Assembly: GCF_020622345.1 (NCBI RefSeq) | Contig: NZ_JACNMO010000024.1 | Location: forward strand, 1-64,000 | Direction of reading: 5' to 3' | DNA length: 64,000 bases | DNA from: Roseobacter weihaiensis | GTDB lineage: Bacteria > Pseudomonadota > Alphaproteobacteria > Rhodobacterales > Rhodobacteraceae | Part shown: piece by piece, positions 1-64,000 of the stretch | How the letters are laid out: each line of letters begins with the position of its first letter | How positions within the stretch are numbered: the stretch's first letter is position 1 | Notes under the pieces: generated by a model | What the model saw: the letters and a program-made list of their open reading frames with translations, nothing else | Database searches by the model: none | What the model was told of the DNA's origin: nothing | Program-made: the position numbers and the translations under genes

Positions 1-1369
1 CCCCCATCAGGGGCCGCGCGGAAATCAGATTGGTGAAGTAGAGACCGGGAATGCCCAGCTCCTTGGCTTTCTGCACCACGGGCGTCGTGCCGATGGCGAG
101 GTCCGGCTGGATCGCTTCCATCGCCGCGCAATCGTCCTCGAGCGAGGCACGGTACTTGACCCTTGTGCCCTTGGCCTCCAGCCAGGCGGCATCCTCGGCG
201 GACCAGGGCGAATTGGCGCAGGCCGTGCCCACGTAAGGCACATTCGCGCCGCTTTCGATCAGCAGACGCGCCACCAGCAACTCGGAGCCTTCATAGCCCG
301 ACAGGGTGATCGTGCCGTTGATGGGTGTGGCCGCCAAGGCGGCGCGGATCGCGGGCAGGGCTGCATTCTGCGCGGCTGCAATGTCATCTGCGGACACACC
401 ATGCGTCTCGCCAATGGTTTTCAACCAGTCCGCCGTGCCGTCATATCCGACAGGTGCGGAACCTACCACGGGACGCCCCGCGGCTTTGAATTCACGGACC
501 GTATCCACGTAGAATGGATGGATCGCGGCCACCACGGCACAATCGAGTGCTGCGTAAAGCTCGCGCCACTCCCGACAAGGAAGTACCGGTCCTGCTGCAA
601 GGCCCATGGGGGCGAGCATCTGACCGATCATCATCGGATCAGCGGGGAACATCTCTCCCAGCATCGCCACCGTTGGCCTTGTAGACTTCCCACCCACGGG
701 TGCTGCCACCGGCCCCGCCATCGCTTCGGCGCGGGCATAGTTCAGCATGGCACCGGCCAGAACGTCTTTGGCCTCTGCATGTGTGGGAACCCCAAATCCG
801 GGAACGTCGATCCCGACGATCCGGACACCATTGATTTCCTTTGGCAGCAGACGCAGCGGCACCCCGCTGGCCGTCGGCACACAAAGGTTCGTCACGACAA
901 TCGCGTCATAGCGATCCGGATCGGCGAGTTCATGCACGCTCTCGCGGATGTCCTCGAAAAGCTTGCCTGTCACCAGGGTCTCGGAATTGAACGGCACATA
1001 GCCGACAGACCGCCGCGCGCCGTAGAAATGCGACACGAAAGTGAGCCCGTAAACACAGCAGGCCGAGCCGCTGAGCACCGTGGCCACCCGCTTCATCCGC
1101 AGACCCACCCGCAGGGAGCCAAAGGCCGGGCACATGCTCTGCGGCTGATCGTGCGGACCCATCGGGTAATCCGCCCGGAATTTATCCAACAGCTCCGACT
1201 GGCCCGCATCGCGCGCGGCCTGCGCCATATCGGCACCGGAGTGACAGCCCATCGCATCGGCGGGTGCGCTTCCAAGAGCTGCATCAGCCACACGCGACAC
1301 ATCACCATGCGGATGACCTTTGATCACCTCCACGTCGGCGGCGTCATCATATGTGACTTCTTTCTTCAT
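1..1369 (-). CDS. bchY: Chlorophyllide a reductase subunit Y (BchY), C-terminus cut by window edge
   Basis: BchY is one of the two catalytic nitrogenase-like subunits (with BchZ) of chlorophyllide a reductase (COR), which reduces ring B on the way to bacteriochlorophyll a, with electrons from BchX. Reading leftwards from the ATG at 1369, 456 codons stay open to the window edge. The family is about 500 residues, so only the C-terminal tail is missing. Family landmarks seen are the MCPAFG segment, GSACCVYGLTFVSHFYGARRSVG, and VGTACANSPW near the left edge; the cysteines in these blocks are candidate cluster ligands. The start overlaps the stop of the preceding 57-aa ORF as ATGA, indicating translational coupling. 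bchZ and the puf operon would be expected further left. Confidence 0.95.
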   Translation of the reverse strand, partial: MKKEVTYDDAADVEVIKGHPHGDVSRVADAALGSAPADAMGCHSGADMAQAARDAGQSELLDKFRADYPMGPHDQPQSMCPAFGSLRVGLRMKRVATVLSGSACCVYGLTFVSHFYGARRSVGYVPFNSETLVTGKLFEDIRESVHELADPDRYDAIVVTNLCVPTASGVPLRLLPKEINGVRIVGIDVPGFGVPTHAEAKDVLAGAMLNYARAEAMAGPVAAPVGGKSTRPTVAMLGEMFPADPMMIGQMLAPMGLAAGPVLPCREWRELYAALDCAVVAAIHPFYVDTVREFKAAGRPVVGSAPVGYDGTADWLKTIGETHGVSADDIAAAQNAALPAIRAALAATPINGTITLSGYEGSELLVARLLIESGANVPYVGTACANSPWSAEDAAWLEAKGTRVKYRASLEDDCAAMEAIQPDLAIGTTPVVQKAKELGIPGLYFTNLISARPLMG

Positions 1370-1539
1370 TCCACGCTTGCCTTGTACGTCGGGGTGAGCC
1401 TGCTCACGTCATCCATCAACTGGATGGACTTTGCGATGATGTCCTGGCTGGCCTCGTAGATCGCCATGGACTGCTGACCCATCCACAGGCCGCGGGCCCG
1501 CGCCTGACGGGTCTTCTCGGATCGCTCATGCGTCGTCAT
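1366..1539 (-). CDS. Small unrecognised ORF (57 aa) between bchX and bchY
   Basis: I do not recognise this protein. It starts at an ATG (1539) with a strong GGAGGT Shine-Dalgarno ending about five bases upstream. It overlaps the last 14 nt of bchX in another frame, and its stop overlaps the bchY start as ATGA. The sequence begins [17 protein letters not shown] and continues as a predicted amphipathic helix (QQSMAIYEASQDIIAKSIQLMDDVSRL) with no cysteines and no membrane segment. Nothing else fills the 156-nt gap between bchX and bchY. The ribosome-binding site and coupled overlaps argue that it is translated with the COR subunits. It could be an assembly or stability factor, or simply a coupling device; function is not inferable from sequence. 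Confidence 0.7.
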   Translation of the reverse strand: MTTHERSEKTRQARARGLWMGQQSMAIYEASQDIIAKSIQLMDDVSRLTPTYKASVE

Positions 1540-2530
1540 AAACCACCTCCAGCGAGGGCTGCGGCGCTGCGTTCTTGCCCCGCATATCCATGTCAGTTGC
1601 AGGCTCCAGCACGAAATCGCCCCCGGTTTCCGACGCATCGAAAAGCCCGAGCAAACCATCTTGATCCAACGGCGCGGGGCGTACCGGTGGAGCCACGGCA
1701 ACGTTATCGCCCAGCTCTGCAAAAAGACTGCCCCATTGGGATTTTGCGGTGCCGACGATCTGGTAATTCGCGGATTTCTTGCGCAGATCGTCGTCCTGCG
1801 GGATCGAGGCGAGGATCGGGATATCGACGGCTTGCGCAAAGGCTGCCGCCTCACCGCTGCCGTCATCCTTGTTGATGACCAGCCCTGCGACCCCCACGTT
1901 GCCCCCCAGCTTGCGGAAATACTCCACCGCCGAGCAGACATTGTTGGCCACATAGAGGGACTGCAGATCGTTGGAGGCCACCAAGATCACCTTTTGCGCC
2001 ATGTCCCGCGCAATCGGCAGACCAAAGCCGCCACAGACCACATCGCCGAGGAAATCCAGCAGCACATAGTCAAAGTCCCAGTCATGGAAGCCAAGCTTTT
2101 CCAAAAGCTCGAAGCCATGAATGATGCCCCGGCCCCCACAGCCACGCCCCACCTCGGGCCCCCCAAGCTCCATGGCAAAGACGCCGCCGCGCTTGAAACA
2201 CACATCTCCGATCTTGACCTCTTCGCCTGCAAGCTTCTTGCGGGTCGAGGTCTCGATGATCGTCGGGCAGGCCTTGCCGCCAAAGAGCAGCGAGGTGGTA
2301 TCGGATTTCGGATCACAGCCGATCAGCAATACGCGCTTGCCCTGCTCGGCCATCATGTGGCTGAGGTTGGCCAACGTAAAGGATTTGCCGATCCCCCCCT
2401 TGCCATAGATCGCAATGATCTGGGTCTTGGAGGTGGGCGCACCCTGCGGCACTTCCAGCGAGGGCTCCGCCGCAGCTTCATCGCGCAGGCGCTTGTCGAA
2501 ATCTTTGAGGTTTGGAACTTCGTCTTTCAC
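1526..2530 (-). CDS. bchX: Chlorophyllide a reductase iron protein (BchX)
   Basis: BchX is the NifH-like ATP-dependent reductase of COR, passing electrons from ferredoxin to BchY-BchZ. At 334 aa the length is normal for the family. The P-loop GKGGIGKS is at residues 43-50, and the two cysteines that would bridge the dimer's [4Fe-4S] cluster are C131 (GRGCGGRG) and C166 (GDVVCGGFG). The start is a GTG whose last two bases open the bchC stop (GTGA), so it is coupled to bchC. Its 3' end overlaps the 57-aa ORF by 14 nt. BchX is told from BchL by the N-terminal extension of about 35 residues and its place next to bchC and bchY. Confidence 0.97.
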
Positions 2531-3468
2531 ACGGCGTCCTTCCAGTTCAGAATCATTTTCAGGCAGTCGGGATCGGTGAAAGCCTGGATGTAGGCCTGCC
2601 GCGCATTCTGGTGGCCTGCCTGATGCGTTATCAGATCGTCCAGGCTCAGCAGCCCGGCTTCGACCAGCGCCCGCGTGGCGGCCAGATCATCATGCGTCCA
2701 TTCCGCTGCAACCCGGAACCGCGCCTCTTTCATAAAGGCGGGCGGAAAGGCGAAACTGATCGGCGTGGTGTAGAATCCGGCCAGCACGATTTCACCGCCC
2801 TTGCCCAGACGCCCCACCAGATCGTTGAGCACCTCAACCGAACCGGATGCATCATAGACCGACATGTAGTCGCGGCACGGATCATCCTCGGGCGCGATCA
2901 CCTGATAGCCCGCAGCCCCCTGACGGCGGCTTGCATCGATTTCCCAGACCATGGGCGCAGGCGCACCTGCGGCAATTGTCAGACGCGCCAGCAAGCGGCC
3001 CAGAACACCGTGCCCCACAATCAGGTCCGGGACGGATTTGTTCAGCCCGGCCATCGCATGGCGCGCGGTCGCGGCCAGCGCCAGCAAAGCGCCGCTGGCG
3101 CCATGACCGGCGTCGATCCGGGTCACCCGGTCTGGCGCTGTAACCACACGCGACGCCGCCCCGCCAAAAAGCCCGAAGGCCCCGTCGTAGCAGTTGGCCC
3201 CGGGAACAAAGACACGCTCGCCCACCTTGAAGCCGGTCGACAGCGGTGCTTCGACAATTTCGCCCACCGCCTCATAGCCGGGCACCAGCGGGTATCCCAT
3301 GCCGGGGAAGGGTGGCATCTCACCAGACCAGAACAGCTTCTCGGTTCCGGTCGAAATCCCGGAATGTTCAATGTCCACAACCAGATCGCCCTCCCCCGGT
3401 GCCTTAAGCATCAGGGTGTCAACGTCGAGGTCTTTGGGACCTTTCAGAAGAACGGCGGTGGTGTCCAA
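2527..3468 (-). CDS. bchC: Bacteriochlorophyllide a (3-hydroxyethyl) dehydrogenase (BchC)
   Basis: BchC oxidises the C3-hydroxyethyl group to acetyl in bacteriochlorophyllide a synthesis and belongs to the zinc-independent medium-chain dehydrogenase-like group. The block [34 protein letters not shown] is characteristic. I place the start at a TTG (3468), preceded by AGGAG eight bases upstream, giving 313 aa, close to known BchC proteins. The frame stays open to another TTG at 3513 without a convincing ribosome site. It is the first gene of the bchCXY transcription unit, with its own PpsR-controlled promoter between it and crtF, and it overlaps bchX. Confidence 0.93.
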
Positions 3469-3540
3469 GGGCGTGGCTCCTGTCTCAATCCGGGGTCTTT
3501 TGAACGGGGTCAAAGACTCACAGATTCTGGCTTCGTTACC

Positions 3541-3584
3541 TGTCAGTTTAAACTTACATCATTTTGTGTCAACTATAATTGACA
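3541..3584 (-). promoter_or_regulatory. bchC promoter with two PpsR/CrtJ operators
   Basis: Two TGT-N12-ACA palindromes lie at 3541-3558 and 3567-3584, 26 nt apart centre to centre. On the minus strand TTGACA (3572-3567) in the upstream box and TAAACT (3550-3545) in the downstream box are separated by 16 nt and make a plausible -35/-10 pair. Both palindromes would therefore cover the polymerase site, the arrangement known for the Rhodobacter bchC promoter. Inference: aerobic or light repression by PpsR. Confidence 0.85.
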
Positions 3585-3587
3585 CAT

Positions 3588-4736
3588 TTAATCTGACAGT
3601 TTTGGCTTTTGCGCGGTGACCACCCGTGTGACGTAATTCCGGGCAGGCTGCGGACAGTTGATATCGGTAAAGCCGGCCTCGGCGCAGAGGCGCGCAATCT
3701 CCTGCGCGGATCGGGTCCGGCCGGTCTGCATGGCCATGGTGTAGAAGGCAAAATAGATGTCCCCGGCCCTGTCCGGCTTGGCCCCGCCGCCCATGGGTTC
3801 CGAGATCACAAGCCGTCCGCCCTCGGGCAGGGCTGCAAAGACCGACGCCAAAAGGGCGGCAACGGTCTGGTCCTGATGATCGTAGAGCACACGGACCAGC
3901 GATATCGTATCGGCACCCCGGGGCAGCGGATCATCCCGGAACGATCCGGGCTGGATGGTGACGCGATCCATCAGACCGGCTGCTTCGAAACGGGCGGTGG
4001 CCCCCGGTGTGACCTGCGGCAGGTCAAAGAGCACCAGCTCCGGGCCGGCATGCGCCGTCCCGACCGCTTCGAGAAACGCGCCGGTACCGCCGCCGATATC
4101 CATCAGCCGCTTGGTCTCTCTGAAAGAGACGGCGCGCAATGTGTCTTGGGCGACCAGCAACTGGCTTTGCGCCATGAGGTCGGAATAGCGCCGCGCGGCC
4201 TCCGGGTCGACATCGCCGCGCGCGCCAAAAACATAGGGCCAGAACTCCGACAGCTCGGTGCGCTCAGGCCCGCGCAGCAGCGCCACCGGATCCGAGAGGT
4301 CCGCGTAGAACGCCTTGTGATGGCGGATCATGGCCTCCAGCCCCGGCACACCCATCAGCGCGGCGCCCTTGCGGGCCAAGGCATATCCGCCCCGGCGTTT
4401 GCGCTTTACCAGATCCAGTGCCGCGGCCGCCTGCAGGAGCACCGCCATCCGGTCCGCGGCAATGCCTGTCGCCCGGCCTAGCCCTTGGGCCGTTTGCGGC
4501 CCGCCGCGCAACCGGCGCAACAGGTCCAGTTCCACCACGGCCATCAGCACCTGACTTTGCACGAATCCCTGCACGATCTCGAAAAGCGCCGCCCCATCCC
4601 GGCGTGCCCGGCGGCGCGTGAGGGGAAACCGGCTCGCCCAGCTTTGAAACGCGGGGCGGGCCACCAACCGGTTCAGCCAGCCCCCCCGCCAATCCGGCAG
4701 GCCGGGACCCGTCAGGTCATGTGCGGTGTCAGACAT
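3588..4736 (-). CDS. crtF: Demethylspheroidene O-methyltransferase (CrtF)
   Basis: CrtF methylates the C1 hydroxyl of demethylspheroidene with S-adenosylmethionine, a late step to spheroidene. The protein has a winged-helix dimerisation half (about residues 40-150) followed by a Rossmann methyltransferase fold with the SAM motif LMDIGGGTGAFLEAV. I use the ATG at 4736, giving 382 aa and an 8-nt overlap with crtE; an in-frame upstream start at 4757 is possible. No good ribosome site precedes it, so expression probably depends on coupling to crtE. It ends just before the bchC operators. Confidence 0.94.
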   Translation of the reverse strand: MSDTAHDLTGPGLPDWRGGWLNRLVARPAFQSWASRFPLTRRRARRDGAALFEIVQGFVQSQVLMAVVELDLLRRLRGGPQTAQGLGRATGIAADRMAVLLQAAAALDLVKRKRRGGYALARKGAALMGVPGLEAMIRHHKAFYADLSDPVALLRGPERTELSEFWPYVFGARGDVDPEAARRYSDLMAQSQLLVAQDTLRAVSFRETKRLMDIGGGTGAFLEAVGTAHAGPELVLFDLPQVTPGATARFEAAGLMDRVTIQPGSFRDDPLPRGADTISLVRVLYDHQDQTVAALLASVFAALPEGGRLVISEPMGGGAKPDRAGDIYFAFYTMAMQTGRTRSAQEIARLCAEAGFTDINCPQPARNYVTRVVTAQKPKLSD

Positions 4737-5613
4737 TGCTGCGCGCGGCCGAGACATGGGGCGCGACCGGTGTCAGCCGCTCTGCATATTTGCGCACCAT
4801 CTCGGCCAGCTGCGCCTCACCCGGGCACGACGGGATCGAGGCGATCGCCCCGCCCAGAATGTCCTTGAGCCTTGAGATCGCCCCCTGCACGCCCAGCAAG
4901 GTCACCGCATTGGGCCGCCCGTGCAGATCATCCTGACCCGCAGGCTTGCCCAGCGTCTCCGCATCATAGAGTGCGTCGCGCAGATCGTCGGCCACCTGAA
5001 AAGCCTCGCCGATGCGCGCGCCAAGCTCGAACCAGGGCTCGGCCTCCTGCCCCGCCGCAACCGCGCCCATCTGCGTGGCCGCAATGAAGAGCGCGCCGGT
5101 CTTGGCCTGATGATAGGCGGAGAGGTCGATCTCGGCTTCACTCTCCCAGCCCTGGCCTGCGCAGATCCCGCCCGGCATGCCGGTGCGCTGCGACAGGATG
5201 ATGATAAGCTGGGCGACCCGCTCCGGGGCAAGGCCCGATTGACGGGCCAGGGTCTCGAAGGCCAGAACGATCAGACTGTCGCCGGTCAGCACCGCCAAGG
5301 GCTCGGAATAGGCTTTGTGCACCGATGGCTTGCCCCGCCGCATATCCGCATCGTCAAAGCAGGGCAGATCGTCATGCACGAGGCTCGCGCAGTGGATCAT
5401 CTCCAGCGCCGCAGCGGCCGCATCGGTGAGCCGGGGCCGGTCATCGCCGCAGGCCATCGCCACGGAGGTGAGAATCGTCGGCCGGATCCGCGCGCCGCCC
5501 GGAGAGGTCGCATAGCCGAGGGCGGACGACAAACGCGGCGGCACAGCGCCACGCCCCTGCCCCACAGCGACGGACTGTGCGATTGCGGTTTCAATTCGGG
5601 TATTCATGCCCAT
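4729..5613 (-). CDS. crtE: Geranylgeranyl diphosphate synthase (CrtE)
   Basis: CrtE condenses isopentenyl diphosphate with allylic diphosphates to GGPP, the precursor for carotenoids and the bacteriochlorophyll tail. At 294 aa it shows the first aspartate-rich motif DDLPCFDDAD at residues 81-90 and the second, DDLRD, at 209-213, the two Mg-diphosphate binding sites of trans-prenyltransferases. The ATG at 5613 follows AAGGA at good spacing. It is the first gene of the leftward crtEF-bchCXY superoperon and is divergent from crtD, with paired PpsR boxes in between. Confidence 0.96.
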   Translation of the reverse strand: MGMNTRIETAIAQSVAVGQGRGAVPPRLSSALGYATSPGGARIRPTILTSVAMACGDDRPRLTDAAAAALEMIHCASLVHDDLPCFDDADMRRGKPSVHKAYSEPLAVLTGDSLIVLAFETLARQSGLAPERVAQLIIILSQRTGMPGGICAGQGWESEAEIDLSAYHQAKTGALFIAATQMGAVAAGQEAEPWFELGARIGEAFQVADDLRDALYDAETLGKPAGQDDLHGRPNAVTLLGVQGAISRLKDILGGAIASIPSCPGEAQLAEMVRKYAERLTPVAPHVSAARSNV

Positions 5614-5637
5614 GCGAAGGTCCTTTCAGCAGGGGTG

Positions 5638-5679
5638 TGTCAAGAATTTGCGACACTAAAGTGTAAATCATACTGGACA
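5638..5679. promoter_or_regulatory. Paired PpsR/CrtJ operators between crtE and crtD
   Basis: Two TGT-N12-ACA palindromes, TGTCAAGAATTTGCGACA (5638-5655) and TGTAAATCATACTGGACA (5662-5679), sit in the 94-nt divergent gap between crtE and crtD, with centres 24 nt apart. That spacing suits cooperative PpsR tetramer binding on one helical face. Both directions of transcription should be controlled together. Confidence 0.85.
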
Positions 5680-5707
5680 GTTTGCCGCGTTGAGTCAACA
5701 ATCCCCT

Positions 5708-7255
5708 ATGCATGTTTCCACAGCACCCCTTGTTCCGGACCGCCCGCGCGCCATTGTGATCGGCGCGGGCGTTGCCGGGCTGGCCGCGGCACTGCGGCTG
5801 GCCCGTGGCGGGATGCAGGTCACGCTGCTGGAACGGCACGCGCACGCAGGCGGCAAGATCAGAACCCTGCCCAGTGCCGCCGGGCCTGTGGACGCAGGCC
5901 CGACCGTGCTGACCCTGCGGCACGTCTTTGACGAGCTTTTTGCCGCGGCGGGCGCGCAGCTGGACGATCATGTCACGCTGATTCCGCAAGGCATTCTGGC
6001 GCGCCATTTCTGGCCGGATGGCAGCCGTCTGGATCTGCACGCCGATGCAGAGGCCAGCCGGGCCGCCATTGCCGATTTTGCAGGGCCGCAGGCCGCCGAT
6101 GACTTCGCCCGCTTTCATGCCCGCACAGCAACACTGTTCAAGGCTTTCGACATACCGATGATGCAGGCCCCTGCCCCCCGTCTGGGCGCACTGGTGCCCT
6201 ATGTGCTGAGACAACCGCGCCTGATCCGGGCCATGGCCCCGCTTTCGACCCTGAATCAGTCTCTGGCAAGGCAGTTCAGTGACCCGCGGCTGGCACAGCT
6301 TTTCGGTCGTTACGCGACCTATGTGGGCGGCGCGCCGCATCTCAGCCCGGCGATCCTGTCGCTGATCTGGCAGGCCGAGGCCGCAGGCGTCTGGGTGGTC
6401 AAAGGCGGCATGCACAAACTGGCCGAGGCGATGGCCAAGCTCGCCCAGAAGGCCGGCGTGGAGATCCGACACCGGGCCCATGTGGATGAAATCCGCGTCA
6501 CGGGCGGGCGCGCGACCGGCGTGACAATCGGCGAGACCACACTGGAGGCGGATGCGATCCTCTATGCCGGGGATCCGCGCGCCCTGGCGACAGGCAGCAT
6601 GGGGGCCGCGCTGAAAGTCGTGGCCCCGCAAACGCGTAGCCTGCCCCGATCCTTCTCCGCCCGCGTGCACAGTTTTGCCGCAACGCCTCAGGGGGTCGAT
6701 CTGACCCACCACAACGTGTTTTTCGGCGCCGACCCTGACCGCGAATTCCGCGACCTCGCAGCGGGGCGACTGCCGCCGGACCCGACCCTCTATCTCTGCG
6801 CCGAAGACCGGGGCCAGACCACCGCCCCCCCGCCGCTTGAACGCTTCGAGATGATCTCGAACGCGCCCGCAACAGAGACTGAAACTCCCCCGAAGGACCT
6901 CGACCAATGGCATCATCAGATCATGCAGAAGATAGCGGATATGGGCTTGGCCTTCACGCCAACGCCCCCGGCCTCGACGATGACGACACCGCAACACTTC
7001 GCAAGCCTGTTTCCCCAGACGCTGGGCGCGCTTTACGGCCAGACCCCGCACGGGCTGACCGCAGCGCTGCGCCGTCCAACGGCCCAGACCCCGATCAAGG
7101 GGCTCTGGCTGGCAGGCGGTGGGACGCATCCGGGCGCGGGGGTGCCGATGGCGACGCTCTCCGCCCGGCACGCGGCAGAGGCGATCTTGCGCGCCCAAAC
7201 TTCAACATCGATGTCGGCCCCAACGGCTACGCCTGGTGGTATGTCGACGGGCTGA
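5708..7255 (+). CDS. crtD: Hydroxyneurosporene desaturase / methoxyneurosporene dehydrogenase (CrtD)
   Basis: CrtD introduces the C3,4 double bond in the spheroidene pathway and is a phytoene-desaturase-family flavoprotein. The N-terminal FAD motif VIGAGVAGLAAALRLARGG is followed by the LLERHAHAGGK strand, and the C-terminal family signature is WLAGGGTHPGAGVP. I use ATG 5708 (515 aa); a TTG lies six codons upstream. The C-terminal 60 nt or so overlap the region encoding the conserved N-terminus of CrtC in another frame. Confidence 0.94.
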   Translation: MHVSTAPLVPDRPRAIVIGAGVAGLAAALRLARGGMQVTLLERHAHAGGKIRTLPSAAGPVDAGPTVLTLRHVFDELFAAAGAQLDDHVTLIPQGILARHFWPDGSRLDLHADAEASRAAIADFAGPQAADDFARFHARTATLFKAFDIPMMQAPAPRLGALVPYVLRQPRLIRAMAPLSTLNQSLARQFSDPRLAQLFGRYATYVGGAPHLSPAILSLIWQAEAAGVWVVKGGMHKLAEAMAKLAQKAGVEIRHRAHVDEIRVTGGRATGVTIGETTLEADAILYAGDPRALATGSMGAALKVVAPQTRSLPRSFSARVHSFAATPQGVDLTHHNVFFGADPDREFRDLAAGRLPPDPTLYLCAEDRGQTTAPPPLERFEMISNAPATETETPPKDLDQWHHQIMQKIADMGLAFTPTPPASTMTTPQHFASLFPQTLGALYGQTPHGLTAALRRPTAQTPIKGLWLAGGGTHPGAGVPMATLSARHAAEAILRAQTSTSMSAPTATPGGMSTG

Positions 7256-8118
7256 GCGCCTGCGGCACGCGGGCGGTCTCCGTCATCGGGTTTATCGGCT
7301 CGGTCTTTTCGCCCTGGTACCGCTGGTCGGGCCGCAAATGCCCGCAGGATCATGTCTGCATCAACGTGGCGACCTACGGGCCCAGCGGGCGATTCACCAT
7401 GACCGATCGCGGGCAATCCGCCCTGCGCCAGACCGCGTCACGGCTTGAGGTTGGCCCCTCGATGATGCGCTGGGACGGGGCCGATCTGGTGATCGAGATC
7501 GATGAGATTTCCAGCCTGCCGCTCATCAGCCGCATCCGGGGGGAGATTCGCGTAACCCCTTCCGCGATCACATCGGTGGAGCTGCCGCTGACGCCGGACG
7601 GGGCCCACATCTGGCGCCCCTTTGCCCCCACATCCCGGATCAGCGTCAACATCGACCGGCCTGGCTGGCAGTGGCAGGGCGAGGGCTATTTTGACGCCAA
7701 CTTCGGCACCCGCGCGCTGGAGGAAGACTTCAGCTACTGGACCTGGGGCCGCTTCCCCACCTCCACAGGGGCCACCTGTTTCTATGACGCCACGCGGCTT
7801 GACGGGTCGGAACTTTCCGCCGGGTTTGCCTTTGACCCCTCGGGGCAGGTGCAACAGATACCGTTGCCGCAAAAAACCGCCCTGCGCCGCAGCCTCTGGG
7901 CCGTGAAGCGTGAAACCCGCGCCGACGCAGGCTTTCGCCCCCGGCAGGTGATGCAGATGCTCGATGCGCCTTTCTACACGCGCTCAGCAGTGGAAACCAA
8001 GCTGGCAGGCGAGGTCACAACCGGCGTGCATGAAGCGCTGGATCTAAGGCGGTTCCGCTCTGCGCTGCTCAAACCGATGCTGGCCCTGCGGGTGCCCCGC
8101 CGCAAAGGCTGGCGCTGA
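7195..8118 (+). CDS. crtC: Hydroxyneurosporene synthase (CrtC); start codon unclear
   Basis: CrtC hydrates neurosporene or related carotenes at C1,2. Recognisable homology begins around PNFNIDVGPNGYAWWYVDG and continues through FIGSVFSPWYRW and EEDFSYWTWGRF to the stop at 8118 (about 307 codons). The start coordinate given marks the beginning of homology, not a start codon. In this frame there is no ATG, GTG or TTG between 6907 and the conserved region; the next is GTG 7366, which would remove conserved sequence. Options are a long overlap with crtD from ATG 6907, a rare start (CTG 7105 or ATC 7207), or a sequence error. It converges on tspO, with stops 2 nt apart. Confidence 0.85.
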   Translation, partial: PNFNIDVGPNGYAWWYVDGLSACGTRAVSVIGFIGSVFSPWYRWSGRKCPQDHVCINVATYGPSGRFTMTDRGQSALRQTASRLEVGPSMMRWDGADLVIEIDEISSLPLISRIRGEIRVTPSAITSVELPLTPDGAHIWRPFAPTSRISVNIDRPGWQWQGEGYFDANFGTRALEEDFSYWTWGRFPTSTGATCFYDATRLDGSELSAGFAFDPSGQVQQIPLPQKTALRRSLWAVKRETRADAGFRPRQVMQMLDAPFYTRSAVETKLAGEVTTGVHEALDLRRFRSALLKPMLALRVPRRKGWR

Positions 8119-8120
8119 GG

Positions 8121-8612
8121 CTACTGCGCCATCTCCGGCGGGTTGCGGGCCACATCCGGGTTCAACCGCCAGACCGACGCATTGAGCGCGGCAGCGATGG
8201 TCACCCAGACCAGATAGGGGAAAAACAGCAGTCCCGCGATCCGGTCCACCTGCCAGAGCGCCAGCATGGCGCTGAACACCGCGAGCCATAGAAACGTGAC
8301 GACGGCCATCCCCATGCGGATGTTCTTGAGGCCGAAAAACACCGGCGTCCAGAGCCCGTTGAACGCGATCTGCAACGCCCAGAAGGCCAGCGCGATCCCG
8401 TTGTTTTCGGCCATCGCAGCCCGCGCACCGGCCATCGCGATACAGATATAGAGCACCATCCATGTCACCGGAAAGACCCAATCGGGCGGCGTGAACCATG
8501 GCTTGTTCAACTGGCGATACCAAGGCCCCGGCTGAAACAACCCGCCGGTGACGCCCGCGCCAAGGCAGGCGGCGAAGAAGATGCAGAATAAAAGCCAGAA
8601 CATGGCAGTCAC
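8121..8612 (-). CDS. tspO: Tryptophan-rich sensory protein TspO (CrtK)
   Basis: TspO is an outer-membrane five-helix protein of the translocator/peripheral benzodiazepine receptor family. In Rhodobacter it modulates pigment gene expression in response to oxygen and tetrapyrroles. The protein is 163 aa with five hydrophobic segments and the family's Trp/Pro-rich loop (PGPWYRQLNKPWFTPPDWVF) plus the ALNASVWRLN C-terminal helix. The start is GTG 8612 overlapping the crtB stop (GTGA); an ATG three codons later (8603) is an alternative. Last gene of the leftward crtI-crtB-tspO unit. Confidence 0.95.
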   Translation of the reverse strand: MTAMFWLLFCIFFAACLGAGVTGGLFQPGPWYRQLNKPWFTPPDWVFPVTWMVLYICIAMAGARAAMAENNGIALAFWALQIAFNGLWTPVFFGLKNIRMGMAVVTFLWLAVFSAMLALWQVDRIAGLLFFPYLVWVTIAAALNASVWRLNPDVARNPPEMAQ

Positions 8613-9646
8613 GTAGGCCGAACGCTCTGCCCTGTCAACTCGGCGCGTTGGGCCTGTCGCCGTGCCTCCAGCGTCGCCAGCACCGAAATCAGCGTATCAC
8701 TGCGTGTGCTTTGCGGCGCCCCTCGGGCCGTCGCATCGATCAGAAACTGCACTTCCGGCTGCGGTCTTGCATAAAGCACCGGAGAGGTGGGCATCATCAT
8801 GCCCGCCGCACTCAGCAGCATGGATTGTCCCAGCCAGCCCAGTTTTTGCCACGTGCCCGTGCGGGCCCGTGCGGTGATGGAATCATAGCCCATCGCAGTG
8901 AGTTGCCTGCCAATGCCCGCATAGATGAACCGCGCGCCGTAAATCCCCGGACGGCAGCCAAGCGGCAAGGCCCCGACACCGGCCTCGGACCGCATGTAGA
9001 GCCGGTTGGACTCCATCACCAACCGCTTGACAAGACCGCGCAGGGCCTTTGTGGGTTTGGGATCCGCCAGAAAGGCCTCCGGGTCGATCCCCGCCGCCTC
9101 CAGCCAGTCGAGCGGCAGGTAAATCCGTCCCTCCAATGCGTCTTCGCCCACATCGCGGGCGATGTTCGTCAGCTGCATGGCGACGCCCAGATCGCAGGCC
9201 CGCGCCAACGCATCGGCATCGCGCACCCGCATCAGCACGCACATCATCGCGCCCACGGCAGCGGCCACACGGGCCGCGTAATCCTTGACCCCCGACAGGG
9301 TCTGATACCGACGCTCCTCGGCATCCCAGGCCAGCCCTTCGAGCAAGGCATCCGGCAGCGCGCGCGGCATCTCGAACTGATCGACCATGGCCGCAAAGGC
9401 CCGGTCCGTGGGTGCCGCCTTGGGCCGCCCCGCGTAGACCAGATCAAGCCGGTCGCGCAGCCGCAGCACGGAAGCGACCTTGTCCTTTTTCAGATCGACC
9501 TCGTCATCGGCCAACCGGCAAAACGCATAAAGCGCCAGCGCCGGGTCCCGCACCGAGGCGGGCAAAAGCTTTGACGCGGCATGAAACGACAAGGACCCAT
9601 GACGGATGGCCTCGCGGCAATGCTCCAGGTCCGCCGCCGCAATCAT
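8609..9646 (-). CDS. crtB: Phytoene synthase (CrtB)
   Basis: CrtB condenses two GGPP to 15-cis-phytoene, the first committed carotenoid step. The 345-aa protein has the squalene/phytoene synthase aspartate motifs LADDEVD (N-terminal third) and NIARDVGEDA (mid-protein). The ATG at 9646 overlaps the crtI stop as ATGA. It lies in the leftward crtI-crtB-tspO operon. Confidence 0.96.
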   Translation of the reverse strand: MIAAADLEHCREAIRHGSLSFHAASKLLPASVRDPALALYAFCRLADDEVDLKKDKVASVLRLRDRLDLVYAGRPKAAPTDRAFAAMVDQFEMPRALPDALLEGLAWDAEERRYQTLSGVKDYAARVAAAVGAMMCVLMRVRDADALARACDLGVAMQLTNIARDVGEDALEGRIYLPLDWLEAAGIDPEAFLADPKPTKALRGLVKRLVMESNRLYMRSEAGVGALPLGCRPGIYGARFIYAGIGRQLTAMGYDSITARARTGTWQKLGWLGQSMLLSAAGMMMPTSPVLYARPQPEVQFLIDATARGAPQSTRSDTLISVLATLEARRQAQRAELTGQSVRPT

Positions 9647-11190
9647 TTGACCGCCACCGCATCGGGCACCAGCGTGCTCAGCACTTCGGCGGTGGAGATT
9701 ACCCCCGGCACCCCGGCACCGGGATGCGTGCCGGCCCCCACCAGATAGAGCCCCCTGGCCTCTTCGGAGACGTTATGCGGCCGGAACCACGCGCTTTGCA
9801 GGATGCGCGGCTCGATGGAAAACCCCGCGCCATGAGGGCTGAGATAGCGGTCCCGGAAGGTCTCGGGCGTAAAGACCACCTCGCTGCTGATCCTGTCGCC
9901 CAGACCGGGCAGCAGCTGATCCTCCAGCACCTTGAGCATCCTGGCCTTGTATTTCGGTTCCTCCGCCGCCCAATCGACCCCGTTGTCATGCCCCAGATGC
10001 GGCACCGGGCTGAGGACATAGAAGGTATCATCCCCCTCGGGCGCGACGCTGGGGTCGGTCACCGACGGGCGATGCACATAAAGGCTCATGTCGTCGCAGA
10101 GCTTGCCCTTGATGAAGATATCCTTGAGCAGCCCGGTATAGCGCGACCCGTTCAGGATCGTGTGGTGGCCCACATCCTGCCACTGATCGCGGGTGCCCCT
10201 GGTGCCGAAATACCAGACGAAGAGGCTCATCGAATAACGGGTCCGTTTCAGCTTGGCCGCTGTCCAGCGCCGCTTTTTGTGGCGGCGCAAAAGCTGGCTG
10301 TAGGTATGGCCCGCGTCCGCGTTGGAAACCACGACATCCGCCCCCATCTCCAGCCCGCTTTTCAGCTTTACGCCCGTGACAGAGCCGTTTCGCACCACGA
10401 TCTCATCCGCTTCGGTGTTCATCAGCAGCGTGCCGCCCTGATCCTCGATCACCCGCGCCATCGCCTGTGCCATACCCGCGAGGCCACCCATGGCGTAATG
10501 CACCCCGAATTCCTTTTCGAGGTAGGCCACCAGGATGTACATCGACGTCACATGCAACGGATCGCCGCCGATAAAGAGCGGATGAAAACTGAGCGCCATG
10601 CGCAGCTTTTCGTTTTTCACCCGTTTGGCCGCATGGGCATAGACCGACCTGTCAGCCCGCAGCATGCCAAAGGTCGGCAGCACCTTGACCAGATCCCAGA
10701 GCTTGTGCATCGACCGCCGGCCCAGATCCTCGAACCCGAACCAGTAGCGCCTGGCACTGTCTTCCAGAAACCTGTCAAAGCCCGCGACATCGGAGGGCGA
10801 CAGCTTTGCCACCTCGGCCCGCAGTTTTTCGGTATCCTGCTGGGCCACGAACCTCGTGCCATCCGGCCAGCGGATCTCGTAGAACGGATCAAGCGCCTGC
10901 AGCGTCACATCCGCATCAAAGTCACGCCCGCAGGCCGCCCAAAGCTCGCGGTAAAGCTGCGGCACCGTCACGATGGTCGGCCCCAGATCAAAGCGGTGGC
11001 CATCCTGCCAGAGGGCGGAGCCCCGCCCGCCGGGCACGTCCAGCTTGTCGATCACCGTCACCCGGTAGCCCTTGGCCCCCAGACGCATGGCCGCCGCCAA
11101 TCCGCCGAGCCCGGCCCCGATGACGATGGCGCGGCGCCCGTCGTCCTGGGCGGCCACGACAGATTCGATAGGATCAACACGTGTCATCAT
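9643..11190 (-). CDS. crtI: Phytoene desaturase (CrtI)
   Basis: CrtI is an FAD-dependent desaturase converting phytoene to neurosporene or lycopene. The 515-aa protein has the dinucleotide motif VIGAGLGGLAAAMRLGAKG and LDVPGGRG at the N-terminus and the bacterial CrtI signature LVGAGTHPGAGVPGV at the C-terminus. It starts at the first of two tandem ATGs (11190). It is the first gene of the crtI-crtB-tspO unit and divergent from crtA, with PpsR boxes between. Confidence 0.96.
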   Translation of the reverse strand: MMTRVDPIESVVAAQDDGRRAIVIGAGLGGLAAAMRLGAKGYRVTVIDKLDVPGGRGSALWQDGHRFDLGPTIVTVPQLYRELWAACGRDFDADVTLQALDPFYEIRWPDGTRFVAQQDTEKLRAEVAKLSPSDVAGFDRFLEDSARRYWFGFEDLGRRSMHKLWDLVKVLPTFGMLRADRSVYAHAAKRVKNEKLRMALSFHPLFIGGDPLHVTSMYILVAYLEKEFGVHYAMGGLAGMAQAMARVIEDQGGTLLMNTEADEIVVRNGSVTGVKLKSGLEMGADVVVSNADAGHTYSQLLRRHKKRRWTAAKLKRTRYSMSLFVWYFGTRGTRDQWQDVGHHTILNGSRYTGLLKDIFIKGKLCDDMSLYVHRPSVTDPSVAPEGDDTFYVLSPVPHLGHDNGVDWAAEEPKYKARMLKVLEDQLLPGLGDRISSEVVFTPETFRDRYLSPHGAGFSIEPRILQSAWFRPHNVSEEARGLYLVGAGTHPGAGVPGVISTAEVLSTLVPDAVAVK

Positions 11191-11206
11191 GGGGATACAG
11201 TAGATG

Positions 11207-11271
11207 TGTCTAGTTCACTTGACAATTGTGTTCTTCCATTTGCCGGGAATTAGTGTCAGACTAAATTTACA
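11207..11271. promoter_or_regulatory. Two PpsR/CrtJ operators between crtI and crtA
   Basis: TGT-N12-ACA palindromes lie at 11207-11224 (TGTCTAGTTCACTTGACA) and 11254-11271 (TGTCAGACTAAATTTACA), 47 nt apart centre to centre, in the 104-nt divergent gap. The wider spacing than at crtE/crtD suggests each box serves mainly one of the two promoters. No clear sigma-70 -35/-10 pair could be assigned. Confidence 0.8.
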
Positions 11272-11294
11272 CTTGAGAACCACGCCGCGCGCAA

Positions 11295-12011
11295 ATGACC
11301 CATACACCCATCGTCACCTTGAGTTTTTTCCGCTTTTCGCGCCCAACCACGCGTCTTTGGGCGCTGTGGATGATGGGACGCGCGCGATTTGCCCTGCCGA
11401 AAGTGGCGGGAATCGGCTTTTGGAAGCTCTGCGGATCCGGCACCGGAGAGGGCTTTACCCCCATTCCCAACACCGCTGTCTATGCCATCCTCGCGACCTG
11501 GCCGGACGAGGCCACCGCCCGCAGAGAAACCGAAACCGCCGGGATTTTTCAGGCCTATCGCGCCAGGGCAACCGAGACCTGGACCATCATTCTCGAGACC
11601 AGCAGCGCGCGCGGCGTCTGGTCCGGCGGGGCGCCCTTCAGCGCCACCGGCCGGGCCCTTGACGGCCCCCTCGCCGCCCTGACCCGCGCCACGGTGAAAC
11701 CCTCTGTCGCCCTGAAATTCTGGGGCCGGGTGCCCGACATCAGCCGCATGATCGGCGCGGATCGCAACGTCGCCTTCAAGATCGGCATCGGCGAGGTCCC
11801 GCTGCTGCATCAGGTCACGTTTTCGATCTGGCCCGACACCCGCAGCATGGGCGCCTTTGCCCGTGAAAACGGCCCCCACGCGGCGGCCATCCGCGCGGTG
11901 CGCGACGGCAACTGGTTCGCCGAAGAGCTTTACGCCCGCTTTGCCATTCTGGGCGACACGGGCACATGGGGCGGCACCAGCCCCCTCAATACATTGGATA
12001 TCCCTGCATGA
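11295..12011 (+). CDS. crtA: Spheroidene monooxygenase (CrtA)
   Basis: CrtA is the oxygen-dependent ketolase that turns spheroidene into spheroidenone, the main carotenoid of pink aerobic phototrophs. At 238 aa the length is typical. Family blocks seen are RFALPKVAGIGFWKLCGSGTGEGFTP, AILATWPDE and LHQVTFSIWPD. Its TGA overlaps the bchI ATG (ATGA), so crtA-bchI-bchD-bchO form one rightward operon controlled from the crtI/crtA gap. Confidence 0.95.
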   Translation: MTHTPIVTLSFFRFSRPTTRLWALWMMGRARFALPKVAGIGFWKLCGSGTGEGFTPIPNTAVYAILATWPDEATARRETETAGIFQAYRARATETWTIILETSSARGVWSGGAPFSATGRALDGPLAALTRATVKPSVALKFWGRVPDISRMIGADRNVAFKIGIGEVPLLHQVTFSIWPDTRSMGAFARENGPHAAAIRAVRDGNWFAEELYARFAILGDTGTWGGTSPLNTLDIPA

Positions 12012-13012
12012 AGACCCCCTTCCCTTTCTCCGCCATCGTGGGCCAGACCGAGATGAAACAGGCGATGATCCTCACCGCCGTGGACCCCGGCATCGGCGGG
12101 GTTCTGGTCTTTGGCGACCGCGGCACGGGCAAATCCACCGCGGTGCGCGCGCTGGCGGCGCTGCTGCCCCCCATCACCATGGTGGAGAGCTGCCCGGTCA
12201 ATGCGGCCACGGTGGCAGAATGCCCCGATTGGGCCGAGTTAGGCTCGAAAAAACGCGTCAAGCGGCCCACACCCGTGATCGATCTGCCGCTGGGGGCAAC
12301 CGAGGACCGTGTCGTCGGCGCGCTGGACATCGAACGCGCCCTCACCCGCGGCGAAAAGGCGTTTGAGCCAGGCCTGCTGGCGCGGGCCAACCGAGGGTAT
12401 CTCTATATCGACGAGGTCAACCTGCTGGAGGATCACATCGTCGACCTGCTGCTGGACGTGGCCCAATCGGGCGAGAACGTGGTGGAACGCGAGGGGCTGT
12501 CGATCCGCCACGCCGCCCGCTTTGTGCTGGTCGGCTCCGGCAACCCCGAAGAAGGCGAGTTGCGCCCGCAGCTGCTTGATCGGTTTGGTCTGTCGGTCGA
12601 GGTCCGCTCGCCCGATGACGTTGCCGAACGGGTCGAGGTGATCAAGCGCCGCGATGCGTTCGAGAGCGATTTTGACGCCTTCATGACCCATCACGGGGCG
12701 GAGGATGCCAAGGTCCGCGACACCATCCTCAAGGCGCGCAAACGCCTGCCCAGGATCAAGACGCCCGAGGACATCCTGACCGATTGCGCAGCACTCTGCA
12801 TCGCCCTTGGCTCGGACGGGCTGCGCGGCGAGCTCACGCTGCTGCGCACCGCCCGCGCGCTGGCGGCCTACCAGGGAGACCGGACGCTCAGCCGCGCCCA
12901 TCTGCGCGCCATCGCCCCCTCTGCCCTGTCGCACCGCCTGCGCCGCGATCCGCTGGACGAGGCAGGCTCCGGCGCACGGGTGGCCCGGATCGTGGATGAG
13001 GTTCTGGCGTGA
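12008..13012 (+). CDS. bchI: Magnesium chelatase ATPase subunit I (BchI)
   Basis: BchI is the AAA+ subunit that forms hexameric rings with BchD and drives Mg2+ insertion into protoporphyrin IX by BchH. The 334-aa protein has Walker A GDRGTGKS at residues 36-43 and Walker B YLYIDEVN at 131-138. The start at 12008 overlaps the crtA stop. It ends in a GTGA overlap with bchD. Confidence 0.97.
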   Translation: MKTPFPFSAIVGQTEMKQAMILTAVDPGIGGVLVFGDRGTGKSTAVRALAALLPPITMVESCPVNAATVAECPDWAELGSKKRVKRPTPVIDLPLGATEDRVVGALDIERALTRGEKAFEPGLLARANRGYLYIDEVNLLEDHIVDLLLDVAQSGENVVEREGLSIRHAARFVLVGSGNPEEGELRPQLLDRFGLSVEVRSPDDVAERVEVIKRRDAFESDFDAFMTHHGAEDAKVRDTILKARKRLPRIKTPEDILTDCAALCIALGSDGLRGELTLLRTARALAAYQGDRTLSRAHLRAIAPSALSHRLRRDPLDEAGSGARVARIVDEVLA

Positions 13013-14676
13013 GCGATGACACCGGCAGCTGGGACCGCGCCGCCCTGGCGCTCCGGCTGCTCAAGGTGGACAACGCGGGGCTCGGCGGGGCCGTGATCCG
13101 CATGCGCGCAGGCCCCGCGCGGGCCGCGGTGCTCGCCCAGCTTGAGGGTTTGTCCTGGCGCAAGATCCACCCCACCATCAGTGACGATCAGCTGTTTGGC
13201 GGCCTCGACCTGGCCGCGACGCTGGAATCATCTCAACTCATTGAAAATAAATCATTTTTTCACATGCAATGCCATGCATTCCTGATCATGGCAGAACGCT
13301 GTGGCCCGGATCTCGCGGCCAAGCTGGCGCGGGAAATCGACAAGGATGCGGGCCATCTGATCGTCGCCCTCGACGAAGGTGCGGAACCGGATGAACACGC
13401 CCCCCCGGCCCTCGCGGACAGGCTTGCCCTGCACATCGACCCCACGGGCCGCCTGCCGGAGGGATGGCCCGCGACACAGGCTGTCCCCGTGGGGACAGTG
13501 CCCGGCGACCCCCGCGCCGTGACCACCACAGCGGCAGATATCGAGACGCTGACGGCCCTGGCGGCTGTGTTCGGCATCGACAGCCTGCGCGCGCCCTGGC
13601 TGGCGCTGCGCGTGGCCAAGGCGCATGCCGCGTTGCAGAGCCGCAAAGAGGTCACGCAAGAGGACCTCAACACCGCCGCCGAGCTGACCTTCCCGCACCG
13701 CGCCACCCGCGTGCCGGAGACACCCGAGCGCCCGCAGGACCCCCCTGCCCCGCCCGAGGACACCCCGCAAGATGAGGACGCGGGCGACAGCGACGCGCTC
13801 TCCTTGCCCGAAGGCGACATGCTGGTGGAGGCCGTCAAGGCGCTGCTGCCCCCCGATCTGCTGGCAGGCCTTGTCCCCGCGGGGACAAGCCGCAGCGCCA
13901 GCGGCATGGGGGCCGGTCAAAAGCGCAAGGGCAACCGGCGCGGACGGCCCCTGCCCCCACGGCCCGGCAGGCTGGACGGCCGCGCCCGGATCGATCTGGT
14001 GGCAACCCTGCGCGCCGCGGCCCCCTGGCAACCCTTGCGGCGACAGGCCGTCCCCGCCGGGACTGGCCTGCATATCCGCCCCGCAGACATCCGACTGAAA
14101 CGCTATCAGGACCAATCGGACCGGCTGCTGATCTTTACTGTGGATGCTTCCGGCTCGGCGGCAATGTCGCGCCTGAACGAAGCCAAGGGCGCGGTTGAAT
14201 TGCTGCTGGCGCAGGCCTATGCCGCCCGTGACCATGTGGCCCTCATCGCCTTTCGCGGCGACGGGGCTGAGCTGCTGCTGCCGCCCACCCGGTCGCTGGT
14301 GCAGACCAAGCGACGGCTGGCCAGCCTGCCCGGCGGGGGCGGCACGCCGCTGGCCGCCGGTCTGCAGCAAGCCGCGCTGCTCGCCCGGCAAAGCCGCGCC
14401 AAGGGGCTGACCCCCACGGTGGTGGTCTTGACCGACGGGCGGGCGAATATCGCCCTGGACGGATCCGCCGACCGCGCGGCAGCACAGGCCGACGCAGAGC
14501 AGTTGGCGCAACTCCTGCGGGCGCAAAAGATCGCCAGCCTGGTGATCGACATGTCAAACCGGCCCCAGGAGGCGCTCAGAGGCCTCGCCGCGCGCCTTGA
14601 CGCGCCTTACGTGGCCCTGCCACGGGCCGATGCGCAGCGGCTCACAGGGGCTGTCAGCGCAGCCCTCGACGGGTAG
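13009..14676 (+). CDS. bchD: Magnesium chelatase subunit D (BchD), carrying internal parS-like palindromes
   Basis: BchD has an inactive AAA+-like N-terminal half, an acidic/proline-rich linker, and a C-terminal von Willebrand A domain with a MIDAS DxSxS motif beginning at D379; it bridges BchI rings to BchH. It starts at GTG 13009 (555 aa). Two things are odd. Palindromes of the GTCCCCGCGGGGAC family encode VPVGT (159-163) and VPAGT (289-293), and a degenerate copy encodes VPAGT (348-352); the first two lie in variable linkers. Codons about 73-95 (13226-13292) form an AT-rich patch, including a TTTTTT run, unlike the rest of the gene. Confidence 0.95.
   Translation: MSDDTGSWDRAALALRLLKVDNAGLGGAVIRMRAGPARAAVLAQLEGLSWRKIHPTISDDQLFGGLDLAATLESSQLIENKSFFHMQCHAFLIMAERCGPDLAAKLAREIDKDAGHLIVALDEGAEPDEHAPPALADRLALHIDPTGRLPEGWPATQAVPVGTVPGDPRAVTTTAADIETLTALAAVFGIDSLRAPWLALRVAKAHAALQSRKEVTQEDLNTAAELTFPHRATRVPETPERPQDPPAPPEDTPQDEDAGDSDALSLPEGDMLVEAVKALLPPDLLAGLVPAGTSRSASGMGAGQKRKGNRRGRPLPPRPGRLDGRARIDLVATLRAAAPWQPLRRQAVPAGTGLHIRPADIRLKRYQDQSDRLLIFTVDASGSAAMSRLNEAKGAVELLLAQAYAARDHVALIAFRGDGAELLLPPTRSLVQTKRRLASLPGGGGTPLAAGLQQAALLARQSRAKGLTPTVVVLTDGRANIALDGSADRAAAQADAEQLAQLLRAQKIASLVIDMSNRPQEALRGLAARLDAPYVALPRADAQRLTGAVSAALDG
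13481..13498. other. parS-like palindrome A, inside bchD
   Basis: CTGTCCCCGTGGGGACAG matches the palindrome family with perfect 8-nt arms and one mismatched central pair. It encodes V-P-V-G-T in a variable segment of BchD. Candidate ParB binding site by similarity to the perfect copies inside parA and parB. Confidence 0.6.
13870..13889. other. parS-like palindrome B, inside bchD (perfect, 20 bp)
   Basis: CTTGTCCCCGCGGGGACAAG is a perfect 20-bp palindrome, the longest of the set. It encodes V-P-A-G-T at residues 289-293, in the linker before the von Willebrand A domain. The central 18 bp are identical to site F inside parA, 3 kb away. Confidence 0.75.
14050..14063. other. Degenerate parS-like palindrome C, inside bchD
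   Basis: GTCCCCGCCGGGAC keeps the GTCCC/GGGAC arms but has mismatched centre pairs. It again encodes V-P-A-G-T (residues 348-352). It could be a decayed or weak site, or a chance match in GC-rich coding sequence. Confidence 0.35.
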
Positions 14677-14680
14677 CGGC

Positions 14681-15544
14681 ATGCGCTGGCCACCACCCCC
14701 CGACTGGCCGCATGCCGATCTCTCCCGTCAGATCTATTGTCGCCCGCATCGCTGGCATGTGCAGGAAACCGGCACCGGCGACACGCTGTTGCTGCTGCAT
14801 GGTGCAGGCGGCAGCACACATTCCTTTCGCGATCTGATCCGGCTGCTGAGCCAGCACTATCACGTGATTGCACTGGACCTGCCGGGCCAGGGATTCACGC
14901 AGTTGGGCGCCCGCCACCGATCCGGCCTTGAGGCCACGGCCAATGATATCATCGGACTTTGCGATCAGGAAGCTTGGCACCCCAGCGCCCTCATCGGTCA
15001 TTCCGCCGGAGGAGCGTTGGCACTGCGGCTGTCTCAGGCTCTGTTGTCCCCGCAGGGACAGCCGCCGAAGGTCATCGGGATCAACCCGGCCCTCGACACC
15101 TTCAAGGGGGTCGCAGGGGTGCTGTTCCCCGCCCTCGCCAAGGTGCTCTCCGCCGTGCCCTTCACCGCGCAGATTTTCGCGTCAACCTCTCGAACGCCGC
15201 AGCGCATAGAGGCTCTGATACGCAGCACAGGCTCTGATATCGACCTTGCGGGCCTGTCTCTTTACCAGCGCCTGATCGGAGACCGCGATCACGCGGATGC
15301 AGCCCTGATCATGATGGCACAGTGGTCCCTGGAGGGCCTGGTGGCAGATTTGCCGGATGTGGATGCAACAACTCTGTTCATCGCGGGCGACCAGGACGGT
15401 GTCGTCCCGGCCTCTGTGTCCGACAAAGCCGCAGCGCGCCTGCCAAAAGCAACCGTCGTGCATCTGCCGCACCTGGGGCATCTGGCCCATGAAGAAGCCC
15501 CGGAAGAAGTCACCGAACTGATCCGCGACTTTCTGACCGGCTAA
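14681..15544 (+). CDS. bchO: Magnesium chelatase accessory alpha/beta-hydrolase (BchO)
   Basis: BchO is an alpha/beta-hydrolase-fold protein linked genetically to Mg chelatase; its biochemical role is not settled. The 287-aa protein shows the oxyanion loop LLLHGAGGSTHSFRDL, the nucleophile elbow IGHSAGG and a C-terminal catalytic-type His in LPHLGHLAHEEAP. I chose ATG 14681, four bases after the bchD stop. The stop TAA at 15542-15544 overlaps the parB stop on the other strand, so no spacer separates the photosynthesis operon from the replication module. Confidence 0.93.
   Translation: MRWPPPPDWPHADLSRQIYCRPHRWHVQETGTGDTLLLLHGAGGSTHSFRDLIRLLSQHYHVIALDLPGQGFTQLGARHRSGLEATANDIIGLCDQEAWHPSALIGHSAGGALALRLSQALLSPQGQPPKVIGINPALDTFKGVAGVLFPALAKVLSAVPFTAQIFASTSRTPQRIEALIRSTGSDIDLAGLSLYQRLIGDRDHADAALIMMAQWSLEGLVADLPDVDATTLFIAGDQDGVVPASVSDKAAARLPKATVVHLPHLGHLAHEEAPEEVTELIRDFLTG
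15045..15060. other. parS-like palindrome D, inside bchO (one mismatch pair)
   Basis: TGTCCCCGCAGGGACA differs from a perfect palindrome by one pair. Unlike the bchD, parA and parB copies it is read in another frame (S-P-Q-G-Q), so it is not explained by a shared peptide motif. Confidence 0.5.
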
Positions 15545-16608
15545 TCCTTGAGCGCGTCCAGAAACGCGCGCGCCGCAAGCTCCAGCCTGCGCGGATCCAC
15601 GGCACCGAAATCCTGATCCAGCAAGACCTCGAATTTGCCGGCCGACGCTGTACAGCGGGCGGTGCCTTCGGGGCGGTTGAGCTTGATCGTTGTGCGGGCT
15701 GAGGATTTCGGGGCAGGGGGTTTGGCCGCCTTGGGTTTGGTGGCCCCCTTGGCCACAGCCCCGCGCAGCAGCGCAAGCTCGGTGGCGGCATCGCGATCCG
15801 GGTGGCCCTGCAAGAGCCCGCGCACCTGCCCGGCAAACCGCGGCTGCGTGTCCATCAGTTTCACCAGGCTGAGACCCGTCGCACGTGGAATCGCCTCGGG
15901 GTGTTTCAGCGTATCGCCAAGCGTGCGCAAGAGCTGCGCAAAATGCCGGATGTAGCTGCGCTTTTGCCGACCTGCCGAGGCAAAGAGCACATCCACCGGG
16001 TCGCCCCCGTACCCGATCGTCTGGCCCGTGCGCTCCCCGTAAGACATCGCAAGCTGCGCCATTTCGGCAAAGGAGATATCCCGCCGCACCATGTTTTCAT
16101 CGACCATGCGCCGGTAGAGTTGTTCGACCTGCGCGCCCCGCGCCTGCAGGGTCGCCGGGATTCGCGCGTATTTGTCCTCTCCGGTCTCGGCCAGGAGTTC
16201 GCGGTAGGCGCTCAGACGGCGAAAGCCCTGGATCAGCTCGAACCCGTCTGCCACTTCTTCCACATGGATCGGGTTAGACAGGCCGACCGCCTGGATCGAG
16301 GCCTTGAGCTCCTCGAGCTCCGGGTCGCGCTCCACCACACGGTCGCGGATCAGCTTATCCGCCCTGATCTCCTCCAGACCGATGAGCCCCACGATTTGGC
16401 CATTTTTCTTGAGCGCCACATATTCATGCGCCAGCCGGTCGTTCTCGGCGCGGATCGCGGCCTCCGCGGCCTGCCGGGCACCAAGCGCCTCGGCATTCTC
16501 GGTGATCGCCGCGGCCATCGGGCCCCGCCGTGCCTCTGCCGCCTCTTCTGTCCCCGCGGGGACAGCGCTATCGTCAAAATCGATGTCGAATACGCGGCGT
16601 TTGCTCAT
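15541..16608 (-). CDS. parB: ParB-family partition protein of the embedded replicon
   Basis: This is the centromere-binding partner of ParA in plasmid segregation. The 355-aa protein has the ParB N-terminal domain (IRADKLIRDR..ELEELKASIQAVGLSNPIHVEE), the box II-like motif GFRRLSAYREL, and a helix-turn-helix region (VRRDISFAEMAQLAMSYGERTG). Its ATG overlaps the parA stop (ATGA), so the two are one operon transcribed leftwards. A perfect 18-bp palindrome (site E) falls in codons 15-20 and encodes V-P-A-G-T. Its stop TAG (15543-15541) overlaps the bchO TAA. Confidence 0.9.
   Translation of the reverse strand: MSKRRVFDIDFDDSAVPAGTEEAAEARRGPMAAAITENAEALGARQAAEAAIRAENDRLAHEYVALKKNGQIVGLIGLEEIRADKLIRDRVVERDPELEELKASIQAVGLSNPIHVEEVADGFELIQGFRRLSAYRELLAETGEDKYARIPATLQARGAQVEQLYRRMVDENMVRRDISFAEMAQLAMSYGERTGQTIGYGGDPVDVLFASAGRQKRSYIRHFAQLLRTLGDTLKHPEAIPRATGLSLVKLMDTQPRFAGQVRGLLQGHPDRDAATELALLRGAVAKGATKPKAAKPPAPKSSARTTIKLNRPEGTARCTASAGKFEVLLDQDFGAVDPRRLELAARAFLDALKD
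16548..16565. other. parS-like palindrome E, inside parB
   Basis: CTGTCCCCGCGGGGACAG, perfect over 18 bp, near the 5' end of parB. ParB binding here could autoregulate the operon as well as seed the partition complex. Confidence 0.7.
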
Positions 16609-17909
16609 GCCTCATCCTCCAGTTTGTCCCATGCCGTCCCCAGATGGGTGCGAAATTCGTCGTAGGCCTGATCGAAGCTCGCCCGCGCGCGGCGCCATGT
16701 CTCGCGGGTCATATCGCGGTAGTCGATCTCGTAGATGGACGACAGAAAGCGGCCTGACTGCTCCACCGCGCGGGTCATCTCGATCGGGTGTTCGGCCACT
16801 CTATCGCCCCAGACCTTGATGAAAGCCTGCTGCATCGCGCGGTGCAGATCGTTGTTCGGCTCAAACCGCGTCAGCAGAAAGCGCAGGTCGAGAAACGCCT
16901 TGGGCAGCGTCATTGTCCCCGCGGGGACAAGCCCGGAAAACCGGCTGAGATCCTCCAGCGCCTCGGAGAGCTGGCCGATGAAGGAGGTGGTGGAATCATA
17001 CTCCCAATAGCCCGGACCCGACGGGATGTAGAGCATGTCGGCGGCAAAGACCGCGTTCATCGACTGGTAGCCGATGGCGGGCGGGCAATCAAAGATCACC
17101 AAATCATACGCCTCCGGCGGCAACTGGTCGAGAAAGCGCGACACGGCGGCAAAGAAGGACCATTCGGGGTTCATGTGCCGGTACTGGGCGGAGGCAAATT
17201 CGACAAAGGCCGCGTTGGCGCAGGAGGGGACGATGTCGATGGTTGGCCAGTTCGTCGGTTTGATGAAATCCGAGACGCGCAGGTCGGCCAACCCCATGTC
17301 GGTGATCGAACTGGGCAGGCGGCGCCGGGGCAGGGTGGCGCCGCTTTCGGCCCCCTGAGAGGCGGCGTTCATCCGCGTGGTCTCCGCCGCGAGATCGCGG
17401 GCCATGATCCCCCAGACGGTGTATTCCTCGGCCACATCGCTGAGCCCCATCGAATGGCTGAGCGTCGCCTGCGGGTCAAAATCGACGCAGAGCACACGGT
17501 AGCCGTCAAGGGCTGCGGCATGGGCGAAATGAAGCGCCACGGTGGATTTGCCGGCGCCCCCCTTGAAGTTGGCAATCGCCGCGCGCATCGCCCGCTTGCC
17601 CGCCGGCCGATAGGGCATCAGCGAGCGGCGGTTGACCTTGAGGCGTCGGCGCAATTCATTGATTTCATCGAGGGTGTACCAGCGTTGTCGGCCGTCTTCT
17701 TCGACCTGGCCCTGGGGCAGGCTCGGGTCTGCCGCGAGCCGCCCGCGCATGGTGGACTGGTTGACCTTGAAGATCAGTTCGGCGACCTCCCAGCTTGAGA
17801 AGCGGCGCAGGGTCTTTTCATTCTGCGGGCTGTAGGTCTGCTGGCGAATGAACCCCTGCATCTTGAGCGATTGCGCCTGAAGCTGGGCGAGATCTTTGTG
17901 GGTATACAT
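16605..17909 (-). CDS. parA: ParA-family partition ATPase of the embedded replicon
   Basis: ParA is a Walker-type ATPase that moves or positions plasmid copies together with ParB. With the ATG at 17909 the protein is 434 aa. Residues about 35-100 form a MerR-like DNA-binding region (RRFSSWEVAELIFKVNQSTMRGR), followed by the deviant Walker A KGGAGKST at 116-123, CVDFDPQATLSHSMG and VIFDCPPAIG. The N-terminal DNA-binding extension is the large-ParA type that represses its own operon. A perfect palindrome (site F) encodes V-P-A-G-T from residue 328. The frame is open upstream to 18029, but that stretch belongs to the origin-like region. Confidence 0.93.
   Translation of the reverse strand: MYTHKDLAQLQAQSLKMQGFIRQQTYSPQNEKTLRRFSSWEVAELIFKVNQSTMRGRLAADPSLPQGQVEEDGRQRWYTLDEINELRRRLKVNRRSLMPYRPAGKRAMRAAIANFKGGAGKSTVALHFAHAAALDGYRVLCVDFDPQATLSHSMGLSDVAEEYTVWGIMARDLAAETTRMNAASQGAESGATLPRRRLPSSITDMGLADLRVSDFIKPTNWPTIDIVPSCANAAFVEFASAQYRHMNPEWSFFAAVSRFLDQLPPEAYDLVIFDCPPAIGYQSMNAVFAADMLYIPSGPGYWEYDSTTSFIGQLSEALEDLSRFSGLVPAGTMTLPKAFLDLRFLLTRFEPNNDLHRAMQQAFIKVWGDRVAEHPIEMTRAVEQSGRFLSSIYEIDYRDMTRETWRRARASFDQAYDEFRTHLGTAWDKLEDEA
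16913..16930. other. parS-like palindrome F, inside parA
   Basis: TTGTCCCCGCGGGGACAA, perfect over 18 bp and identical to the core of site B in bchD. Confidence 0.7.
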
Positions 17910-17948
17910 CGGGGGCCTGTCTCTGCTCGGATCATGTATCGGAACCCT

Positions 17949-17964
17949 CGTCCCTGCGGGGACG
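17949..17964. other. parS-like palindrome G upstream of parA
   Basis: CGTCCCTGCGGGGACG, one mismatched pair, lies 40-55 nt upstream of the parA start codon and could act as an operator for parAB autoregulation. Confidence 0.5.
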
Positions 17965-18146
17965 CAAATTCCGGGTTTTCCAAGATTTACGCGGATTTGG
18001 AGAAAAACGCAAAAGGGAATATCCTGCACCCGGGAAAAAGCGCAGAGCCGCGCAGACCCTCAAAGACGGGCGAAAGAGGGAGAGGACCCGATTCTGGAGA
18101 TTTCGGCCCATGAACACCCAAAGAGCTTGGCGCCGCCCCCAGATAT

Positions 18147-18226
18147 GGGGGACAGTCTTGCAGGCACACCAGCCTATTGGGGGACAAAAGGGCCGGAATA
18201 GGGGACAGCGTGAGCGTCCCCCAATA
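18147..18226. repeat. Four GGGGAC repeats (iteron-like)
   Basis: GGGGGACA occurs at 18147-18154 and 18179-18186, GGGGACA at 18201-18207, and an inverted copy GTCCCCC at 18216-18222. The second copy sits in TATTGGGGGAC (18175-18185) and the inverted copy in its exact reverse complement (18216-18226). GGGGAC starts are 32 and 21 nt apart, near three and two helical turns. The repeat is also the half-site of the palindromes in parA, parB and bchD, so it may be bound by ParB, the initiator, or both. Confidence 0.6.
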
Positions 18227-18457
18227 CCGTATATACCTGTTTTCATGATTTGAAATGGATCAGGATTTGCCGTGGACCAAAGCTTCTTCGAACTCCAGAC
18301 TTGACAGAATCGCCGTTTAGGACGCAAATCAGGGCAGGACGGTGAATAGCGTTGGAAATGAGCGCCCGTCTCCAAAAAAAGAGGCTGACCCATCAGCCCG
18401 TTCCCGAGGCACGACCGGCACATCCCGCGCCGGACATCATTGCAGCAAAGGCAGCCT

Positions 18458-19135
18458 ATGCTTTCCACGAAACCTGTGGGCCGTGGCGCGGCTGCGCGTA
18501 AATACGATCTGCTCACGGCTCTTGGCGCTTTTGCATTGGCGCAGGACAAGTTTGACCAGCGACGCGCGCTCCGTCTGATGACCCTGATCACAGCAAGATA
18601 CAATTGGGCCCGCGATGAGCTCGCCGTGGGCCAGCGCGAGATTGCCCGGCTCTGGTCCGTGGACGAACGTACCGTGAAACGCGAGATGGCGCTGTTGCGG
18701 GCGCGCGGCTGGCTGGTGGTCAGACGGCAGGGTGCGCGGGGCCGGGTCACGCAATACGGTCTGGGGATCGACCAGATCCTGCGGGACACAGAGCCGCAAT
18801 GGCCCGCTGTAGGCTCTGATTTCGAGCTGCGCATGGGCGGCGCGGACCCTGCGAAGGTGGTGGCCCTGCCGGTGAGCGGCGCGGTGCCGGCCCCCGATAT
18901 CACGTCAGGCACCGAATGGGCGCTGGCGCAGGCGCTGCTGCACGCCGAGGATGCCGCGAGCTACGCGGCGTGGCTCGCGGCACTGGAGCGGGCCGAGAGG
19001 GCAGGGGGGCGGCTGACGCTGCGGGCGCCGTCCCGGTTCCACGCGGTTTACGTGCAGACCCACCTGGAACGCCGCGTGCTGCTGGCCCTGCGCGAGATCG
19101 ACGCGGAGATCAGCGAGCTGCGGGTGGTTGTGTAG
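18458..19135 (+). CDS. DnaA-like plasmid replication initiator
   Basis: A 225-aa protein with two recognisable parts. Residues about 55-100 form a winged helix (VGQREIARLWSVDERTVKREMALLRARGWLVV). Residues about 165-225 resemble domain I of chromosomal DnaA: SYAAWLAAL, then GGRLTLRAPSRFHAVYVQTHLERRV and a final ELRVVV strand follow the order seen in DnaA's WIRPLQ..LALYAPNRFVLDWV. The AAA+ and DnaA-box-binding domains are absent. Such short DnaA-like replicases are known from Roseobacter-group plasmids, usually next to parAB. I chose ATG 18458 with AAAGG upstream; a TTG at 18440 is in frame. Confidence 0.85.
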   Translation: MLSTKPVGRGAAARKYDLLTALGAFALAQDKFDQRRALRLMTLITARYNWARDELAVGQREIARLWSVDERTVKREMALLRARGWLVVRRQGARGRVTQYGLGIDQILRDTEPQWPAVGSDFELRMGGADPAKVVALPVSGAVPAPDITSGTEWALAQALLHAEDAASYAAWLAALERAERAGGRLTLRAPSRFHAVYVQTHLERRVLLALREIDAEISELRVVV

Positions 19136-19141
19136 CCGCGG

Positions 19142-19375
19142 CTAGCCCCAGCGGATCAGCCCGAGAATGGCAGAGCCGCCGTAGAAGGCCTGCAAAAGCA
19201 GGAAGGTCCAGCGCCGGTCGATCACCGCCCAGGCGGCAAAGAGGCTGGCCGAGAGCAGCAGCAGGGAAAACCCGACGATCTCATTGCCGGTATTGGAGGC
19301 GATCAGCACCGCGTAGACCATGGCGGAGACCGATCCGGTGATCTCGAACAAAGAGGTCAGCTTGCGTTTCTCCAT
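19142..19375 (-). CDS. Small membrane protein (77 aa), CBU_0592-like
   Basis: After a short charged N-terminus (MEKRKLTSLFEITGS) there are about three hydrophobic helices: SAMVYAVLIAS, VGFSLLLLSASLFAAWAVI and FLLLQAFYGGSAILGLI. The layout is like the small CBU_0592-type membrane proteins of unknown function. It converges on the initiator gene, with stops six bases apart. No role in photosynthesis or replication can be argued from sequence. Confidence 0.6.
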   Translation of the reverse strand: MEKRKLTSLFEITGSVSAMVYAVLIASNTGNEIVGFSLLLLSASLFAAWAVIDRRWTFLLLQAFYGGSAILGLIRWG

Positions 19376-19564
19376 GGGGCGGCTCCTGCGTGCGATCTGA
19401 AGGGGGATGCGTTTTTCCGTGGCCTATCGCGGGGCTCTCACGCGGACAAGCTGTTTATCGCGCACAAAAGTCTGAGGTGCTAATCCCGAAGAGCATCAAG
19501 CAGATCAACGAAAGAGAGTAGGGGGGCAGACGCTGCGCCATGATTGTGCCCGCTGCCGATACGT

Positions 19565-19593
19565 AAAACGCCGCCCCGATCTGGAGCGGCGTT
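19565..19593 (-). terminator. Hairpin downstream of cycA
   Basis: AACGCCGC (19567-19574) and GCGGCGTT (19586-19593) form a perfect 8-bp stem with an 11-nt loop. In the minus-strand transcript from cycA the stem runs into TTTTAC. It is probably the terminator of the hemA-cycA unit. The rest of 19376-19618 holds nothing I recognise. Confidence 0.65.
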
Positions 19594-19618
19594 CACGATC
19601 TTGGATGTCTCGGGGCGC

Positions 19619-20065
19619 TCAGCTGTCGGGCGCGGAGGCCAGCGATGCGAGGTAGGCAAAGAGATTGACCGCGTCCTCATCGCTCACGCGCTGTCTGGCC
19701 ATGTTGCTGCGGCCATCTTCGCCGGTCTGCTCTTCGAGCCAGCCGGTCGGGTCTGCAAGGTAGGCGGCGAAGGTCTCTTCGGTGATGCGGATGTCCTGTG
19801 AGTTGGCGGCCATGCTAAGATCGGAGTAGTTAAAATCCTCGACCGATCCCATTGCCTTGTTGGTGATATTGTAAAGGTTTGGCCCAACGCGACCACTGCG
19901 GCCAGCCAGCGTGTTGCCGTCACCGTCAACCACCATGTGGCAGGCGGCGCACCGATTGAAAACCCGCTCACCGGCTTCGGGGTCACCGGATACGGCATCT
20001 CCCTGCGCAAAAGCGGGGGCTGCGGCAAATGTCATTGCGAGTATGGCTGCGAATGTCCGAGTCAT
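19619..20065 (-). CDS. cycA: Periplasmic cytochrome c2-type electron carrier
   Basis: A soluble class I cytochrome c that re-reduces the photo-oxidised reaction centre, carrying electrons from the bc1 complex. The 148-aa precursor has a signal peptide ending AFA at residue 20, heme site CAACH at 39-43 and a likely axial Met122 (GRSNMARQ). I chose the second of two adjacent ATGs (20065) because AGGAGA then has normal spacing. It lies downstream of hemA in the same direction, and a hairpin follows its stop. Confidence 0.88.
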   Translation of the reverse strand: MTRTFAAILAMTFAAAPAFAQGDAVSGDPEAGERVFNRCAACHMVVDGDGNTLAGRSGRVGPNLYNITNKAMGSVEDFNYSDLSMAANSQDIRITEETFAAYLADPTGWLEEQTGEDGRSNMARQRVSDEDAVNLFAYLASLASAPDS

Positions 20066-20144
20066 CATTATCTCCTTCGTTGCTCGGGAAATAACGTAGG
20101 ACTTCACGCGCAGAGTCAACAGTCACAATGCCGCTAGTGGGGTG

Positions 20145-21359
20145 TCAGGCCACCGCGTGCGAGATCGCGCATTGCTTCCACAGATCCTTGAGCGCCAGCA
20201 CCAGATGTTCGATGTCCTCGACACTGTGCAGCGGCGAGGGGGTAAAGCGCAGCCGTTCCGTGCCTTTGGGCACTGTGGGATAGTTGATGGGCTGCACGTA
20301 GATGCCGTATTGCTGCATCAGATAATCCGCGATCATCCGGCATTTGACCGGGTCCTTGATCATCACCGGGATGATGTGACTGGGGTTTTCCAGATGCGGG
20401 ATGCCCTCCTGATCGAGGCGCTTGCGCAGATAGGCCACGCGCTCGCGTTGCAGGATACGCTCCTGATCGGATTGCTTGAGGTGGCGGATCGAGGCCTGGG
20501 CGGCCGTGGCGACAGCCGGGGGCAGGGCGGTGGTAAAGATGAACCCGCTGGCAAACGACCGGATGAAGTCGCAGAGCGCTTCGGATCCGGTGATATAGCC
20601 CCCCACAACGCCGTAGGCTTTGCCCAGCGTCCCTTCGATGAGGGTGATGCGGTCCTGCAGCCCGTCACGCTCGGAGATGCCGCCGCCGCGGGGCCCGTAA
20701 AGGCCCACCGCGTGGACCTCGTCCAGATATGTCATGGCGCCGTGTTTCTCGGCCACCTCGACGATTTCCTGCATCGGGCAGATGTCGCCATCCATGGAAT
20801 AGACGGATTCGAAGGCCACGATCTTGGGGCTGTTGGCGGGCAGGGCGGCAAGCTTGCGGTCCAGGTCTTCGGGGTCGTTGTGTTTCCACAGCACCTTGTT
20901 GGCGCGGGAATGGCGGATGCCTTCGATCATCGAGGCGTGGTTCAGCTCGTCCGAGAGGATCACCGCATCCGGCAGACGGCTGCCCAATGTGGACAAAGCG
21001 GCCCAGTTAGAGACATATCCGGAGGTGAAGAGCAGCGCATCCTCCTTGTGGTGCAGGTCGGCCAGTTCGGCCTCCAGCCGCTTGTGGGCGTGGTTGGTGC
21101 CCGAGATGTTGCGCGTGCCACCCGCGCCCGCCCCGCAGCGGTCGATGGCGTCCTTCATGGCGTTGATCACCGTGGGGTGCTGGCCCATGCCCAGATAGTC
21201 GTTTGAGCACCAGACCGTCACCTGATCGGGACTGTCCGGGTCGTGGCACCGGGCCTGGGGGAAAGCGCCGGCCTTGCGTTCCAGTTCCGCGAAGATGCGA
21301 TAGTTGCCATCTTCTTTCAGTGTATCGAGTTGGGCTTGGAACAATCTATCAAAGTCCAT
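20145..21359 (-). CDS. hemA: 5-aminolevulinate synthase (HemA)
   Basis: HemA condenses glycine and succinyl-CoA to 5-aminolevulinate, the first step of heme and bacteriochlorophyll synthesis in alphaproteobacteria. The 404-aa PLP enzyme (class II aminotransferase fold) has the glycine-rich [15 protein letters not shown] block near residue 80, the [17 protein letters not shown] strand and the Schiff-base lysine K247 in TLGKAYG. Its 5' end overlaps puhE by 11 nt. Confidence 0.97.
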
Positions 21360-22164
21360 GGTGTCCCCCTTTTAGTGTCGTTGGTTTGGGTGTTGGTTGT
21401 TTGGGCGCCGGGAGCATCCAGCGCCAGAGTTTTTCATCCGGGATCGGCAGAACCATCACCCAGTGTTCGAGAAGGGCCAGTGCGGTGATGGCGGCCAGCA
21501 GGGCAAAGCCGATGATCTGGCCGTCGGTCTCGGCCCCGTGGATCCGTTCCAGCCAGCAGGCGGTGGCAAAGGTCAGGGCGGAGACGGAGATCGGGAACAG
21601 CCAGTTCAGCGGTCTGATCCGGAAATAGGTCGAAAGGTGCTTGAGCTCGCCGGGGAGGAAGTCGACGTTGATATGCGGCACGCCGAGATAGAGGTTCAGC
21701 TTGGCCGAGAGCCGCGCAAAGAACAGGATTGCAAAGGTCCAGAGCCCAAAGATGTTGGGATAGTTCCACCCGATGAGCAGCAGCGTGATGAGCGTGGCCA
21801 CCAGCAGCATCTCGTGATAGGCCAGCGTGCCCCAGGCGCGGATGAACCGTTCCCATTCGGGTGCGTCGGGGCGCAGCGGGTAGGCGTTGGGTCCGGTCAC
21901 AACGCCAGTGAGGAAGGCCAGCTCGATCCAGCCCCAGATCAGAATGGCGGAGAGGAAGGCCACACAGGCCCCCAGGATGGAGGCGTCGCCGAGGCTGGCC
22001 CAGAACCCCCAGACCCCAAGGCCCGCCATCGGCAGGCCCCAGAGGGTGGCGCGGCGACCTGCGCCGCCCCCTTTGCGGTCCGCCGTCTTCACGACCCACA
22101 GGATCGCCCCCGTGGAAAACCACCAGACAAAAAGGGCCAGAAGGGAGGCGGTCCAGACGGTCAT
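21349..22164 (-). CDS. puhE: Photosynthetic complex assembly protein PuhE
   Basis: PuhE is an integral membrane protein needed for normal reaction-centre/LH1 assembly in Rhodobacter. The 271-aa product has about seven hydrophobic segments and the family blocks [34 protein letters not shown] and [24 protein letters not shown]. One base separates it from acsF, and it overlaps hemA, so it is part of the leftward bchFNBHLM-lhaA-puh superoperon. Confidence 0.92.
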
Positions 22165-22165
22165 C

Positions 22166-23281
22166 TCAGTACGAAGGCTCCAACCGGGTAACGGCGGGCA
22201 CCTTGTGCTGTTTCGCCGGGATCGTGATGAGGGCGATAAACGCTTTCACCGCGCGGAACTGTGCCCCCAGCTTGCCAAAGAAGCGGCCTTCGGCGGCGGC
22301 CTCCGCCAGATCGGCATTGGCTTTCTGCATCTTCTCCAGATTGGGCTGCCAGCGCGGATGATCGATATCCAGCGTGATCGGAAAGATCTGCTCGGTCAGC
22401 TTGGAGGTTTTGGTAAAGACCTCGTGGGCGTACCAGTCCGGGTCCACGCCGAGCGCCTTGTGGAAGGCCGGGCGCTGGTGGTCGCGCACATACATCGTGG
22501 AATAGACCGCCGTGAGGAAGAACTTGATCCAGTAGACGTTCATGCCCTTGGTCAGCTTCGGGTCGGTCTTCATCAGCAGGGCAAAGGCCTCGCCGTGGCT
22601 GAACTCGTCGTTGCACCACTCCTCGAACCACTTGAAGATCGGGTGGAACCGGTGCTGCGGGTTTTCCTGCAGATGGCGGAAAATGGTGATGTAACGGGCA
22701 TAGCCGATCTTTTCCGACAGGTAGGTCGCATAGTAGATGAACTTGGGCCGGAAGTAGGTGTATTTCTTTTTCTGCGTCAGGAACCCGAGGTTCACCGCCA
22801 CACCCGCTTCGCGCAGCGCATCGTTGATGAAACCCGCGTGCCGCGCCTCGTCGCGCGCCATCAGCTGGAAAAGCTGCGTGATGTCCTTGTTGTTGCCGCG
22901 GCGTTTCATCTCCTTGTAGAGGACGCAGCCCGAGAATTCGGCCGTGCACGACGAGATCAGGAAGTCGATGAACTCCTTTTTCAACTGAGGCTCCATCCCG
23001 TCCCAGTCGACGTGATCCCAGTCTTCGTTCTTTTTGAAATGCCCCTTGTTGGGGTCGGACACCATCTGCGCGATCAGCTTGTCCCATTCCTCGCGCACGC
23101 CCGACACGTCAATGGCGTCGAGTTCGTCAAAATCGGTGGTGTAAAAGCGCGGCGTCAGCAGCGTGTTCTGCATCGCCACCTCGGTGGCGGAGGTGCTGTC
23201 GATCACGGATTGGGATTCCTGCAGCTTCAGGCTTTCCTCGGCATCGGTGATATCGGCGGTGTGGGTGGGTCTGACATTCAT
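22166..23281 (-). CDS. acsF: Mg-protoporphyrin IX monomethyl ester oxidative cyclase (AcsF)
   Basis: AcsF is the diiron, O2-dependent cyclase that forms ring E. With ATG 23281, preceded by AGGAGG, the protein is 371 aa. Diiron ligands are visible in AEFSGCVLYKEM, ARDEARHAGF and NDEFSHGEAFA. The start overlaps the stop of the 98-aa ORF (ATGA). The O2-independent alternative bchE is not in this window, fitting an aerobic anoxygenic phototroph. Confidence 0.96.
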   Translation of the reverse strand: MNVRPTHTADITDAEESLKLQESQSVIDSTSATEVAMQNTLLTPRFYTTDFDELDAIDVSGVREEWDKLIAQMVSDPNKGHFKKNEDWDHVDWDGMEPQLKKEFIDFLISSCTAEFSGCVLYKEMKRRGNNKDITQLFQLMARDEARHAGFINDALREAGVAVNLGFLTQKKKYTYFRPKFIYYATYLSEKIGYARYITIFRHLQENPQHRFHPIFKWFEEWCNDEFSHGEAFALLMKTDPKLTKGMNVYWIKFFLTAVYSTMYVRDHQRPAFHKALGVDPDWYAHEVFTKTSKLTEQIFPITLDIDHPRWQPNLEKMQKANADLAEAAAEGRFFGKLGAQFRAVKAFIALITIPAKQHKVPAVTRLEPSY

Positions 23282-23574
23282 AGCGTGACCTCCTCTGAAA
23301 AGGAAAATTCGCAAAGCTCCATAACCTCGAAATCCCCCGTCAGGCGGGTCCAGAGGCGCTCAAGCTTGCTGGCGCGGATGATCGTGGCGTCGCGGTCCTC
23401 GGAGATGACCTCTCCGAAGGGGGCCATGATTTCCGGCCCATGCACCTGCACTTCGTCACCGGGGTAGATCACGGCCCCGTTGTTGAACCGAACATGCGCA
23501 TGCAGGCTTTCGAATTTATGGCTGATCTCGACCGTGCAGGGGGCACGTTCGATGTCCTTTGTCAGTAGTCCCAT
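23278..23574 (-). CDS. Conserved-looking PGC protein of unknown function (98 aa), between puhC and acsF
   Basis: A soluble acidic protein with no signal or membrane segment. Notable stretches are VEISHKFESLHAHVRFNNGAVIYPGDEVQVHGPEI and GEVISEDRDATIIRASKLERLWTRLTG, suggesting a small beta-rich domain. It is coupled to acsF by an ATGA overlap and lies 21 nt after puhC. A role as an AcsF partner is plausible from the coupling alone. I cannot name the family with confidence. Confidence 0.8.
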   Translation of the reverse strand: MGLLTKDIERAPCTVEISHKFESLHAHVRFNNGAVIYPGDEVQVHGPEIMAPFGEVISEDRDATIIRASKLERLWTRLTGDFEVMELCEFSFSEEVTL

Positions 23575-23595
23575 GAGGTGGCTTCCTTTCTGGGT

Positions 23596-24066
23596 TCAGG
23601 GTTGGTCCAGCAGTCTGGCGAAGACGCGGGAGTTGGAGGCGCCGAAGCCCATGAGCTCGGCAGACCATCCGGTGACGGGGTCGGTAATGGAGAGGCGGTT
23701 GCCCGCGCGCAGCTGCAGCAGCACCGGGGCTGACATGTCCGTGCCGGAAAGGCCGCGGTTGCGGGCAATCACGCGTTCGATACCGGCAACAAAGCCGCCC
23801 TTGTCGGAGGGGAAGTCGGCGATCAGCGCGCCCGTGGTGCCGTCGAGCACGCGGGCCGCGCCGGAGGCATCTCCGGAGAGGTGGATGGCGCGTTCGCGGA
23901 TCACTTCGCCCGCGGGGGGCGTGTTCTGCACCGGGCGCCCCGTGAGGGTGGCGATGCTGACGATCAGCAGCACCAGTGCGACCAGGGTGAACATGGCCCG
24001 CACCAGAAGGCGGGGCACCAGTTCTTCGGGCTTGGCGTGAATGCGGGGCTGAGCTTGTGTGTTCAT
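23596..24066 (-). CDS. puhC: Photosynthetic complex assembly protein PuhC
   Basis: PuhC is a single-pass membrane protein that helps organise the RC-LH1 core. It is 156 aa from ATG 24066 (GGAG upstream), with a cytoplasmic N-terminus, one transmembrane helix (AMFTLVALVLLIVSIATL) and a periplasmic domain containing SGDASGAARVLDGTTGALIADF. It sits 4 nt after puhB. Confidence 0.9.
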   Translation of the reverse strand: MNTQAQPRIHAKPEELVPRLLVRAMFTLVALVLLIVSIATLTGRPVQNTPPAGEVIRERAIHLSGDASGAARVLDGTTGALIADFPSDKGGFVAGIERVIARNRGLSGTDMSAPVLLQLRAGNRLSITDPVTGWSAELMGFGASNSRVFARLLDQP

Positions 24067-24070
24067 GGGG

Positions 24071-24739
24071 CTACTCCGCTGCAACGGCGCTGGCACGGGG
24101 GCTCGTGCGCGCGATTTTTGGCATTGCGATTCGCGCCTCTGCCGCCTCAGACAGCAGGGCCGCGACCTTTTCCGCGTCGGGAATACAGCGCAGCGCCGGT
24201 TGTGGTTCCTTTATAAACCAAGGCCGCACGTGAGGCCAGCAAACGAGGTACGAAAGACGCGTGTCTCCCATCGTTTCCAGGGCGATGGTGCCGGTCCCGT
24301 TTTTGCGCAGGTCCAGCATGGCGTTGCTGACCTGCACGTAAGGGATATTGAGCGTGATCGTCAGCGCCGCCCCGATCCGCATGACCACGCGGGCGTCCGT
24401 CACCGTGTACATCGTGGCGCGGGCCTGGGCGACCGCCACGAGGGTCAGCAACCCACAGGTCACCAGACCCAGGATCATGAAGGGCACTGCCGCGCCCACC
24501 GCCTGTCCCAGCGGCAACAGATCCAGTTGCGACACGAAGCGCCAGAGCGACAGCAGGATGAAATAGCCCGCAACCCATTTCACATTGAGCGATTCAACCG
24601 CCAGACGCCACCAGTCGGGCCGACCCTGCCAGAGGATCTGCTCGCCCTTGGGCGGTTCTGCGGGAAGCCCCTCAACGGGCTCTATCTCAAAATCGTCATG
24701 CCCGTGGGCGGGCCGGCTGTTCGTTGGGTGGTGAGACAT
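24071..24739 (-). CDS. puhB: Photosynthetic complex assembly protein PuhB
   Basis: PuhB contributes to reaction-centre assembly. From ATG 24739 (GGAGGAG upstream) the product is 222 aa. A short acidic N-terminus with GEQILWQGRPDWWRLA leads into two or three membrane helices, then a PH-like region (MYTVTDARVVMRIGAALTITLNIPYVQVSNAMLDL). It ends 4 nt before puhC. Confidence 0.92.
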   Translation of the reverse strand: MSHHPTNSRPAHGHDDFEIEPVEGLPAEPPKGEQILWQGRPDWWRLAVESLNVKWVAGYFILLSLWRFVSQLDLLPLGQAVGAAVPFMILGLVTCGLLTLVAVAQARATMYTVTDARVVMRIGAALTITLNIPYVQVSNAMLDLRKNGTGTIALETMGDTRLSYLVCWPHVRPWFIKEPQPALRCIPDAEKVAALLSEAAEARIAMPKIARTSPRASAVAAE

Positions 24740-24825
24740 GGCGAGTATCTCCTCCTGTTGCGGTTTCGTGTCCAATAGGCCCCGACCGGGGGGTGACCCC
24801 GATCGGCGGCGCGGGTGTCAGATCC

Positions 24826-25593
24826 TCAGAGCTTCGGTTCCTGGCGGGTGCCGGCATAGAGCTTGCCGCCGCCGTAGTAGCCGGAGATCTTGTCTTCCTC
24901 GAGCAGCGTCACCTGACGCGGGCTCGCGATGGTCGGCACGGTGGCAAAGTGCTTGCCGTAAAGCGCGTGCACGTTGACCCGGTCCGATTTGATCTTGGCA
25001 AAGGTCATCGGCAGCAGGCGGGTGCCGGAGCCCCATTTGCTGTCCAGTTCCAGTTCCAGATAGCGGACAAGCTGTTCCGGCTCGTCGATCCACATATCGG
25101 TGATCTTGCCGACGATCTCCTTGTCGCCTGCAACGACAGGCAGGCCGCGCGGGTCGCGTCCGGCCGAGACGATGAAGCCTTCGGCGGCAGACATCGGTAC
25201 GATCTTGGGATGGCCGTGGCCGTCAAGCTCCGGTGCGTCGCGGCGCGGGGCCCAGCTTGCCGGACCGACACCGTCGAGCATCGGGTCGCCCGTGGGTTCC
25301 AGCGGATAGCCATTGCCGGGGCCCACCCGTTTCAGTGCAATGTCCGCCCGCTCAGGCGTCTGACCGCTTGGCACGGTCACTTCGCCGCGGCCGTGGGGCA
25401 GCTTGAAGGTCTTGTCTTCGGGCAGCGGCCACATGCTGGGGTTGGACGAGGGGTTTCCTTCGTCGTCTTCCAGCGGATAGCCTTCGCGCATGTTCTCGCG
25501 CTGGATCCAGATCACAAGGGCTGCAAAGAAGATGTAGAACAGCCAGAGAGACAGGCTGGCCAGATCAAATTCGCCAAAGAATGTTCCAGTCAT
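24826..25593 (-). CDS. puhA: Photosynthetic reaction centre subunit H (PuhA)
   Basis: The H subunit has one N-terminal membrane helix ([22 protein letters not shown]) and a cytoplasmic PRC-barrel domain that shields the quinones and guides protons to QB. ATG 25593 follows AGGAGG, giving 255 aa. Typical blocks are [31 protein letters not shown]-like sequence and the C-terminal [16 protein letters not shown] and M subunits (puf) are outside the window. Confidence 0.96.
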
Positions 25594-25615
25594 GTTGTTT
25601 CCTCCTGAAACGGGG

Positions 25616-27049
25616 TCATGTTGGGAAATCGGCCAGGCCCAGCGGGCGCGACCCTTTTTCCGTCGGGGTGAGGGGGCCACTTTGGCGCACGAGCGGTCCC
25701 AGGATCACGAGAGTGACAAAGAGCAGGCCAATCTCGGTATGGTAGACGAATGAATAGCCGGTGGCAGGCGACATCAGCGCTTCGCCCCAGGCGCCGGACA
25801 TGGCCACGGAATCGACCCAGTCGCGCAAACTGCCACCGATGGCGATCGAGAGGCCCGCGGCAGTGGCCTGTGCCGCCCCCCAGGCCCCCAGCGCCAGCCC
25901 GCGCCCGGCGGTGCCGGTTTCGGGCAGGGTCATGCAGGCGGTCAGCGTAGCCACGGCAAAAAGTCCGCCGCCAAAGCCGATCAGGGCGGCCCCGGCGAAA
26001 AACAGCGTGGGCGAGTTCATGGGGGCGGCAAAGATCACCACCGAAAAGGCCCAGATCCCGGCCAGGATGCCAGCGCCCGCCAGCCGGAAGGCGTTCGAGC
26101 CCGCCGCCAGCCGTTTGCCCGCGAGCGCAAAGCCTGCGAGCGCGCCCAGCGACCACATCGCCGTCAGCAGCGTGGTGGAGGAAACCGACAGGCCGAGGAT
26201 TTCGCCACCGTAGGGTTCGAGCAGCACATCCTGCATGTTGAACGCCATGGTCCCGATAAAGATGCAGACCAGCAGGCGCCCGGCCTGACCGCCCGTCATG
26301 AAGTCATTCCAGGCGTCCGAGAACCGGGGGCGCGGTGTCTCGCGGTCGGCGCGGCTCATCGGTTGCAGGCTTTCCTGTTTCCACAGGGCAATGAGGTTCA
26401 GCACCACGGTCACAACGGCGGTGGCCTGCACCACCTGAATGAGCTTGAGCGGGGTAAAGTCGCGCAGCAGGAACCCGATGATCAGCGACGAAATACCCAT
26501 GCCCACCAGGAACATCACGTAGAGCAGGGCAACCACGCGGGGGCGGGTTTCATCCGTGGCGCGGTCGGAGGCCAGCGCGAGGCCCGCGGTCTGCGTCATA
26601 TGCATGCCGAGGCCGGTCATCAGGAAGGCCAGCGCGGCGAGGATTTCCCCGGCAAAGGGCAGCTCGATATAGACGTCACCCCCCAGTACCAGAAGCGTCG
26701 AGGGCATGATCGCCAGCCCACCGAACTGCCAGAGCGTGCCGAACCAGATGTAGGGCACCCGCTTCCACCCGATGGCGGAGCGGTGCGTGTCGGAGCGGAA
26801 CCCCAGCAGCGTGCGGAAGGGCGCGATCAGCACCGGCAGGGCGATCATCACCGCGACGATCATGGCCGGTACGCTCAGCTCCACGATCATGACCCGGTTC
26901 AGCGTGCCCAGCAGCATCACGGCGGCCATGCCCACGGAGACCTGAAACAGCGAGAGCCGCAGCAATTGCGACAGCGGCAGATCGGCACTGGCCGCATCCG
27001 AGAAGGGCATCGCCTTGAGCGACAGTCTTTTGAGGCCCGATGCCCTCAC
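25616..27049 (-). CDS. lhaA: Light-harvesting 1 assembly protein LhaA (PucC family)
   Basis: LhaA is an MFS-fold membrane protein of the PucC/bacteriochlorophyll-delivery family required for LH1 assembly. The 477-aa product has about twelve hydrophobic segments and family blocks [34 protein letters not shown] and [21 protein letters not shown] 27049 overlaps the bchM stop (GTGA). bch2 (39088-40386) is a paralogue. Confidence 0.93.
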
Positions 27050-27761
27050 GTCTGCACCTCCATCAGCTGCGAGATGTAAAAGCCGGAAGAGATCCGGTCA
27101 ACAGGCCGAACGCTACCGATAACCCCTTGATTTTGAGCGGCAATTGCCAGTTTTCCCGCGTCGTGCGGGATCATCACCGGGCTGCGGTCCGAGCGGGGAA
27201 AGAGCTTGCCCGCGTACCACATTGCCATCAGCGCGCGGGTGCGCGGCGCAACCGTAAAGACGATGCGGCCGTCGGTGCGATGCTCCAGCCCGTGGAGCGC
27301 GCGCGCGATGTCCTCAGCGTCGTAATAGATCAGACTGTCCATCGCCAGGACGTAGTCGAACCGCCCCAGCGACGCACAGAGCATATCGCCGGAGGTAAAA
27401 GTGACCTGGCGTCGGTATTCCTGCGGCAGGCGGTCCTCGGCGATCTGCACCAGCGCGGGCGAGATATCGGTGGCGAGCACCTCCGCGCCGCGCTTGGCCA
27501 GCTCAATGGTCATCTGCCCCGCGCCGCACCCGGCATCCAGCACCCGTGCGCCGGTCAGATCGGCGGGCAGGCGGCTCAGCATCAGATTGCGCATCCGGTC
27601 GCGCCCGGCCCGCACCGTCTGGCGAATCTTCGAGACCGGCGCGTCAGAGGTCAGCCGCTCCCAGGTGCGGGTGGCGGTCTGGTCAAAATAGGTCTCTACC
27701 CGGTTCAGCGTGGCGCTGTACCGGGGAGCGGCCGTGTCAGAGAGGGTGACCTCATCGCGCA

Positions 27762-27762
<1 letters not shown>
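27046..27762 (-). CDS. bchM: Mg-protoporphyrin IX methyltransferase (BchM)
   Basis: BchM methylates Mg-protoporphyrin IX with S-adenosylmethionine. The 238-aa protein has the SAM motif RVLDAGCGAGQMTIELAKRG and a downstream DYVLAMDSLIYYD strand. ATG 27762 shares one base with the bchL stop (TGATG). It overlaps lhaA at its 3' end. Confidence 0.96.
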
Positions 27763-28715
<953 letters not shown>

Positions 28716-31700
28716 TCATTGCGCTGCGATCCCTTCGAGCTGGTCCTCAAGCGCGTCGGCTGCCTCTTGCAAGGCGGCCAGCGTGTCGGCGTCGGGGCTC
28801 CAGTATTTGCGGTCATGTGCTTCGAGCAGCCGGTTGGCCATGCGGCTCGAGGCGGTCGGGTTGAGATCAGCGAGCCGCTGGCGCATCTCGGCATCCAGCA
28901 CGAAGGTCTCGGAAATCCGCTGGTAGACCCAAGGGTCGACCTGACCGGTGGTGGCCGACCAGCCCATGGTGTTGGTCACCTGCGCTTCGATCTGGCGGAC
29001 GCCTTCGGCGCCATGCTTGAGCAGCCCCTCGAAAAACTTCGGATTGAGGCTGCGCGAGCGGGTTTCCAGGGCGACCTGTTCCTTGAGCGTGCGGACCTTG
29101 CCCGCCCCGCGGGTCTGGTCGCCGATGTAGACCGCCGCGTCAGAGCCCTTGGCGCGTTTCACCGCGCGGGCGATGCCGCCCAGCGTGTCAAAATAATGAT
29201 CCACCGTCGTGACACCAAGCTCGACCGATTCAAGGTTCTGATAGGCCACATCGACCTCGGCGAGCGTCGCCTGCAGCAGATCGGCATTGGCTGCGGCCTT
29301 GCCATCGGTGCCATAGGCAAAGCTCTTGCGCGCCTCATAGGCGTCAGCCAGTTCGTCCTCATCGCCAAAGGCGGAGCTGTCGACCAGTTGGTTGACGTTG
29401 GAGCCATAGGCCCCTTCGGCGTTGGAAAAGACCCGCAGCGCGGCCTCCTGCAGGGTGCAACCGGCCTTCTCGGCATAGGCCAGCGCATGGGCGCGGATGA
29501 AGTTCTGCTCCAGCGGTTCCTCGGCCAGGGCGCATTTCTGCGCGGCCTCGGCCAGCATCCGGGTCTGCAAGGGCAGAAGATCGCGGAAAATCCCCGACAG
29601 CGTCATGATGACATCGACGCGGGGGCGGCCGAGGTCTTCCAGCGGAACAAGATCGGCCCCGGCCAGGCGGCCAAAGCTGTCAAAGCGGGGGGTGCAGCCC
29701 ATCAGCGCCAGCGCCTGCGCAATCGGGCCGCCGTCGGATTTGATGTTGTCGCTGCCCCAAAGCACCAGCGCGACGGTGCGCGGCAGGGTGTCGTGGGTGT
29801 CCAGCAGCAGTTGCGCCTGTCGGGCTCCGTCCTGACACGCATAAGCGGTCGGCATGCGGAAGGGGTCAAAGGCATGGATGTTGCGCCCCGTGGGCAGGAT
29901 GTCGGCGGACCGGATCAGATCGCCACCTGGGACCGGCTCGATATAGCGGGCCGAGAGCGCCCGGCTGAGCGCCTCCAGTTCGGTGTCTTCCTGCAGCATC
30001 CGATCGACGCGGTCGCGGGTCTCGTCATCCGCATGCTCCATGACTGCGAGGTAGTCGGCGCGGGCCGCATCGCTGAGCGGCTGGCCGACGATGTGCAACC
30101 CGTCGGGGATCAGGGCGTCTTCGGTCTCCAGCAGCTTGAGCCAGAGCGCATCGGGGGCGGTCTCGCCCAGATCAACGGCCTCGGCCTGCACCGCGATCAG
30201 CGCTTCCAGTTCGTCCCGTTCGGGGGAGGCGGCGTCAAGGCTGCGCCAACGCGTCAGACTGTCTTTCAGCTCCAACAGCCCTTTGTAGAGACCGGAAGCG
30301 GCCAACGGCGGGGTGAGATGCGTGATAGTCACAGCCCCCGAGCGCCGCTTGGCGAGGGTCGCTTCGGAAGGGTTGTTGGCGGCATAGAGATAAATATTCG
30401 GCATCTCGCCGATCAGCCGGTCGGGCCAGTCGTAGGCCCCCATGCCCGCCTGCTTGCCCGGCATGAACTCAAGGGCCCCATGCATGCCGAAATGCAGGAT
30501 CGCATCCGCTTTCAGCGTGTTCTTGAGCCACAGGTAGAAGGTGACAAAGGCATGCGTGGGGGCGAAACCTTTTTCAAAGAGCAGCCGCATCGGGTCGCCT
30601 TCGTAGCCAAAGGTGGGCTGCACGCCGACAAAGACCTTGCCGAAATGCGCGCCCAGCACAAAGACGCCGCGCCCGTCGGACTGGATACGGCCGGGGGCCG
30701 GGCCCCAGACGGCCTCAATGGCGGCCAGTGGCGGGGTGGTTCTGACGATGGTATCGGCGCTGACGTGGTCTGCGACATTGGCCTCCTGGCCGTATTGGCT
30801 GGCGTTGCCTTGCAGGACGCGGGCGCGCAGATCATCGACCGTGTCGGGCACCTCAACCGTGTAGCCATCCGCCTTGAGGCGATGTAAGATATTGAAAAGG
30901 CTCTCAAAAACACTCAGGTAGGCGGCTGTGCCAACGGCACCGGCATTGGGCGGGAAGCCAAAGAGAACGATGCCGACGGTCTTGTCTGCATTGGCCTTGC
31001 GCCGCAGTCCGGCCAGCCGCGCGGTCTTTTCCACCAGGCTCTCGATGCGTTCAACGCAAGGCGCCATGGCCTTGCAGTCAGAGGCGCGCGGGCAGTTGTA
31101 ATGACACCCGTCGCAGCCTTCCTCGCCATGTCGTCCGGCAAAGACCGTGGGGTTGGTGGCGCCGTCCAGTTCCGGCAGGGCGATGAGCATCGTCGTCTCG
31201 ATGGGGCCGAGCCCCTGAGCGGAGGCGGTCCATTGCCCGAGGGTCTGGAATTCCAGCGGGTGGGCGGCGATGTAGGGCACATCAAGCGCTTTGAGCACCT
31301 CGATCGCGGCGTCGTTATCGTTGTACGCGGGGCCGCCGACCAGTGAGAACCCGGTCAGCGAGACCAGCGCATCAACTGTCGCCCCCTGCGCATCGCGGAA
31401 ATAGGCCTCGATGGCTGGGCGCCCGTCGAGACCCCCCGCAAAGGCGGCGCGCACCGCGATACCGCGCGCCTCAAAGGCCCGGATCACGGCGTCATAATGG
31501 GCGGTATCCGACGACAGCACGTAGGATCGCATCATCAGCAGCCCGACAGTGGTCGTGGCGTCCTTGGGGACGGGCAGGGCGCTGATGTCCGTGGTGATCC
31601 GCTCGGGCAGGTCGGGGTGATACAGACCGGAATCGGGGTAGTCGATGGGGGCTGCGGCCTCGGGCGCTTTGGCCCAGCCGGTGTCTTTTGCGTAGCGGTT

Positions 31701-32277
31701 GAGCAAAAAGCGCAGCATCGCCTCGACGTTGTCATCAGAGCCGCCGAGCCAGTATTGCATGGTCAGGAACCAGGCGCGCAGATCCTGGCTCTTGCCGGGG
31801 ATAAAGCGCAGGATTTTGGGCAGGCGGCGCAGCAATGCCATCTTGTCCGCGCCCGAAGAACTGGAAGGCTTGGAGGAGCCGCGCAGCTTTTTCATCAGCT
31901 TCATGGTGCCCGACTGCGGCGCCATCATATCGAGCGATCCCATGCGGGTCAGCTTGACGATGGCGGCATCGGCAATCACGCCGATCATTGCGTCACATTC
32001 GTCGCGACGCCTCTCAAGGCTGGGCAGGATGCGGGCGACGTGTTCTTCGAGAAAGAGCAGGTTAGCCACGACGATGTCGCCGGTCTCGACAGCTTCGCGG
32101 GCGGCCTCGAAAGACCCCGGTGTTTCGCCCCATTCGGCGGCTGCGTGGATGGAGATGCTCAGACCCGGATAGTCCATCGCCAGGCGGTCCGCGGCCCGCA
32201 TGGCAGGGCCTGCGGCATGGCTGTCCAGCGTCAGGATCACGACGCGGTAGCCGGGCAGGGCGCCCTTTATCATGCCG

Positions 32278-32288
<11 letters not shown>
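28716..32288 (-). CDS. bchH: Magnesium chelatase catalytic subunit H (BchH)
   Basis: BchH binds protoporphyrin IX and Mg2+ and is the catalytic chelatase subunit, driven by BchI-BchD. The protein is 1190 aa from ATG 32288, normal for the family, with the CobN/BchH domain throughout (for example [18 protein letters not shown] and [19 protein letters not shown]) and the Cys-rich [20 protein letters not shown] insert. The start overlaps bchB by 11 nt; ATG 32273 is a possible alternative. Confidence 0.97.
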
Positions 32289-35927
<3,639 letters not shown>

Positions 35928-36710
35928 ATGTCGATGGACGATCAAATTGACCCGCGTGGCGTTCAGCGCAATCGACCCGAACACGTAGATGCGCTCGCGT
36001 CGACCGTTATATCTGTCCTGAGGGGCAGGCAGGTCGTTTCCTGTGAGGGCCTGCGCCAGTTTGTACTCGATCACATGGTGCGTCTGACATTGGCGTCAAG
36101 TGGCTTTTCGGCGGCGGACCTGTTGGCGGAGTTGCGCGGCCACCGGCTGACCGTGGATGCCATCATTGATCTTTACGTCCCTGCCACCGCCCGCCTGCTG
36201 GGCGAGCTCTGGGTGGACGACAGGATCAGTTTTGCCGAGGTCACCATCGGGGTCATGCGCCTGCAGGCGCTCCTGAGCGAGGCCACGGCGACGACAGGGT
36301 TCACGTCTCCTACAGAAGAGGCAGAGCTGAACACGCTGGTCGTGGTGCCAAATGACGAACAGCACTTTCTGGGGGCGAGCGTTGTGGCAGGCCAGATGCG
36401 CCGCATGGGCTGCGATGTCGCGATGTCCTACGACGAAGATGCTGCGACCCTGACCACGCGACTGATGCAGGGTATCCCCGACCTTGTGCTGATTACCTGC
36501 GCACGGCGAGAGACCCTTGAAAGTGTTGCGCGAACGGTGCAGACAATCCGAACCGCCGCCCCAACAGGTCCGATTGTGGCCGTCGGCGGTGCGATGAAGA
36601 TGAAAGAAAAAGACGTGATTGATTTGACGGGCGCCGATATCGTAACGAATGTCGCTGAGGAAGCGGTCGCATATTGTACGAAGCGCAAGATTTCTCAGAA
36701 ATTTTTATGA
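35928..36710 (+). CDS. ppaA: PpaA/AerR antirepressor with cobalamin-type SCHIC domain
   Basis: AerR/PpaA binds cobalamin and counteracts CrtJ/PpsR repression in Rhodobacter. The 260-aa protein has an N-terminal helical domain (about 20-125) and a Rossmann B12-binding-like domain (about 135-250) with H146 in EQHFLGASVVAGQMRRMG, the position of the cobalamin-ligating His of AerR. Its stop overlaps the ppsR start (ATGA), so antirepressor and repressor are co-translated. Confidence 0.9.
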   Translation: MSMDDQIDPRGVQRNRPEHVDALASTVISVLRGRQVVSCEGLRQFVLDHMVRLTLASSGFSAADLLAELRGHRLTVDAIIDLYVPATARLLGELWVDDRISFAEVTIGVMRLQALLSEATATTGFTSPTEEAELNTLVVVPNDEQHFLGASVVAGQMRRMGCDVAMSYDEDAATLTTRLMQGIPDLVLITCARRETLESVARTVQTIRTAAPTGPIVAVGGAMKMKEKDVIDLTGADIVTNVAEEAVAYCTKRKISQKFL

Positions 36711-38134
36711 AAACCGGCGGCAACACTTTTTGGAGCAGCGGATCAGTACCGCTGATTGAGCCGGAATTTCTCAGTAGTATTATTGGGGCCGCCGCGGATA
36801 TCGCGCTGGTCGTATCGGCTGAGGCGATCATCCTGTCGGTTGTCATCAATCAACACAGCGAGTCCTTTGGCAATCTCAAGCACTGGGAGGGGCGCCCGAT
36901 TGCCGATTTCCTGACGCGCGAGTCCATTCCCAAATTTGAAAAGGCCCATGCCTCCTATCTGGTTGGCGAGGTGCCCAAAAAGCAATTGGAGCTGAATCAC
37001 ACTGACAATGCCGTTTGGCAATATCCTGTCCGCTATACCTTTCACCGGTTCGGTCAGGAGAATGCAGCCCTGTTGCTGGGCCGTGATTTGCGCCCGATTG
37101 CCGAGACGCAACAGCAGCTGGTGCAGGCCCAGATCGCTCTGGAGCAAGGCTATGAAGCGCGCCGCGAATTTGATGCGCGGTACCGGGTGCTGTTGGCCAA
37201 CATCAAACAGGCGGTGGTTTTTGTCTCCGTTCAGAGCGGGCGGGTCGAAGATGCCAATGAGGCGGCGGCCACGCTGCTGGGGCTGAGCACGGATGCCCTG
37301 CGCGGCAGCGCGTTCGCCCAGAATTTCGCGGACCGCTCCAGTGTGGAGCTGACGGAAAGCCTGATGAACGCGACGCTTGCCGAAGAGGGCGGGCGCGTGA
37401 CCCTGACGGCCAGCCGCACGAAGGCCACGATCATCGCCTACCCTGTTGTGTTCCGCGCTGGCGGGCAGCGGGTTCTGATGTGCCGTCTGGCCATCGAAGG
37501 GGAGGAGAAGAGTGCACCCGATACCGCCTCTGAACATGCCTTGGCGCTTTTCCGGGCGGGCAGTGATGCCATGCTCTTCATGTCGCCCAAGGGCAACATC
37601 GTCTCTGTAAACGAAAGCTTCCTCGATCTGGTGGGGGCCGCGCATTTGTCTGACGTTGTGGGCCGCAGTCTTGGCGATTTTCTTGGCCGGGGTCAGATTG
37701 ATCTGGCCGTGCTGACCGACCAGCCGCAACGGTCGGGGCGTATGAAGATTTATGCCACCAAGCTGATCAACGATCTCGGCACGCGTCTGGCGGTGGAGAT
37801 TTCCGCAACCCATCTGGTCGACAGTGATGTGCCCGCCATCGGGTGCATTATCAGGGACGTCAGCCGGGCGGAGACCGCCCGCGCGGCCACGGGCGGCGGC
37901 GGGGCGGCACAGGTTCCGGCCGAGCCTGCACGCAATGTCATGGATCTGGTCGGTTCGGCCTCGCTCAAGGATATCGTGGCTGAAACGACGGATGTGGTCG
38001 AGAAGATGTGCATCGAGACAGCGGTCGAACTCACCGGGAATAATCGGGTGGCGGCGGCTGAAATGCTGGGCCTGTCCCGGCAAAGCCTTTACGTGAAGCT
38101 GCGCAAATACGGTCTGCTGAGTAAAAACGGCTAG
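36707..38134 (+). CDS. ppsR: Photosynthesis repressor PpsR/CrtJ
   Basis: PpsR binds TGT-N12-ACA operators and represses bch, crt and puc genes under oxygen and high light. With ATG 36707 it is 475 aa: an N-terminal domain, a Q-linker-like helix (about 130-158), PAS domains, and a Fis-type helix-turn-helix (NNRVAAAEMLGLSRQSLYVKLRKYG). The two redox-relevant cysteines of Rhodobacter PpsR appear conserved as C259 (VLMCRL) and C435 (EKMCIETAVELTG). The second has exactly the same distance from the C-terminus as C424 of R. sphaeroides PpsR. Confidence 0.95.
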   Translation: MKTGGNTFWSSGSVPLIEPEFLSSIIGAAADIALVVSAEAIILSVVINQHSESFGNLKHWEGRPIADFLTRESIPKFEKAHASYLVGEVPKKQLELNHTDNAVWQYPVRYTFHRFGQENAALLLGRDLRPIAETQQQLVQAQIALEQGYEARREFDARYRVLLANIKQAVVFVSVQSGRVEDANEAAATLLGLSTDALRGSAFAQNFADRSSVELTESLMNATLAEEGGRVTLTASRTKATIIAYPVVFRAGGQRVLMCRLAIEGEEKSAPDTASEHALALFRAGSDAMLFMSPKGNIVSVNESFLDLVGAAHLSDVVGRSLGDFLGRGQIDLAVLTDQPQRSGRMKIYATKLINDLGTRLAVEISATHLVDSDVPAIGCIIRDVSRAETARAATGGGGAAQVPAEPARNVMDLVGSASLKDIVAETTDVVEKMCIETAVELTGNNRVAAAEMLGLSRQSLYVKLRKYGLLSKNG

Positions 38135-38169
38135 TTTGACGCGCCAGACCCTATTGCACCGACTCAAAG

Positions 38170-38187
38170 TGTCAGCCATAGTTGACA
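38170..38187 (+). promoter_or_regulatory. PpsR/CrtJ operator abutting the bchG start codon
   Basis: TGTCAGCCATAGTTGACA (38170-38187) ends one base before the bchG ATG. It occupies the place of the ribosome-binding site, and no Shine-Dalgarno is visible. No second box is seen within the 54-nt ppsR-bchG gap. Confidence 0.75.
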
Positions 38188-38188
38188 C

Positions 38189-39088
38189 ATGTCTGTCACT
38201 CAGATCATACAGTCGCGGCGATATCCGGAGCCCGCAGCCGCCTTGCGGCTTATCAAGCCGATCACCTGGTTCCCGCCGATGTGGGCCTATCTTTGTGGGG
38301 TTGTCTCCTCTGGCGTGTGGCCTGCCGGGCAATGGGGTCTGGTGATCCTTGGTGTTGTTCTCGCGGGGCCGATTGTCTGCGGGATGAGCCAGGCGGCCAA
38401 TGACTGGTGCGACCGCCATGTCGATGCGATCAATGAACCCGACAGACCGATTCCTTCGGGGCGCATTCCGGGCCGTTGGGGATTGTGGATCGCCCTGGCG
38501 ATGACAGCTCTTTCGCTTCTCGTGGGCTGGCAGCTTGGCCCTTGGGGCTTTGGGGCGACGGTGGTGGGCGTGCTGGCGGCCTGGGCCTATTCGGTCGAAC
38601 CCATCCGCCTGAAACGCTCCGGCTGGTGGGGCCCGGGGCTGGTGGGGCTCAGCTACGAGACCCTGCCGTGGTTCACCGGTGCTGCCGTCCTGAGTGCGGG
38701 CGCGCCGAGCTTACCTGTTATCACGGTCGCATTGCTTTATGGGATTGGCGCGCATGGGATCATGACGCTGAATGATTTCAAGGCCTTGGAAGGCGACCGG
38801 CAGATGGGAGTGAATTCCCTGCCCGTGACGCTGGGGCCGGTGCGGGCCGCGCAGGTGGCCTGCATTGTGATGGCGGTGCCGCAGGCCATTGTCGTGGGGC
38901 TTTTGTTTTTCTGGGACAAGCCGCTGCATGCCGCAGGGGTCGGTGCGGTTTTGCTGCTGCAATTCTGGGCCATGACCGTGATGTTCAAGGACCCCAAGGC
39001 CAAAGCGCCCTGGTATAACGGCACCGGCGTGCTGCTTTATATCAGTGGGATGATGGTCACCGCCTTTGCCGTGCGGGGGCTGATCTGA
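38189..39088 (+). CDS. bchG: Bacteriochlorophyll synthase (BchG)
   Basis: BchG is a UbiA-family prenyltransferase that esterifies bacteriochlorophyllide a with geranylgeranyl diphosphate. The 299-aa membrane protein has the aspartate motif NDWCDRHVDAINEPDRPIPSG near residue 75 and a second, NDFKALEGDRQMG, typical of chlorophyll synthases. No better start exists downstream, because conserved N-terminal sequence (LIKPITWFPPMWA) begins at about residue 20. It overlaps bch2 by one base (TGATG). Confidence 0.95.
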   Translation: MSVTQIIQSRRYPEPAAALRLIKPITWFPPMWAYLCGVVSSGVWPAGQWGLVILGVVLAGPIVCGMSQAANDWCDRHVDAINEPDRPIPSGRIPGRWGLWIALAMTALSLLVGWQLGPWGFGATVVGVLAAWAYSVEPIRLKRSGWWGPGLVGLSYETLPWFTGAAVLSAGAPSLPVITVALLYGIGAHGIMTLNDFKALEGDRQMGVNSLPVTLGPVRAAQVACIVMAVPQAIVVGLLFFWDKPLHAAGVGAVLLLQFWAMTVMFKDPKAKAPWYNGTGVLLYISGMMVTAFAVRGLI

Positions 39089-40386
39089 TGCTGAGCTGGT
39101 TTGGCATTGCGCGGCTGGGGTTGGTGCAGATGTCGCTGGGCGCGATTGTCGTGCTGACCACGGCGACAATGAACCGGGTGATGGTGGTCGAGTTGGCGAT
39201 GCCCGCGATCCTGCCGGGTCTGTTGGTCTCCCTATACTACGGCACCCAGTTCTTGCGCCCGCGCTTTGGCCATGGGGCCGATCAGGGGGGGCGCCGTACC
39301 CCCTGGATTCTGGGCGGCGTTGCGCTGCTGGCCGCCGGCGCCATATCGGCTGCCCTTTCTGTCGGATTGATGGAGCGGGCGGCCTGGATGGGGATTGCGG
39401 CGGCGGTGCCGTCTTTCCTGTTGATTGGTCTGGGCATCGGCTCGGCAGGCACGAATCTGCTGGCGCTGTTGTCTACCCGCGTCAGTGCGGCGCGGCAGGC
39501 CCCGGCCGGCAGTCTGGTCTGGATCATGATGATCTTTGGCCTTGCCGCCACCGGCATCACCGCCGGCCTGTTGCTTGATCCTTACACGCACACACGTCTG
39601 GTTGTGGTGACGCTTGGGGTCTGCGCTGTGGCGCTCTGCCTGAGTGTTGTTGGCATCTGGGGGCAGGAGCGGGGTGAGAAACGTGTCATCGAAAAGAAGC
39701 AAGGCGACTTCCGCGGTGTGGTCCGTGCGCTCTGGACCGATCGGAGGGTGCGGATTTTCACCATTTTCGTCTTTGCCTCCATGCTGGCCTACAACCTGCA
39801 GGACCTCATTCTTGAACCCTTCGCGGGCCATGTCTTTGGCCTGTCGGTGGGCGAAAGCACCAAGCTGGGCGGCATGCACCACGCCGGGGCGCTTGCAGGG
39901 ATGGTCACGGTGCTTTTTGCCGGTACGTTTCTGGCGCGCTGGGTGACCGTTTCCCTGCGGGTCTGGGTTGTCGGCGGCTGCCTTTTGTCCGGGGTTTCGC
40001 TGGGGGGGCTGGCCTATGGCGGCCTGCATGCGAGCACCTGGCCGATTGCGGCGAATGTCTTTGTTCTCGGCTTGGCCAATGGTGCTTTCGCCGTGGCGGC
40101 CATCGGCGCGATGATGGGCCTGGCCCGCGAAGGCGGCGATGGCAGTGAAGGTCTGCGCATGGGTCTTTTTGGCGCGGCACAGGCCATCGCCTTTGGGCTG
40201 GGGTCTTTTGCGGGCACCGCCATGGTCGACATCATGCGCCTGCTCACATCGATGGACGCGCTGGCTTACGGCAGCGTCTTTGCCTTCGAAGGTTTTGTTT
40301 TCTTGGTCGCGGCAGCCCTTGCGCTGCGGCTGACCTCACCCACCGCAGGCGCTGAGGCGCGACCTGCCCTGATGCCGGGAGAATGA
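39088..40386 (+). CDS. Bch2 (PucC-family bacteriochlorophyll delivery protein)
   Basis: A 432-aa MFS-type membrane protein with about twelve helices, historically called the 44.5-kDa bacteriochlorophyll synthase ORF, lying between bchG and bchP as in Rhodobacter. It shares LRPRFGHGADQGGRRTPWILGG and LQDLILEPFAGHVFGLSVGESTKLGG with LhaA and PucC. It probably handles pigment delivery to light-harvesting complexes. The start is coupled to bchG. Confidence 0.9.
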   Translation: MLSWFGIARLGLVQMSLGAIVVLTTATMNRVMVVELAMPAILPGLLVSLYYGTQFLRPRFGHGADQGGRRTPWILGGVALLAAGAISAALSVGLMERAAWMGIAAAVPSFLLIGLGIGSAGTNLLALLSTRVSAARQAPAGSLVWIMMIFGLAATGITAGLLLDPYTHTRLVVVTLGVCAVALCLSVVGIWGQERGEKRVIEKKQGDFRGVVRALWTDRRVRIFTIFVFASMLAYNLQDLILEPFAGHVFGLSVGESTKLGGMHHAGALAGMVTVLFAGTFLARWVTVSLRVWVVGGCLLSGVSLGGLAYGGLHASTWPIAANVFVLGLANGAFAVAAIGAMMGLAREGGDGSEGLRMGLFGAAQAIAFGLGSFAGTAMVDIMRLLTSMDALAYGSVFAFEGFVFLVAAALALRLTSPTAGAEARPALMPGE

Positions 40387-40389
40387 TCT

Positions 40390-41568
40390 ATGTATGATGT
40401 TGTCGTTGTTGGAGGTGGCCCATCGGGGGCCACGGCAGCCCTTGATCTGGTCAATTCAGGCCATAAGGTCGCGTTGCTGGACCGCGAAGGGCGGATCAAG
40501 CCCTGCGGCGGGGCGATCCCGCCGCGTCTGATGCAGGATTTTCACATCACCGAAGATCAGCTTCTGGCCAAGGTGAACACCGCGCGCATGATCTCTCCCA
40601 CCGGGCGGCATGTGGATATCCCCATCGAGAACGGCTTTGTCGGTATGGTGGATCGCAAGGAATTCGACCCCTTCCTGCGCGCCCGCGCAGCAGAGGCCGG
40701 GGCTGAATACTTCACCGGCACATTCGTGCGGATCGACCGCCCGGAGGGCACGCCCGTGGTGATCTACCGTGACAAGGCCACGCAGGAGGAACGCGAGTTG
40801 CCCTGCAAGCTGGTGATCGGGGCGGATGGTGCGAAATCCCGCGTCGGGCTGGCAGAGGTCAAGGACGCCGACAAGGTGCCGCTGGTCTTTGCCTATCACG
40901 AGATCATCAAGGCCCCGCCAAAATCCGCCATCTACGACCCCCAGCGCTGCGATGTCATTTATGACGGTGCGATTTCGCCCGATTTTTATGGTTGGGTTTT
41001 CCCGCATGGCAACAGCGCCAGCGTGGGCATGGGGACCGAGCAGTCCTCGGTCAACCTCAAGGAGGCGACAGCCGCCCTGCGTGTGGCCTCGGGTCTGGCG
41101 GATTGCGAAACCATTCGCAAGGAGGGTGCGCCGATCCCGCTGCGCCCGCTGGATCGGTGGGACAACGGCAAAGACGTGTTGCTGGCGGGCGATGCCGCGG
41201 GTGTCGTGGCCCCCAGTTCCGGCGAAGGCATCTATTATGCCATGGTCGGGGGTCGTGTGGCCGCCACGGCCTGTGCGGCCACGCTCGCCTCGGGCCGGGT
41301 CAAGGATCTGCGGCTGGCGCGGCAGCTTTTCATGAAAGAGCATAAAATGGTCTTTCGGGTGCTGGGTTCCATGCAGAATGCCTATTACCGCAGCGACGAG
41401 CGGCGCGAACGTTTTGTCTCACTCTGCCATGATATCGATGTGCAGCGGCTGACGTTCGAAGCCTATATGAACAAGAAGCTCGTCCGGGCGCGGCCCATGG
41501 CGCATCTGAAGATCGGCCTGAAAAACCTTGCGCATCTGACGGGCATTGTGGCAACGACACGTGTATGA
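40390..41568 (+). CDS. bchP: Geranylgeranyl reductase (BchP)
   Basis: BchP is a flavoprotein reducing the geranylgeranyl tail of bacteriochlorophyll to phytyl. The 392-aa protein begins with the FAD-binding MYDVVVVGGGPSGATAALDL, has KPCGGAIPPRLM and the second FAD block DVLLAGDAAGVVAPSSGEGIYYAM. It overlaps idi by 4 nt (ATGA). Confidence 0.96.
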   Translation: MYDVVVVGGGPSGATAALDLVNSGHKVALLDREGRIKPCGGAIPPRLMQDFHITEDQLLAKVNTARMISPTGRHVDIPIENGFVGMVDRKEFDPFLRARAAEAGAEYFTGTFVRIDRPEGTPVVIYRDKATQEERELPCKLVIGADGAKSRVGLAEVKDADKVPLVFAYHEIIKAPPKSAIYDPQRCDVIYDGAISPDFYGWVFPHGNSASVGMGTEQSSVNLKEATAALRVASGLADCETIRKEGAPIPLRPLDRWDNGKDVLLAGDAAGVVAPSSGEGIYYAMVGGRVAATACAATLASGRVKDLRLARQLFMKEHKMVFRVLGSMQNAYYRSDERRERFVSLCHDIDVQRLTFEAYMNKKLVRARPMAHLKIGLKNLAHLTGIVATTRV

Positions 41569-42104
41569 CCATCATGATCCCGGCCTGGGTCAACGGAAAT
41601 CTGACCCCGGTTGAAAAACTCGAAGCCCATGTGAAGGGGCTGCGACACAAGGCGGTTTCCGTCTTTGTGCTCAAGGGCGACAAGGTGCTGATGCAGCAGC
41701 GCGCCCTGTGCAAATACCACACGCCCGGGCTCTGGACGAATACCTGCTGTACCCATCCCGCATGGGATGAGGCCCCCGGTGCCTGCGCGGTGCGTCGGCT
41801 GGACGACGAGCTGGGCCTCAAAGGTCTGACCCCGCACCACCGACACCATCTGGAGTACCGCGCCGAGGTGGGCGGTGGCCTGATCGAGCATGAGGTGGTC
41901 GATGTCTTTGTTGCCAATGCCGACGACAGCCTGCAGATCGACCCCAACCCCGAGGAGGTGATGGCGGTGGAATGGGTGCGGTTCCCAGATCTTTTGATCC
42001 AGGTCGAAAACGCGCCCGACCGGTTTACCCCGTGGCTGCGCATCTACCTGCGCGATCACGCCAAGACGATTTTTGGTAGCCTGGCCGAGACCGCCACCAG
42101 CTGA
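41565..42104 (+). CDS. idi: Isopentenyl-diphosphate delta-isomerase, type I
   Basis: Idi interconverts IPP and DMAPP for the carotenoid and phytyl precursors. The 179-aa Nudix-fold protein has the catalytic Cys region GLWTNTCCTHPAWDE and the Glu-containing VEWVRF strand. It is the last photosynthesis-linked gene on this side, and its stop directly abuts the stop of a convergent lipoprotein gene. Confidence 0.94.
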   Translation: MTIMIPAWVNGNLTPVEKLEAHVKGLRHKAVSVFVLKGDKVLMQQRALCKYHTPGLWTNTCCTHPAWDEAPGACAVRRLDDELGLKGLTPHHRHHLEYRAEVGGGLIEHEVVDVFVANADDSLQIDPNPEEVMAVEWVRFPDLLIQVENAPDRFTPWLRIYLRDHAKTIFGSLAETATS

Positions 42105-42362
42105 CTATCTGCCTTTCCCACCCGCATCCGCACGCGCCGCCGACGCGCAGGAGCCCGGTTGATCCGGATCGCAGGTCCGATACGTCCCATTGCTTGACCG
42201 CACGCTATGGGTCACAGCGCTCCCATCAGGGCCGGCAATTGTCCGGGTACGCAGTTCAGTGGGCTGGCCATTCAGCTCGATTGTCTGAAACGTTTCGCTT
42301 TCGATCGTGGAGCAGGCGCCCAGCAGAAAAAGGGCCGCGCCCAGATATCCGGTCCGTGTCAT
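42105..42362 (-). CDS. Small predicted lipoprotein (85 aa)
   Basis: The N-terminus MTRTGYLGAALFLLGAC is a short signal with lipobox LGAC (Cys17). The remaining 68 residues are polar, with a second pair of cysteines (TCDPDQPGSCAS), and match no family I know. It lies back-to-back with idi with no spacer. It may be a periplasmic or outer-membrane anchored protein. Confidence 0.6.
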   Translation of the reverse strand: MTRTGYLGAALFLLGACSTIESETFQTIELNGQPTELRTRTIAGPDGSAVTHSVRSSNGTYRTCDPDQPGSCASAARADAGGKGR

Positions 42363-42560
42363 TCTAAACTATCCTTTCTTGCCGAAAAGGCTTGTGAACA
42401 TTTGAAAGACATGTGGTCGGACGTGGGAAAAATCGACAGTAATCGACCGTGGCCCACGGTGAAGTGATCCATGGCGGTTTTGTCGTGTTCCAGAGTTGGT
42501 CTGTGTAATCAACATTATGTTAAAAAATTAACTATCGATACAATATATATATATATGCAT
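42363..42560. other. AT-rich boundary segment right of the photosynthesis cluster
   Basis: Composition drops sharply. The segment contains an inverted repeat ACCGTG-GCC-CACGGT (42446-42460), TTAAAAAATTAACTATCGAT and an alternating TA run near 42541-42555. The last codons of lutC run into it. No integrase, IS or tRNA is visible. It marks the boundary between PGC and chromosome-like genes. Confidence 0.5.
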
Positions 42561-43178
42561 GTACCTTGGTCCATGTGCGCCGCGGACATTTCTGGCCTCG
42601 ATATCAGCGGTGCCGCTGGTGCCTGTGATGATATTGAGGCTGCGCTGCTGGTCTGACGCCAAGGTGCCAAAACGCTCAAATGCATCCTCCATATGCGGCA
42701 GGATCGTGTCTTTACGGATGACGACCAGGTGATGCAACGGCAGAAAGTTCAGCAGCACCGGGGCATCCGGTGCGGATTGGAACACCAGCGAGCCGGTTTC
42801 CGCAATGCCCGCATCGGCAAATGTCACGGCCACGGGTTCGTCCATCCGGGCGCTTGCCGCAGTCTCAAACCCGGTCCAATCAAGCGCGGTCAGACTGTCG
42901 CGGGGCTGCAGCGCGATATGCTGTGCTAGGCCATTTTCCGTAAGATACGCGGCAATGGCGGCAGGCAACGCGCTCAGACCCGAAAGCGGTTCCACTGTTG
43001 CCGTGACGGTGTCGGACGTCGCCTTTGCCACAAACCTCTCATAGGTGGGCCGGTCGGGGAATGTCGCGCGAAACCCATCCGGTTCTGCGATCAGGGCGGC
43101 GGCAAGTTCAGCGATACCGGAGGGGTCGCCTTTCCCGTTGACCCGGTCGATCTTGGCAAGAATGGCGTCGCGGGACAT
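42528..43178 (-). CDS. lutC: Lactate utilization protein C-type LUD domain protein
   Basis: A 216-aa LUD-domain protein, the third component of the LutABC L-lactate oxidation complex. The domain signature runs ETGSLVFQS..LLNFLPLHHLVVI to the C-terminal NIITGTSGTADIEARNVRGAHGPRYMHI. After MHI the reading frame enters the AT-rich boundary and ends IYCIDS, so the final residues look replaced while the domain seems complete. It lies 3 nt after lutB. Confidence 0.88.
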   Translation of the reverse strand: MSRDAILAKIDRVNGKGDPSGIAELAAALIAEPDGFRATFPDRPTYERFVAKATSDTVTATVEPLSGLSALPAAIAAYLTENGLAQHIALQPRDSLTALDWTGFETAASARMDEPVAVTFADAGIAETGSLVFQSAPDAPVLLNFLPLHHLVVIRKDTILPHMEDAFERFGTLASDQQRSLNIITGTSGTADIEARNVRGAHGPRYMHIYIYCIDS

Positions 43179-43181
43179 CGG

Positions 43182-44588
43182 CTAATGCCTTTTCTTCTTG
43201 TACTGCTGCATGAAGGTGCCCGCCTCGGGCTGGGGCAGATCACGGGTCCGGGTCCAGCCGCCGGCCAGTGGCACCGCGCTGATCTTGCCGCGCCCCCGCG
43301 CCAGGACCCGCAGCCCGATATTGGCCGCCCCCGTGGCCAGCCGGTAAAGCGCGGGCCGCGTGGCCAGCATCGCCCAGAGCCGCAGGCTCCATGCCGTCCT
43401 AGGGCTTGCCATACCGGCATCAAACTGTCGCGCGCGCAGCGACCGCAGCATGTCAGGCAGGGGGATGTTCACCGGGCAAACCTCCTTGCAGCGGCCATTG
43501 AGCGTACAGGCGTTGGGCAAATCCTTGGACCCTTTCAACCCGGTCATTGCAGGGGTCAGCACCGACCCCATCGGACCGGGATAGACCGCGCCGTAGGCAT
43601 GCCCGCCCACCGCGGAATAGACCGGGCAATGGTTCATGCAGGCCCCGCAGCGAATGCAGCGTAACATCGGGCGCAGGAAATCCGACAGCATGTCAGAGCG
43701 GTGGTTGTCTACCAGCACGATGTGCACCCTCTCTGGTCCGTCGCGGTCCCCTGCCCGCTTGGGCCCGTTGTAAAAGGTGGTGTATTGCGTGATCTCCGTC
43801 CCGATCGCGGCGCGGGACAGCAGCCGCAGGAACACGGCGGCATGCTTCAGGCTCGGGACCATCTTCTCAATGCCCACGGTCACGATATGGGTCCTGGGCG
43901 GGGTGGTGGTCAGCTCGGCATTGCCCTCGTTTGTCACCGTGATGAAAGAGCCTGTGTCCGCAATCAGGAAATTCGCGCCCGAGATCGAGATGTCGGCATT
44001 GAGGAACTTGGGCCGCAGCTCGCGTCGCGCGCTTTCCACCAGGGCGGGCACGTCCTGGGTGGCACTCGGTTGCGCGTGTTTGTCCGCAAAGAGCTCCGCC
44101 ACCTGTTCATGGGTCTTGTGCATCGCGGGCATCACGATATGCGAAGGCGGGTCCCCGGCGAGCTGAATGATATGCTCGGCCAGATCGGTCTCGATCCGTT
44201 CGACACCTGCCTCGGCAAGCGCCTCACCGATGCCGATCTCCTCGCCCAGCATGGACTTCACGCGGGTGGCGGTCTTGGCCCCTTCCGCGGTGCAGATGTC
44301 GGTCACGATCTTGCGCGCCTCGGCCGGGGTGGCGGCCCAATGGACCTGCGCGCCGCTGGCGATGGCGTTTTGTTCGAACTGCCGCAGGTAATGACCCAGA
44401 TTGTCGAGCGTGTGATCCTTGATCTTTTGCGCGGTCTCGCGGGCCTGGGCGTATTGCGGAAAATCAGCGATTACCCTGGCGCGTCGGCTGCGCAGCAGGG
44501 TCGTTGTCCGGTCCAGGGCGAGTTTGAGCGTTGGTTCAGCCAACGCGCGGGTCACGTTTTGGGAAAACCGATGCGACGTCTGTTTCAT
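43182..44588 (-). CDS. lutB: Lactate utilization iron-sulfur protein LutB
   Basis: LutB is the iron-sulfur subunit of the LutABC complex. The 468-aa protein has an N-terminal LUD domain and a C-terminal ferredoxin-like region with two cluster motifs, CIRCGACMNHCPVYS and CKEVCPVNIP. The start overlaps the lutA stop (ATGA). The operon order is lutA-lutB-lutC. Confidence 0.94.
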   Translation of the reverse strand: MKQTSHRFSQNVTRALAEPTLKLALDRTTTLLRSRRARVIADFPQYAQARETAQKIKDHTLDNLGHYLRQFEQNAIASGAQVHWAATPAEARKIVTDICTAEGAKTATRVKSMLGEEIGIGEALAEAGVERIETDLAEHIIQLAGDPPSHIVMPAMHKTHEQVAELFADKHAQPSATQDVPALVESARRELRPKFLNADISISGANFLIADTGSFITVTNEGNAELTTTPPRTHIVTVGIEKMVPSLKHAAVFLRLLSRAAIGTEITQYTTFYNGPKRAGDRDGPERVHIVLVDNHRSDMLSDFLRPMLRCIRCGACMNHCPVYSAVGGHAYGAVYPGPMGSVLTPAMTGLKGSKDLPNACTLNGRCKEVCPVNIPLPDMLRSLRARQFDAGMASPRTAWSLRLWAMLATRPALYRLATGAANIGLRVLARGRGKISAVPLAGGWTRTRDLPQPEAGTFMQQYKKKRH

Positions 44589-45364
44589 TTGAGCCTCGGG
44601 GCGCAGATGCCGGGGCCGTCTGCCATGCCTGCCAGCACTTCAACCGTGTGAAAGACGCGCAGGTCCGATCCGTCGCGGCTCAGCTTGCCGGCCATGTTCA
44701 TCAGGCACCCCATATCGCCCCCCAACAGGGTGTCCGCATCGGTTGCTTTGATTTTGGCGGCCTTCTCCGCCACGATCGCGGTGGAAAGTTCGGGGTATTT
44801 CACGCAGAAGGTCCCGCCGAACCCGCAGCATTCGGTGTTGCCCTCAAGCGGCACCAGATCGAGCGCATCGACCTCGGCCAGCAGCGCGCGCGGCTGATCG
44901 TGCACTCCCAGATCCCGCAGGCCGGAGCAACTATCGTGATAGGTGGCGGTGCCGGGGTAACGAACACCCTTGGGTGTGTAGTGCAACACATCGGTCAGGA
45001 AACTCAGAATCTCCCAGGTTTTGGCCGAGACGGGCTTTTGTCGGGCCTGCCAGTCCGGATCGTCCTGAAACAATTCCCCATAATGGCTGCGGATCATGCT
45101 GGCGCAGGACCCGGAGGGCACGACGATATAGTCAAAAGGTTCAAAGGCCTCGATCACCTGACGGGCCAGCCTGCGGGTGGTTGCATCATCCCCGCTGTTG
45201 AACGCAGGCTGGCCGCAACAGGTCTGTGCGGCAGGGACCGAAACATCACATCCGGCGTCCTCCAAAAGCTTGAGACTGGCAAAGCCGATATTGGGGCGCA
45301 TCGCATCCACAATGCAGGTCACGAAAAAGCCTATACGGGGTCTGCCATCCTGGGCGGTGTTCAT
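44585..45364 (-). CDS. lutA: Lactate utilization protein LutA (CCG domain)
   Basis: A heterodisulfide-reductase-like protein with two CCG domains, TCCGQPAFNSGD and ECCGFGGTFCVKYPELS, that binds iron-sulfur clusters and works with LutB and LutC. I chose ATG 45364 (GGGAG upstream), giving 259 aa. Confidence 0.93.
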   Translation of the reverse strand: MNTAQDGRPRIGFFVTCIVDAMRPNIGFASLKLLEDAGCDVSVPAAQTCCGQPAFNSGDDATTRRLARQVIEAFEPFDYIVVPSGSCASMIRSHYGELFQDDPDWQARQKPVSAKTWEILSFLTDVLHYTPKGVRYPGTATYHDSCSGLRDLGVHDQPRALLAEVDALDLVPLEGNTECCGFGGTFCVKYPELSTAIVAEKAAKIKATDADTLLGGDMGCLMNMAGKLSRDGSDLRVFHTVEVLAGMADGPGICAPRLK

Positions 45365-45490
45365 TCTGGTCTCCCGTTGCGCCTGCGCGGCCGGTTTCCT
45401 GCCCAGCCCGCGCGGATATACTGTCGTTGAAAAAGCGGGGGCGGGCAACTGCCCGCCTGCAAAGGCCCCTGCGTCGAAAGCGCCTGAAGG

Positions 45491-46825
45491 CTAGGCGGGG
45501 GTGCTCAGCTGCTCAAGACTGTAGCACATCATCCGCGCCAAAGGGTGGGCCATCGGCTTTACGTTGATGCTGTCGTCGGTGATCTCCAGATAGGGGTCGT
45601 AAATCCTGCTGAGATTTCTGAAAGCCGTGTCCACGAAGCGTTCGGCATCGGGGTAGCTTTCAAGCATCGCCGTGCGATCAATGCGGAACTGGCACATCAG
45701 CATTTCGATCATTTTTCCAATGACCTGATCCGCGTGGGTCATTGCATAGCCCCGGTGCCCGGCCAGCACGCCTGCCCGGATGCTTTTCGTGTAGAGCGAC
45801 GTGGCCGATAGGTTCTGCACAAACCCTTGCGGAAAGCGCGAAATCGCGGAGGCCCCCAACCCGATGAGCGCATAAGAGGCGTTATCCGAATAGCCCTGAA
45901 AATCACGTTGCAATTTGATACCGTTGCGGGCTGCGACCAGCGTGTCGTCCGGCCGGGCATAATGATCGATCCCGATGGGCTCGTAGCCGTCCGATACCAG
46001 AATATGCCGGGCCACCTGCGACATCACAAAGGCATCCTCGGCTGCGGGCAGATGGCGCGCGTCGATCATGATCTGACGTTTGGCGAGGTTCGGCACATGC
46101 ACATATTCGCAGACCGCCAGACGATCCGGATCCATCGCCAAGACCTGTTGCGTCGTCTCGGCAATGGAGGTGCTTGACTGCGACGGCAGCCCGTAAAGCA
46201 ACTCCATATCCAGAAACTCCAGACCGGCGCGGCGCAGCTTGCGCACCACCTTGAGGGTCTGGTCAAAGCTCTGCCGACGTCCGATCTGCTTTTGCACATT
46301 TGGGTCAAAATCCTGCACTCCGACAATCGCGCGGTTCATGCCGCGCGCGATCAGGCCGTGGATCAGGTCTTCGCGGACCTGCGTTGTATCGATTTCGATC
46401 GACCCCTCAAACCCCACTGCCTTTGGGAAAGCCGCAAAGACATCATCAAGCAGCCGGTCCATGACGGGTTGCGCCAGCAAGGTCGGCGTGCCTCCGCCAA
46501 TGTAAAGGCGCGCGAGCCGCACGCCGGAGGGCATTCTGGCGCTGACCTGAGCCAGCTCCTTTTGGATGATGTCGATATAGGCGGAGACGACGTCCTGCCG
46601 ATCTGCCGCCTGTGTCCGGCAGGCGCAAAACCAGCACAGGTTTTCGCAATAGGGCACGTGAATATAGAGAGAAATCTTCTCGTGTGCCGGCACGGCGCGC
46701 AGCCAGTCCTGCTGGAACAACTTACCTTCGGCGGCAACAAACCGGTCAGCCGGAGGATAACTCGTGTACCGCGGCACACGTGCGTCGAACAGTCCCGAGC
46801 AACGCAGTTGTTCCAAGTTCTCCAT
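45491..46825 (-). CDS. hemN: Oxygen-independent coproporphyrinogen III oxidase (HemN)
   Basis: HemN is the radical-SAM decarboxylase that makes protoporphyrinogen IX without oxygen. The 444-aa protein has the cluster motif YIHVPYCENLCWFCACR (C-x3-C-x2-C), GGGTPTLL and the C-terminal HemN domain. It is divergent from fnrL. An FNR box (46859-46872) lies 34-47 nt upstream of its ATG, suggesting oxygen-responsive control. Confidence 0.95.
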   Translation of the reverse strand: MENLEQLRCSGLFDARVPRYTSYPPADRFVAAEGKLFQQDWLRAVPAHEKISLYIHVPYCENLCWFCACRTQAADRQDVVSAYIDIIQKELAQVSARMPSGVRLARLYIGGGTPTLLAQPVMDRLLDDVFAAFPKAVGFEGSIEIDTTQVREDLIHGLIARGMNRAIVGVQDFDPNVQKQIGRRQSFDQTLKVVRKLRRAGLEFLDMELLYGLPSQSSTSIAETTQQVLAMDPDRLAVCEYVHVPNLAKRQIMIDARHLPAAEDAFVMSQVARHILVSDGYEPIGIDHYARPDDTLVAARNGIKLQRDFQGYSDNASYALIGLGASAISRFPQGFVQNLSATSLYTKSIRAGVLAGHRGYAMTHADQVIGKMIEMLMCQFRIDRTAMLESYPDAERFVDTAFRNLSRIYDPYLEITDDSINVKPMAHPLARMMCYSLEQLSTPA

Positions 46826-46858
46826 CCGGCTATACTAGGCCCAAGTGCGCCCGACCGT

Positions 46859-46872
46859 TTGATGTAGGTCAA
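46859..46872. promoter_or_regulatory. FNR-type box between hemN and fnrL
   Basis: TTGATGTAGGTCAA matches TTGAT-N4-ATCAA except for one base in the right arm. It ends four bases before the fnrL TTG start, and its AGGT could serve as the Shine-Dalgarno. Confidence 0.8.
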
Positions 46873-46876
46873 GTTT

Positions 46877-47611
46877 TTGAAGAATAATGTAATCTCCGGT
46901 GTAAAATGCACAGACTGCCCGATCCAGCATCGGGCGGTCTGTTCCCGTTGTGACCATGCCGAGCTCATGTTGCTTGAGTCGATGAAGAAATACAGGTCTT
47001 TCAAGGCCGGTGAAGCAATCTTCTGGCGCGGGGATGATCTGACATATGTGGCCTCGGTGATCGAGGGGGTGGCGACGCTTGAGAAGACGATGGAGGACGG
47101 GCGGACGCAAATGGTGGGCCTGCTGCTGCCGTCTGATTTCATCGGCCACCCCGGCAGAACACGAATCGACTTTGATGTGACGGCGGCCAGCGATGTCGTC
47201 TTGTGTTGCTTCGACAGAGCGCCCTTCGACCAGCTTTTGAAGGACGTGCCGCATATCTCGCAGCGCATGATCGAACTGGCGATGGACGAGTTGGATGCCG
47301 CCCGCGACTGGATGCTGCTGCTGGGGCGTAAAACCGCGGGCGAAAAGATCGCCACCTTTGTGGAAATGGTTGTGCGACGCCAGCATTTTGACCGTAAGGA
47401 TGGTATGCGCCCCGATCTGGTTCTGCCGCTGTCGCGGGGCGATATCGCCAACTATCTGGGGCTTACGGTTGAAACAGTCAGCCGTCAGATCGGCAAGTTG
47501 AAGTCGGATGGCATTCTGGAGTTCATCGACAAACGCCGGTTCCGGGTCATCGACCTTGAACGCCTGCAGCAGGCGACGGGGGACGACGATGACGGCGGTG
47601 TCATTGTCTGA
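46877..47611 (+). CDS. fnrL: Anaerobic regulator FnrL
   Basis: FnrL is the Crp/Fnr-family [4Fe-4S] oxygen sensor of Rhodobacteraceae. The 244-aa protein has N-terminal cysteines C11, C14, C22 and C25 (CTDCPIQHRAVCSRC) and C110/C111, a cyclic-nucleotide-binding fold, and the HTH RGDIANYLGLTVETVSRQIGKLKSDG. The start must be TTG 46877, because TAG at 46865 closes the frame and no ATG or GTG precedes the cysteines. Its 3' end overlaps the next gene by 23 nt. Confidence 0.94.
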   Translation: MKNNVISGVKCTDCPIQHRAVCSRCDHAELMLLESMKKYRSFKAGEAIFWRGDDLTYVASVIEGVATLEKTMEDGRTQMVGLLLPSDFIGHPGRTRIDFDVTAASDVVLCCFDRAPFDQLLKDVPHISQRMIELAMDELDAARDWMLLLGRKTAGEKIATFVEMVVRRQHFDRKDGMRPDLVLPLSRGDIANYLGLTVETVSRQIGKLKSDGILEFIDKRRFRVIDLERLQQATGDDDDGGVIV

Positions 47612-48260
47612 AGCGGCCTCGGGTGTCCCCACGCTGCCCTTGAAACCGCGTGCCGACCTGATTGTCTGTCCCAGATGTGACGCCGTTTTTGCGCTGAAGC
47701 GCCCTGAAAACGGACAGCGGGCGGTTTGTCAGCGCTGCGCCACCGTTCTCATCACACCGCGGCGCAAGGCGGGGCTTCAGATCATCGCGCTGTCGGTTGC
47801 AATCGTGATCCTGATCCTCGGGGCGGCCTTCTTTCCGTTTCTGTCGGTCCATGCCGTCGGAGCGAGCAATTCGGTCTCCATCATAGACGCGGCCCTTGCC
47901 TTCAGTGACGGGCCGCTGATCCTGCTGTCGCTGGCCACAGCGGCGCTGATCTTTCTGATCCCGCTCTGTCGTGTGCTGTTGTCTCTCTACGTGCTGGTCC
48001 CCCTGGTGGCGGACCGCCCGCCCGCCCGCCACGCCGCCAGGGCCTTTCGCCTGGCAGAGACGCTGCGTCCCTGGTCGATGGCTGAAATCTTCGCCATCGG
48101 CTGCGCGGTGGCCGTCATCAAGATCAGCGATCTGGCCGATGTCACCTTTGGCCCGGCCTTCTGGATGTTTGCGGCACTGGTTGTGCTGGTTGTGGTGCAG
48201 GAAAATTTCATTTGCAGGTGGTCCGTATGGAACGCGTTGAGCACACGGCGAAAATCGTAA
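47589..48260 (+). CDS. PqiA-like membrane protein, first half
   Basis: A 223-aa protein with a zinc-ribbon-like N-terminus (CPRCDAVFALKRP and CQRCATVL) and about four membrane helices. It corresponds to one of the two repeated PqiA domains of the Pqi intermembrane lipid transport system. ATG 47589 lies inside the fnrL end. The next gene encodes the other PqiA domain, so the E. coli two-domain protein is split here. Confidence 0.88.
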   Translation: MTAVSLSEAASGVPTLPLKPRADLIVCPRCDAVFALKRPENGQRAVCQRCATVLITPRRKAGLQIIALSVAIVILILGAAFFPFLSVHAVGASNSVSIIDAALAFSDGPLILLSLATAALIFLIPLCRVLLSLYVLVPLVADRPPARHAARAFRLAETLRPWSMAEIFAIGCAVAVIKISDLADVTFGPAFWMFAALVVLVVVQENFICRWSVWNALSTRRKS

Positions 48261-48853
48261 CAGCGCGCCAGCTGGGCCTGGTGGCGTGCCAGCGCTGCCA
48301 GCAGGTCTGGCCGCAAGAGGTGGATCGTTGCACGCGCTGCGGGCATAGGCTGGTCGGGCGCGACCGCAAAAGCCTGCAACGGGTCTGGGCGTTCTGGGTG
48401 ATTGGGCTGATGTGCTACGTGCCTGCGAACCTCTATCCGATGCTGCAGACGCGGACATTTTTCTATACCCAGCGGGACACGATCATCGGCGGCGCTATCG
48501 AGCTTGTCCACTATGGCAGCTATGCCGTTGCCGCGATCATTCTCTTTGCCTCGGTCGCAATCCCCATCGGCAAGTTTCTGGCCATTGCCTTTCTGGCGGT
48601 TTCGGTGCAACGGCCCTCCTCGGTCTCCAAAGGACAGCGTCAGATGCTTTTCGAGGTGGTAGAGTACATCGGGCGCTGGTCGATGATTGATATCTTTGTG
48701 GTTGCGATCCTGTCCTCTCTGGTGCAACTCAACGTCGTGGTTGCGATCTATCCGGGGCCTGCCAGTCTGTTTTTTGCCTTGTCGGTTATTTTCACTATGC
48801 TTTCTGCACAGGCCTTTGACAGCCGGATGATTTGGGACGCCGACGACGCGTAG
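48227..48853 (+). CDS. PqiA-like membrane protein, second half
   Basis: A 208-aa protein with zinc-ribbon cysteines (ACQRCQQVWPQEVDRCTRCG) and about four membrane helices. The block VEVVEYIGRWSMIDIFVV-like (here EVVEYIGRWSMIDIFVVAILSSLVQL) is typical of PqiA domains. ATG 48227 follows AGGTGG and overlaps the preceding gene by 34 nt. Confidence 0.9.
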   Translation: MERVEHTAKIVTARQLGLVACQRCQQVWPQEVDRCTRCGHRLVGRDRKSLQRVWAFWVIGLMCYVPANLYPMLQTRTFFYTQRDTIIGGAIELVHYGSYAVAAIILFASVAIPIGKFLAIAFLAVSVQRPSSVSKGQRQMLFEVVEYIGRWSMIDIFVVAILSSLVQLNVVVAIYPGPASLFFALSVIFTMLSAQAFDSRMIWDADDA

Positions 48854-48869
48854 GAAGAAAGAACCGAAG

Positions 48870-50951
48870 ATGACTGACGTCCCCCCCGTGTCCATTGATG
48901 CGGATGAAAGACCGGCCTTCAGGAACATGTCGATTGTCTGGGTCATTCCGCTGGCGGCGCTGGTCATCGCACTGGCGGTAGCCTGGCAGTCCTACAATGA
49001 CCGTGGTCCTCTGATATCCATTGAATTTTCCAATGGGGCCGGGATCACCGCGCGCGAAACGGATCTGCGGTTTCGCGATGTCAGAGTGGGTGTCGTAGAA
49101 GAGCTGCAGTTCAGCGAAGGTCTGCAATCGGTGATTGCACGGGTGCGGGTGGAGAAGGAAGTCGCCCCCTTTATCGATTCCGCCGCCACCTTCTGGGTCG
49201 TGCAGCCGGAATTGACCGCGCAGGGTGTCAGCGGGCTGGACACGGTGCTGAGCGGTGTTTTTATCGAAGGCTCCTGGGACGGTGAAATCGGGCCGCCCCG
49301 CGACAGTTTCCGTGGGTTTGCGACACCGCCGCTCTATCGACCGGGCGAGGAAGGGTTGCAAATCGCCTTGCGGTCCATCCCCGGCGGGTCGCTGACCGAT
49401 AACACGCCGATCCTCTACCGGGGGATAGAAGTGGGTCGCGTCGGGACCGCGCGGATCTCGGAACGGGGTAACTTCGCCATCGCCGAGGCCATTATCTACG
49501 ACCCGCATGGTCGGTTGATTACCCCCTCAACGCGGTTTTGGGACACATCCGGGTTCAGCGTGTCGATCGGGCCGGCCGGGGCTCAGGTCGATTTCTCCTC
49601 GCTGGCGTCGCTCGTCGGCGGGGGCATTACCTTTGACACGTTTGTCTCGGGCGGGGCACCGGTCGGAGACGGATCGGTTTTTGAAGTCTTCGCCTCGGAT
49701 ACGGATGCGCGCAACAGTGTCTTTAACGCTTCCGAGGTGGAAATCCTGGAGATGCGGGTGATCTTTGACGAGAATATCTCGGGCCTCTCGCTCGGCGCGC
49801 CGGTGGAGCTGAGCGGGCTGCGGATCGGGTCGGTTGAGAACCTCTCCGGCATCGTGGATGAGGACACCTACGGCGATAACCGCGTGCGGCTCAGTGTTGT
49901 GCTGGGTATTCAGCCGGCCCGCCTGGGGCTTTCAGGTGACGTGACGCCCGAAGCGGCGCTGGCCTTTCTTGGTGAACGTGTACGCAACGGTCTGCGGGCG
50001 AGACTGGCATCCGGCAACTTGCTGACCGGCGGATTGAAGGTGGAGCTGGTCGAGGTCGAGGATAGCCCCCCTGCCGAGATTGACGTAGCGAGCGGCCCGG
50101 TCCCGGAAATGCCCTCAACGGCAAGCGAAATCTCGGATGCGGCGGCGACCGTCGAAGGTGTCTTTACCCGTATCAACAGCCTGCCGATCGAAGACCTCTT
50201 GATCAGCGCGATCAGCTTTCTGGAGAGCGCGCAGAGCCTTCTGACAAGCGACGATCTGCGCGCCGCCCCGCAGGATCTGAGGGCCTTGCTGGGGGATATT
50301 CGCGGGGTTGTCACCTCCGATAGCGTCACTGAAATCCCCGTGACGCTGAACACGGCACTGACGCGGCTGGACATGATCCTAGCCCAGATAGAGCAAGAGC
50401 AGGCCGTGGCGCGGATTTTGGCCGCGATAGATACCGCGACCACCGCCGCAGACACGCTGGGCAGCTCGGTTGAGGGCCTGCCAAGGCTGGTAGACCAGTT
50501 GGGCGGTGTGGCGGAGAAAGCCGCCGCCCTGCCGCTGGAAGAGCTCACCGCACAGATCACGCAGATCCTCAACTCGGCGGATGATGTGCTGGGCGCCCCC
50601 GCCATGCAGGACCTGCCCTTGTCGCTGGCCGGCGCGTTCAACGCGTTGGAGGCGACCTTGTCGGAACTGCGCGCCGGAGGGGCCGTTGCCAATGTGAATG
50701 CAACGTTGCAGTCGAGCCGGGATGCGGCGGACGCGGTGGCCCTTTCCACCCGTGATCTGCCCGCGCTTGTGGACCGCATCACAGAGGTTTTCGATCAGGC
50801 CAGCGCCACGATTGCCGGGTACAACAAGGGCGAGGTGGTCAGCCGGGATGCACAGGCTGCGCTGCGCGATATCTCTCAGGCGGCAGATGCCATTACAGCC
50901 CTTGCACGTTTGCTTGAACGCAACCCCAGCGCTTTGATACGAGGGCGATAA
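48870..50951 (+). CDS. pqiB: PqiB-like MCE-domain protein
   Basis: An inner-membrane-anchored periplasmic lipid-transfer protein. The 693-aa product has one N-terminal helix (IVWVIPLAALVIALAVAW) followed by repeated MCE domains (GITARETDLRFRDVRVGVVEEL, TPILYRGIEVGRVGTARI, APVELSGLRIGSVENLSG) and a long alpha-helical C-terminal part expected to form a bridging needle. It ends directly against pqiC. Confidence 0.93.
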   Translation: MTDVPPVSIDADERPAFRNMSIVWVIPLAALVIALAVAWQSYNDRGPLISIEFSNGAGITARETDLRFRDVRVGVVEELQFSEGLQSVIARVRVEKEVAPFIDSAATFWVVQPELTAQGVSGLDTVLSGVFIEGSWDGEIGPPRDSFRGFATPPLYRPGEEGLQIALRSIPGGSLTDNTPILYRGIEVGRVGTARISERGNFAIAEAIIYDPHGRLITPSTRFWDTSGFSVSIGPAGAQVDFSSLASLVGGGITFDTFVSGGAPVGDGSVFEVFASDTDARNSVFNASEVEILEMRVIFDENISGLSLGAPVELSGLRIGSVENLSGIVDEDTYGDNRVRLSVVLGIQPARLGLSGDVTPEAALAFLGERVRNGLRARLASGNLLTGGLKVELVEVEDSPPAEIDVASGPVPEMPSTASEISDAAATVEGVFTRINSLPIEDLLISAISFLESAQSLLTSDDLRAAPQDLRALLGDIRGVVTSDSVTEIPVTLNTALTRLDMILAQIEQEQAVARILAAIDTATTAADTLGSSVEGLPRLVDQLGGVAEKAAALPLEELTAQITQILNSADDVLGAPAMQDLPLSLAGAFNALEATLSELRAGGAVANVNATLQSSRDAADAVALSTRDLPALVDRITEVFDQASATIAGYNKGEVVSRDAQAALRDISQAADAITALARLLERNPSALIRGR

Positions 50952-51512
50952 ATGAAACCTCTTTTGCACGTTTTGACATTGATCGGGGCGCTGGCGGCCT
51001 GTGGGGCGTCACCGGACCGTTATGCGGTGACCCAGCCCACAACAGCGCAGACGCAACGGATTGCCTTTGGCGCGCTGGAAGTGCGCGATGTGTCCCTGCC
51101 TGCTTATGCCGCTGCCGATGAGATCACGATCCGCGCCGGGGATGGCAGGGTGGTCAGCGATGGCCGCGTCCTTTGGGCCGACACACCCGACCGGGCGGTC
51201 GCCTTGGAGCTGAGCAGGCATCTGGCGCAGATCACCGGCGCGCGGGTCGCCTCTGATCCCTGGCCTTTTGACGCCTTCCCGGACGCGCGGCTCGACGTGC
51301 GGTTCGAAACCCTGATTGCCGGGACGGATGGGCAGTACCGTGCTGCGGGGCAGTATTTCGTGGCCGTGCCCGACGGGCGGCGGGAGCGATCGGGCCTGTT
51401 CGATTTGGCGGTGGGTTTTGACCCTGCGGCAGGCCCTGCGGCAATCGCGGCGGCACGGGGGCGGATCATACTGGATCTGGCCAGCTTTATTGCGCGCGAG
51501 GGGCTGCGCTAG
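50952..51512 (+). CDS. pqiC: PqiC-like outer-membrane lipoprotein (ABC-type transport auxiliary component)
   Basis: A 186-aa lipoprotein with lipobox LAAC (signal MKPLLHVLTLIGALAAC). It has the DUF330/PqiC pattern VRDVSLPAYAAADEITIRAGDGRVV..RVLWADTPDRAVALELSRHLAQ. It starts on the base after the pqiB stop and completes the pqiA-pqiA-pqiB-pqiC operon. Confidence 0.9.
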   Translation: MKPLLHVLTLIGALAACGASPDRYAVTQPTTAQTQRIAFGALEVRDVSLPAYAAADEITIRAGDGRVVSDGRVLWADTPDRAVALELSRHLAQITGARVASDPWPFDAFPDARLDVRFETLIAGTDGQYRAAGQYFVAVPDGRRERSGLFDLAVGFDPAAGPAAIAAARGRIILDLASFIAREGLR

Positions 51513-51683
51513 CCACCCGGCTGCCTGACACGGCCCCTCAAATCCTGACCGGCGCTCCTGCGCAACTAAATGTCTGACCGTCCAAGGCAAATCCTTGCAC
51601 ATAGTCCCGCAATGTCACACGATCAGGGGCAGCTGATTTGATCGAGCAGGTCGCTGCCGCGGGATTCGAAAAGGGAATGATCT

Positions 51684-53309
51684 ATGCACGCTTTGGAACA
51701 GATGTTGCGGTTTACCACGCTCGCTGTTGTCGCTCTCATGACCCTTCTTTGCCTGGTTGCGGCTGCGATCTGGGGACCCTGGCTTCTGATCCCTTTCGTG
51801 GCCTTTGGCGCATTGACCCTGCTGGGCGTGCATGACCTGCGACAGCCGGATCACTCCATCCTGCGGAACTACCCTGTTCTGGGGCATATGCGGTTTCTGT
51901 TCGAGGGGATCCGGCCGGAGATCCGCCAGTACCTGATTGAATCCGATCAGGATGAAGAGCCGTTTTCGCGGGATGCGCGGTCTCTTGTTTATCAGCGCGC
52001 CAAGGGGCAGGAGGACAAGCGCCCTTTCGGGACACGCATGCGGGTTTACGATGCGGGATATGCCTGGGTGACCCATTCGGTCTGCCCGATCCACATCGAA
52101 GATACCGATTTCCGCGTGATGATCGGTGGGCCGGCCTGTACGCAACCTTATAACGCGTCGATCTACAATATTTCGGCGATGAGCTTTGGCTCGCTTTCAG
52201 GCAATGCCATCGAGGCTCTGAACAAGGGCGCAAAGATGGGCGGATTTGCGCATGACACCGGCGAAGGCTCGGTGAGCCGCTATCACAAGACCGGCGGGGG
52301 AGACCTGATCTTTCAGGTGGCTTCCGGGTATTTCGGGTGCCGCAACGGGGATGGGACTTTTAACCCCGATAAATTCCGTGAAACGGCCAGCCTCGACCAG
52401 ATCAAGATGATCGAGATCAAGCTGAGCCAAGGCGCAAACCCGGGCCATGGCGGCATGCTGCCCGCCTCCAAGATCAGCGAGGAGATCGCCGAAGCGCGCG
52501 GCATTCCGATGGGTGTGGACTGTGTGTCTCCCGCGGCGCATTCCGCCTTTTCGACCCCTCTGGAGATGATGGCGTTCATCGCAAAGCTGCGCGAGCTGTC
52601 GGGTGGCAAACCTGTCGGTTTCAAGCTGTGTATCGGCCACAGACGCGAGTTCATGTGCATGGTCAAAGCCATGCTGGAAACCGGCGTTGTCCCGGATTTC
52701 ATTGTGGTCGACGGGACCGAAGGCGGCACCGGGGCAGCTCCGGTCGAATTTACCAACCATGTGGGCATGCCGATGGTCGAAGGGCTGGCCTTTGTGCACA
52801 ACACGCTGCGGGGGGCGGGCCTGCGCGATCAGATCAAGATCGGGGCGGCGGGCAAGATCGTCTCGGCCTTCGATGTGGCGCGGGCGTTGGCGCTGGGGGC
52901 GGATTGGTGCAATTCAGCCCGCGGGTTCATGTTTGCCATCGGCTGCATTCAGGCGCAGGCCTGCCACACCAATCACTGCCCCGTGGGTGTGGCCACACAA
53001 GACCCGGTGCGGGCCCGTGCGCTGGATGTCGGATCAAAATCGCACCGGGTGGCGCGCTATCACCGCAATACGCTCAAAGCCTTGGGCGAGATGACAGGGG
53101 CGGCAGGGCTTGGACAGCCCGGAGATTTCATGCCGCAACACATGATGCTGCGGCTGGGGGACAAAAAGATGGTCGAAGCCAGCGACGCCTTTACCTATCT
53201 GCCGGAAGGGTTCTTGCTGAACACGGAGGAGGAGTCAGCCGTGCTGTCTGACTATCGCAATCGGTGGAACCGCGCAGATGAAAAGAGTTTTGCGCCCCCG
53301 CCCTTTTAA
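51684..53309 (+). CDS. FMN-binding glutamate synthase family protein
   Basis: A 541-aa protein with N-terminal membrane helices (about 10-50) and a glutamate-synthase-type TIM barrel: MSFGSLSGNAIEALNKGAKMGGFAHDTGEG, GANPGHGGMLPASKI, VDGTEGGTGAAP, and a final cysteine cluster CIQAQACHTNHCPVGVAT. It lacks the glutaminase and large beta-helix domains of GltB. The physiological reaction of these stand-alone proteins is uncertain. Confidence 0.9.
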   Translation: MHALEQMLRFTTLAVVALMTLLCLVAAAIWGPWLLIPFVAFGALTLLGVHDLRQPDHSILRNYPVLGHMRFLFEGIRPEIRQYLIESDQDEEPFSRDARSLVYQRAKGQEDKRPFGTRMRVYDAGYAWVTHSVCPIHIEDTDFRVMIGGPACTQPYNASIYNISAMSFGSLSGNAIEALNKGAKMGGFAHDTGEGSVSRYHKTGGGDLIFQVASGYFGCRNGDGTFNPDKFRETASLDQIKMIEIKLSQGANPGHGGMLPASKISEEIAEARGIPMGVDCVSPAAHSAFSTPLEMMAFIAKLRELSGGKPVGFKLCIGHRREFMCMVKAMLETGVVPDFIVVDGTEGGTGAAPVEFTNHVGMPMVEGLAFVHNTLRGAGLRDQIKIGAAGKIVSAFDVARALALGADWCNSARGFMFAIGCIQAQACHTNHCPVGVATQDPVRARALDVGSKSHRVARYHRNTLKALGEMTGAAGLGQPGDFMPQHMMLRLGDKKMVEASDAFTYLPEGFLLNTEEESAVLSDYRNRWNRADEKSFAPPPF

Positions 53310-53449
53310 CGCGATTTCCGCGCAGCGCTTTTTGGATCGGGCCGGGGCAGGTCTTGGGTGGGCGCATCGTCCGTGCGTGTGGCGACCATCAGGATAACCG
53401 CAACCAGCGCCAAACCACTGGACCCAATTGCAAAAAGCTCAATCGACAT
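53306..53449 (-). CDS. Possible 47-aa single-pass membrane peptide
   Basis: The ORF starts at ATG 53449 with AGGGA upstream. It has one hydrophobic helix (IELFAIGSSGLALVAVILMVA) and a basic, proline-rich tail. Its TAA overlaps the TAA of the convergent flavoprotein gene. The pattern resembles the short orphan membrane peptides often missed in annotation, but no homology is recognised. Confidence 0.4.
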   Translation of the reverse strand: MSIELFAIGSSGLALVAVILMVATRTDDAPTQDLPRPDPKSAARKSR

Positions 53450-53503
53450 ACCAAATCCCTACAGGCCGAAACGCACAAAGCCTGTTTCATAGGAGGAATT
53501 GGT

Positions 53504-55228
53504 TCAGAAATCGTAAGCGTCCTTGACGCGTTGCAGAATTGGAAACCGGAGCTTTAACGCGTGCTCATCGTTTTCAAATCCAACTTCCACATGGCCGTTC
53601 AACTGACGTGCGAAGGCGCTGATGAGCTGTGAGCCCAGACCGGTGCCTGCGCTGCCCTGGGCACCGGCGGTCGAGTTGACGATGCAGAATTCCGCCTCGG
53701 CTTCGTCGGTCTTTTTCAGCGATATCTCAAGCCGGGTAGGTCCACCATCGCGGGGCGGCCCGAGATATTTCAACGCGTTGGTGAGTGCCTCGGAGACCAG
53801 CAAGGTCAGCGGGGCTGCATCATCCGCATCCATCTCGATCGACGCATATTGCTGCGTGAGCTGCACGCCGCGCGCGGCAGACAGGCCCATGACCAAAAGC
53901 TGGCCGATGATCTCTTCGACAAGCTTGCCCGCGTCCACGCGGTCCAGATCCTCGGTCTGATAGAGGTTCTTGTGCACTGTCGCGAGGCTGAGCAGACGGT
54001 CCTGCAATCGTTTGAGCACCTGCCGGGCGTCGTCTGACTGCGCGCGCCTGATCTGCATGTTCATCAGCGAGGAGATCAGCTGCAGATTGTTTTTCACCCG
54101 GTGATGGACTTCTTTCAGCAGGATGTTTTTGTCGCGCAGGTTATTTTCCAAAGCGGCCTCGTCCCGCACGATTGAATCGGCCATCCGCACAAAAGCTTTC
54201 TGAATTTCTACCAGTTCTCGGGGGACGCCCTGCCCCAAGGCGGTCCGGGGTACCCTGCGGTTATAGGCAAAATGGCGCATCTGACGGCCAAGCTTGCGGA
54301 TATGGCGCACCGCCAGCCGGTTCAACGACCAAAAGGCCACCACGAGGCTCGCCAGCCACATCAGCACCGGCAGCGACAGGCTCAGGCCAATGGACTGGCG
54401 CAGGCTCTCTTGCATTTCGTCGGGTCGCCAGATGCTCATTGCGTAGGCGACACCCGGCACAACAGGCACAACCGCATAGATGCGGGAGGCGCCGTCAAAA
54501 TTTATGTCTTTGAAGACGGTGGGCTCTTGCCCGACCAGTTTGCTCAGCGGTTTGCTGGCTGGCAGGTCGATGTCCGTAATCTCTCTGGCCCGGTCAGAGC
54601 GGACAATGACGCCATCGGCGTTGAAGGTCACGATATTGGCCGGCATACCTTGCAGCGGCGAGGCCATCTCGGCCGCGATGACCGTCAGCGGGACGGACAT
54701 TGTCATGAAACCCGCAAAGCCTACGCGGGTAAAAAACGGCTGCGACAGCACCAGTACCGGTTCACCGCTGATCGCGCCTTCGGGGTTCCAGGTGATCTGG
54801 CGCCTTGGCGCTTCGACTTCTTCCACGAAACCGGGAAAACCGCTGAAATCAAATTCGCTACCCGCAGAGGAACACCGCATGACACCGTCAGGGGGAAGAT
54901 ACCCGATGAAGGAATAGCGCCCCACCGCCCGCCGATATGCCTCCAGAAACGTCGAGCAGGCGCGCGCGTCCCGTGCATAAAGCTGGGCCAGCGCGCTCAG
55001 GGCTTCTGCCGCACCAAAGGCTTCCTGAAAGATCGACCGCTCGGCACTGGCCGCCTGATCGGTGAGGGCCAGCAAAGACAGTTCGGAATTGGAATTCGCC
55101 TGACGGGCAATCTCTCGGGTCTGAAACACGGCGATCAGGCCAAAGGGCAGCAACGCCAGCGTCAGAAACAGCAGGATGCGAAAGGCGAGCCCTTTGAAGA
55201 CATCGCCATCAAGGAAACCGCCTGTCAT
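53504..55228 (-). CDS. HisKA_2-type sensor histidine kinase of the general stress response
   Basis: A 574-aa kinase with two transmembrane segments (about 15-35 and 285-305) flanking a periplasmic sensor domain, then a HAMP-like linker, the HisKA_2 phosphoacceptor LKEVHHRVKNNLQLISSLMNMQ and an HATPase domain (SEALTNALKYLGP, GLGSQLI). Its place one base after ecfG suggests it is the PhyK-type kinase that phosphorylates PhyR. Confidence 0.9.
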   Translation of the reverse strand: MTGGFLDGDVFKGLAFRILLFLTLALLPFGLIAVFQTREIARQANSNSELSLLALTDQAASAERSIFQEAFGAAEALSALAQLYARDARACSTFLEAYRRAVGRYSFIGYLPPDGVMRCSSAGSEFDFSGFPGFVEEVEAPRRQITWNPEGAISGEPVLVLSQPFFTRVGFAGFMTMSVPLTVIAAEMASPLQGMPANIVTFNADGVIVRSDRAREITDIDLPASKPLSKLVGQEPTVFKDINFDGASRIYAVVPVVPGVAYAMSIWRPDEMQESLRQSIGLSLSLPVLMWLASLVVAFWSLNRLAVRHIRKLGRQMRHFAYNRRVPRTALGQGVPRELVEIQKAFVRMADSIVRDEAALENNLRDKNILLKEVHHRVKNNLQLISSLMNMQIRRAQSDDARQVLKRLQDRLLSLATVHKNLYQTEDLDRVDAGKLVEEIIGQLLVMGLSAARGVQLTQQYASIEMDADDAAPLTLLVSEALTNALKYLGPPRDGGPTRLEISLKKTDEAEAEFCIVNSTAGAQGSAGTGLGSQLISAFARQLNGHVEVGFENDEHALKLRFPILQRVKDAYDF

Positions 55229-55229
55229 A

Positions 55230-55787
55230 TCACGCGGATGCGGTTCTTCCGGCTGTCAGAACGGACAGGGTCGCGTCATCGGTCATTTCCAGCGCGTCCT
55301 CCTCTTCGAGTTGCATCAGTTCTGCCAGCCGCTGCCGGGCACGTCCTGTCCGGCTTTTTACGGTGCCAACGGCAACGCCGCACATCCTGGCCGCCTCTTC
55401 ATAAGAAAACCCGGAGGCGCCGACAAGCAATAAGGCCTCGCGCTGTTCATCGGTCAATTGTCCGAACGCTGACCGGAAGTCGGCGAGTTGCAGCCGCCCG
55501 TCATGCGCCGGTTTCTCCGCCAGGGCCCCGGTGTGAATGCCGTCGACATCTGCAACTTCGCGTTTTGTCTTGCGCCGTTGCGAATAATAGGTGTTGCGCA
55601 GGATCGTAAAAAGCCAGGCGCGCAGGTTGCTGCCGGCCTCGAATTTTTCGATGTTGGTCCAGGCTTTGACAATGGTATCCTGGACCATGTCGTCCGCGGT
55701 GGCGGCGTTACGGGTCAGGCTGATTGCAAAGGCCCTCAGGGCGGGCAGATGATCCACAAGGTCGTCGCGGGGATCATAAAAGGTCAT
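55230..55787 (-). CDS. ecfG: ECF sigma factor EcfG
   Basis: The alternative sigma factor of the alphaproteobacterial general stress response. The 185-aa protein has sigma region 2 (ADDMVQDTIVKAWTNIEKFEAGSNLRAWLFTILRNTYYS) and region 4 (REALLLVGASGFSYEEAARMCGVAVGTVKSRTGRARQRL). It overlaps nepR (ATGA) and is expected to be held by NepR until PhyR-P titrates it. Confidence 0.95.
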   Translation of the reverse strand: MTFYDPRDDLVDHLPALRAFAISLTRNAATADDMVQDTIVKAWTNIEKFEAGSNLRAWLFTILRNTYYSQRRKTKREVADVDGIHTGALAEKPAHDGRLQLADFRSAFGQLTDEQREALLLVGASGFSYEEAARMCGVAVGTVKSRTGRARQRLAELMQLEEEDALEMTDDATLSVLTAGRTASA

Positions 55788-55942
55788 TTGCAGGAACCCT
55801 GATCCTGCTCTTGCTGTTTGAGCGCTTCAAGCAGCACGCGGAACCGATCTGGCACAGCCTGCTCGACCGCCTCGTCATAGACCCGCTTGAGGTTCTCATC
55901 AATGATCGTTTCCCGTTTCCGATCTGCGCCTGACTGAGCCAT
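55784..55942 (-). CDS. nepR: Anti-sigma factor NepR (52 aa)
   Basis: A short gene upstream of ecfG. The product contains the NepR core ENLKRVYDEAVEQAVPDRF followed by RVLLEALKQQE, two helices that clamp EcfG. The start is ATG 55942 and the stop overlaps the ecfG ATG. It is divergent from phyR, completing the PhyR-NepR-EcfG partner-switch. Confidence 0.93.
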   Translation of the reverse strand: MAQSGADRKRETIIDENLKRVYDEAVEQAVPDRFRVLLEALKQQEQDQGSCK

Positions 55943-55994
55943 TGAGATCAAAATTCCCCGAAGCGGTTGAAAGTGTTAGACCCGATTGCAAGTG

Positions 55995-56020
55995 AACCTC
56001 ACTGAACACTATATGGTTCC
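55995..56020 (-). promoter_or_regulatory. Candidate EcfG-dependent promoter for nepR-ecfG
   Basis: On the minus strand GGAAC (56020-56016) and GGTT (55998-55995) are 17 nt apart, close to the EcfG consensus GGAAC-N16/17-CGTT, 53 nt upstream of nepR. It would make the operon autoregulated. Confidence 0.55.
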
Positions 56021-56047
56021 CAAGACGCTGAAAAAAAGGACGCGGTT

Positions 56048-56857
56048 ATGTCGGATACTTCAAATACCCAGGATGTGAGTGACCAACTGGGTACCTACCT
56101 GCCCTATCTGCGCCGTTTTGCGCGGGCGATGACCGGCAGCCAATCCAGCGGAGACAGCTTTGCCGCGGCAGCCCTCGAAGCCATCCTGATCGACCGTTCG
56201 GTGCTGGAGGGGGTGGATGTCAAAACCGGGCTCTTCCGCGCGCTCTACCGCATCTGGTCCAGTGCGGGTGCCCCGGTCGACGAAGGCGAAAGCGGATTGA
56301 AAGCCCGCGCGCAACGCCACATGAGCAAGCTGACCGACAACAGCCGCGAAGCGCTTTTGCTGCATACGCTTGAAGGCTTCACCTTTGATAAGATTGCAGA
56401 AATCATCGGGATTGATCAGGGTGAGGCCGAAGAACTTGTCGAGATTGCGCGCCGCGAGATATCGGATGCGGTCTCGGGCTCGGTGATGATCATCGAGGAT
56501 GAGGCGATCATCGCGATGGACCTTGAAAACATCATTTCCGATATGGGTCACAGGGTCACGGGCGTTGCGCGCACCCGCGAAGAGGCCGTATCCCTGGGGA
56601 AAGCGGACAAGCCCGATCTGATCCTCGCCGACATTCAGCTGGCGGATAATTCGTCTGGAATAGACGCGGTCAACGATCTGATGGAAGCGCTCGGCGATCG
56701 CCCGGTTATTTTTATCACAGCCTTCCCCGAACGGCTGCTGACAGGCGAAAAACACGAACCGGCTTTCCTGATCTCAAAGCCTTATGCGGAGGATCAGGTG
56801 ATCTCCGCGGTCAGTCAGGCGATGTTCTTTTCGTCCACCGAAACATTGAAGAGCTGA
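56048..56857 (+). CDS. phyR: General stress response regulator PhyR
   Basis: A 269-aa protein with an N-terminal sigma-factor-like domain (about 15-140) and a C-terminal receiver (about 145-262) with DEA acidic residues at 151 and the phospho-acceptor D195 (LILADIQL). When phosphorylated it binds NepR and frees EcfG. It is divergent from nepR-ecfG. Confidence 0.96.
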   Translation: MSDTSNTQDVSDQLGTYLPYLRRFARAMTGSQSSGDSFAAAALEAILIDRSVLEGVDVKTGLFRALYRIWSSAGAPVDEGESGLKARAQRHMSKLTDNSREALLLHTLEGFTFDKIAEIIGIDQGEAEELVEIARREISDAVSGSVMIIEDEAIIAMDLENIISDMGHRVTGVARTREEAVSLGKADKPDLILADIQLADNSSGIDAVNDLMEALGDRPVIFITAFPERLLTGEKHEPAFLISKPYAEDQVISAVSQAMFFSSTETLKS

Positions 56858-56891
56858 AAGCCCGCAGGCGACCCCGAACGCGCGGCAAGGC

Positions 56892-57821
56892 TTAACTGGT
56901 TGGGGGCAAAATGATGGTGTCCCGGACCGGCATCGTCTTTTCATTCTCCATGCTCTCGGCGGGGTCTTGGTGCAGAGCGCGCATTTTGGCACTGCGGGCC
57001 TCCAGCTCGGCGTTCAGCGCGGCCCCGAAGAGTACCAGAAAACTGCTGATCCAGAGCCAGACCAGCATCGCAATCACCGCGCCGATCGAGCCGTACACTT
57101 CGTTGTAGTTCGCAAAATGTGTGACGTAGAACGAAAAGCTGATCGACACGATTGCCCAGGCGACGGCTGAAAACACCGATCCGACGGTCACGAGCCGGGT
57201 CTTTTCCGGTCGGCGGTTCGGGCCAAAGCGGTACAGCATCCCGATGCCGGCAAAGATAACCGCAATCGCGATCATCCAGCGCAGCAGATCGATGATGACA
57301 CTTGCAAAAGCGCCAAGTGCCAAGAAGGCCAGCAGGATCGGCACCACAACAACGGTGAGCAGGGCGACAATACCCACAGCCACCAGGCTGACGGTCAGCA
57401 GGATCGCCCGCAGGTAGTGCCGCCAGGTGGCCCGCCCGTCGGTGCCGTAGACCTCGTTGAGCCCATGCATCATCGCCCCCACGCCGGCGCGTGCGGACCA
57501 CAGCGCCAGCATTAGTGAGATCAACCCAGCCCAACCCAGTGTATCAGAACTGGTGCTGACCAGACCGACGATCTGGGCGTTCAGGATGTCGTAGACATCA
57601 TCCGGCATCAGCCCGCGCATCTCTTCAAGCTGGACGACGACCACTGCCGGGTCCGCGATCAGGCTGAGGACCGCGATCAACGCCGCGAGCGCGGGAAAGA
57701 GCGACAGCATGGAGAAAAACGCAACACCCGCCGAGATCAGAGAAAGGTTGTTACGACCGATCTGTCCGAAGGCCGCCGTGACCGCATCGCGGTAAAGGGG
57801 AAAGGCGCTTTTTGCTGTCAT
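56892..57821 (-). CDS. YihY/UPF0761 family membrane protein
   Basis: A 309-aa protein with about six membrane helices of the YihY (formerly ribonuclease BN) family, seen in NNLSLISAGVAFFSMLSLFPALAALIAVLSL and YGSIGAVIAMLVWLWISSFLVLFGAALNAELEA. The function is unknown. It follows the small PLDc_N protein gene with no gap. Confidence 0.9.
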   Translation of the reverse strand: MTAKSAFPLYRDAVTAAFGQIGRNNLSLISAGVAFFSMLSLFPALAALIAVLSLIADPAVVVVQLEEMRGLMPDDVYDILNAQIVGLVSTSSDTLGWAGLISLMLALWSARAGVGAMMHGLNEVYGTDGRATWRHYLRAILLTVSLVAVGIVALLTVVVVPILLAFLALGAFASVIIDLLRWMIAIAVIFAGIGMLYRFGPNRRPEKTRLVTVGSVFSAVAWAIVSISFSFYVTHFANYNEVYGSIGAVIAMLVWLWISSFLVLFGAALNAELEARSAKMRALHQDPAESMENEKTMPVRDTIILPPTS

Positions 57822-58013
57822 CTATGCGGATGCCTTTGCTGCCCTTGGTCCAGCCAACACCCAAATGATAAAGCCAATCAGCGGCATGACAAGGATGAGC
57901 ACGATCCACAGGACCTTGGCCCCCGTGCCGGCGCGCGACCCGAAAACGGATACAATCGCCCAGATGTTCAGCACCAGCAGAATAAATCCGCCTATTCCTG
58001 CAACTTCCAACAT
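57822..58013 (-). CDS. Small PLDc_N-domain membrane protein (63 aa)
   Basis: Two hydrophobic helices around the block AKVLWIVLILVMPLIGFIIWVLAGPR, the phospholipase D-nuclease N-terminal (PLDc_N) domain found as a stand-alone membrane peptide. It is likely co-transcribed with the yihY-like gene. The 240 nt upstream hold nothing I recognise. Confidence 0.8.
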   Translation of the reverse strand: MLEVAGIGGFILLVLNIWAIVSVFGSRAGTGAKVLWIVLILVMPLIGFIIWVLAGPRAAKASA

Positions 58014-58253
58014 GGTCCGGTCTCCTACAGTTGTGCTTGTGATCTTTTCTTAACGCTTTGGCTGTCGTTGCGGTTCCCTCGCAGCGGCTCTGGGGCATGG
58101 GCCCGCTTGACGCTATTCTACCGCGTAACGGGCAACACACAAAGCCCGTCATATGCGCATGTGATCGCGCGGCAGCCTTGGCCCCCAGCTCACTTGACGA
58201 AGGGAAGTTTCCCGCGCACTGAGGCTTTGGACTTTTGCCAAGAGGACATGACA

Positions 58254-59513
58254 ATGACAGCCTTTGCGCCAGAGATGATGCAGGACATCCGCAGCCGGTT
58301 TGCCCATGTGGAAAGCTGCCCGTTTCAGGGGCCGCGCGTCTTTTTTGAGAACGCGGGCGGTGCGTTGACGCTCACCTCGGTGGTCGAGACATCGGCGAAA
58401 TTCGCAGCCCTGCCGGACAACCAGGGCCGCGATAACCCTGCCGCGCAAGCGCTCGGTCAGATCATCAAACGCGCAAAGTCGGATATGGCCTGCTTTTTCA
58501 ATCCCAAAGGCGGGCAGTTCTTTGTCGGGGAAAGCGGCACGGAGCTGACCTTCCGCCTGATCCGCGCAGCCGCGATGGGCACCTCTGCGGGTCGCATCAT
58601 CGGCTCCACGGTGGAACACCCCGCGTCGCGATCTGCCGCGCAGCACTGGGCGGAGCACACGGGCAAACCCTATATCTGCGTGCCGCATGACAATGCCACC
58701 GGTGCCGTCTCTGCCAAGGCCTATGCCCAGCACATGCACCCCGACGTGCAGGTGGCCACGATCCTGCACACATCGCCGGTGACCGGCATTGCCAATGATG
58801 TGGCGGCAATCAGCGCGGCCGTTCGCGCCACGGCCCCGCAGGCTTTCATCATCGTTGACGGCATTCAACACGCCAGTCACGGGCGGATCGACATCGCCTC
58901 TTATGACATCGACGGATATGTCGTCTCGCCCTATAAGGTCTTCTCGCGCCACGGTTATGGGGTCGCCTGGGTCTCTGACCGGATGAACGGCCTGCCGCTG
59001 GAGCAGTTGATCGACGGCCCCGCCACGAACTGGGAAATGGGGACGCGGGACACCGGTGCCTACGCCACCTTCTCGGATGTGGTCCGTTACTTCGATTGGC
59101 TCGGGAGCAGGCATGCCGACACTCAAGACCCGCGTCAACGCATCGAGGCCGCAGGGGCCGTGATCCACGCCCATGAAAAGACGCTCACCGCCGCAATGCT
59201 GAAAGGTACCGGCAATCTGCCCGGGCTGGCGGAACTGCCCGGTGTCACGATTTTGGGCGGCGTGGACAACCTGATGCGCGAGGGGCTGGTCTGCTTTGCC
59301 CTGGACCATATTCCCGCCGCAGAGATCGTTGCAAAGCTGAACGCCCACGGCATTCGGACTCACATTCGCAAGGCGGATCACTACTCCGGCAATATCCTGA
59401 CGCCGCTTGGCCTCACCGCTGCGGTGCGGGTGTCGATCTGCCATTATAACACCCTTGAAGAGGTTGCGGCCCTGCTTGCCGCGATGAAACAGATCGCCGC
59501 CCCCGCATCCTAG
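58254..59513 (+). CDS. Class V aminotransferase (cysteine desulfurase-like fold)
   Basis: A 419-aa PLP enzyme with FFENAGGALTL, GESGTELTFRLIRAAAMG, HTSPVTGIANDVAAI, IIVDGIQHASHGRIDI and DGYVVSPYKVFSRHGYGVAWV, where the lysine of PYKVFSRHG is the expected Schiff base. I chose the second of two ATGs (58254), correctly spaced from AGAGG. The substrate is not clear. It may act with the following deacylase in amino-acid or amide catabolism. Confidence 0.85.
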   Translation: MTAFAPEMMQDIRSRFAHVESCPFQGPRVFFENAGGALTLTSVVETSAKFAALPDNQGRDNPAAQALGQIIKRAKSDMACFFNPKGGQFFVGESGTELTFRLIRAAAMGTSAGRIIGSTVEHPASRSAAQHWAEHTGKPYICVPHDNATGAVSAKAYAQHMHPDVQVATILHTSPVTGIANDVAAISAAVRATAPQAFIIVDGIQHASHGRIDIASYDIDGYVVSPYKVFSRHGYGVAWVSDRMNGLPLEQLIDGPATNWEMGTRDTGAYATFSDVVRYFDWLGSRHADTQDPRQRIEAAGAVIHAHEKTLTAAMLKGTGNLPGLAELPGVTILGGVDNLMREGLVCFALDHIPAAEIVAKLNAHGIRTHIRKADHYSGNILTPLGLTAAVRVSICHYNTLEEVAALLAAMKQIAAPAS

Positions 59514-59567
59514 ACGGAGCCGCTGCATTTCGCTTGCCATTTCCTGCCCGCGTGCCAAGGTTCGGGC

Positions 59568-60869
59568 ATGACCGCAAAGCTCTCAGACACCATCGCTGCC
59601 AGACGGGACGAGCTGATCGCGTTGACCCAGGACCTGATTCGCATCCCGACCCTCAATCCGCCCGGGGAGCACTACCGCCAGATTTGCGAGTTCCTCGCGA
59701 CCCGGCTGAAACGGCACGGGTTCGCAGTTGAATTGATCCGGGCGACAGGCACGCCGGGCGACAGTGACACATACCCCCGGTGGAACGTGGTGGCCCGTCA
59801 CGAGGGTGCCAGCAAAGGCCCCTGCGTGCATTTCAACAGCCACACGGATGTGGTCGAGGTCGGTCAGGGCTGGACCCATGACCCCTTCGGCGGCACGCTG
59901 GAGGGCGGCAGAATCTACGGGCGCGGGGCCTGCGACATGAAAGGCGGGCTCGCAGCCTCGATCATCGCGGTGGAAGCCTTTATCCACACCCACCCCGACT
60001 ATGCAGGGGCGATTGAAATCTCCGGCACGGCGGATGAGGAATCGGGCGGCTACGGCGGGGTCGCCTATCTGGCGGAGCGGGGATATTTCGACCCCGCCCG
60101 CGTGCAGCACGTCATCATCCCGGAACCCTTGAACAAGGACCGCATCTGTCTGGGCCATCGCGGCGGATGGTGGGCAGAGATCGAGACCCACGGCGAGATT
60201 GCCCATGGCTCCATGCCGTTTCTGGGCGACTGCGCGATACGCCATATGGGCGCGGTGCTGGAGGCGTTCGAAGACAAGCTATACCCGGCCATGGCCACGC
60301 GGCACACGGATATGCCAGTGGTGCCGTATGGTGCGCGCCAGTCCACGATGAACATCAACTCGATCCACGGCGGGCAGGCCGAACAGCCGGCCGATTTCGA
60401 CGGGCTGCCGGCCCATTGCGTGCCGGACAGCTGTCGGATCGTGATCGACCGCCGCTTCCTAATGGAAGAGCCGCTTGAACAGGTCCGTGCCGAGGTGACC
60501 GATTTGCTGGAAGCGCTGAAAACGACGCGGCCCGATTTCGACTATACGCTCACAGAGATCAATGCGGTGCTGCCATCGATGACGGATCGGGATGCCCCGG
60601 TTGTGCGCACGGTGGCCGAGGCGATCGAAAAGGTCATCGGCAGGCCGCCCGAATACGTTGCTTCCCCCGGGACCTATGACCAGAAACACATTGACCGGAT
60701 CGGCAAGCTGAAAAACTGTATTGCCTACGGGCCTGGCATTCTGGAGCTTGCCCACAAGCCCGACGAATATGTGGGCGTGGACGATATGATCGACAGCGCG
60801 CAGGTCATGGGTGCGGCCCTTGAGACATTGCTGCTGAGTATTGAACAGGCAGACGTGTCCGCACCATAG
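59568..60869 (+). CDS. ArgE/DapE-type M20 metallopeptidase
   Basis: A 433-aa dizinc amidohydrolase related to acetylornithine deacetylase and succinyl-diaminopimelate desuccinylase. Metal-site motifs are HFNSHTDVVEVG, YGRGACDMKGG, GTADEESGG and a late GPG-His segment (YGPGILELAHKPDEYV). The substrate is not determined. It lies 54 nt downstream of the aminotransferase on the same strand, likely one operon. Confidence 0.88.
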   Translation: MTAKLSDTIAARRDELIALTQDLIRIPTLNPPGEHYRQICEFLATRLKRHGFAVELIRATGTPGDSDTYPRWNVVARHEGASKGPCVHFNSHTDVVEVGQGWTHDPFGGTLEGGRIYGRGACDMKGGLAASIIAVEAFIHTHPDYAGAIEISGTADEESGGYGGVAYLAERGYFDPARVQHVIIPEPLNKDRICLGHRGGWWAEIETHGEIAHGSMPFLGDCAIRHMGAVLEAFEDKLYPAMATRHTDMPVVPYGARQSTMNINSIHGGQAEQPADFDGLPAHCVPDSCRIVIDRRFLMEEPLEQVRAEVTDLLEALKTTRPDFDYTLTEINAVLPSMTDRDAPVVRTVAEAIEKVIGRPPEYVASPGTYDQKHIDRIGKLKNCIAYGPGILELAHKPDEYVGVDDMIDSAQVMGAALETLLLSIEQADVSAP

Positions 60870-60900
60870 GGCGAAGGACCGCATTGACCTTCGGCATCTT

Positions 60901-61422
60901 TCAGACTGGCGTTTTGGCCCACTTGGTGACGACCGCGATACGGTCTTTTTCGTTGCGACATCGCCATTTTTGAAGCCCATCTGCGCGACAGTACACTTCT
61001 GATATATATGTGCGGAATTTCGATCTGTTCCTGAGACTGCGAAGAGCGAATTTGTACTGCTGCCAAGGCCAATCGACATTGCCGGCTGGTAGTTCTGGCC
61101 TCGTTTCTCCAAGATATTTCCAAGGGCGCTTTGCGAGCTGCCAGGCCCTGATATGTTCAGGCGGATCCAGCCAAACGAGCGCATCAGCCTTTCCAACGGC
61201 TTGAGATAAAAGGCTTGGACCACCTTCGAGTATCCACGCTTCCTTCTCAAGCTCTCTTGCCAAAGCAGCATCTATTTCCGGGCGAGGTCGCTGCTGCCAG
61301 TCGGTCCGGAGCTTGATTGCATCAAAGGAAATCACAGGAATCTCTGGTCGGACCAAAGCCAACTTGGCCCCGAAGTGGCTTTTCCCTACACCATTTGCAC
61401 CAGTGATGATGATCTTCTTCAA
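60901..61422 (-). CDS. P-loop nucleoside-kinase-like protein
   Basis: Walker A GANGVGKSHFGAKLA follows directly after LKKIIIT, then a short helical lid region; it resembles the adenylate-kinase-like (FlaR/topology-modulation type) small P-loop proteins. I place the start at TTG 61422, because the fold begins there (173 aa), although the frame stays open to a GTG at 61500 and no good ribosome site is visible. GC content and codon use look lower than neighbours, a hint of recent acquisition. Confidence 0.65.
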   Translation of the reverse strand: MKKIIITGANGVGKSHFGAKLALVRPEIPVISFDAIKLRTDWQQRPRPEIDAALARELEKEAWILEGGPSLLSQAVGKADALVWLDPPEHIRAWQLAKRPWKYLGETRPELPAGNVDWPWQQYKFALRSLRNRSKFRTYISEVYCRADGLQKWRCRNEKDRIAVVTKWAKTPV

Positions 61423-61525
61423 CCAAAACTCGCTGTCATGTGGCTTCAAAGCGAAGCATAGCGGGTGCGGTTCCGATAGCCAACGGCAGGGTCGTCCCAC
61501 TCAGCGGACATTTCTAACACATCGG

Positions 61526-62380
61526 TCACCGCGCAACCGGTACATCGATGTTGTCAATCAACCGCACACCTGCAAGCCACGCTGCGGCAAAAAGACGGGC
61601 GGGTTCTGTTGGTTGGTCTAATAGTTTCAGGTCTGTGCAGGCGCGCAATTCGAAGTAGTCTACGCTGGTGAAACCGGCGAGATCGAGTTTGGTGACAGCG
61701 TCTGCTTGTACATTGGCAAAAGGAACGCCCTGCGCCAACTGGCCTGCGACCTCGGTCATCACTTCGGACAAGTGCTGTGCTTTGACCCGCGCGCGGTCCG
61801 ACAGCAGCAGGTTGCGCGAGGACATCGCCAGCCCGTCTTCCTCGCGAATGGTCGGGCACCCGATGACATCGACCGGTAAATCCAGATCCCGCGCCATGCG
61901 CTGCACCACCATTAATTGCTGAAAATCCTTCTCGCCAAAGAAGGCCTTGTCGGCGGAGGTCTGGGTGAAAAGCTTGGTCACAACCGTGGCCACCCCGTCA
62001 AAGTGACCGGGCCGGTGCGCCCCACAGAGCACATCCGTCATGCCGGTCACAGAAACGTTGGTGGCAAAGCCCTCCGGATAGATTTGCGTTATATCCGGGG
62101 CATAGACCGCATCCACGGCAAAGCGCTCCAGCTTGCGCGCATCCGCCTCTTCGGTGCGCGGATAGGCAGCCAGATCGGCGGCCTGGTTGAACTGCTTGGG
62201 GTTTACGAAGATCGTAACAATCACCCGGTCGCAGGCCGCTTTCGCCGCGGCGACAAGACTCAGATGCCCGTCATGCAACGCGCCCATGGTTGGGACGACG
62301 CCGATGGTGTCGCCTTGCGCGTGCCAGTTCCGCGTGGCCTTGCGCAGCGCGGGCAATGTTCGAACAATCGGCGGGATCAT
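61526..62380 (-). CDS. panC: Pantothenate synthetase (PanC)
   Basis: PanC ligates pantoate and beta-alanine with ATP. The 284-aa protein has the HxGH-type [14 protein letters not shown] near residue 30, [34 protein letters not shown] and [16 protein letters not shown]. The start overlaps the panB stop (ATGA). Confidence 0.96.
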
Positions 62381-63216
62381 TGCGCGGCTTTGACCTCGGG
62401 GGGCGTGTCCGAAAAGACATGTTCCGGTCCGGGAAACCGCCGCGCGCGCACATCGGCGGCGTAGGCTGCAATCGCGGCCTCGCCCGCAGCACCCAACTCC
62501 GCATAACGTTTCACGAATTTGGCCTTGAAGGCCGTGAACAGCCCCAGCATGTCATCAACCACAAGGATTTGCCCGTCACAGCCGGGCGAGGCCCCGATGC
62601 CGATGGTCGGGATATCGATCGTGGCGGTGATCCGGTCCGACAAGCCCTGCGGCACCTTCTCAAGCACAACCGCAAAGGCCCCTGCCTCGGCGACGGCCTG
62701 CGCATCCTGCATCAGGGTGTCCGCCTCTGCCCCGCGCCCCTGCACGCGGTAGCCGCCCAGCGTATTGATCGATTGCGGTGTCAGCCCGATATGCGCCATC
62801 ACCGGAATGCCGCGTTTGACCAGAAAATCAATCGTCCCGGCCATAGGCCGACCGCCTTCGAGCTTGACCGCCCCGGCCCCTGTTTCCCGAATCAGGCGCG
62901 CGGCACTCTCAAAGGCTTGCTCGGGGCTCTGCTCATAGCTGCCAAAGGGCATGTCGATCACCATCATCGCACGGCTCAGCCCCCGCGACACGGCACGGCC
63001 ATGCAGGATCATCATCTCCAGGGTGACCTCCAGCGTCGACGGCAAGCCATGCAGCACCATCCCCACGCTGTCGCCCACCAGGACAAAATCGCAATGGGCA
63101 TCCATCATCTGCGCCATGGGCGTCGTATAGGCCGTGAGGCTCACAAGAGGCTCACCCCCCTTGCGGGCCTTGATATCGACAGGCAGGGGGGCTGTCTTTC
63201 TGGCGGTCGCACTCAT
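62377..63216 (-). CDS. panB: 3-methyl-2-oxobutanoate hydroxymethyltransferase (PanB)
   Basis: PanB makes ketopantoate, the first committed step of pantothenate synthesis. From ATG 63216 (GGGAG upstream) it is 279 aa with [32 protein letters not shown] and [13 protein letters not shown], which carry metal-binding aspartates. It is first in the panB-panC operon. Confidence 0.96.
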
Positions 63217-63352
63217 CCGCACTCTCCCACTCTGGTTATCTGAGTGGATAGCAAGGCGAGATGCAAAAATCCACGGCAAAGCGGGTCGCGCCTATTGATT
63301 GACGCGCCGTTTGTAAGGACACTGACGTCAGCCGCACAACGGGGACCTTTTC

Positions 63353-64000
63353 ATGCCAACGCTCAACCGCACGTTTCTTGCCACCGCTTTTGCTGCCCTT
63401 GCCACCGCCGCCACGGCGCAAACCGATATCACCGTGGCCGTTCAGCTTGAGCCGCCGCACCTTGACCCGACATCTGCGGCAGCGGGCGCCATTGATACGG
63501 TGCTTTATTCCAACGTCTTCGAGGGGCTGACCCGGTTTGCCGCCGACGGTACCATCGTGCCCGGTCTGGCTGCCGCCTGGGAAATCTCGGACGACGGGCT
63601 GACCTATACCTTCACGCTGCGGGACGGTGTGACCTTTCACGACGGCACGGCCATGGACGCCGAGGATGTGAAATTCTCGCTCGACCGCATTCTGGCCGAC
63701 GACAGCGCAAACGCGCAAAAGGCGCTTTACACCGGCATTGACGCGGTTGAGGTGATCGACCCGCTGACCGTGCGCCTGACGCTGAGCGCGCCCAATGGCA
63801 ACATGCTCTTCAACCTGGCCTGGGGCGATGCGGTGATCGTGGCCCCCGAAAGCATCGAGGGCATCAAACAGCGACCCATCGGCACCGGCGCGTTCAAATT
63901 CGTGGAATGGGTGCAATCGGACCGGATCGAACTGGTGCGCAACGACAGCTATTGGGGCACGCCGGCGGCGCTGGAGGCGGCGACCTTCAAGTTCATCTCC
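63353..64000 (+). CDS. Peptide/nickel-type ABC transporter substrate-binding protein (cut by window edge)
   Basis: The start is ATG 63353; 216 codons are in the window. A signal peptide (MPTLNRTFLATAFAALATAATA) is followed by an SBP_bac_5 domain: LEPPHLDPTSAAAGAIDTVLYSNVFEGLTRF, AAAWEISDDGLTYTFTLRDGVTFHDG and PIGTGAFKFVEW. The family imports oligopeptides, nickel or glycosides; the substrate cannot be told here. Confidence 0.9.
   Translation, partial: MPTLNRTFLATAFAALATAATAQTDITVAVQLEPPHLDPTSAAAGAIDTVLYSNVFEGLTRFAADGTIVPGLAAAWEISDDGLTYTFTLRDGVTFHDGTAMDAEDVKFSLDRILADDSANAQKALYTGIDAVEVIDPLTVRLTLSAPNGNMLFNLAWGDAVIVAPESIEGIKQRPIGTGAFKFVEWVQSDRIELVRNDSYWGTPAALEAATFKFIS

Follow-up and report, generated by a model that had tools for sequence, protein, structure and literature searches.

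A palindromic word recurs in bchD, bchO and the adjoining partition genes of Roseobacter weihaiensis, and sequence comparison makes it very probable that its copies are the parS sites of a DnaA-like plasmid carrying the photosynthesis cluster, bound by the plasmid's own ParB and written into bchD and bchO by selection on the DNA. By analogy with the ParB/RepB family, ParB would bind the 16-bp word TGTCCCCGCGGGGACA, load as a clamp and spread, and the complex would be moved by ParA at division. The ends of bchO and parB meet head-on and overlap by 4 bases, so parB has no spare DNA on this flank; bchO and bchD would have taken up the centromere instead, through silent or tolerated changes. As the comparison of loci suggests, this selection would last while bchDO adjoin this parB, follow shifts in ParB specificity and lapse once the cluster moves to a chromosome.

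Palindromes around the partition module

A scan of the whole window, the 64-kb stretch of DNA analysed here, yielded seven matches to GTCCCCGCGGGGAC with at most one mismatch (at 13483, 13873, 14050, 15046, 16550, 16915 and 17950), all within 4.5 kb (13483-17963). At this threshold none lies elsewhere in the window, where the other matches listed all carry three mismatches. The sequence-only reading was thus correct that the palindrome is absent from the rest of the 64 kb, and the ends it gave for the perfect and mismatched copies in bchD, bchO, parB, parA and upstream of parA agree with the sequence. When up to three mismatches were allowed, the count was ordinary (14 in the window against a shuffle mean of 9.9; 13 of 100 shuffles as high), and therefore the near-perfect class carries the signal. 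Matches to GTCCCYGCRGGGAC with at most two mismatches numbered 8 against 1.6 expected, a count that none of 100 shuffles reached. In the 5.35-Mb assembly, GTCCCCGCGGGGAC occurs with at most one mismatch at ten places, seven around parB and three elsewhere; the perfect copies are three, all in the window, and the three copies elsewhere are imperfect. With seven of the ten near-perfect copies confined to 4.5 kb, an equal density across the genome is excluded.

We then compared the window genes with synonymous codon shuffles, 200 per gene. Three sites were seen in bchD against 0.28 expected (0/200 shuffles as high) and one in bchO against 0.04 (7/200), while the sites of parB and parA, taken gene by gene, were unexceptional (25/200 and 54/200, respectively). 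The features are collected in Table 1. Most non-photosynthesis plasmids of the same type also have a copy within parA, and the copy upstream of parA is possibly an operator as well as a parS site.

Table 1. Genes, origin-like region and predicted centromere palindromes (window coordinates)
Feature	Position	Strand	Evidence or remark
bchD, magnesium chelatase subunit D, three palindromes	13009..14676	+	NCBIfam PRK13406, 669 bits (cut-off 571); Pfam VWA and AAA lid domains
bchO, alpha/beta hydrolase of bacteriochlorophyll cluster	14681..15544	+	NCBIfam TIGR03056, 328 bits (cut-off 172.55)
parB, DnaA-like module, RepB-like	15541..16608	-	84% to R. litoralis pRLO149_94; best Foldseek match ParB 7bnk, E 1.1e-7
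parA, RepA-like Walker ATPase	16605..17909	-	NCBIfam partition_RepA, E 7.6e-63, 213 bits (under curated cut-off of 348); Pfam AAA_31 above cut-off
DnaA-like replicase gene	18440..19135	+	Pfam DnaA_N, 19.6 bits (under cut-off of 24.6); homologues adjoin parAB in most par loci
Origin-like region, parA-replicase interval	17910..18439	.	GGGGGACA repeats at 18147-18154 and 18179-18186; conserved word CTTGACAGAATCG at 18300-18312
Predicted centromere palindrome, bchD, one mismatched pair, VPVGT	13481..13498	.	Homologous copies across genus
Predicted centromere palindrome, bchD, perfect 20 bp, VPAGT	13870..13889	.	Sequence scan
Predicted centromere palindrome, bchD, imperfect, VPAGT	14048..14065	.	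Same codons hold a perfect copy in G398 (R. litoralis) and G266
Predicted centromere palindrome, bchO, one mismatched pair, LSPQGQ	15044..15061	.	SP[RQ]G in BchO comparison
Predicted centromere palindrome, 5' part of parB, perfect 18 bp	16548..16565	.	Sequence scan
Predicted centromere palindrome, 3' part of parA, perfect 18 bp	16913..16930	.	Sequence scan
Palindrome with one mismatched pair, some 40 bases before the parA start	17949..17964	.	Similar position in other loci

The module beside bchDO consists of parA, parB and a DnaA-like replicase gene transcribed away from parAB. The adjacency of parAB and such a replicase is the gene order of a DnaA-like I replicon, and R. litoralis pRLO149_94, to which BchD and ParB are 81% and 84% identical, is termed DnaA-like I in the published text consulted. 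A repABC identity does not fit, the replicase being DnaA-like and oriented away from parAB. As in ParABS (RepA/RepB-like) systems, the Walker ATPase ParA adjoins ParB and the repeated palindrome is specific to the ParB type; by the calls of a crude ORF picker, partition palindromes lie in coding sequence within a few kilobases of the par genes. The matches of ParB itself to the ParB_N family of Pfam (21.6 bits, cut-off 26.3) and to the RepB family of NCBIfam (30.7 bits, cut-off 201.5) are weak. Its predicted model (pLDDT 75, pTM 0.46) matched ParB/Noc structures in Foldseek at E 1e-7, but with whole-chain TM of 0.2-0.4 and rmsd of 11-17; taken as single domains, it matched sulfiredoxin (TMt 0.71) and the SopB DNA-binding domain (TMt 0.5-0.6, E 0.06-0.2). 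On this model, the ParB fold, a ParB/sulfiredoxin-like N domain with a helix-turn-helix DNA-binding domain, is predicted to be present.

The word and the neighbouring parB

A palindrome of the locus's own ParB type was found inside bchD or bchO in 25 of 26 loci with an adjacent parB and in none of 88 without. The 26 loci contained 75 type I sites, 63 of them perfect, in 64.1 kb of bchD and bchO, against 0 in 220.6 kb of the controls. These 88 controls, which are part of all hits, comprised 20 loci, 60 fetched regions, 4 genus loci and 4 loci (L126, L128, L130 and L142) whose parB relative lies 16-45 kb off or on a different contig; 8 short duplicates had been removed from the parB class before counting. 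Even where a control genome has such a parB at another location the sites are missing, as in G001, whose type I parB is on another contig; others with such a parB on another contig include G035, G104 and G386. On a tree, palindrome and parB went together in 9 or 10 of ten independent pairs on well-supported branches, and no pair showed the opposite (p 0.002-0.004). Within the genus, all 13 module-bearing genomes have sites in both bchD and bchO, and the four that possess bchD without such a parB have none there. For 48 par loci, the DNA reached 8 kb or more past the 3' end of parB; these held 103 sites in the first 3 kb and none between 5 and 8 kb. The furthest site lay at a median of 2.05 kb beyond parB in photosynthesis loci and of 27 bp in non-photosynthesis loci.

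A named set of 80 loci overlapped the first set (about 19 common, judged by eye). In a further count, 86 loci hold bchD: parB is present in 18 and absent from 55, and the other 13 were too short for a judgement. Of the 18, 17 had sites in bchD or bchO, the exception being Sulfitobacter sp. S190; so did 1 of the 55 (L259) and 1 of the 13 (L263, type II). Collectively, these comparisons strongly support the presence of parS sites, predicted to be bound by ParB, inside bchD and bchO.

The word also changes with the ParB type. When palindromes were sought blind in the surroundings of 70 parB genes, GTCCCCGCGGGGAC emerged in 45 and TTCCCCGCGGGGAA in 20, and no locus among the 70 holds both in perfect form; the type I and type II words differ as GTCC...GGAC and TTCC...GGAA. 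In Cognatishimia sp. MH4019, the par region uses TTCCCCGCGGGGAA, and the same exact word stands in bchD and bchO. This second-type word occurs in 1 of the 26 photosynthesis loci, perfect in bchO (at the same codons) and in bchD, and in 0 of the 88 controls. Cognatishimia sp. MH4019 is thus a natural site swap, and it suggests that ParB is what reads the word. The swap locus (L118) retains one near-type-I word in parA. Residue 214 of ParB was considered as the specificity residue: it is Arg in 45/45 type I proteins and separates most of them from type II, but it is also Arg in L118, and the candidate was rejected because the change of specificity there is left unexplained by it.

Candidate readers and the codon level

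That the N-terminal domain of ParA or the DnaA-like replicase binds the sites in place of ParB is very improbable. One copy does lie some 40 bases ahead of parA, and the genes for ParA and the replicase are co-inherited neighbours whose types would track the sites too. However, the origin has a repeat of its own that stays constant across palindrome types: GGGGGACA occurs in 33/36 type I and 18/18 type II origins, and CTTGACAG in 34/36 and 16/18, respectively. The GGGGAC words of the origin had been taken for half-sites of the palindrome, a reading that is not supported since GGGGGACA is common to both types; they belong to a separate repeat and are better read as an origin repeat. Locus L119, moreover, keeps a parB relative and sites with no match to parA or the replicase in its 17 kb. 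For repABC plasmids, which are related, the consulted texts describe palindromes of 14 bp as sites of RepB (PMC5613091) and show RepB binding to parS (PMC9040568).

A role mainly in regulating the bacteriochlorophyll genes, with ParB as repressor or roadblock and not in partition, is very improbable. It would suit the arrangement, because bchD-bchO run head-on to parBA and a ParB complex would cover them, but the same words lie in and around parAB of non-photosynthesis plasmids, including L164 with a palindrome array at about 55-bp spacing. With ParB-bound parS sites as the preferred reading, we think it unlikely that photosynthesis expression and segregation are also mechanically coupled, such that ParB clamps in bchD and bchO would cover the unit, transcription and centromere assembly would interfere, and the extended array would lock the cluster to the partition genes. 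Plasmid maintenance may depend on the bchDO copies; 3 of the 7 copies lie in or upstream of parAB.

Could a conserved peptide motif (VPAGT or SPRGQ) be the object of selection, with the DNA word merely following? This is scarcely credible. Within the genus, the bchD copies do coincide in codon position, and the peptides they encode hardly differ. Across lineages, however, the word near BchD residue 347/348 is read in three frames, as VPAGT, xSPRGQ or RPRGDG, and in BchO in two, so that the word persists where frame and peptide differ. In the window, the copies in bchD encode a VPAGT-type peptide, whereas the bchO copy encodes LSPQGQ. VP[AVT]GT is found in 21/26 BchD proteins with an adjacent parB and in 0/88 without, which bears out the suggestion that it occurs only with the replicon; SP[RQ]G in BchO is found at 22/26 loci with parB and 3/88 without. 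Furthermore, among 12 genus members, the third base was invariant in 6 of 7 testable site codons of bchD against 9 of 186 others (p 5e-7), and in 3 of 3 site codons of bchO against 4 of 73 others (p 5e-4). The word kept through frame changes and the frozen third bases uphold the proposal that the DNA rather than the peptide is selected. Chance or a G+C-rich word bias, although in line with the expected count at three mismatches and with scattered copies on other contigs (five perfect ones away from the module in G266; two perfect and eleven imperfect on a chromosome contig in G399), is contradicted by the genome count, the controls, the silent-site constraint and the swap and has virtually no probability left.

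Related replicons and possible former plasmid clusters

With parS sites of this kind, biosynthetic genes would take on a second role as centromere, and the selection shows at silent sites; as a caution, where bchD and bchO are conserved at the codon level, this can stem from DNA and not from protein. Palindromes as ParB anchors, the place of the module in the cluster and parS in ORFs (cas genes) of repABC plasmids are already known. As far as the literature was searched, a centromere that extends through bchO and bchD, switches with the ParB type and is absent off the replicon is new.

For the DnaA-like replicons of Rhodobacterales, the same replicon type as here, Petersen et al. in 2011 reportedly proposed palindromes of the replication module as centromere anchors and distinguished two compatibility groups; that work is said to concern the replication module.

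According to the consulted text of Czarnecki et al. 2022 (PMC9040568), parS words lie within ORFs 3' of repABC, including cas3, casA and casB, arose several times, and may be under selection even in coding DNA. The likeness lies in parS words in coding sequence beside partition genes of Rhodobacterales plasmids; the differences are that those plasmids are repABC and not DnaA-like replicons and that the cas arrangement occurs in six contigs. No photosynthesis genes, ParB-type swap, off-replicon gene comparison or silent-site test was found in that text. The claim that a Mg-chelatase gene carrying ParB sites is unusual consequently stands in part: the sites are predicted in bchD and bchO, but bchDO fall inside the 3 kb next to parB, and similar parS in ORFs are published there. 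The consulted text of Brinkmann et al. 2018 (PMC6052148) describes a DnaA-like I module, the same kind of in-cluster module as here, occupying a single central position in photosynthesis gene clusters, and a chromosomal R. denitrificans cluster nested among plasmid clusters; a word search of its main text returned neither 'palindrom' nor 'centromer'. The part of PMC3176799 consulted, on R. litoralis, addresses par genes and not bchD/bchO sites. In PMC5613091, as far as consulted, compatibility is set by differences of a single base pair between the 14-bp palindromes of RepABC, and one changed pair separates groups as GTCC...GGAC and TTCC...GGAA do here; those are repABC groups 1 and 2, with sites near repC.

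Counter to the pattern, L124 (G116) has parB beside bchDO but no site with at most one mismatch in bchD or bchO, and L123 (G335) has a single imperfect site, in bchO only. In S. guttiformis pSD118, the same position is taken by a RepB-type replicase and its own parAB; bchDO and parAB there showed no repeated palindrome of at least 12 bp and no type I or II word. Neither word was found in the stretches examined of S. alexandrii and of Sulfitobacter sp. S190 (ParB 32% identical), which has one TTACCCGCGGGTAA near the bchO and parB ends, nor in Roseinatronobacter sp. S2, whose cluster is on a 613-kb plasmid with bchO not adjoined by parAB. A search of viral contigs for a BchD relative found none. 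G409, which is without the module, has one perfect copy.

The word could serve as a mark of which chromosomal photosynthesis clusters formerly sat on such plasmids. A general fossil signal in chromosomal clusters was rejected: at five homologous places, the best-match mean percentile of the 88 controls was 0.49-0.73 (about 0.5 meaning no signal), a result that speaks neither for nor against a plasmid past of the other chromosomal clusters, and older moves left no trace visible among them. Recent moves would be marked by decayed sites, such as the remnants in a chromosomal relative resembling R. denitrificans, and by near-intact ones, such as the three bchD/bchO sites of the metagenome bin L259, which has no close parB in its 4.2 Mb. 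The sole outlier among the 88 controls was G395, clear at BchD 159 and 289 and tied with 11 and 3 other controls at BchD 348 and BchO 122, respectively.

Position of the palindromes and the neighbouring plasmid module

The window covers the opening 64 kb of an 80.6-kb contig with photosynthesis genes. Adjoining bchO is a DnaA-like module made up of parB, parA and a DnaA-like replicase, with an origin-like stretch between parA and the replicase. The 3′ ends of bchO and parB meet head-on and overlap by 4 bases, as they do in the annotation of R. litoralis pRLO149_94, the nearest named plasmid found (identity of 81% for BchD and 84% for ParB). The GC skew changes sign from negative to positive at approximately 16 to 18 kb of the window.

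Genes of the DnaA-like module, in window positions
Feature	Position	Strand	Setting
parB	15541-16608	minus	DnaA-like module, beside bchO
parA	16605-17909	minus	DnaA-like module
DnaA-like replicase	18440-19135	plus	beyond the origin-like stretch

With at most one mismatch, the palindrome GTCCCCGCGGGGAC (type I word) occurs seven times in the window: three times in bchD and once each in bchO, in parB, in parA and upstream of parA. The rest of the assembly holds three further places within one mismatch of it, none perfect. Most perfect copies, across all four genes, have T and A immediately flanking the 14-mer, so that the conserved word extends to 16 bp, TGTCCCCGCGGGGACA. At 18300-18312, CTTGACAGAATCG is conserved in most origins of types I and II and is a candidate replicase site or promoter.

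Association of the sites with parB and matching to ParB type

The 26 bchDO loci with an adjacent parB (13 genomes of the genus and 13 outside it) carried 75 type I sites over 64.1 kb (bchD, 50; bchO, 25), 63 of them perfect, whereas the 88 loci without a nearby parB had none in 220.6 kb of bchD and bchO. A palindrome of either type was present in bchDO of 25/26 loci with parB versus 0/88 without. On a tree from which the site columns had been left out, palindrome and parB were concordant in 9 or 10 of the 10 independent pairs and discordant in none. Within the genus (19 genomes), all 13 genomes with the module had sites in both bchD and bchO; G394, G395, G396 and G409, which have bchD and lack such a parB, had no site in bchD, and G400 and G403 are without bchD. 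A second set, which shares some loci with the first, combined a named collection with six annotated stretches of plasmid; here sites were found in 17/18 loci with parB versus 1/55 without. Where other partition genes occupy the same place (S. guttiformis pSD118 and Sulfitobacter sp. S190), neither word occurs in bchDO.

In the interval running from 6 kb ahead of the parB end to 12 kb beyond it, 301 of 305 sites lay no further than 4 kb from that end, and no site was found 5 to 8 kb 3′ of parB in the 48 loci with enough DNA. Within 3.5 kb on this 3′ side, 24 photosynthesis loci carried 74 sites (3.1 per locus) and 36 other loci carried 45 (1.25 per locus). In one non-photosynthesis locus (L164, G088:C12, 7977-8560), type I words form an array with approximately 55-bp spacing directly 3′ of parB, an arrangement typical of a centromere.

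A blind search for palindromes, extending up to 4.5 kb from each of 70 parB genes, returned the type I word at 45 loci, TTCCCCGCGGGGAA (type II word) at 20 and others at 5, and none of the 70 loci held perfect copies of both words. Scoring the co-variation of site type against ParB, we found that the three palindrome classes required 8 changes on the ParB tree, compared with an average of 22 for shuffled labels. In L118 (G105), apparently Cognatishimia sp. MH4019 (L261), the par region carries type II words, as do bchO, in the codons that hold the type I site in other loci (here read CSPRGT), and bchD, at residue 347, all of them perfect; the same bchD and bchO pair, identically spaced, recurs on the short contig of L263. 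This swap is the telling case on which protein reads the word, and would point to ParB.

Silent constraint within the sites and their absence or decay off the module

Near BchD 347/348, one word is read in several frames, as VPAGT, xSPRGQ or RPRGDG. The sequence-only reading had asked whether VPAGT is confined to BchD of this replicon; VP[AVT]GT occurred in 21/26 BchD proteins with parB and 0/88 without, and SP[RQ]G occurred in BchO at 22/26 and 3/88 loci, respectively. Among 12 genus members, the third base was fixed in 15/193 invariant degenerate codons of bchD, and these 15 included 6 of the 7 such codons at the sites; in bchO it was fixed in 7/76, and these 7 included all 3 site codons.

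The chromosomal cluster of G395, which we take to match R. denitrificans OCh114, is the sister of R. litoralis on the tree. It shows 3, 2, 5 and 4 mismatches at BchD 159, 289 and 348 and BchO 122 (peptides APAGT, APAGT, VPTRT and SPQEQ); among the 88 controls it ranks best at BchD 159 and 289, and it ties with 11 other controls at BchD 348 and with 3 at BchO 122. The decayed sites are consistent with the re-entry of the R. denitrificans cluster into the chromosome that Brinkmann et al. inferred from a tree (PMC6052148). A metagenome bin (L259, 10001-15660) retains three sites in bchD/bchO, one perfect and two near-perfect, with no parB nearby. A putative IS21-type transposase pair, named by eye from reading frames, lies directly past bchO, and the sole parB relative in the bin is distant (34%); the locus may reflect either a recent loss of the module or an incomplete bin.

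The centromere reading and unusual loci

Palindromes of DnaA-like replicons were reportedly treated by Petersen in 2011. Groups of Rhodobacterales RepABC palindromes differ by one pair (PMC5613091), and repABC plasmids carry parS inside open reading frames, cas genes among them (PMC9040568). Our literature search, thin on subscription journals, found no paper locating such sites in bch genes; palindromes of this sort and parS inside open reading frames are already known, and their placement in bch genes is, as far as we found, new.

The comparisons show the position of the palindromes, their association with parB, their matching to ParB type, the silent constraint on them and their absence or decay off the module, and the most likely reading is that they are centromere sites. 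By analogy with the family, a CTP-dependent ParB clamp would load at each of them and spread, and ParA would move the ParB-palindrome complex. The ParB model (pLDDT 75, pTM 0.46) matched ParB and Noc structures in Foldseek with poor whole-chain overlap, and the protein scored under the cut-off in Pfam and NCBIfam. Against the centromere reading we counted the sites kept in L259, the site-poor loci L124 (G116) and L123 (G335) despite parB beside bchDO, one parA word of L118 that is closer to type I, ParB residue 214, a candidate specificity residue that does not fit L118, and the module-distant copies in G266, G399 and G409.

Scattered perfect or near-perfect copies distant from the module, exceeding those of most relatives, were seen on G399:C1 and on contigs C1, C4, C7, C9 and C18 of G266. 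In L141 (G397:C10:979000-998000), a complete module with perfect sites lies inside a contig of 1,074,209 bases; with a contig above 1 Mb, this would be a very large replicon, a chromosomally integrated plasmid or an assembly join. L119 (G063:C17, 6740-10587) has a parB relative with type I sites in that gene, in bchD and immediately beyond bchO, and neither parA nor a replicase was matched in the 17 kb covered. Orphan parB relatives accompany two type I words in L127 (G247:C13, 3754-8533), beside what by eye appears to be a separate repABC-type module, and two type II words in L143 (G034:C1, 7942-8873), on a contig of 4.15 Mb where bchD is also present, approximately 33 kb away.
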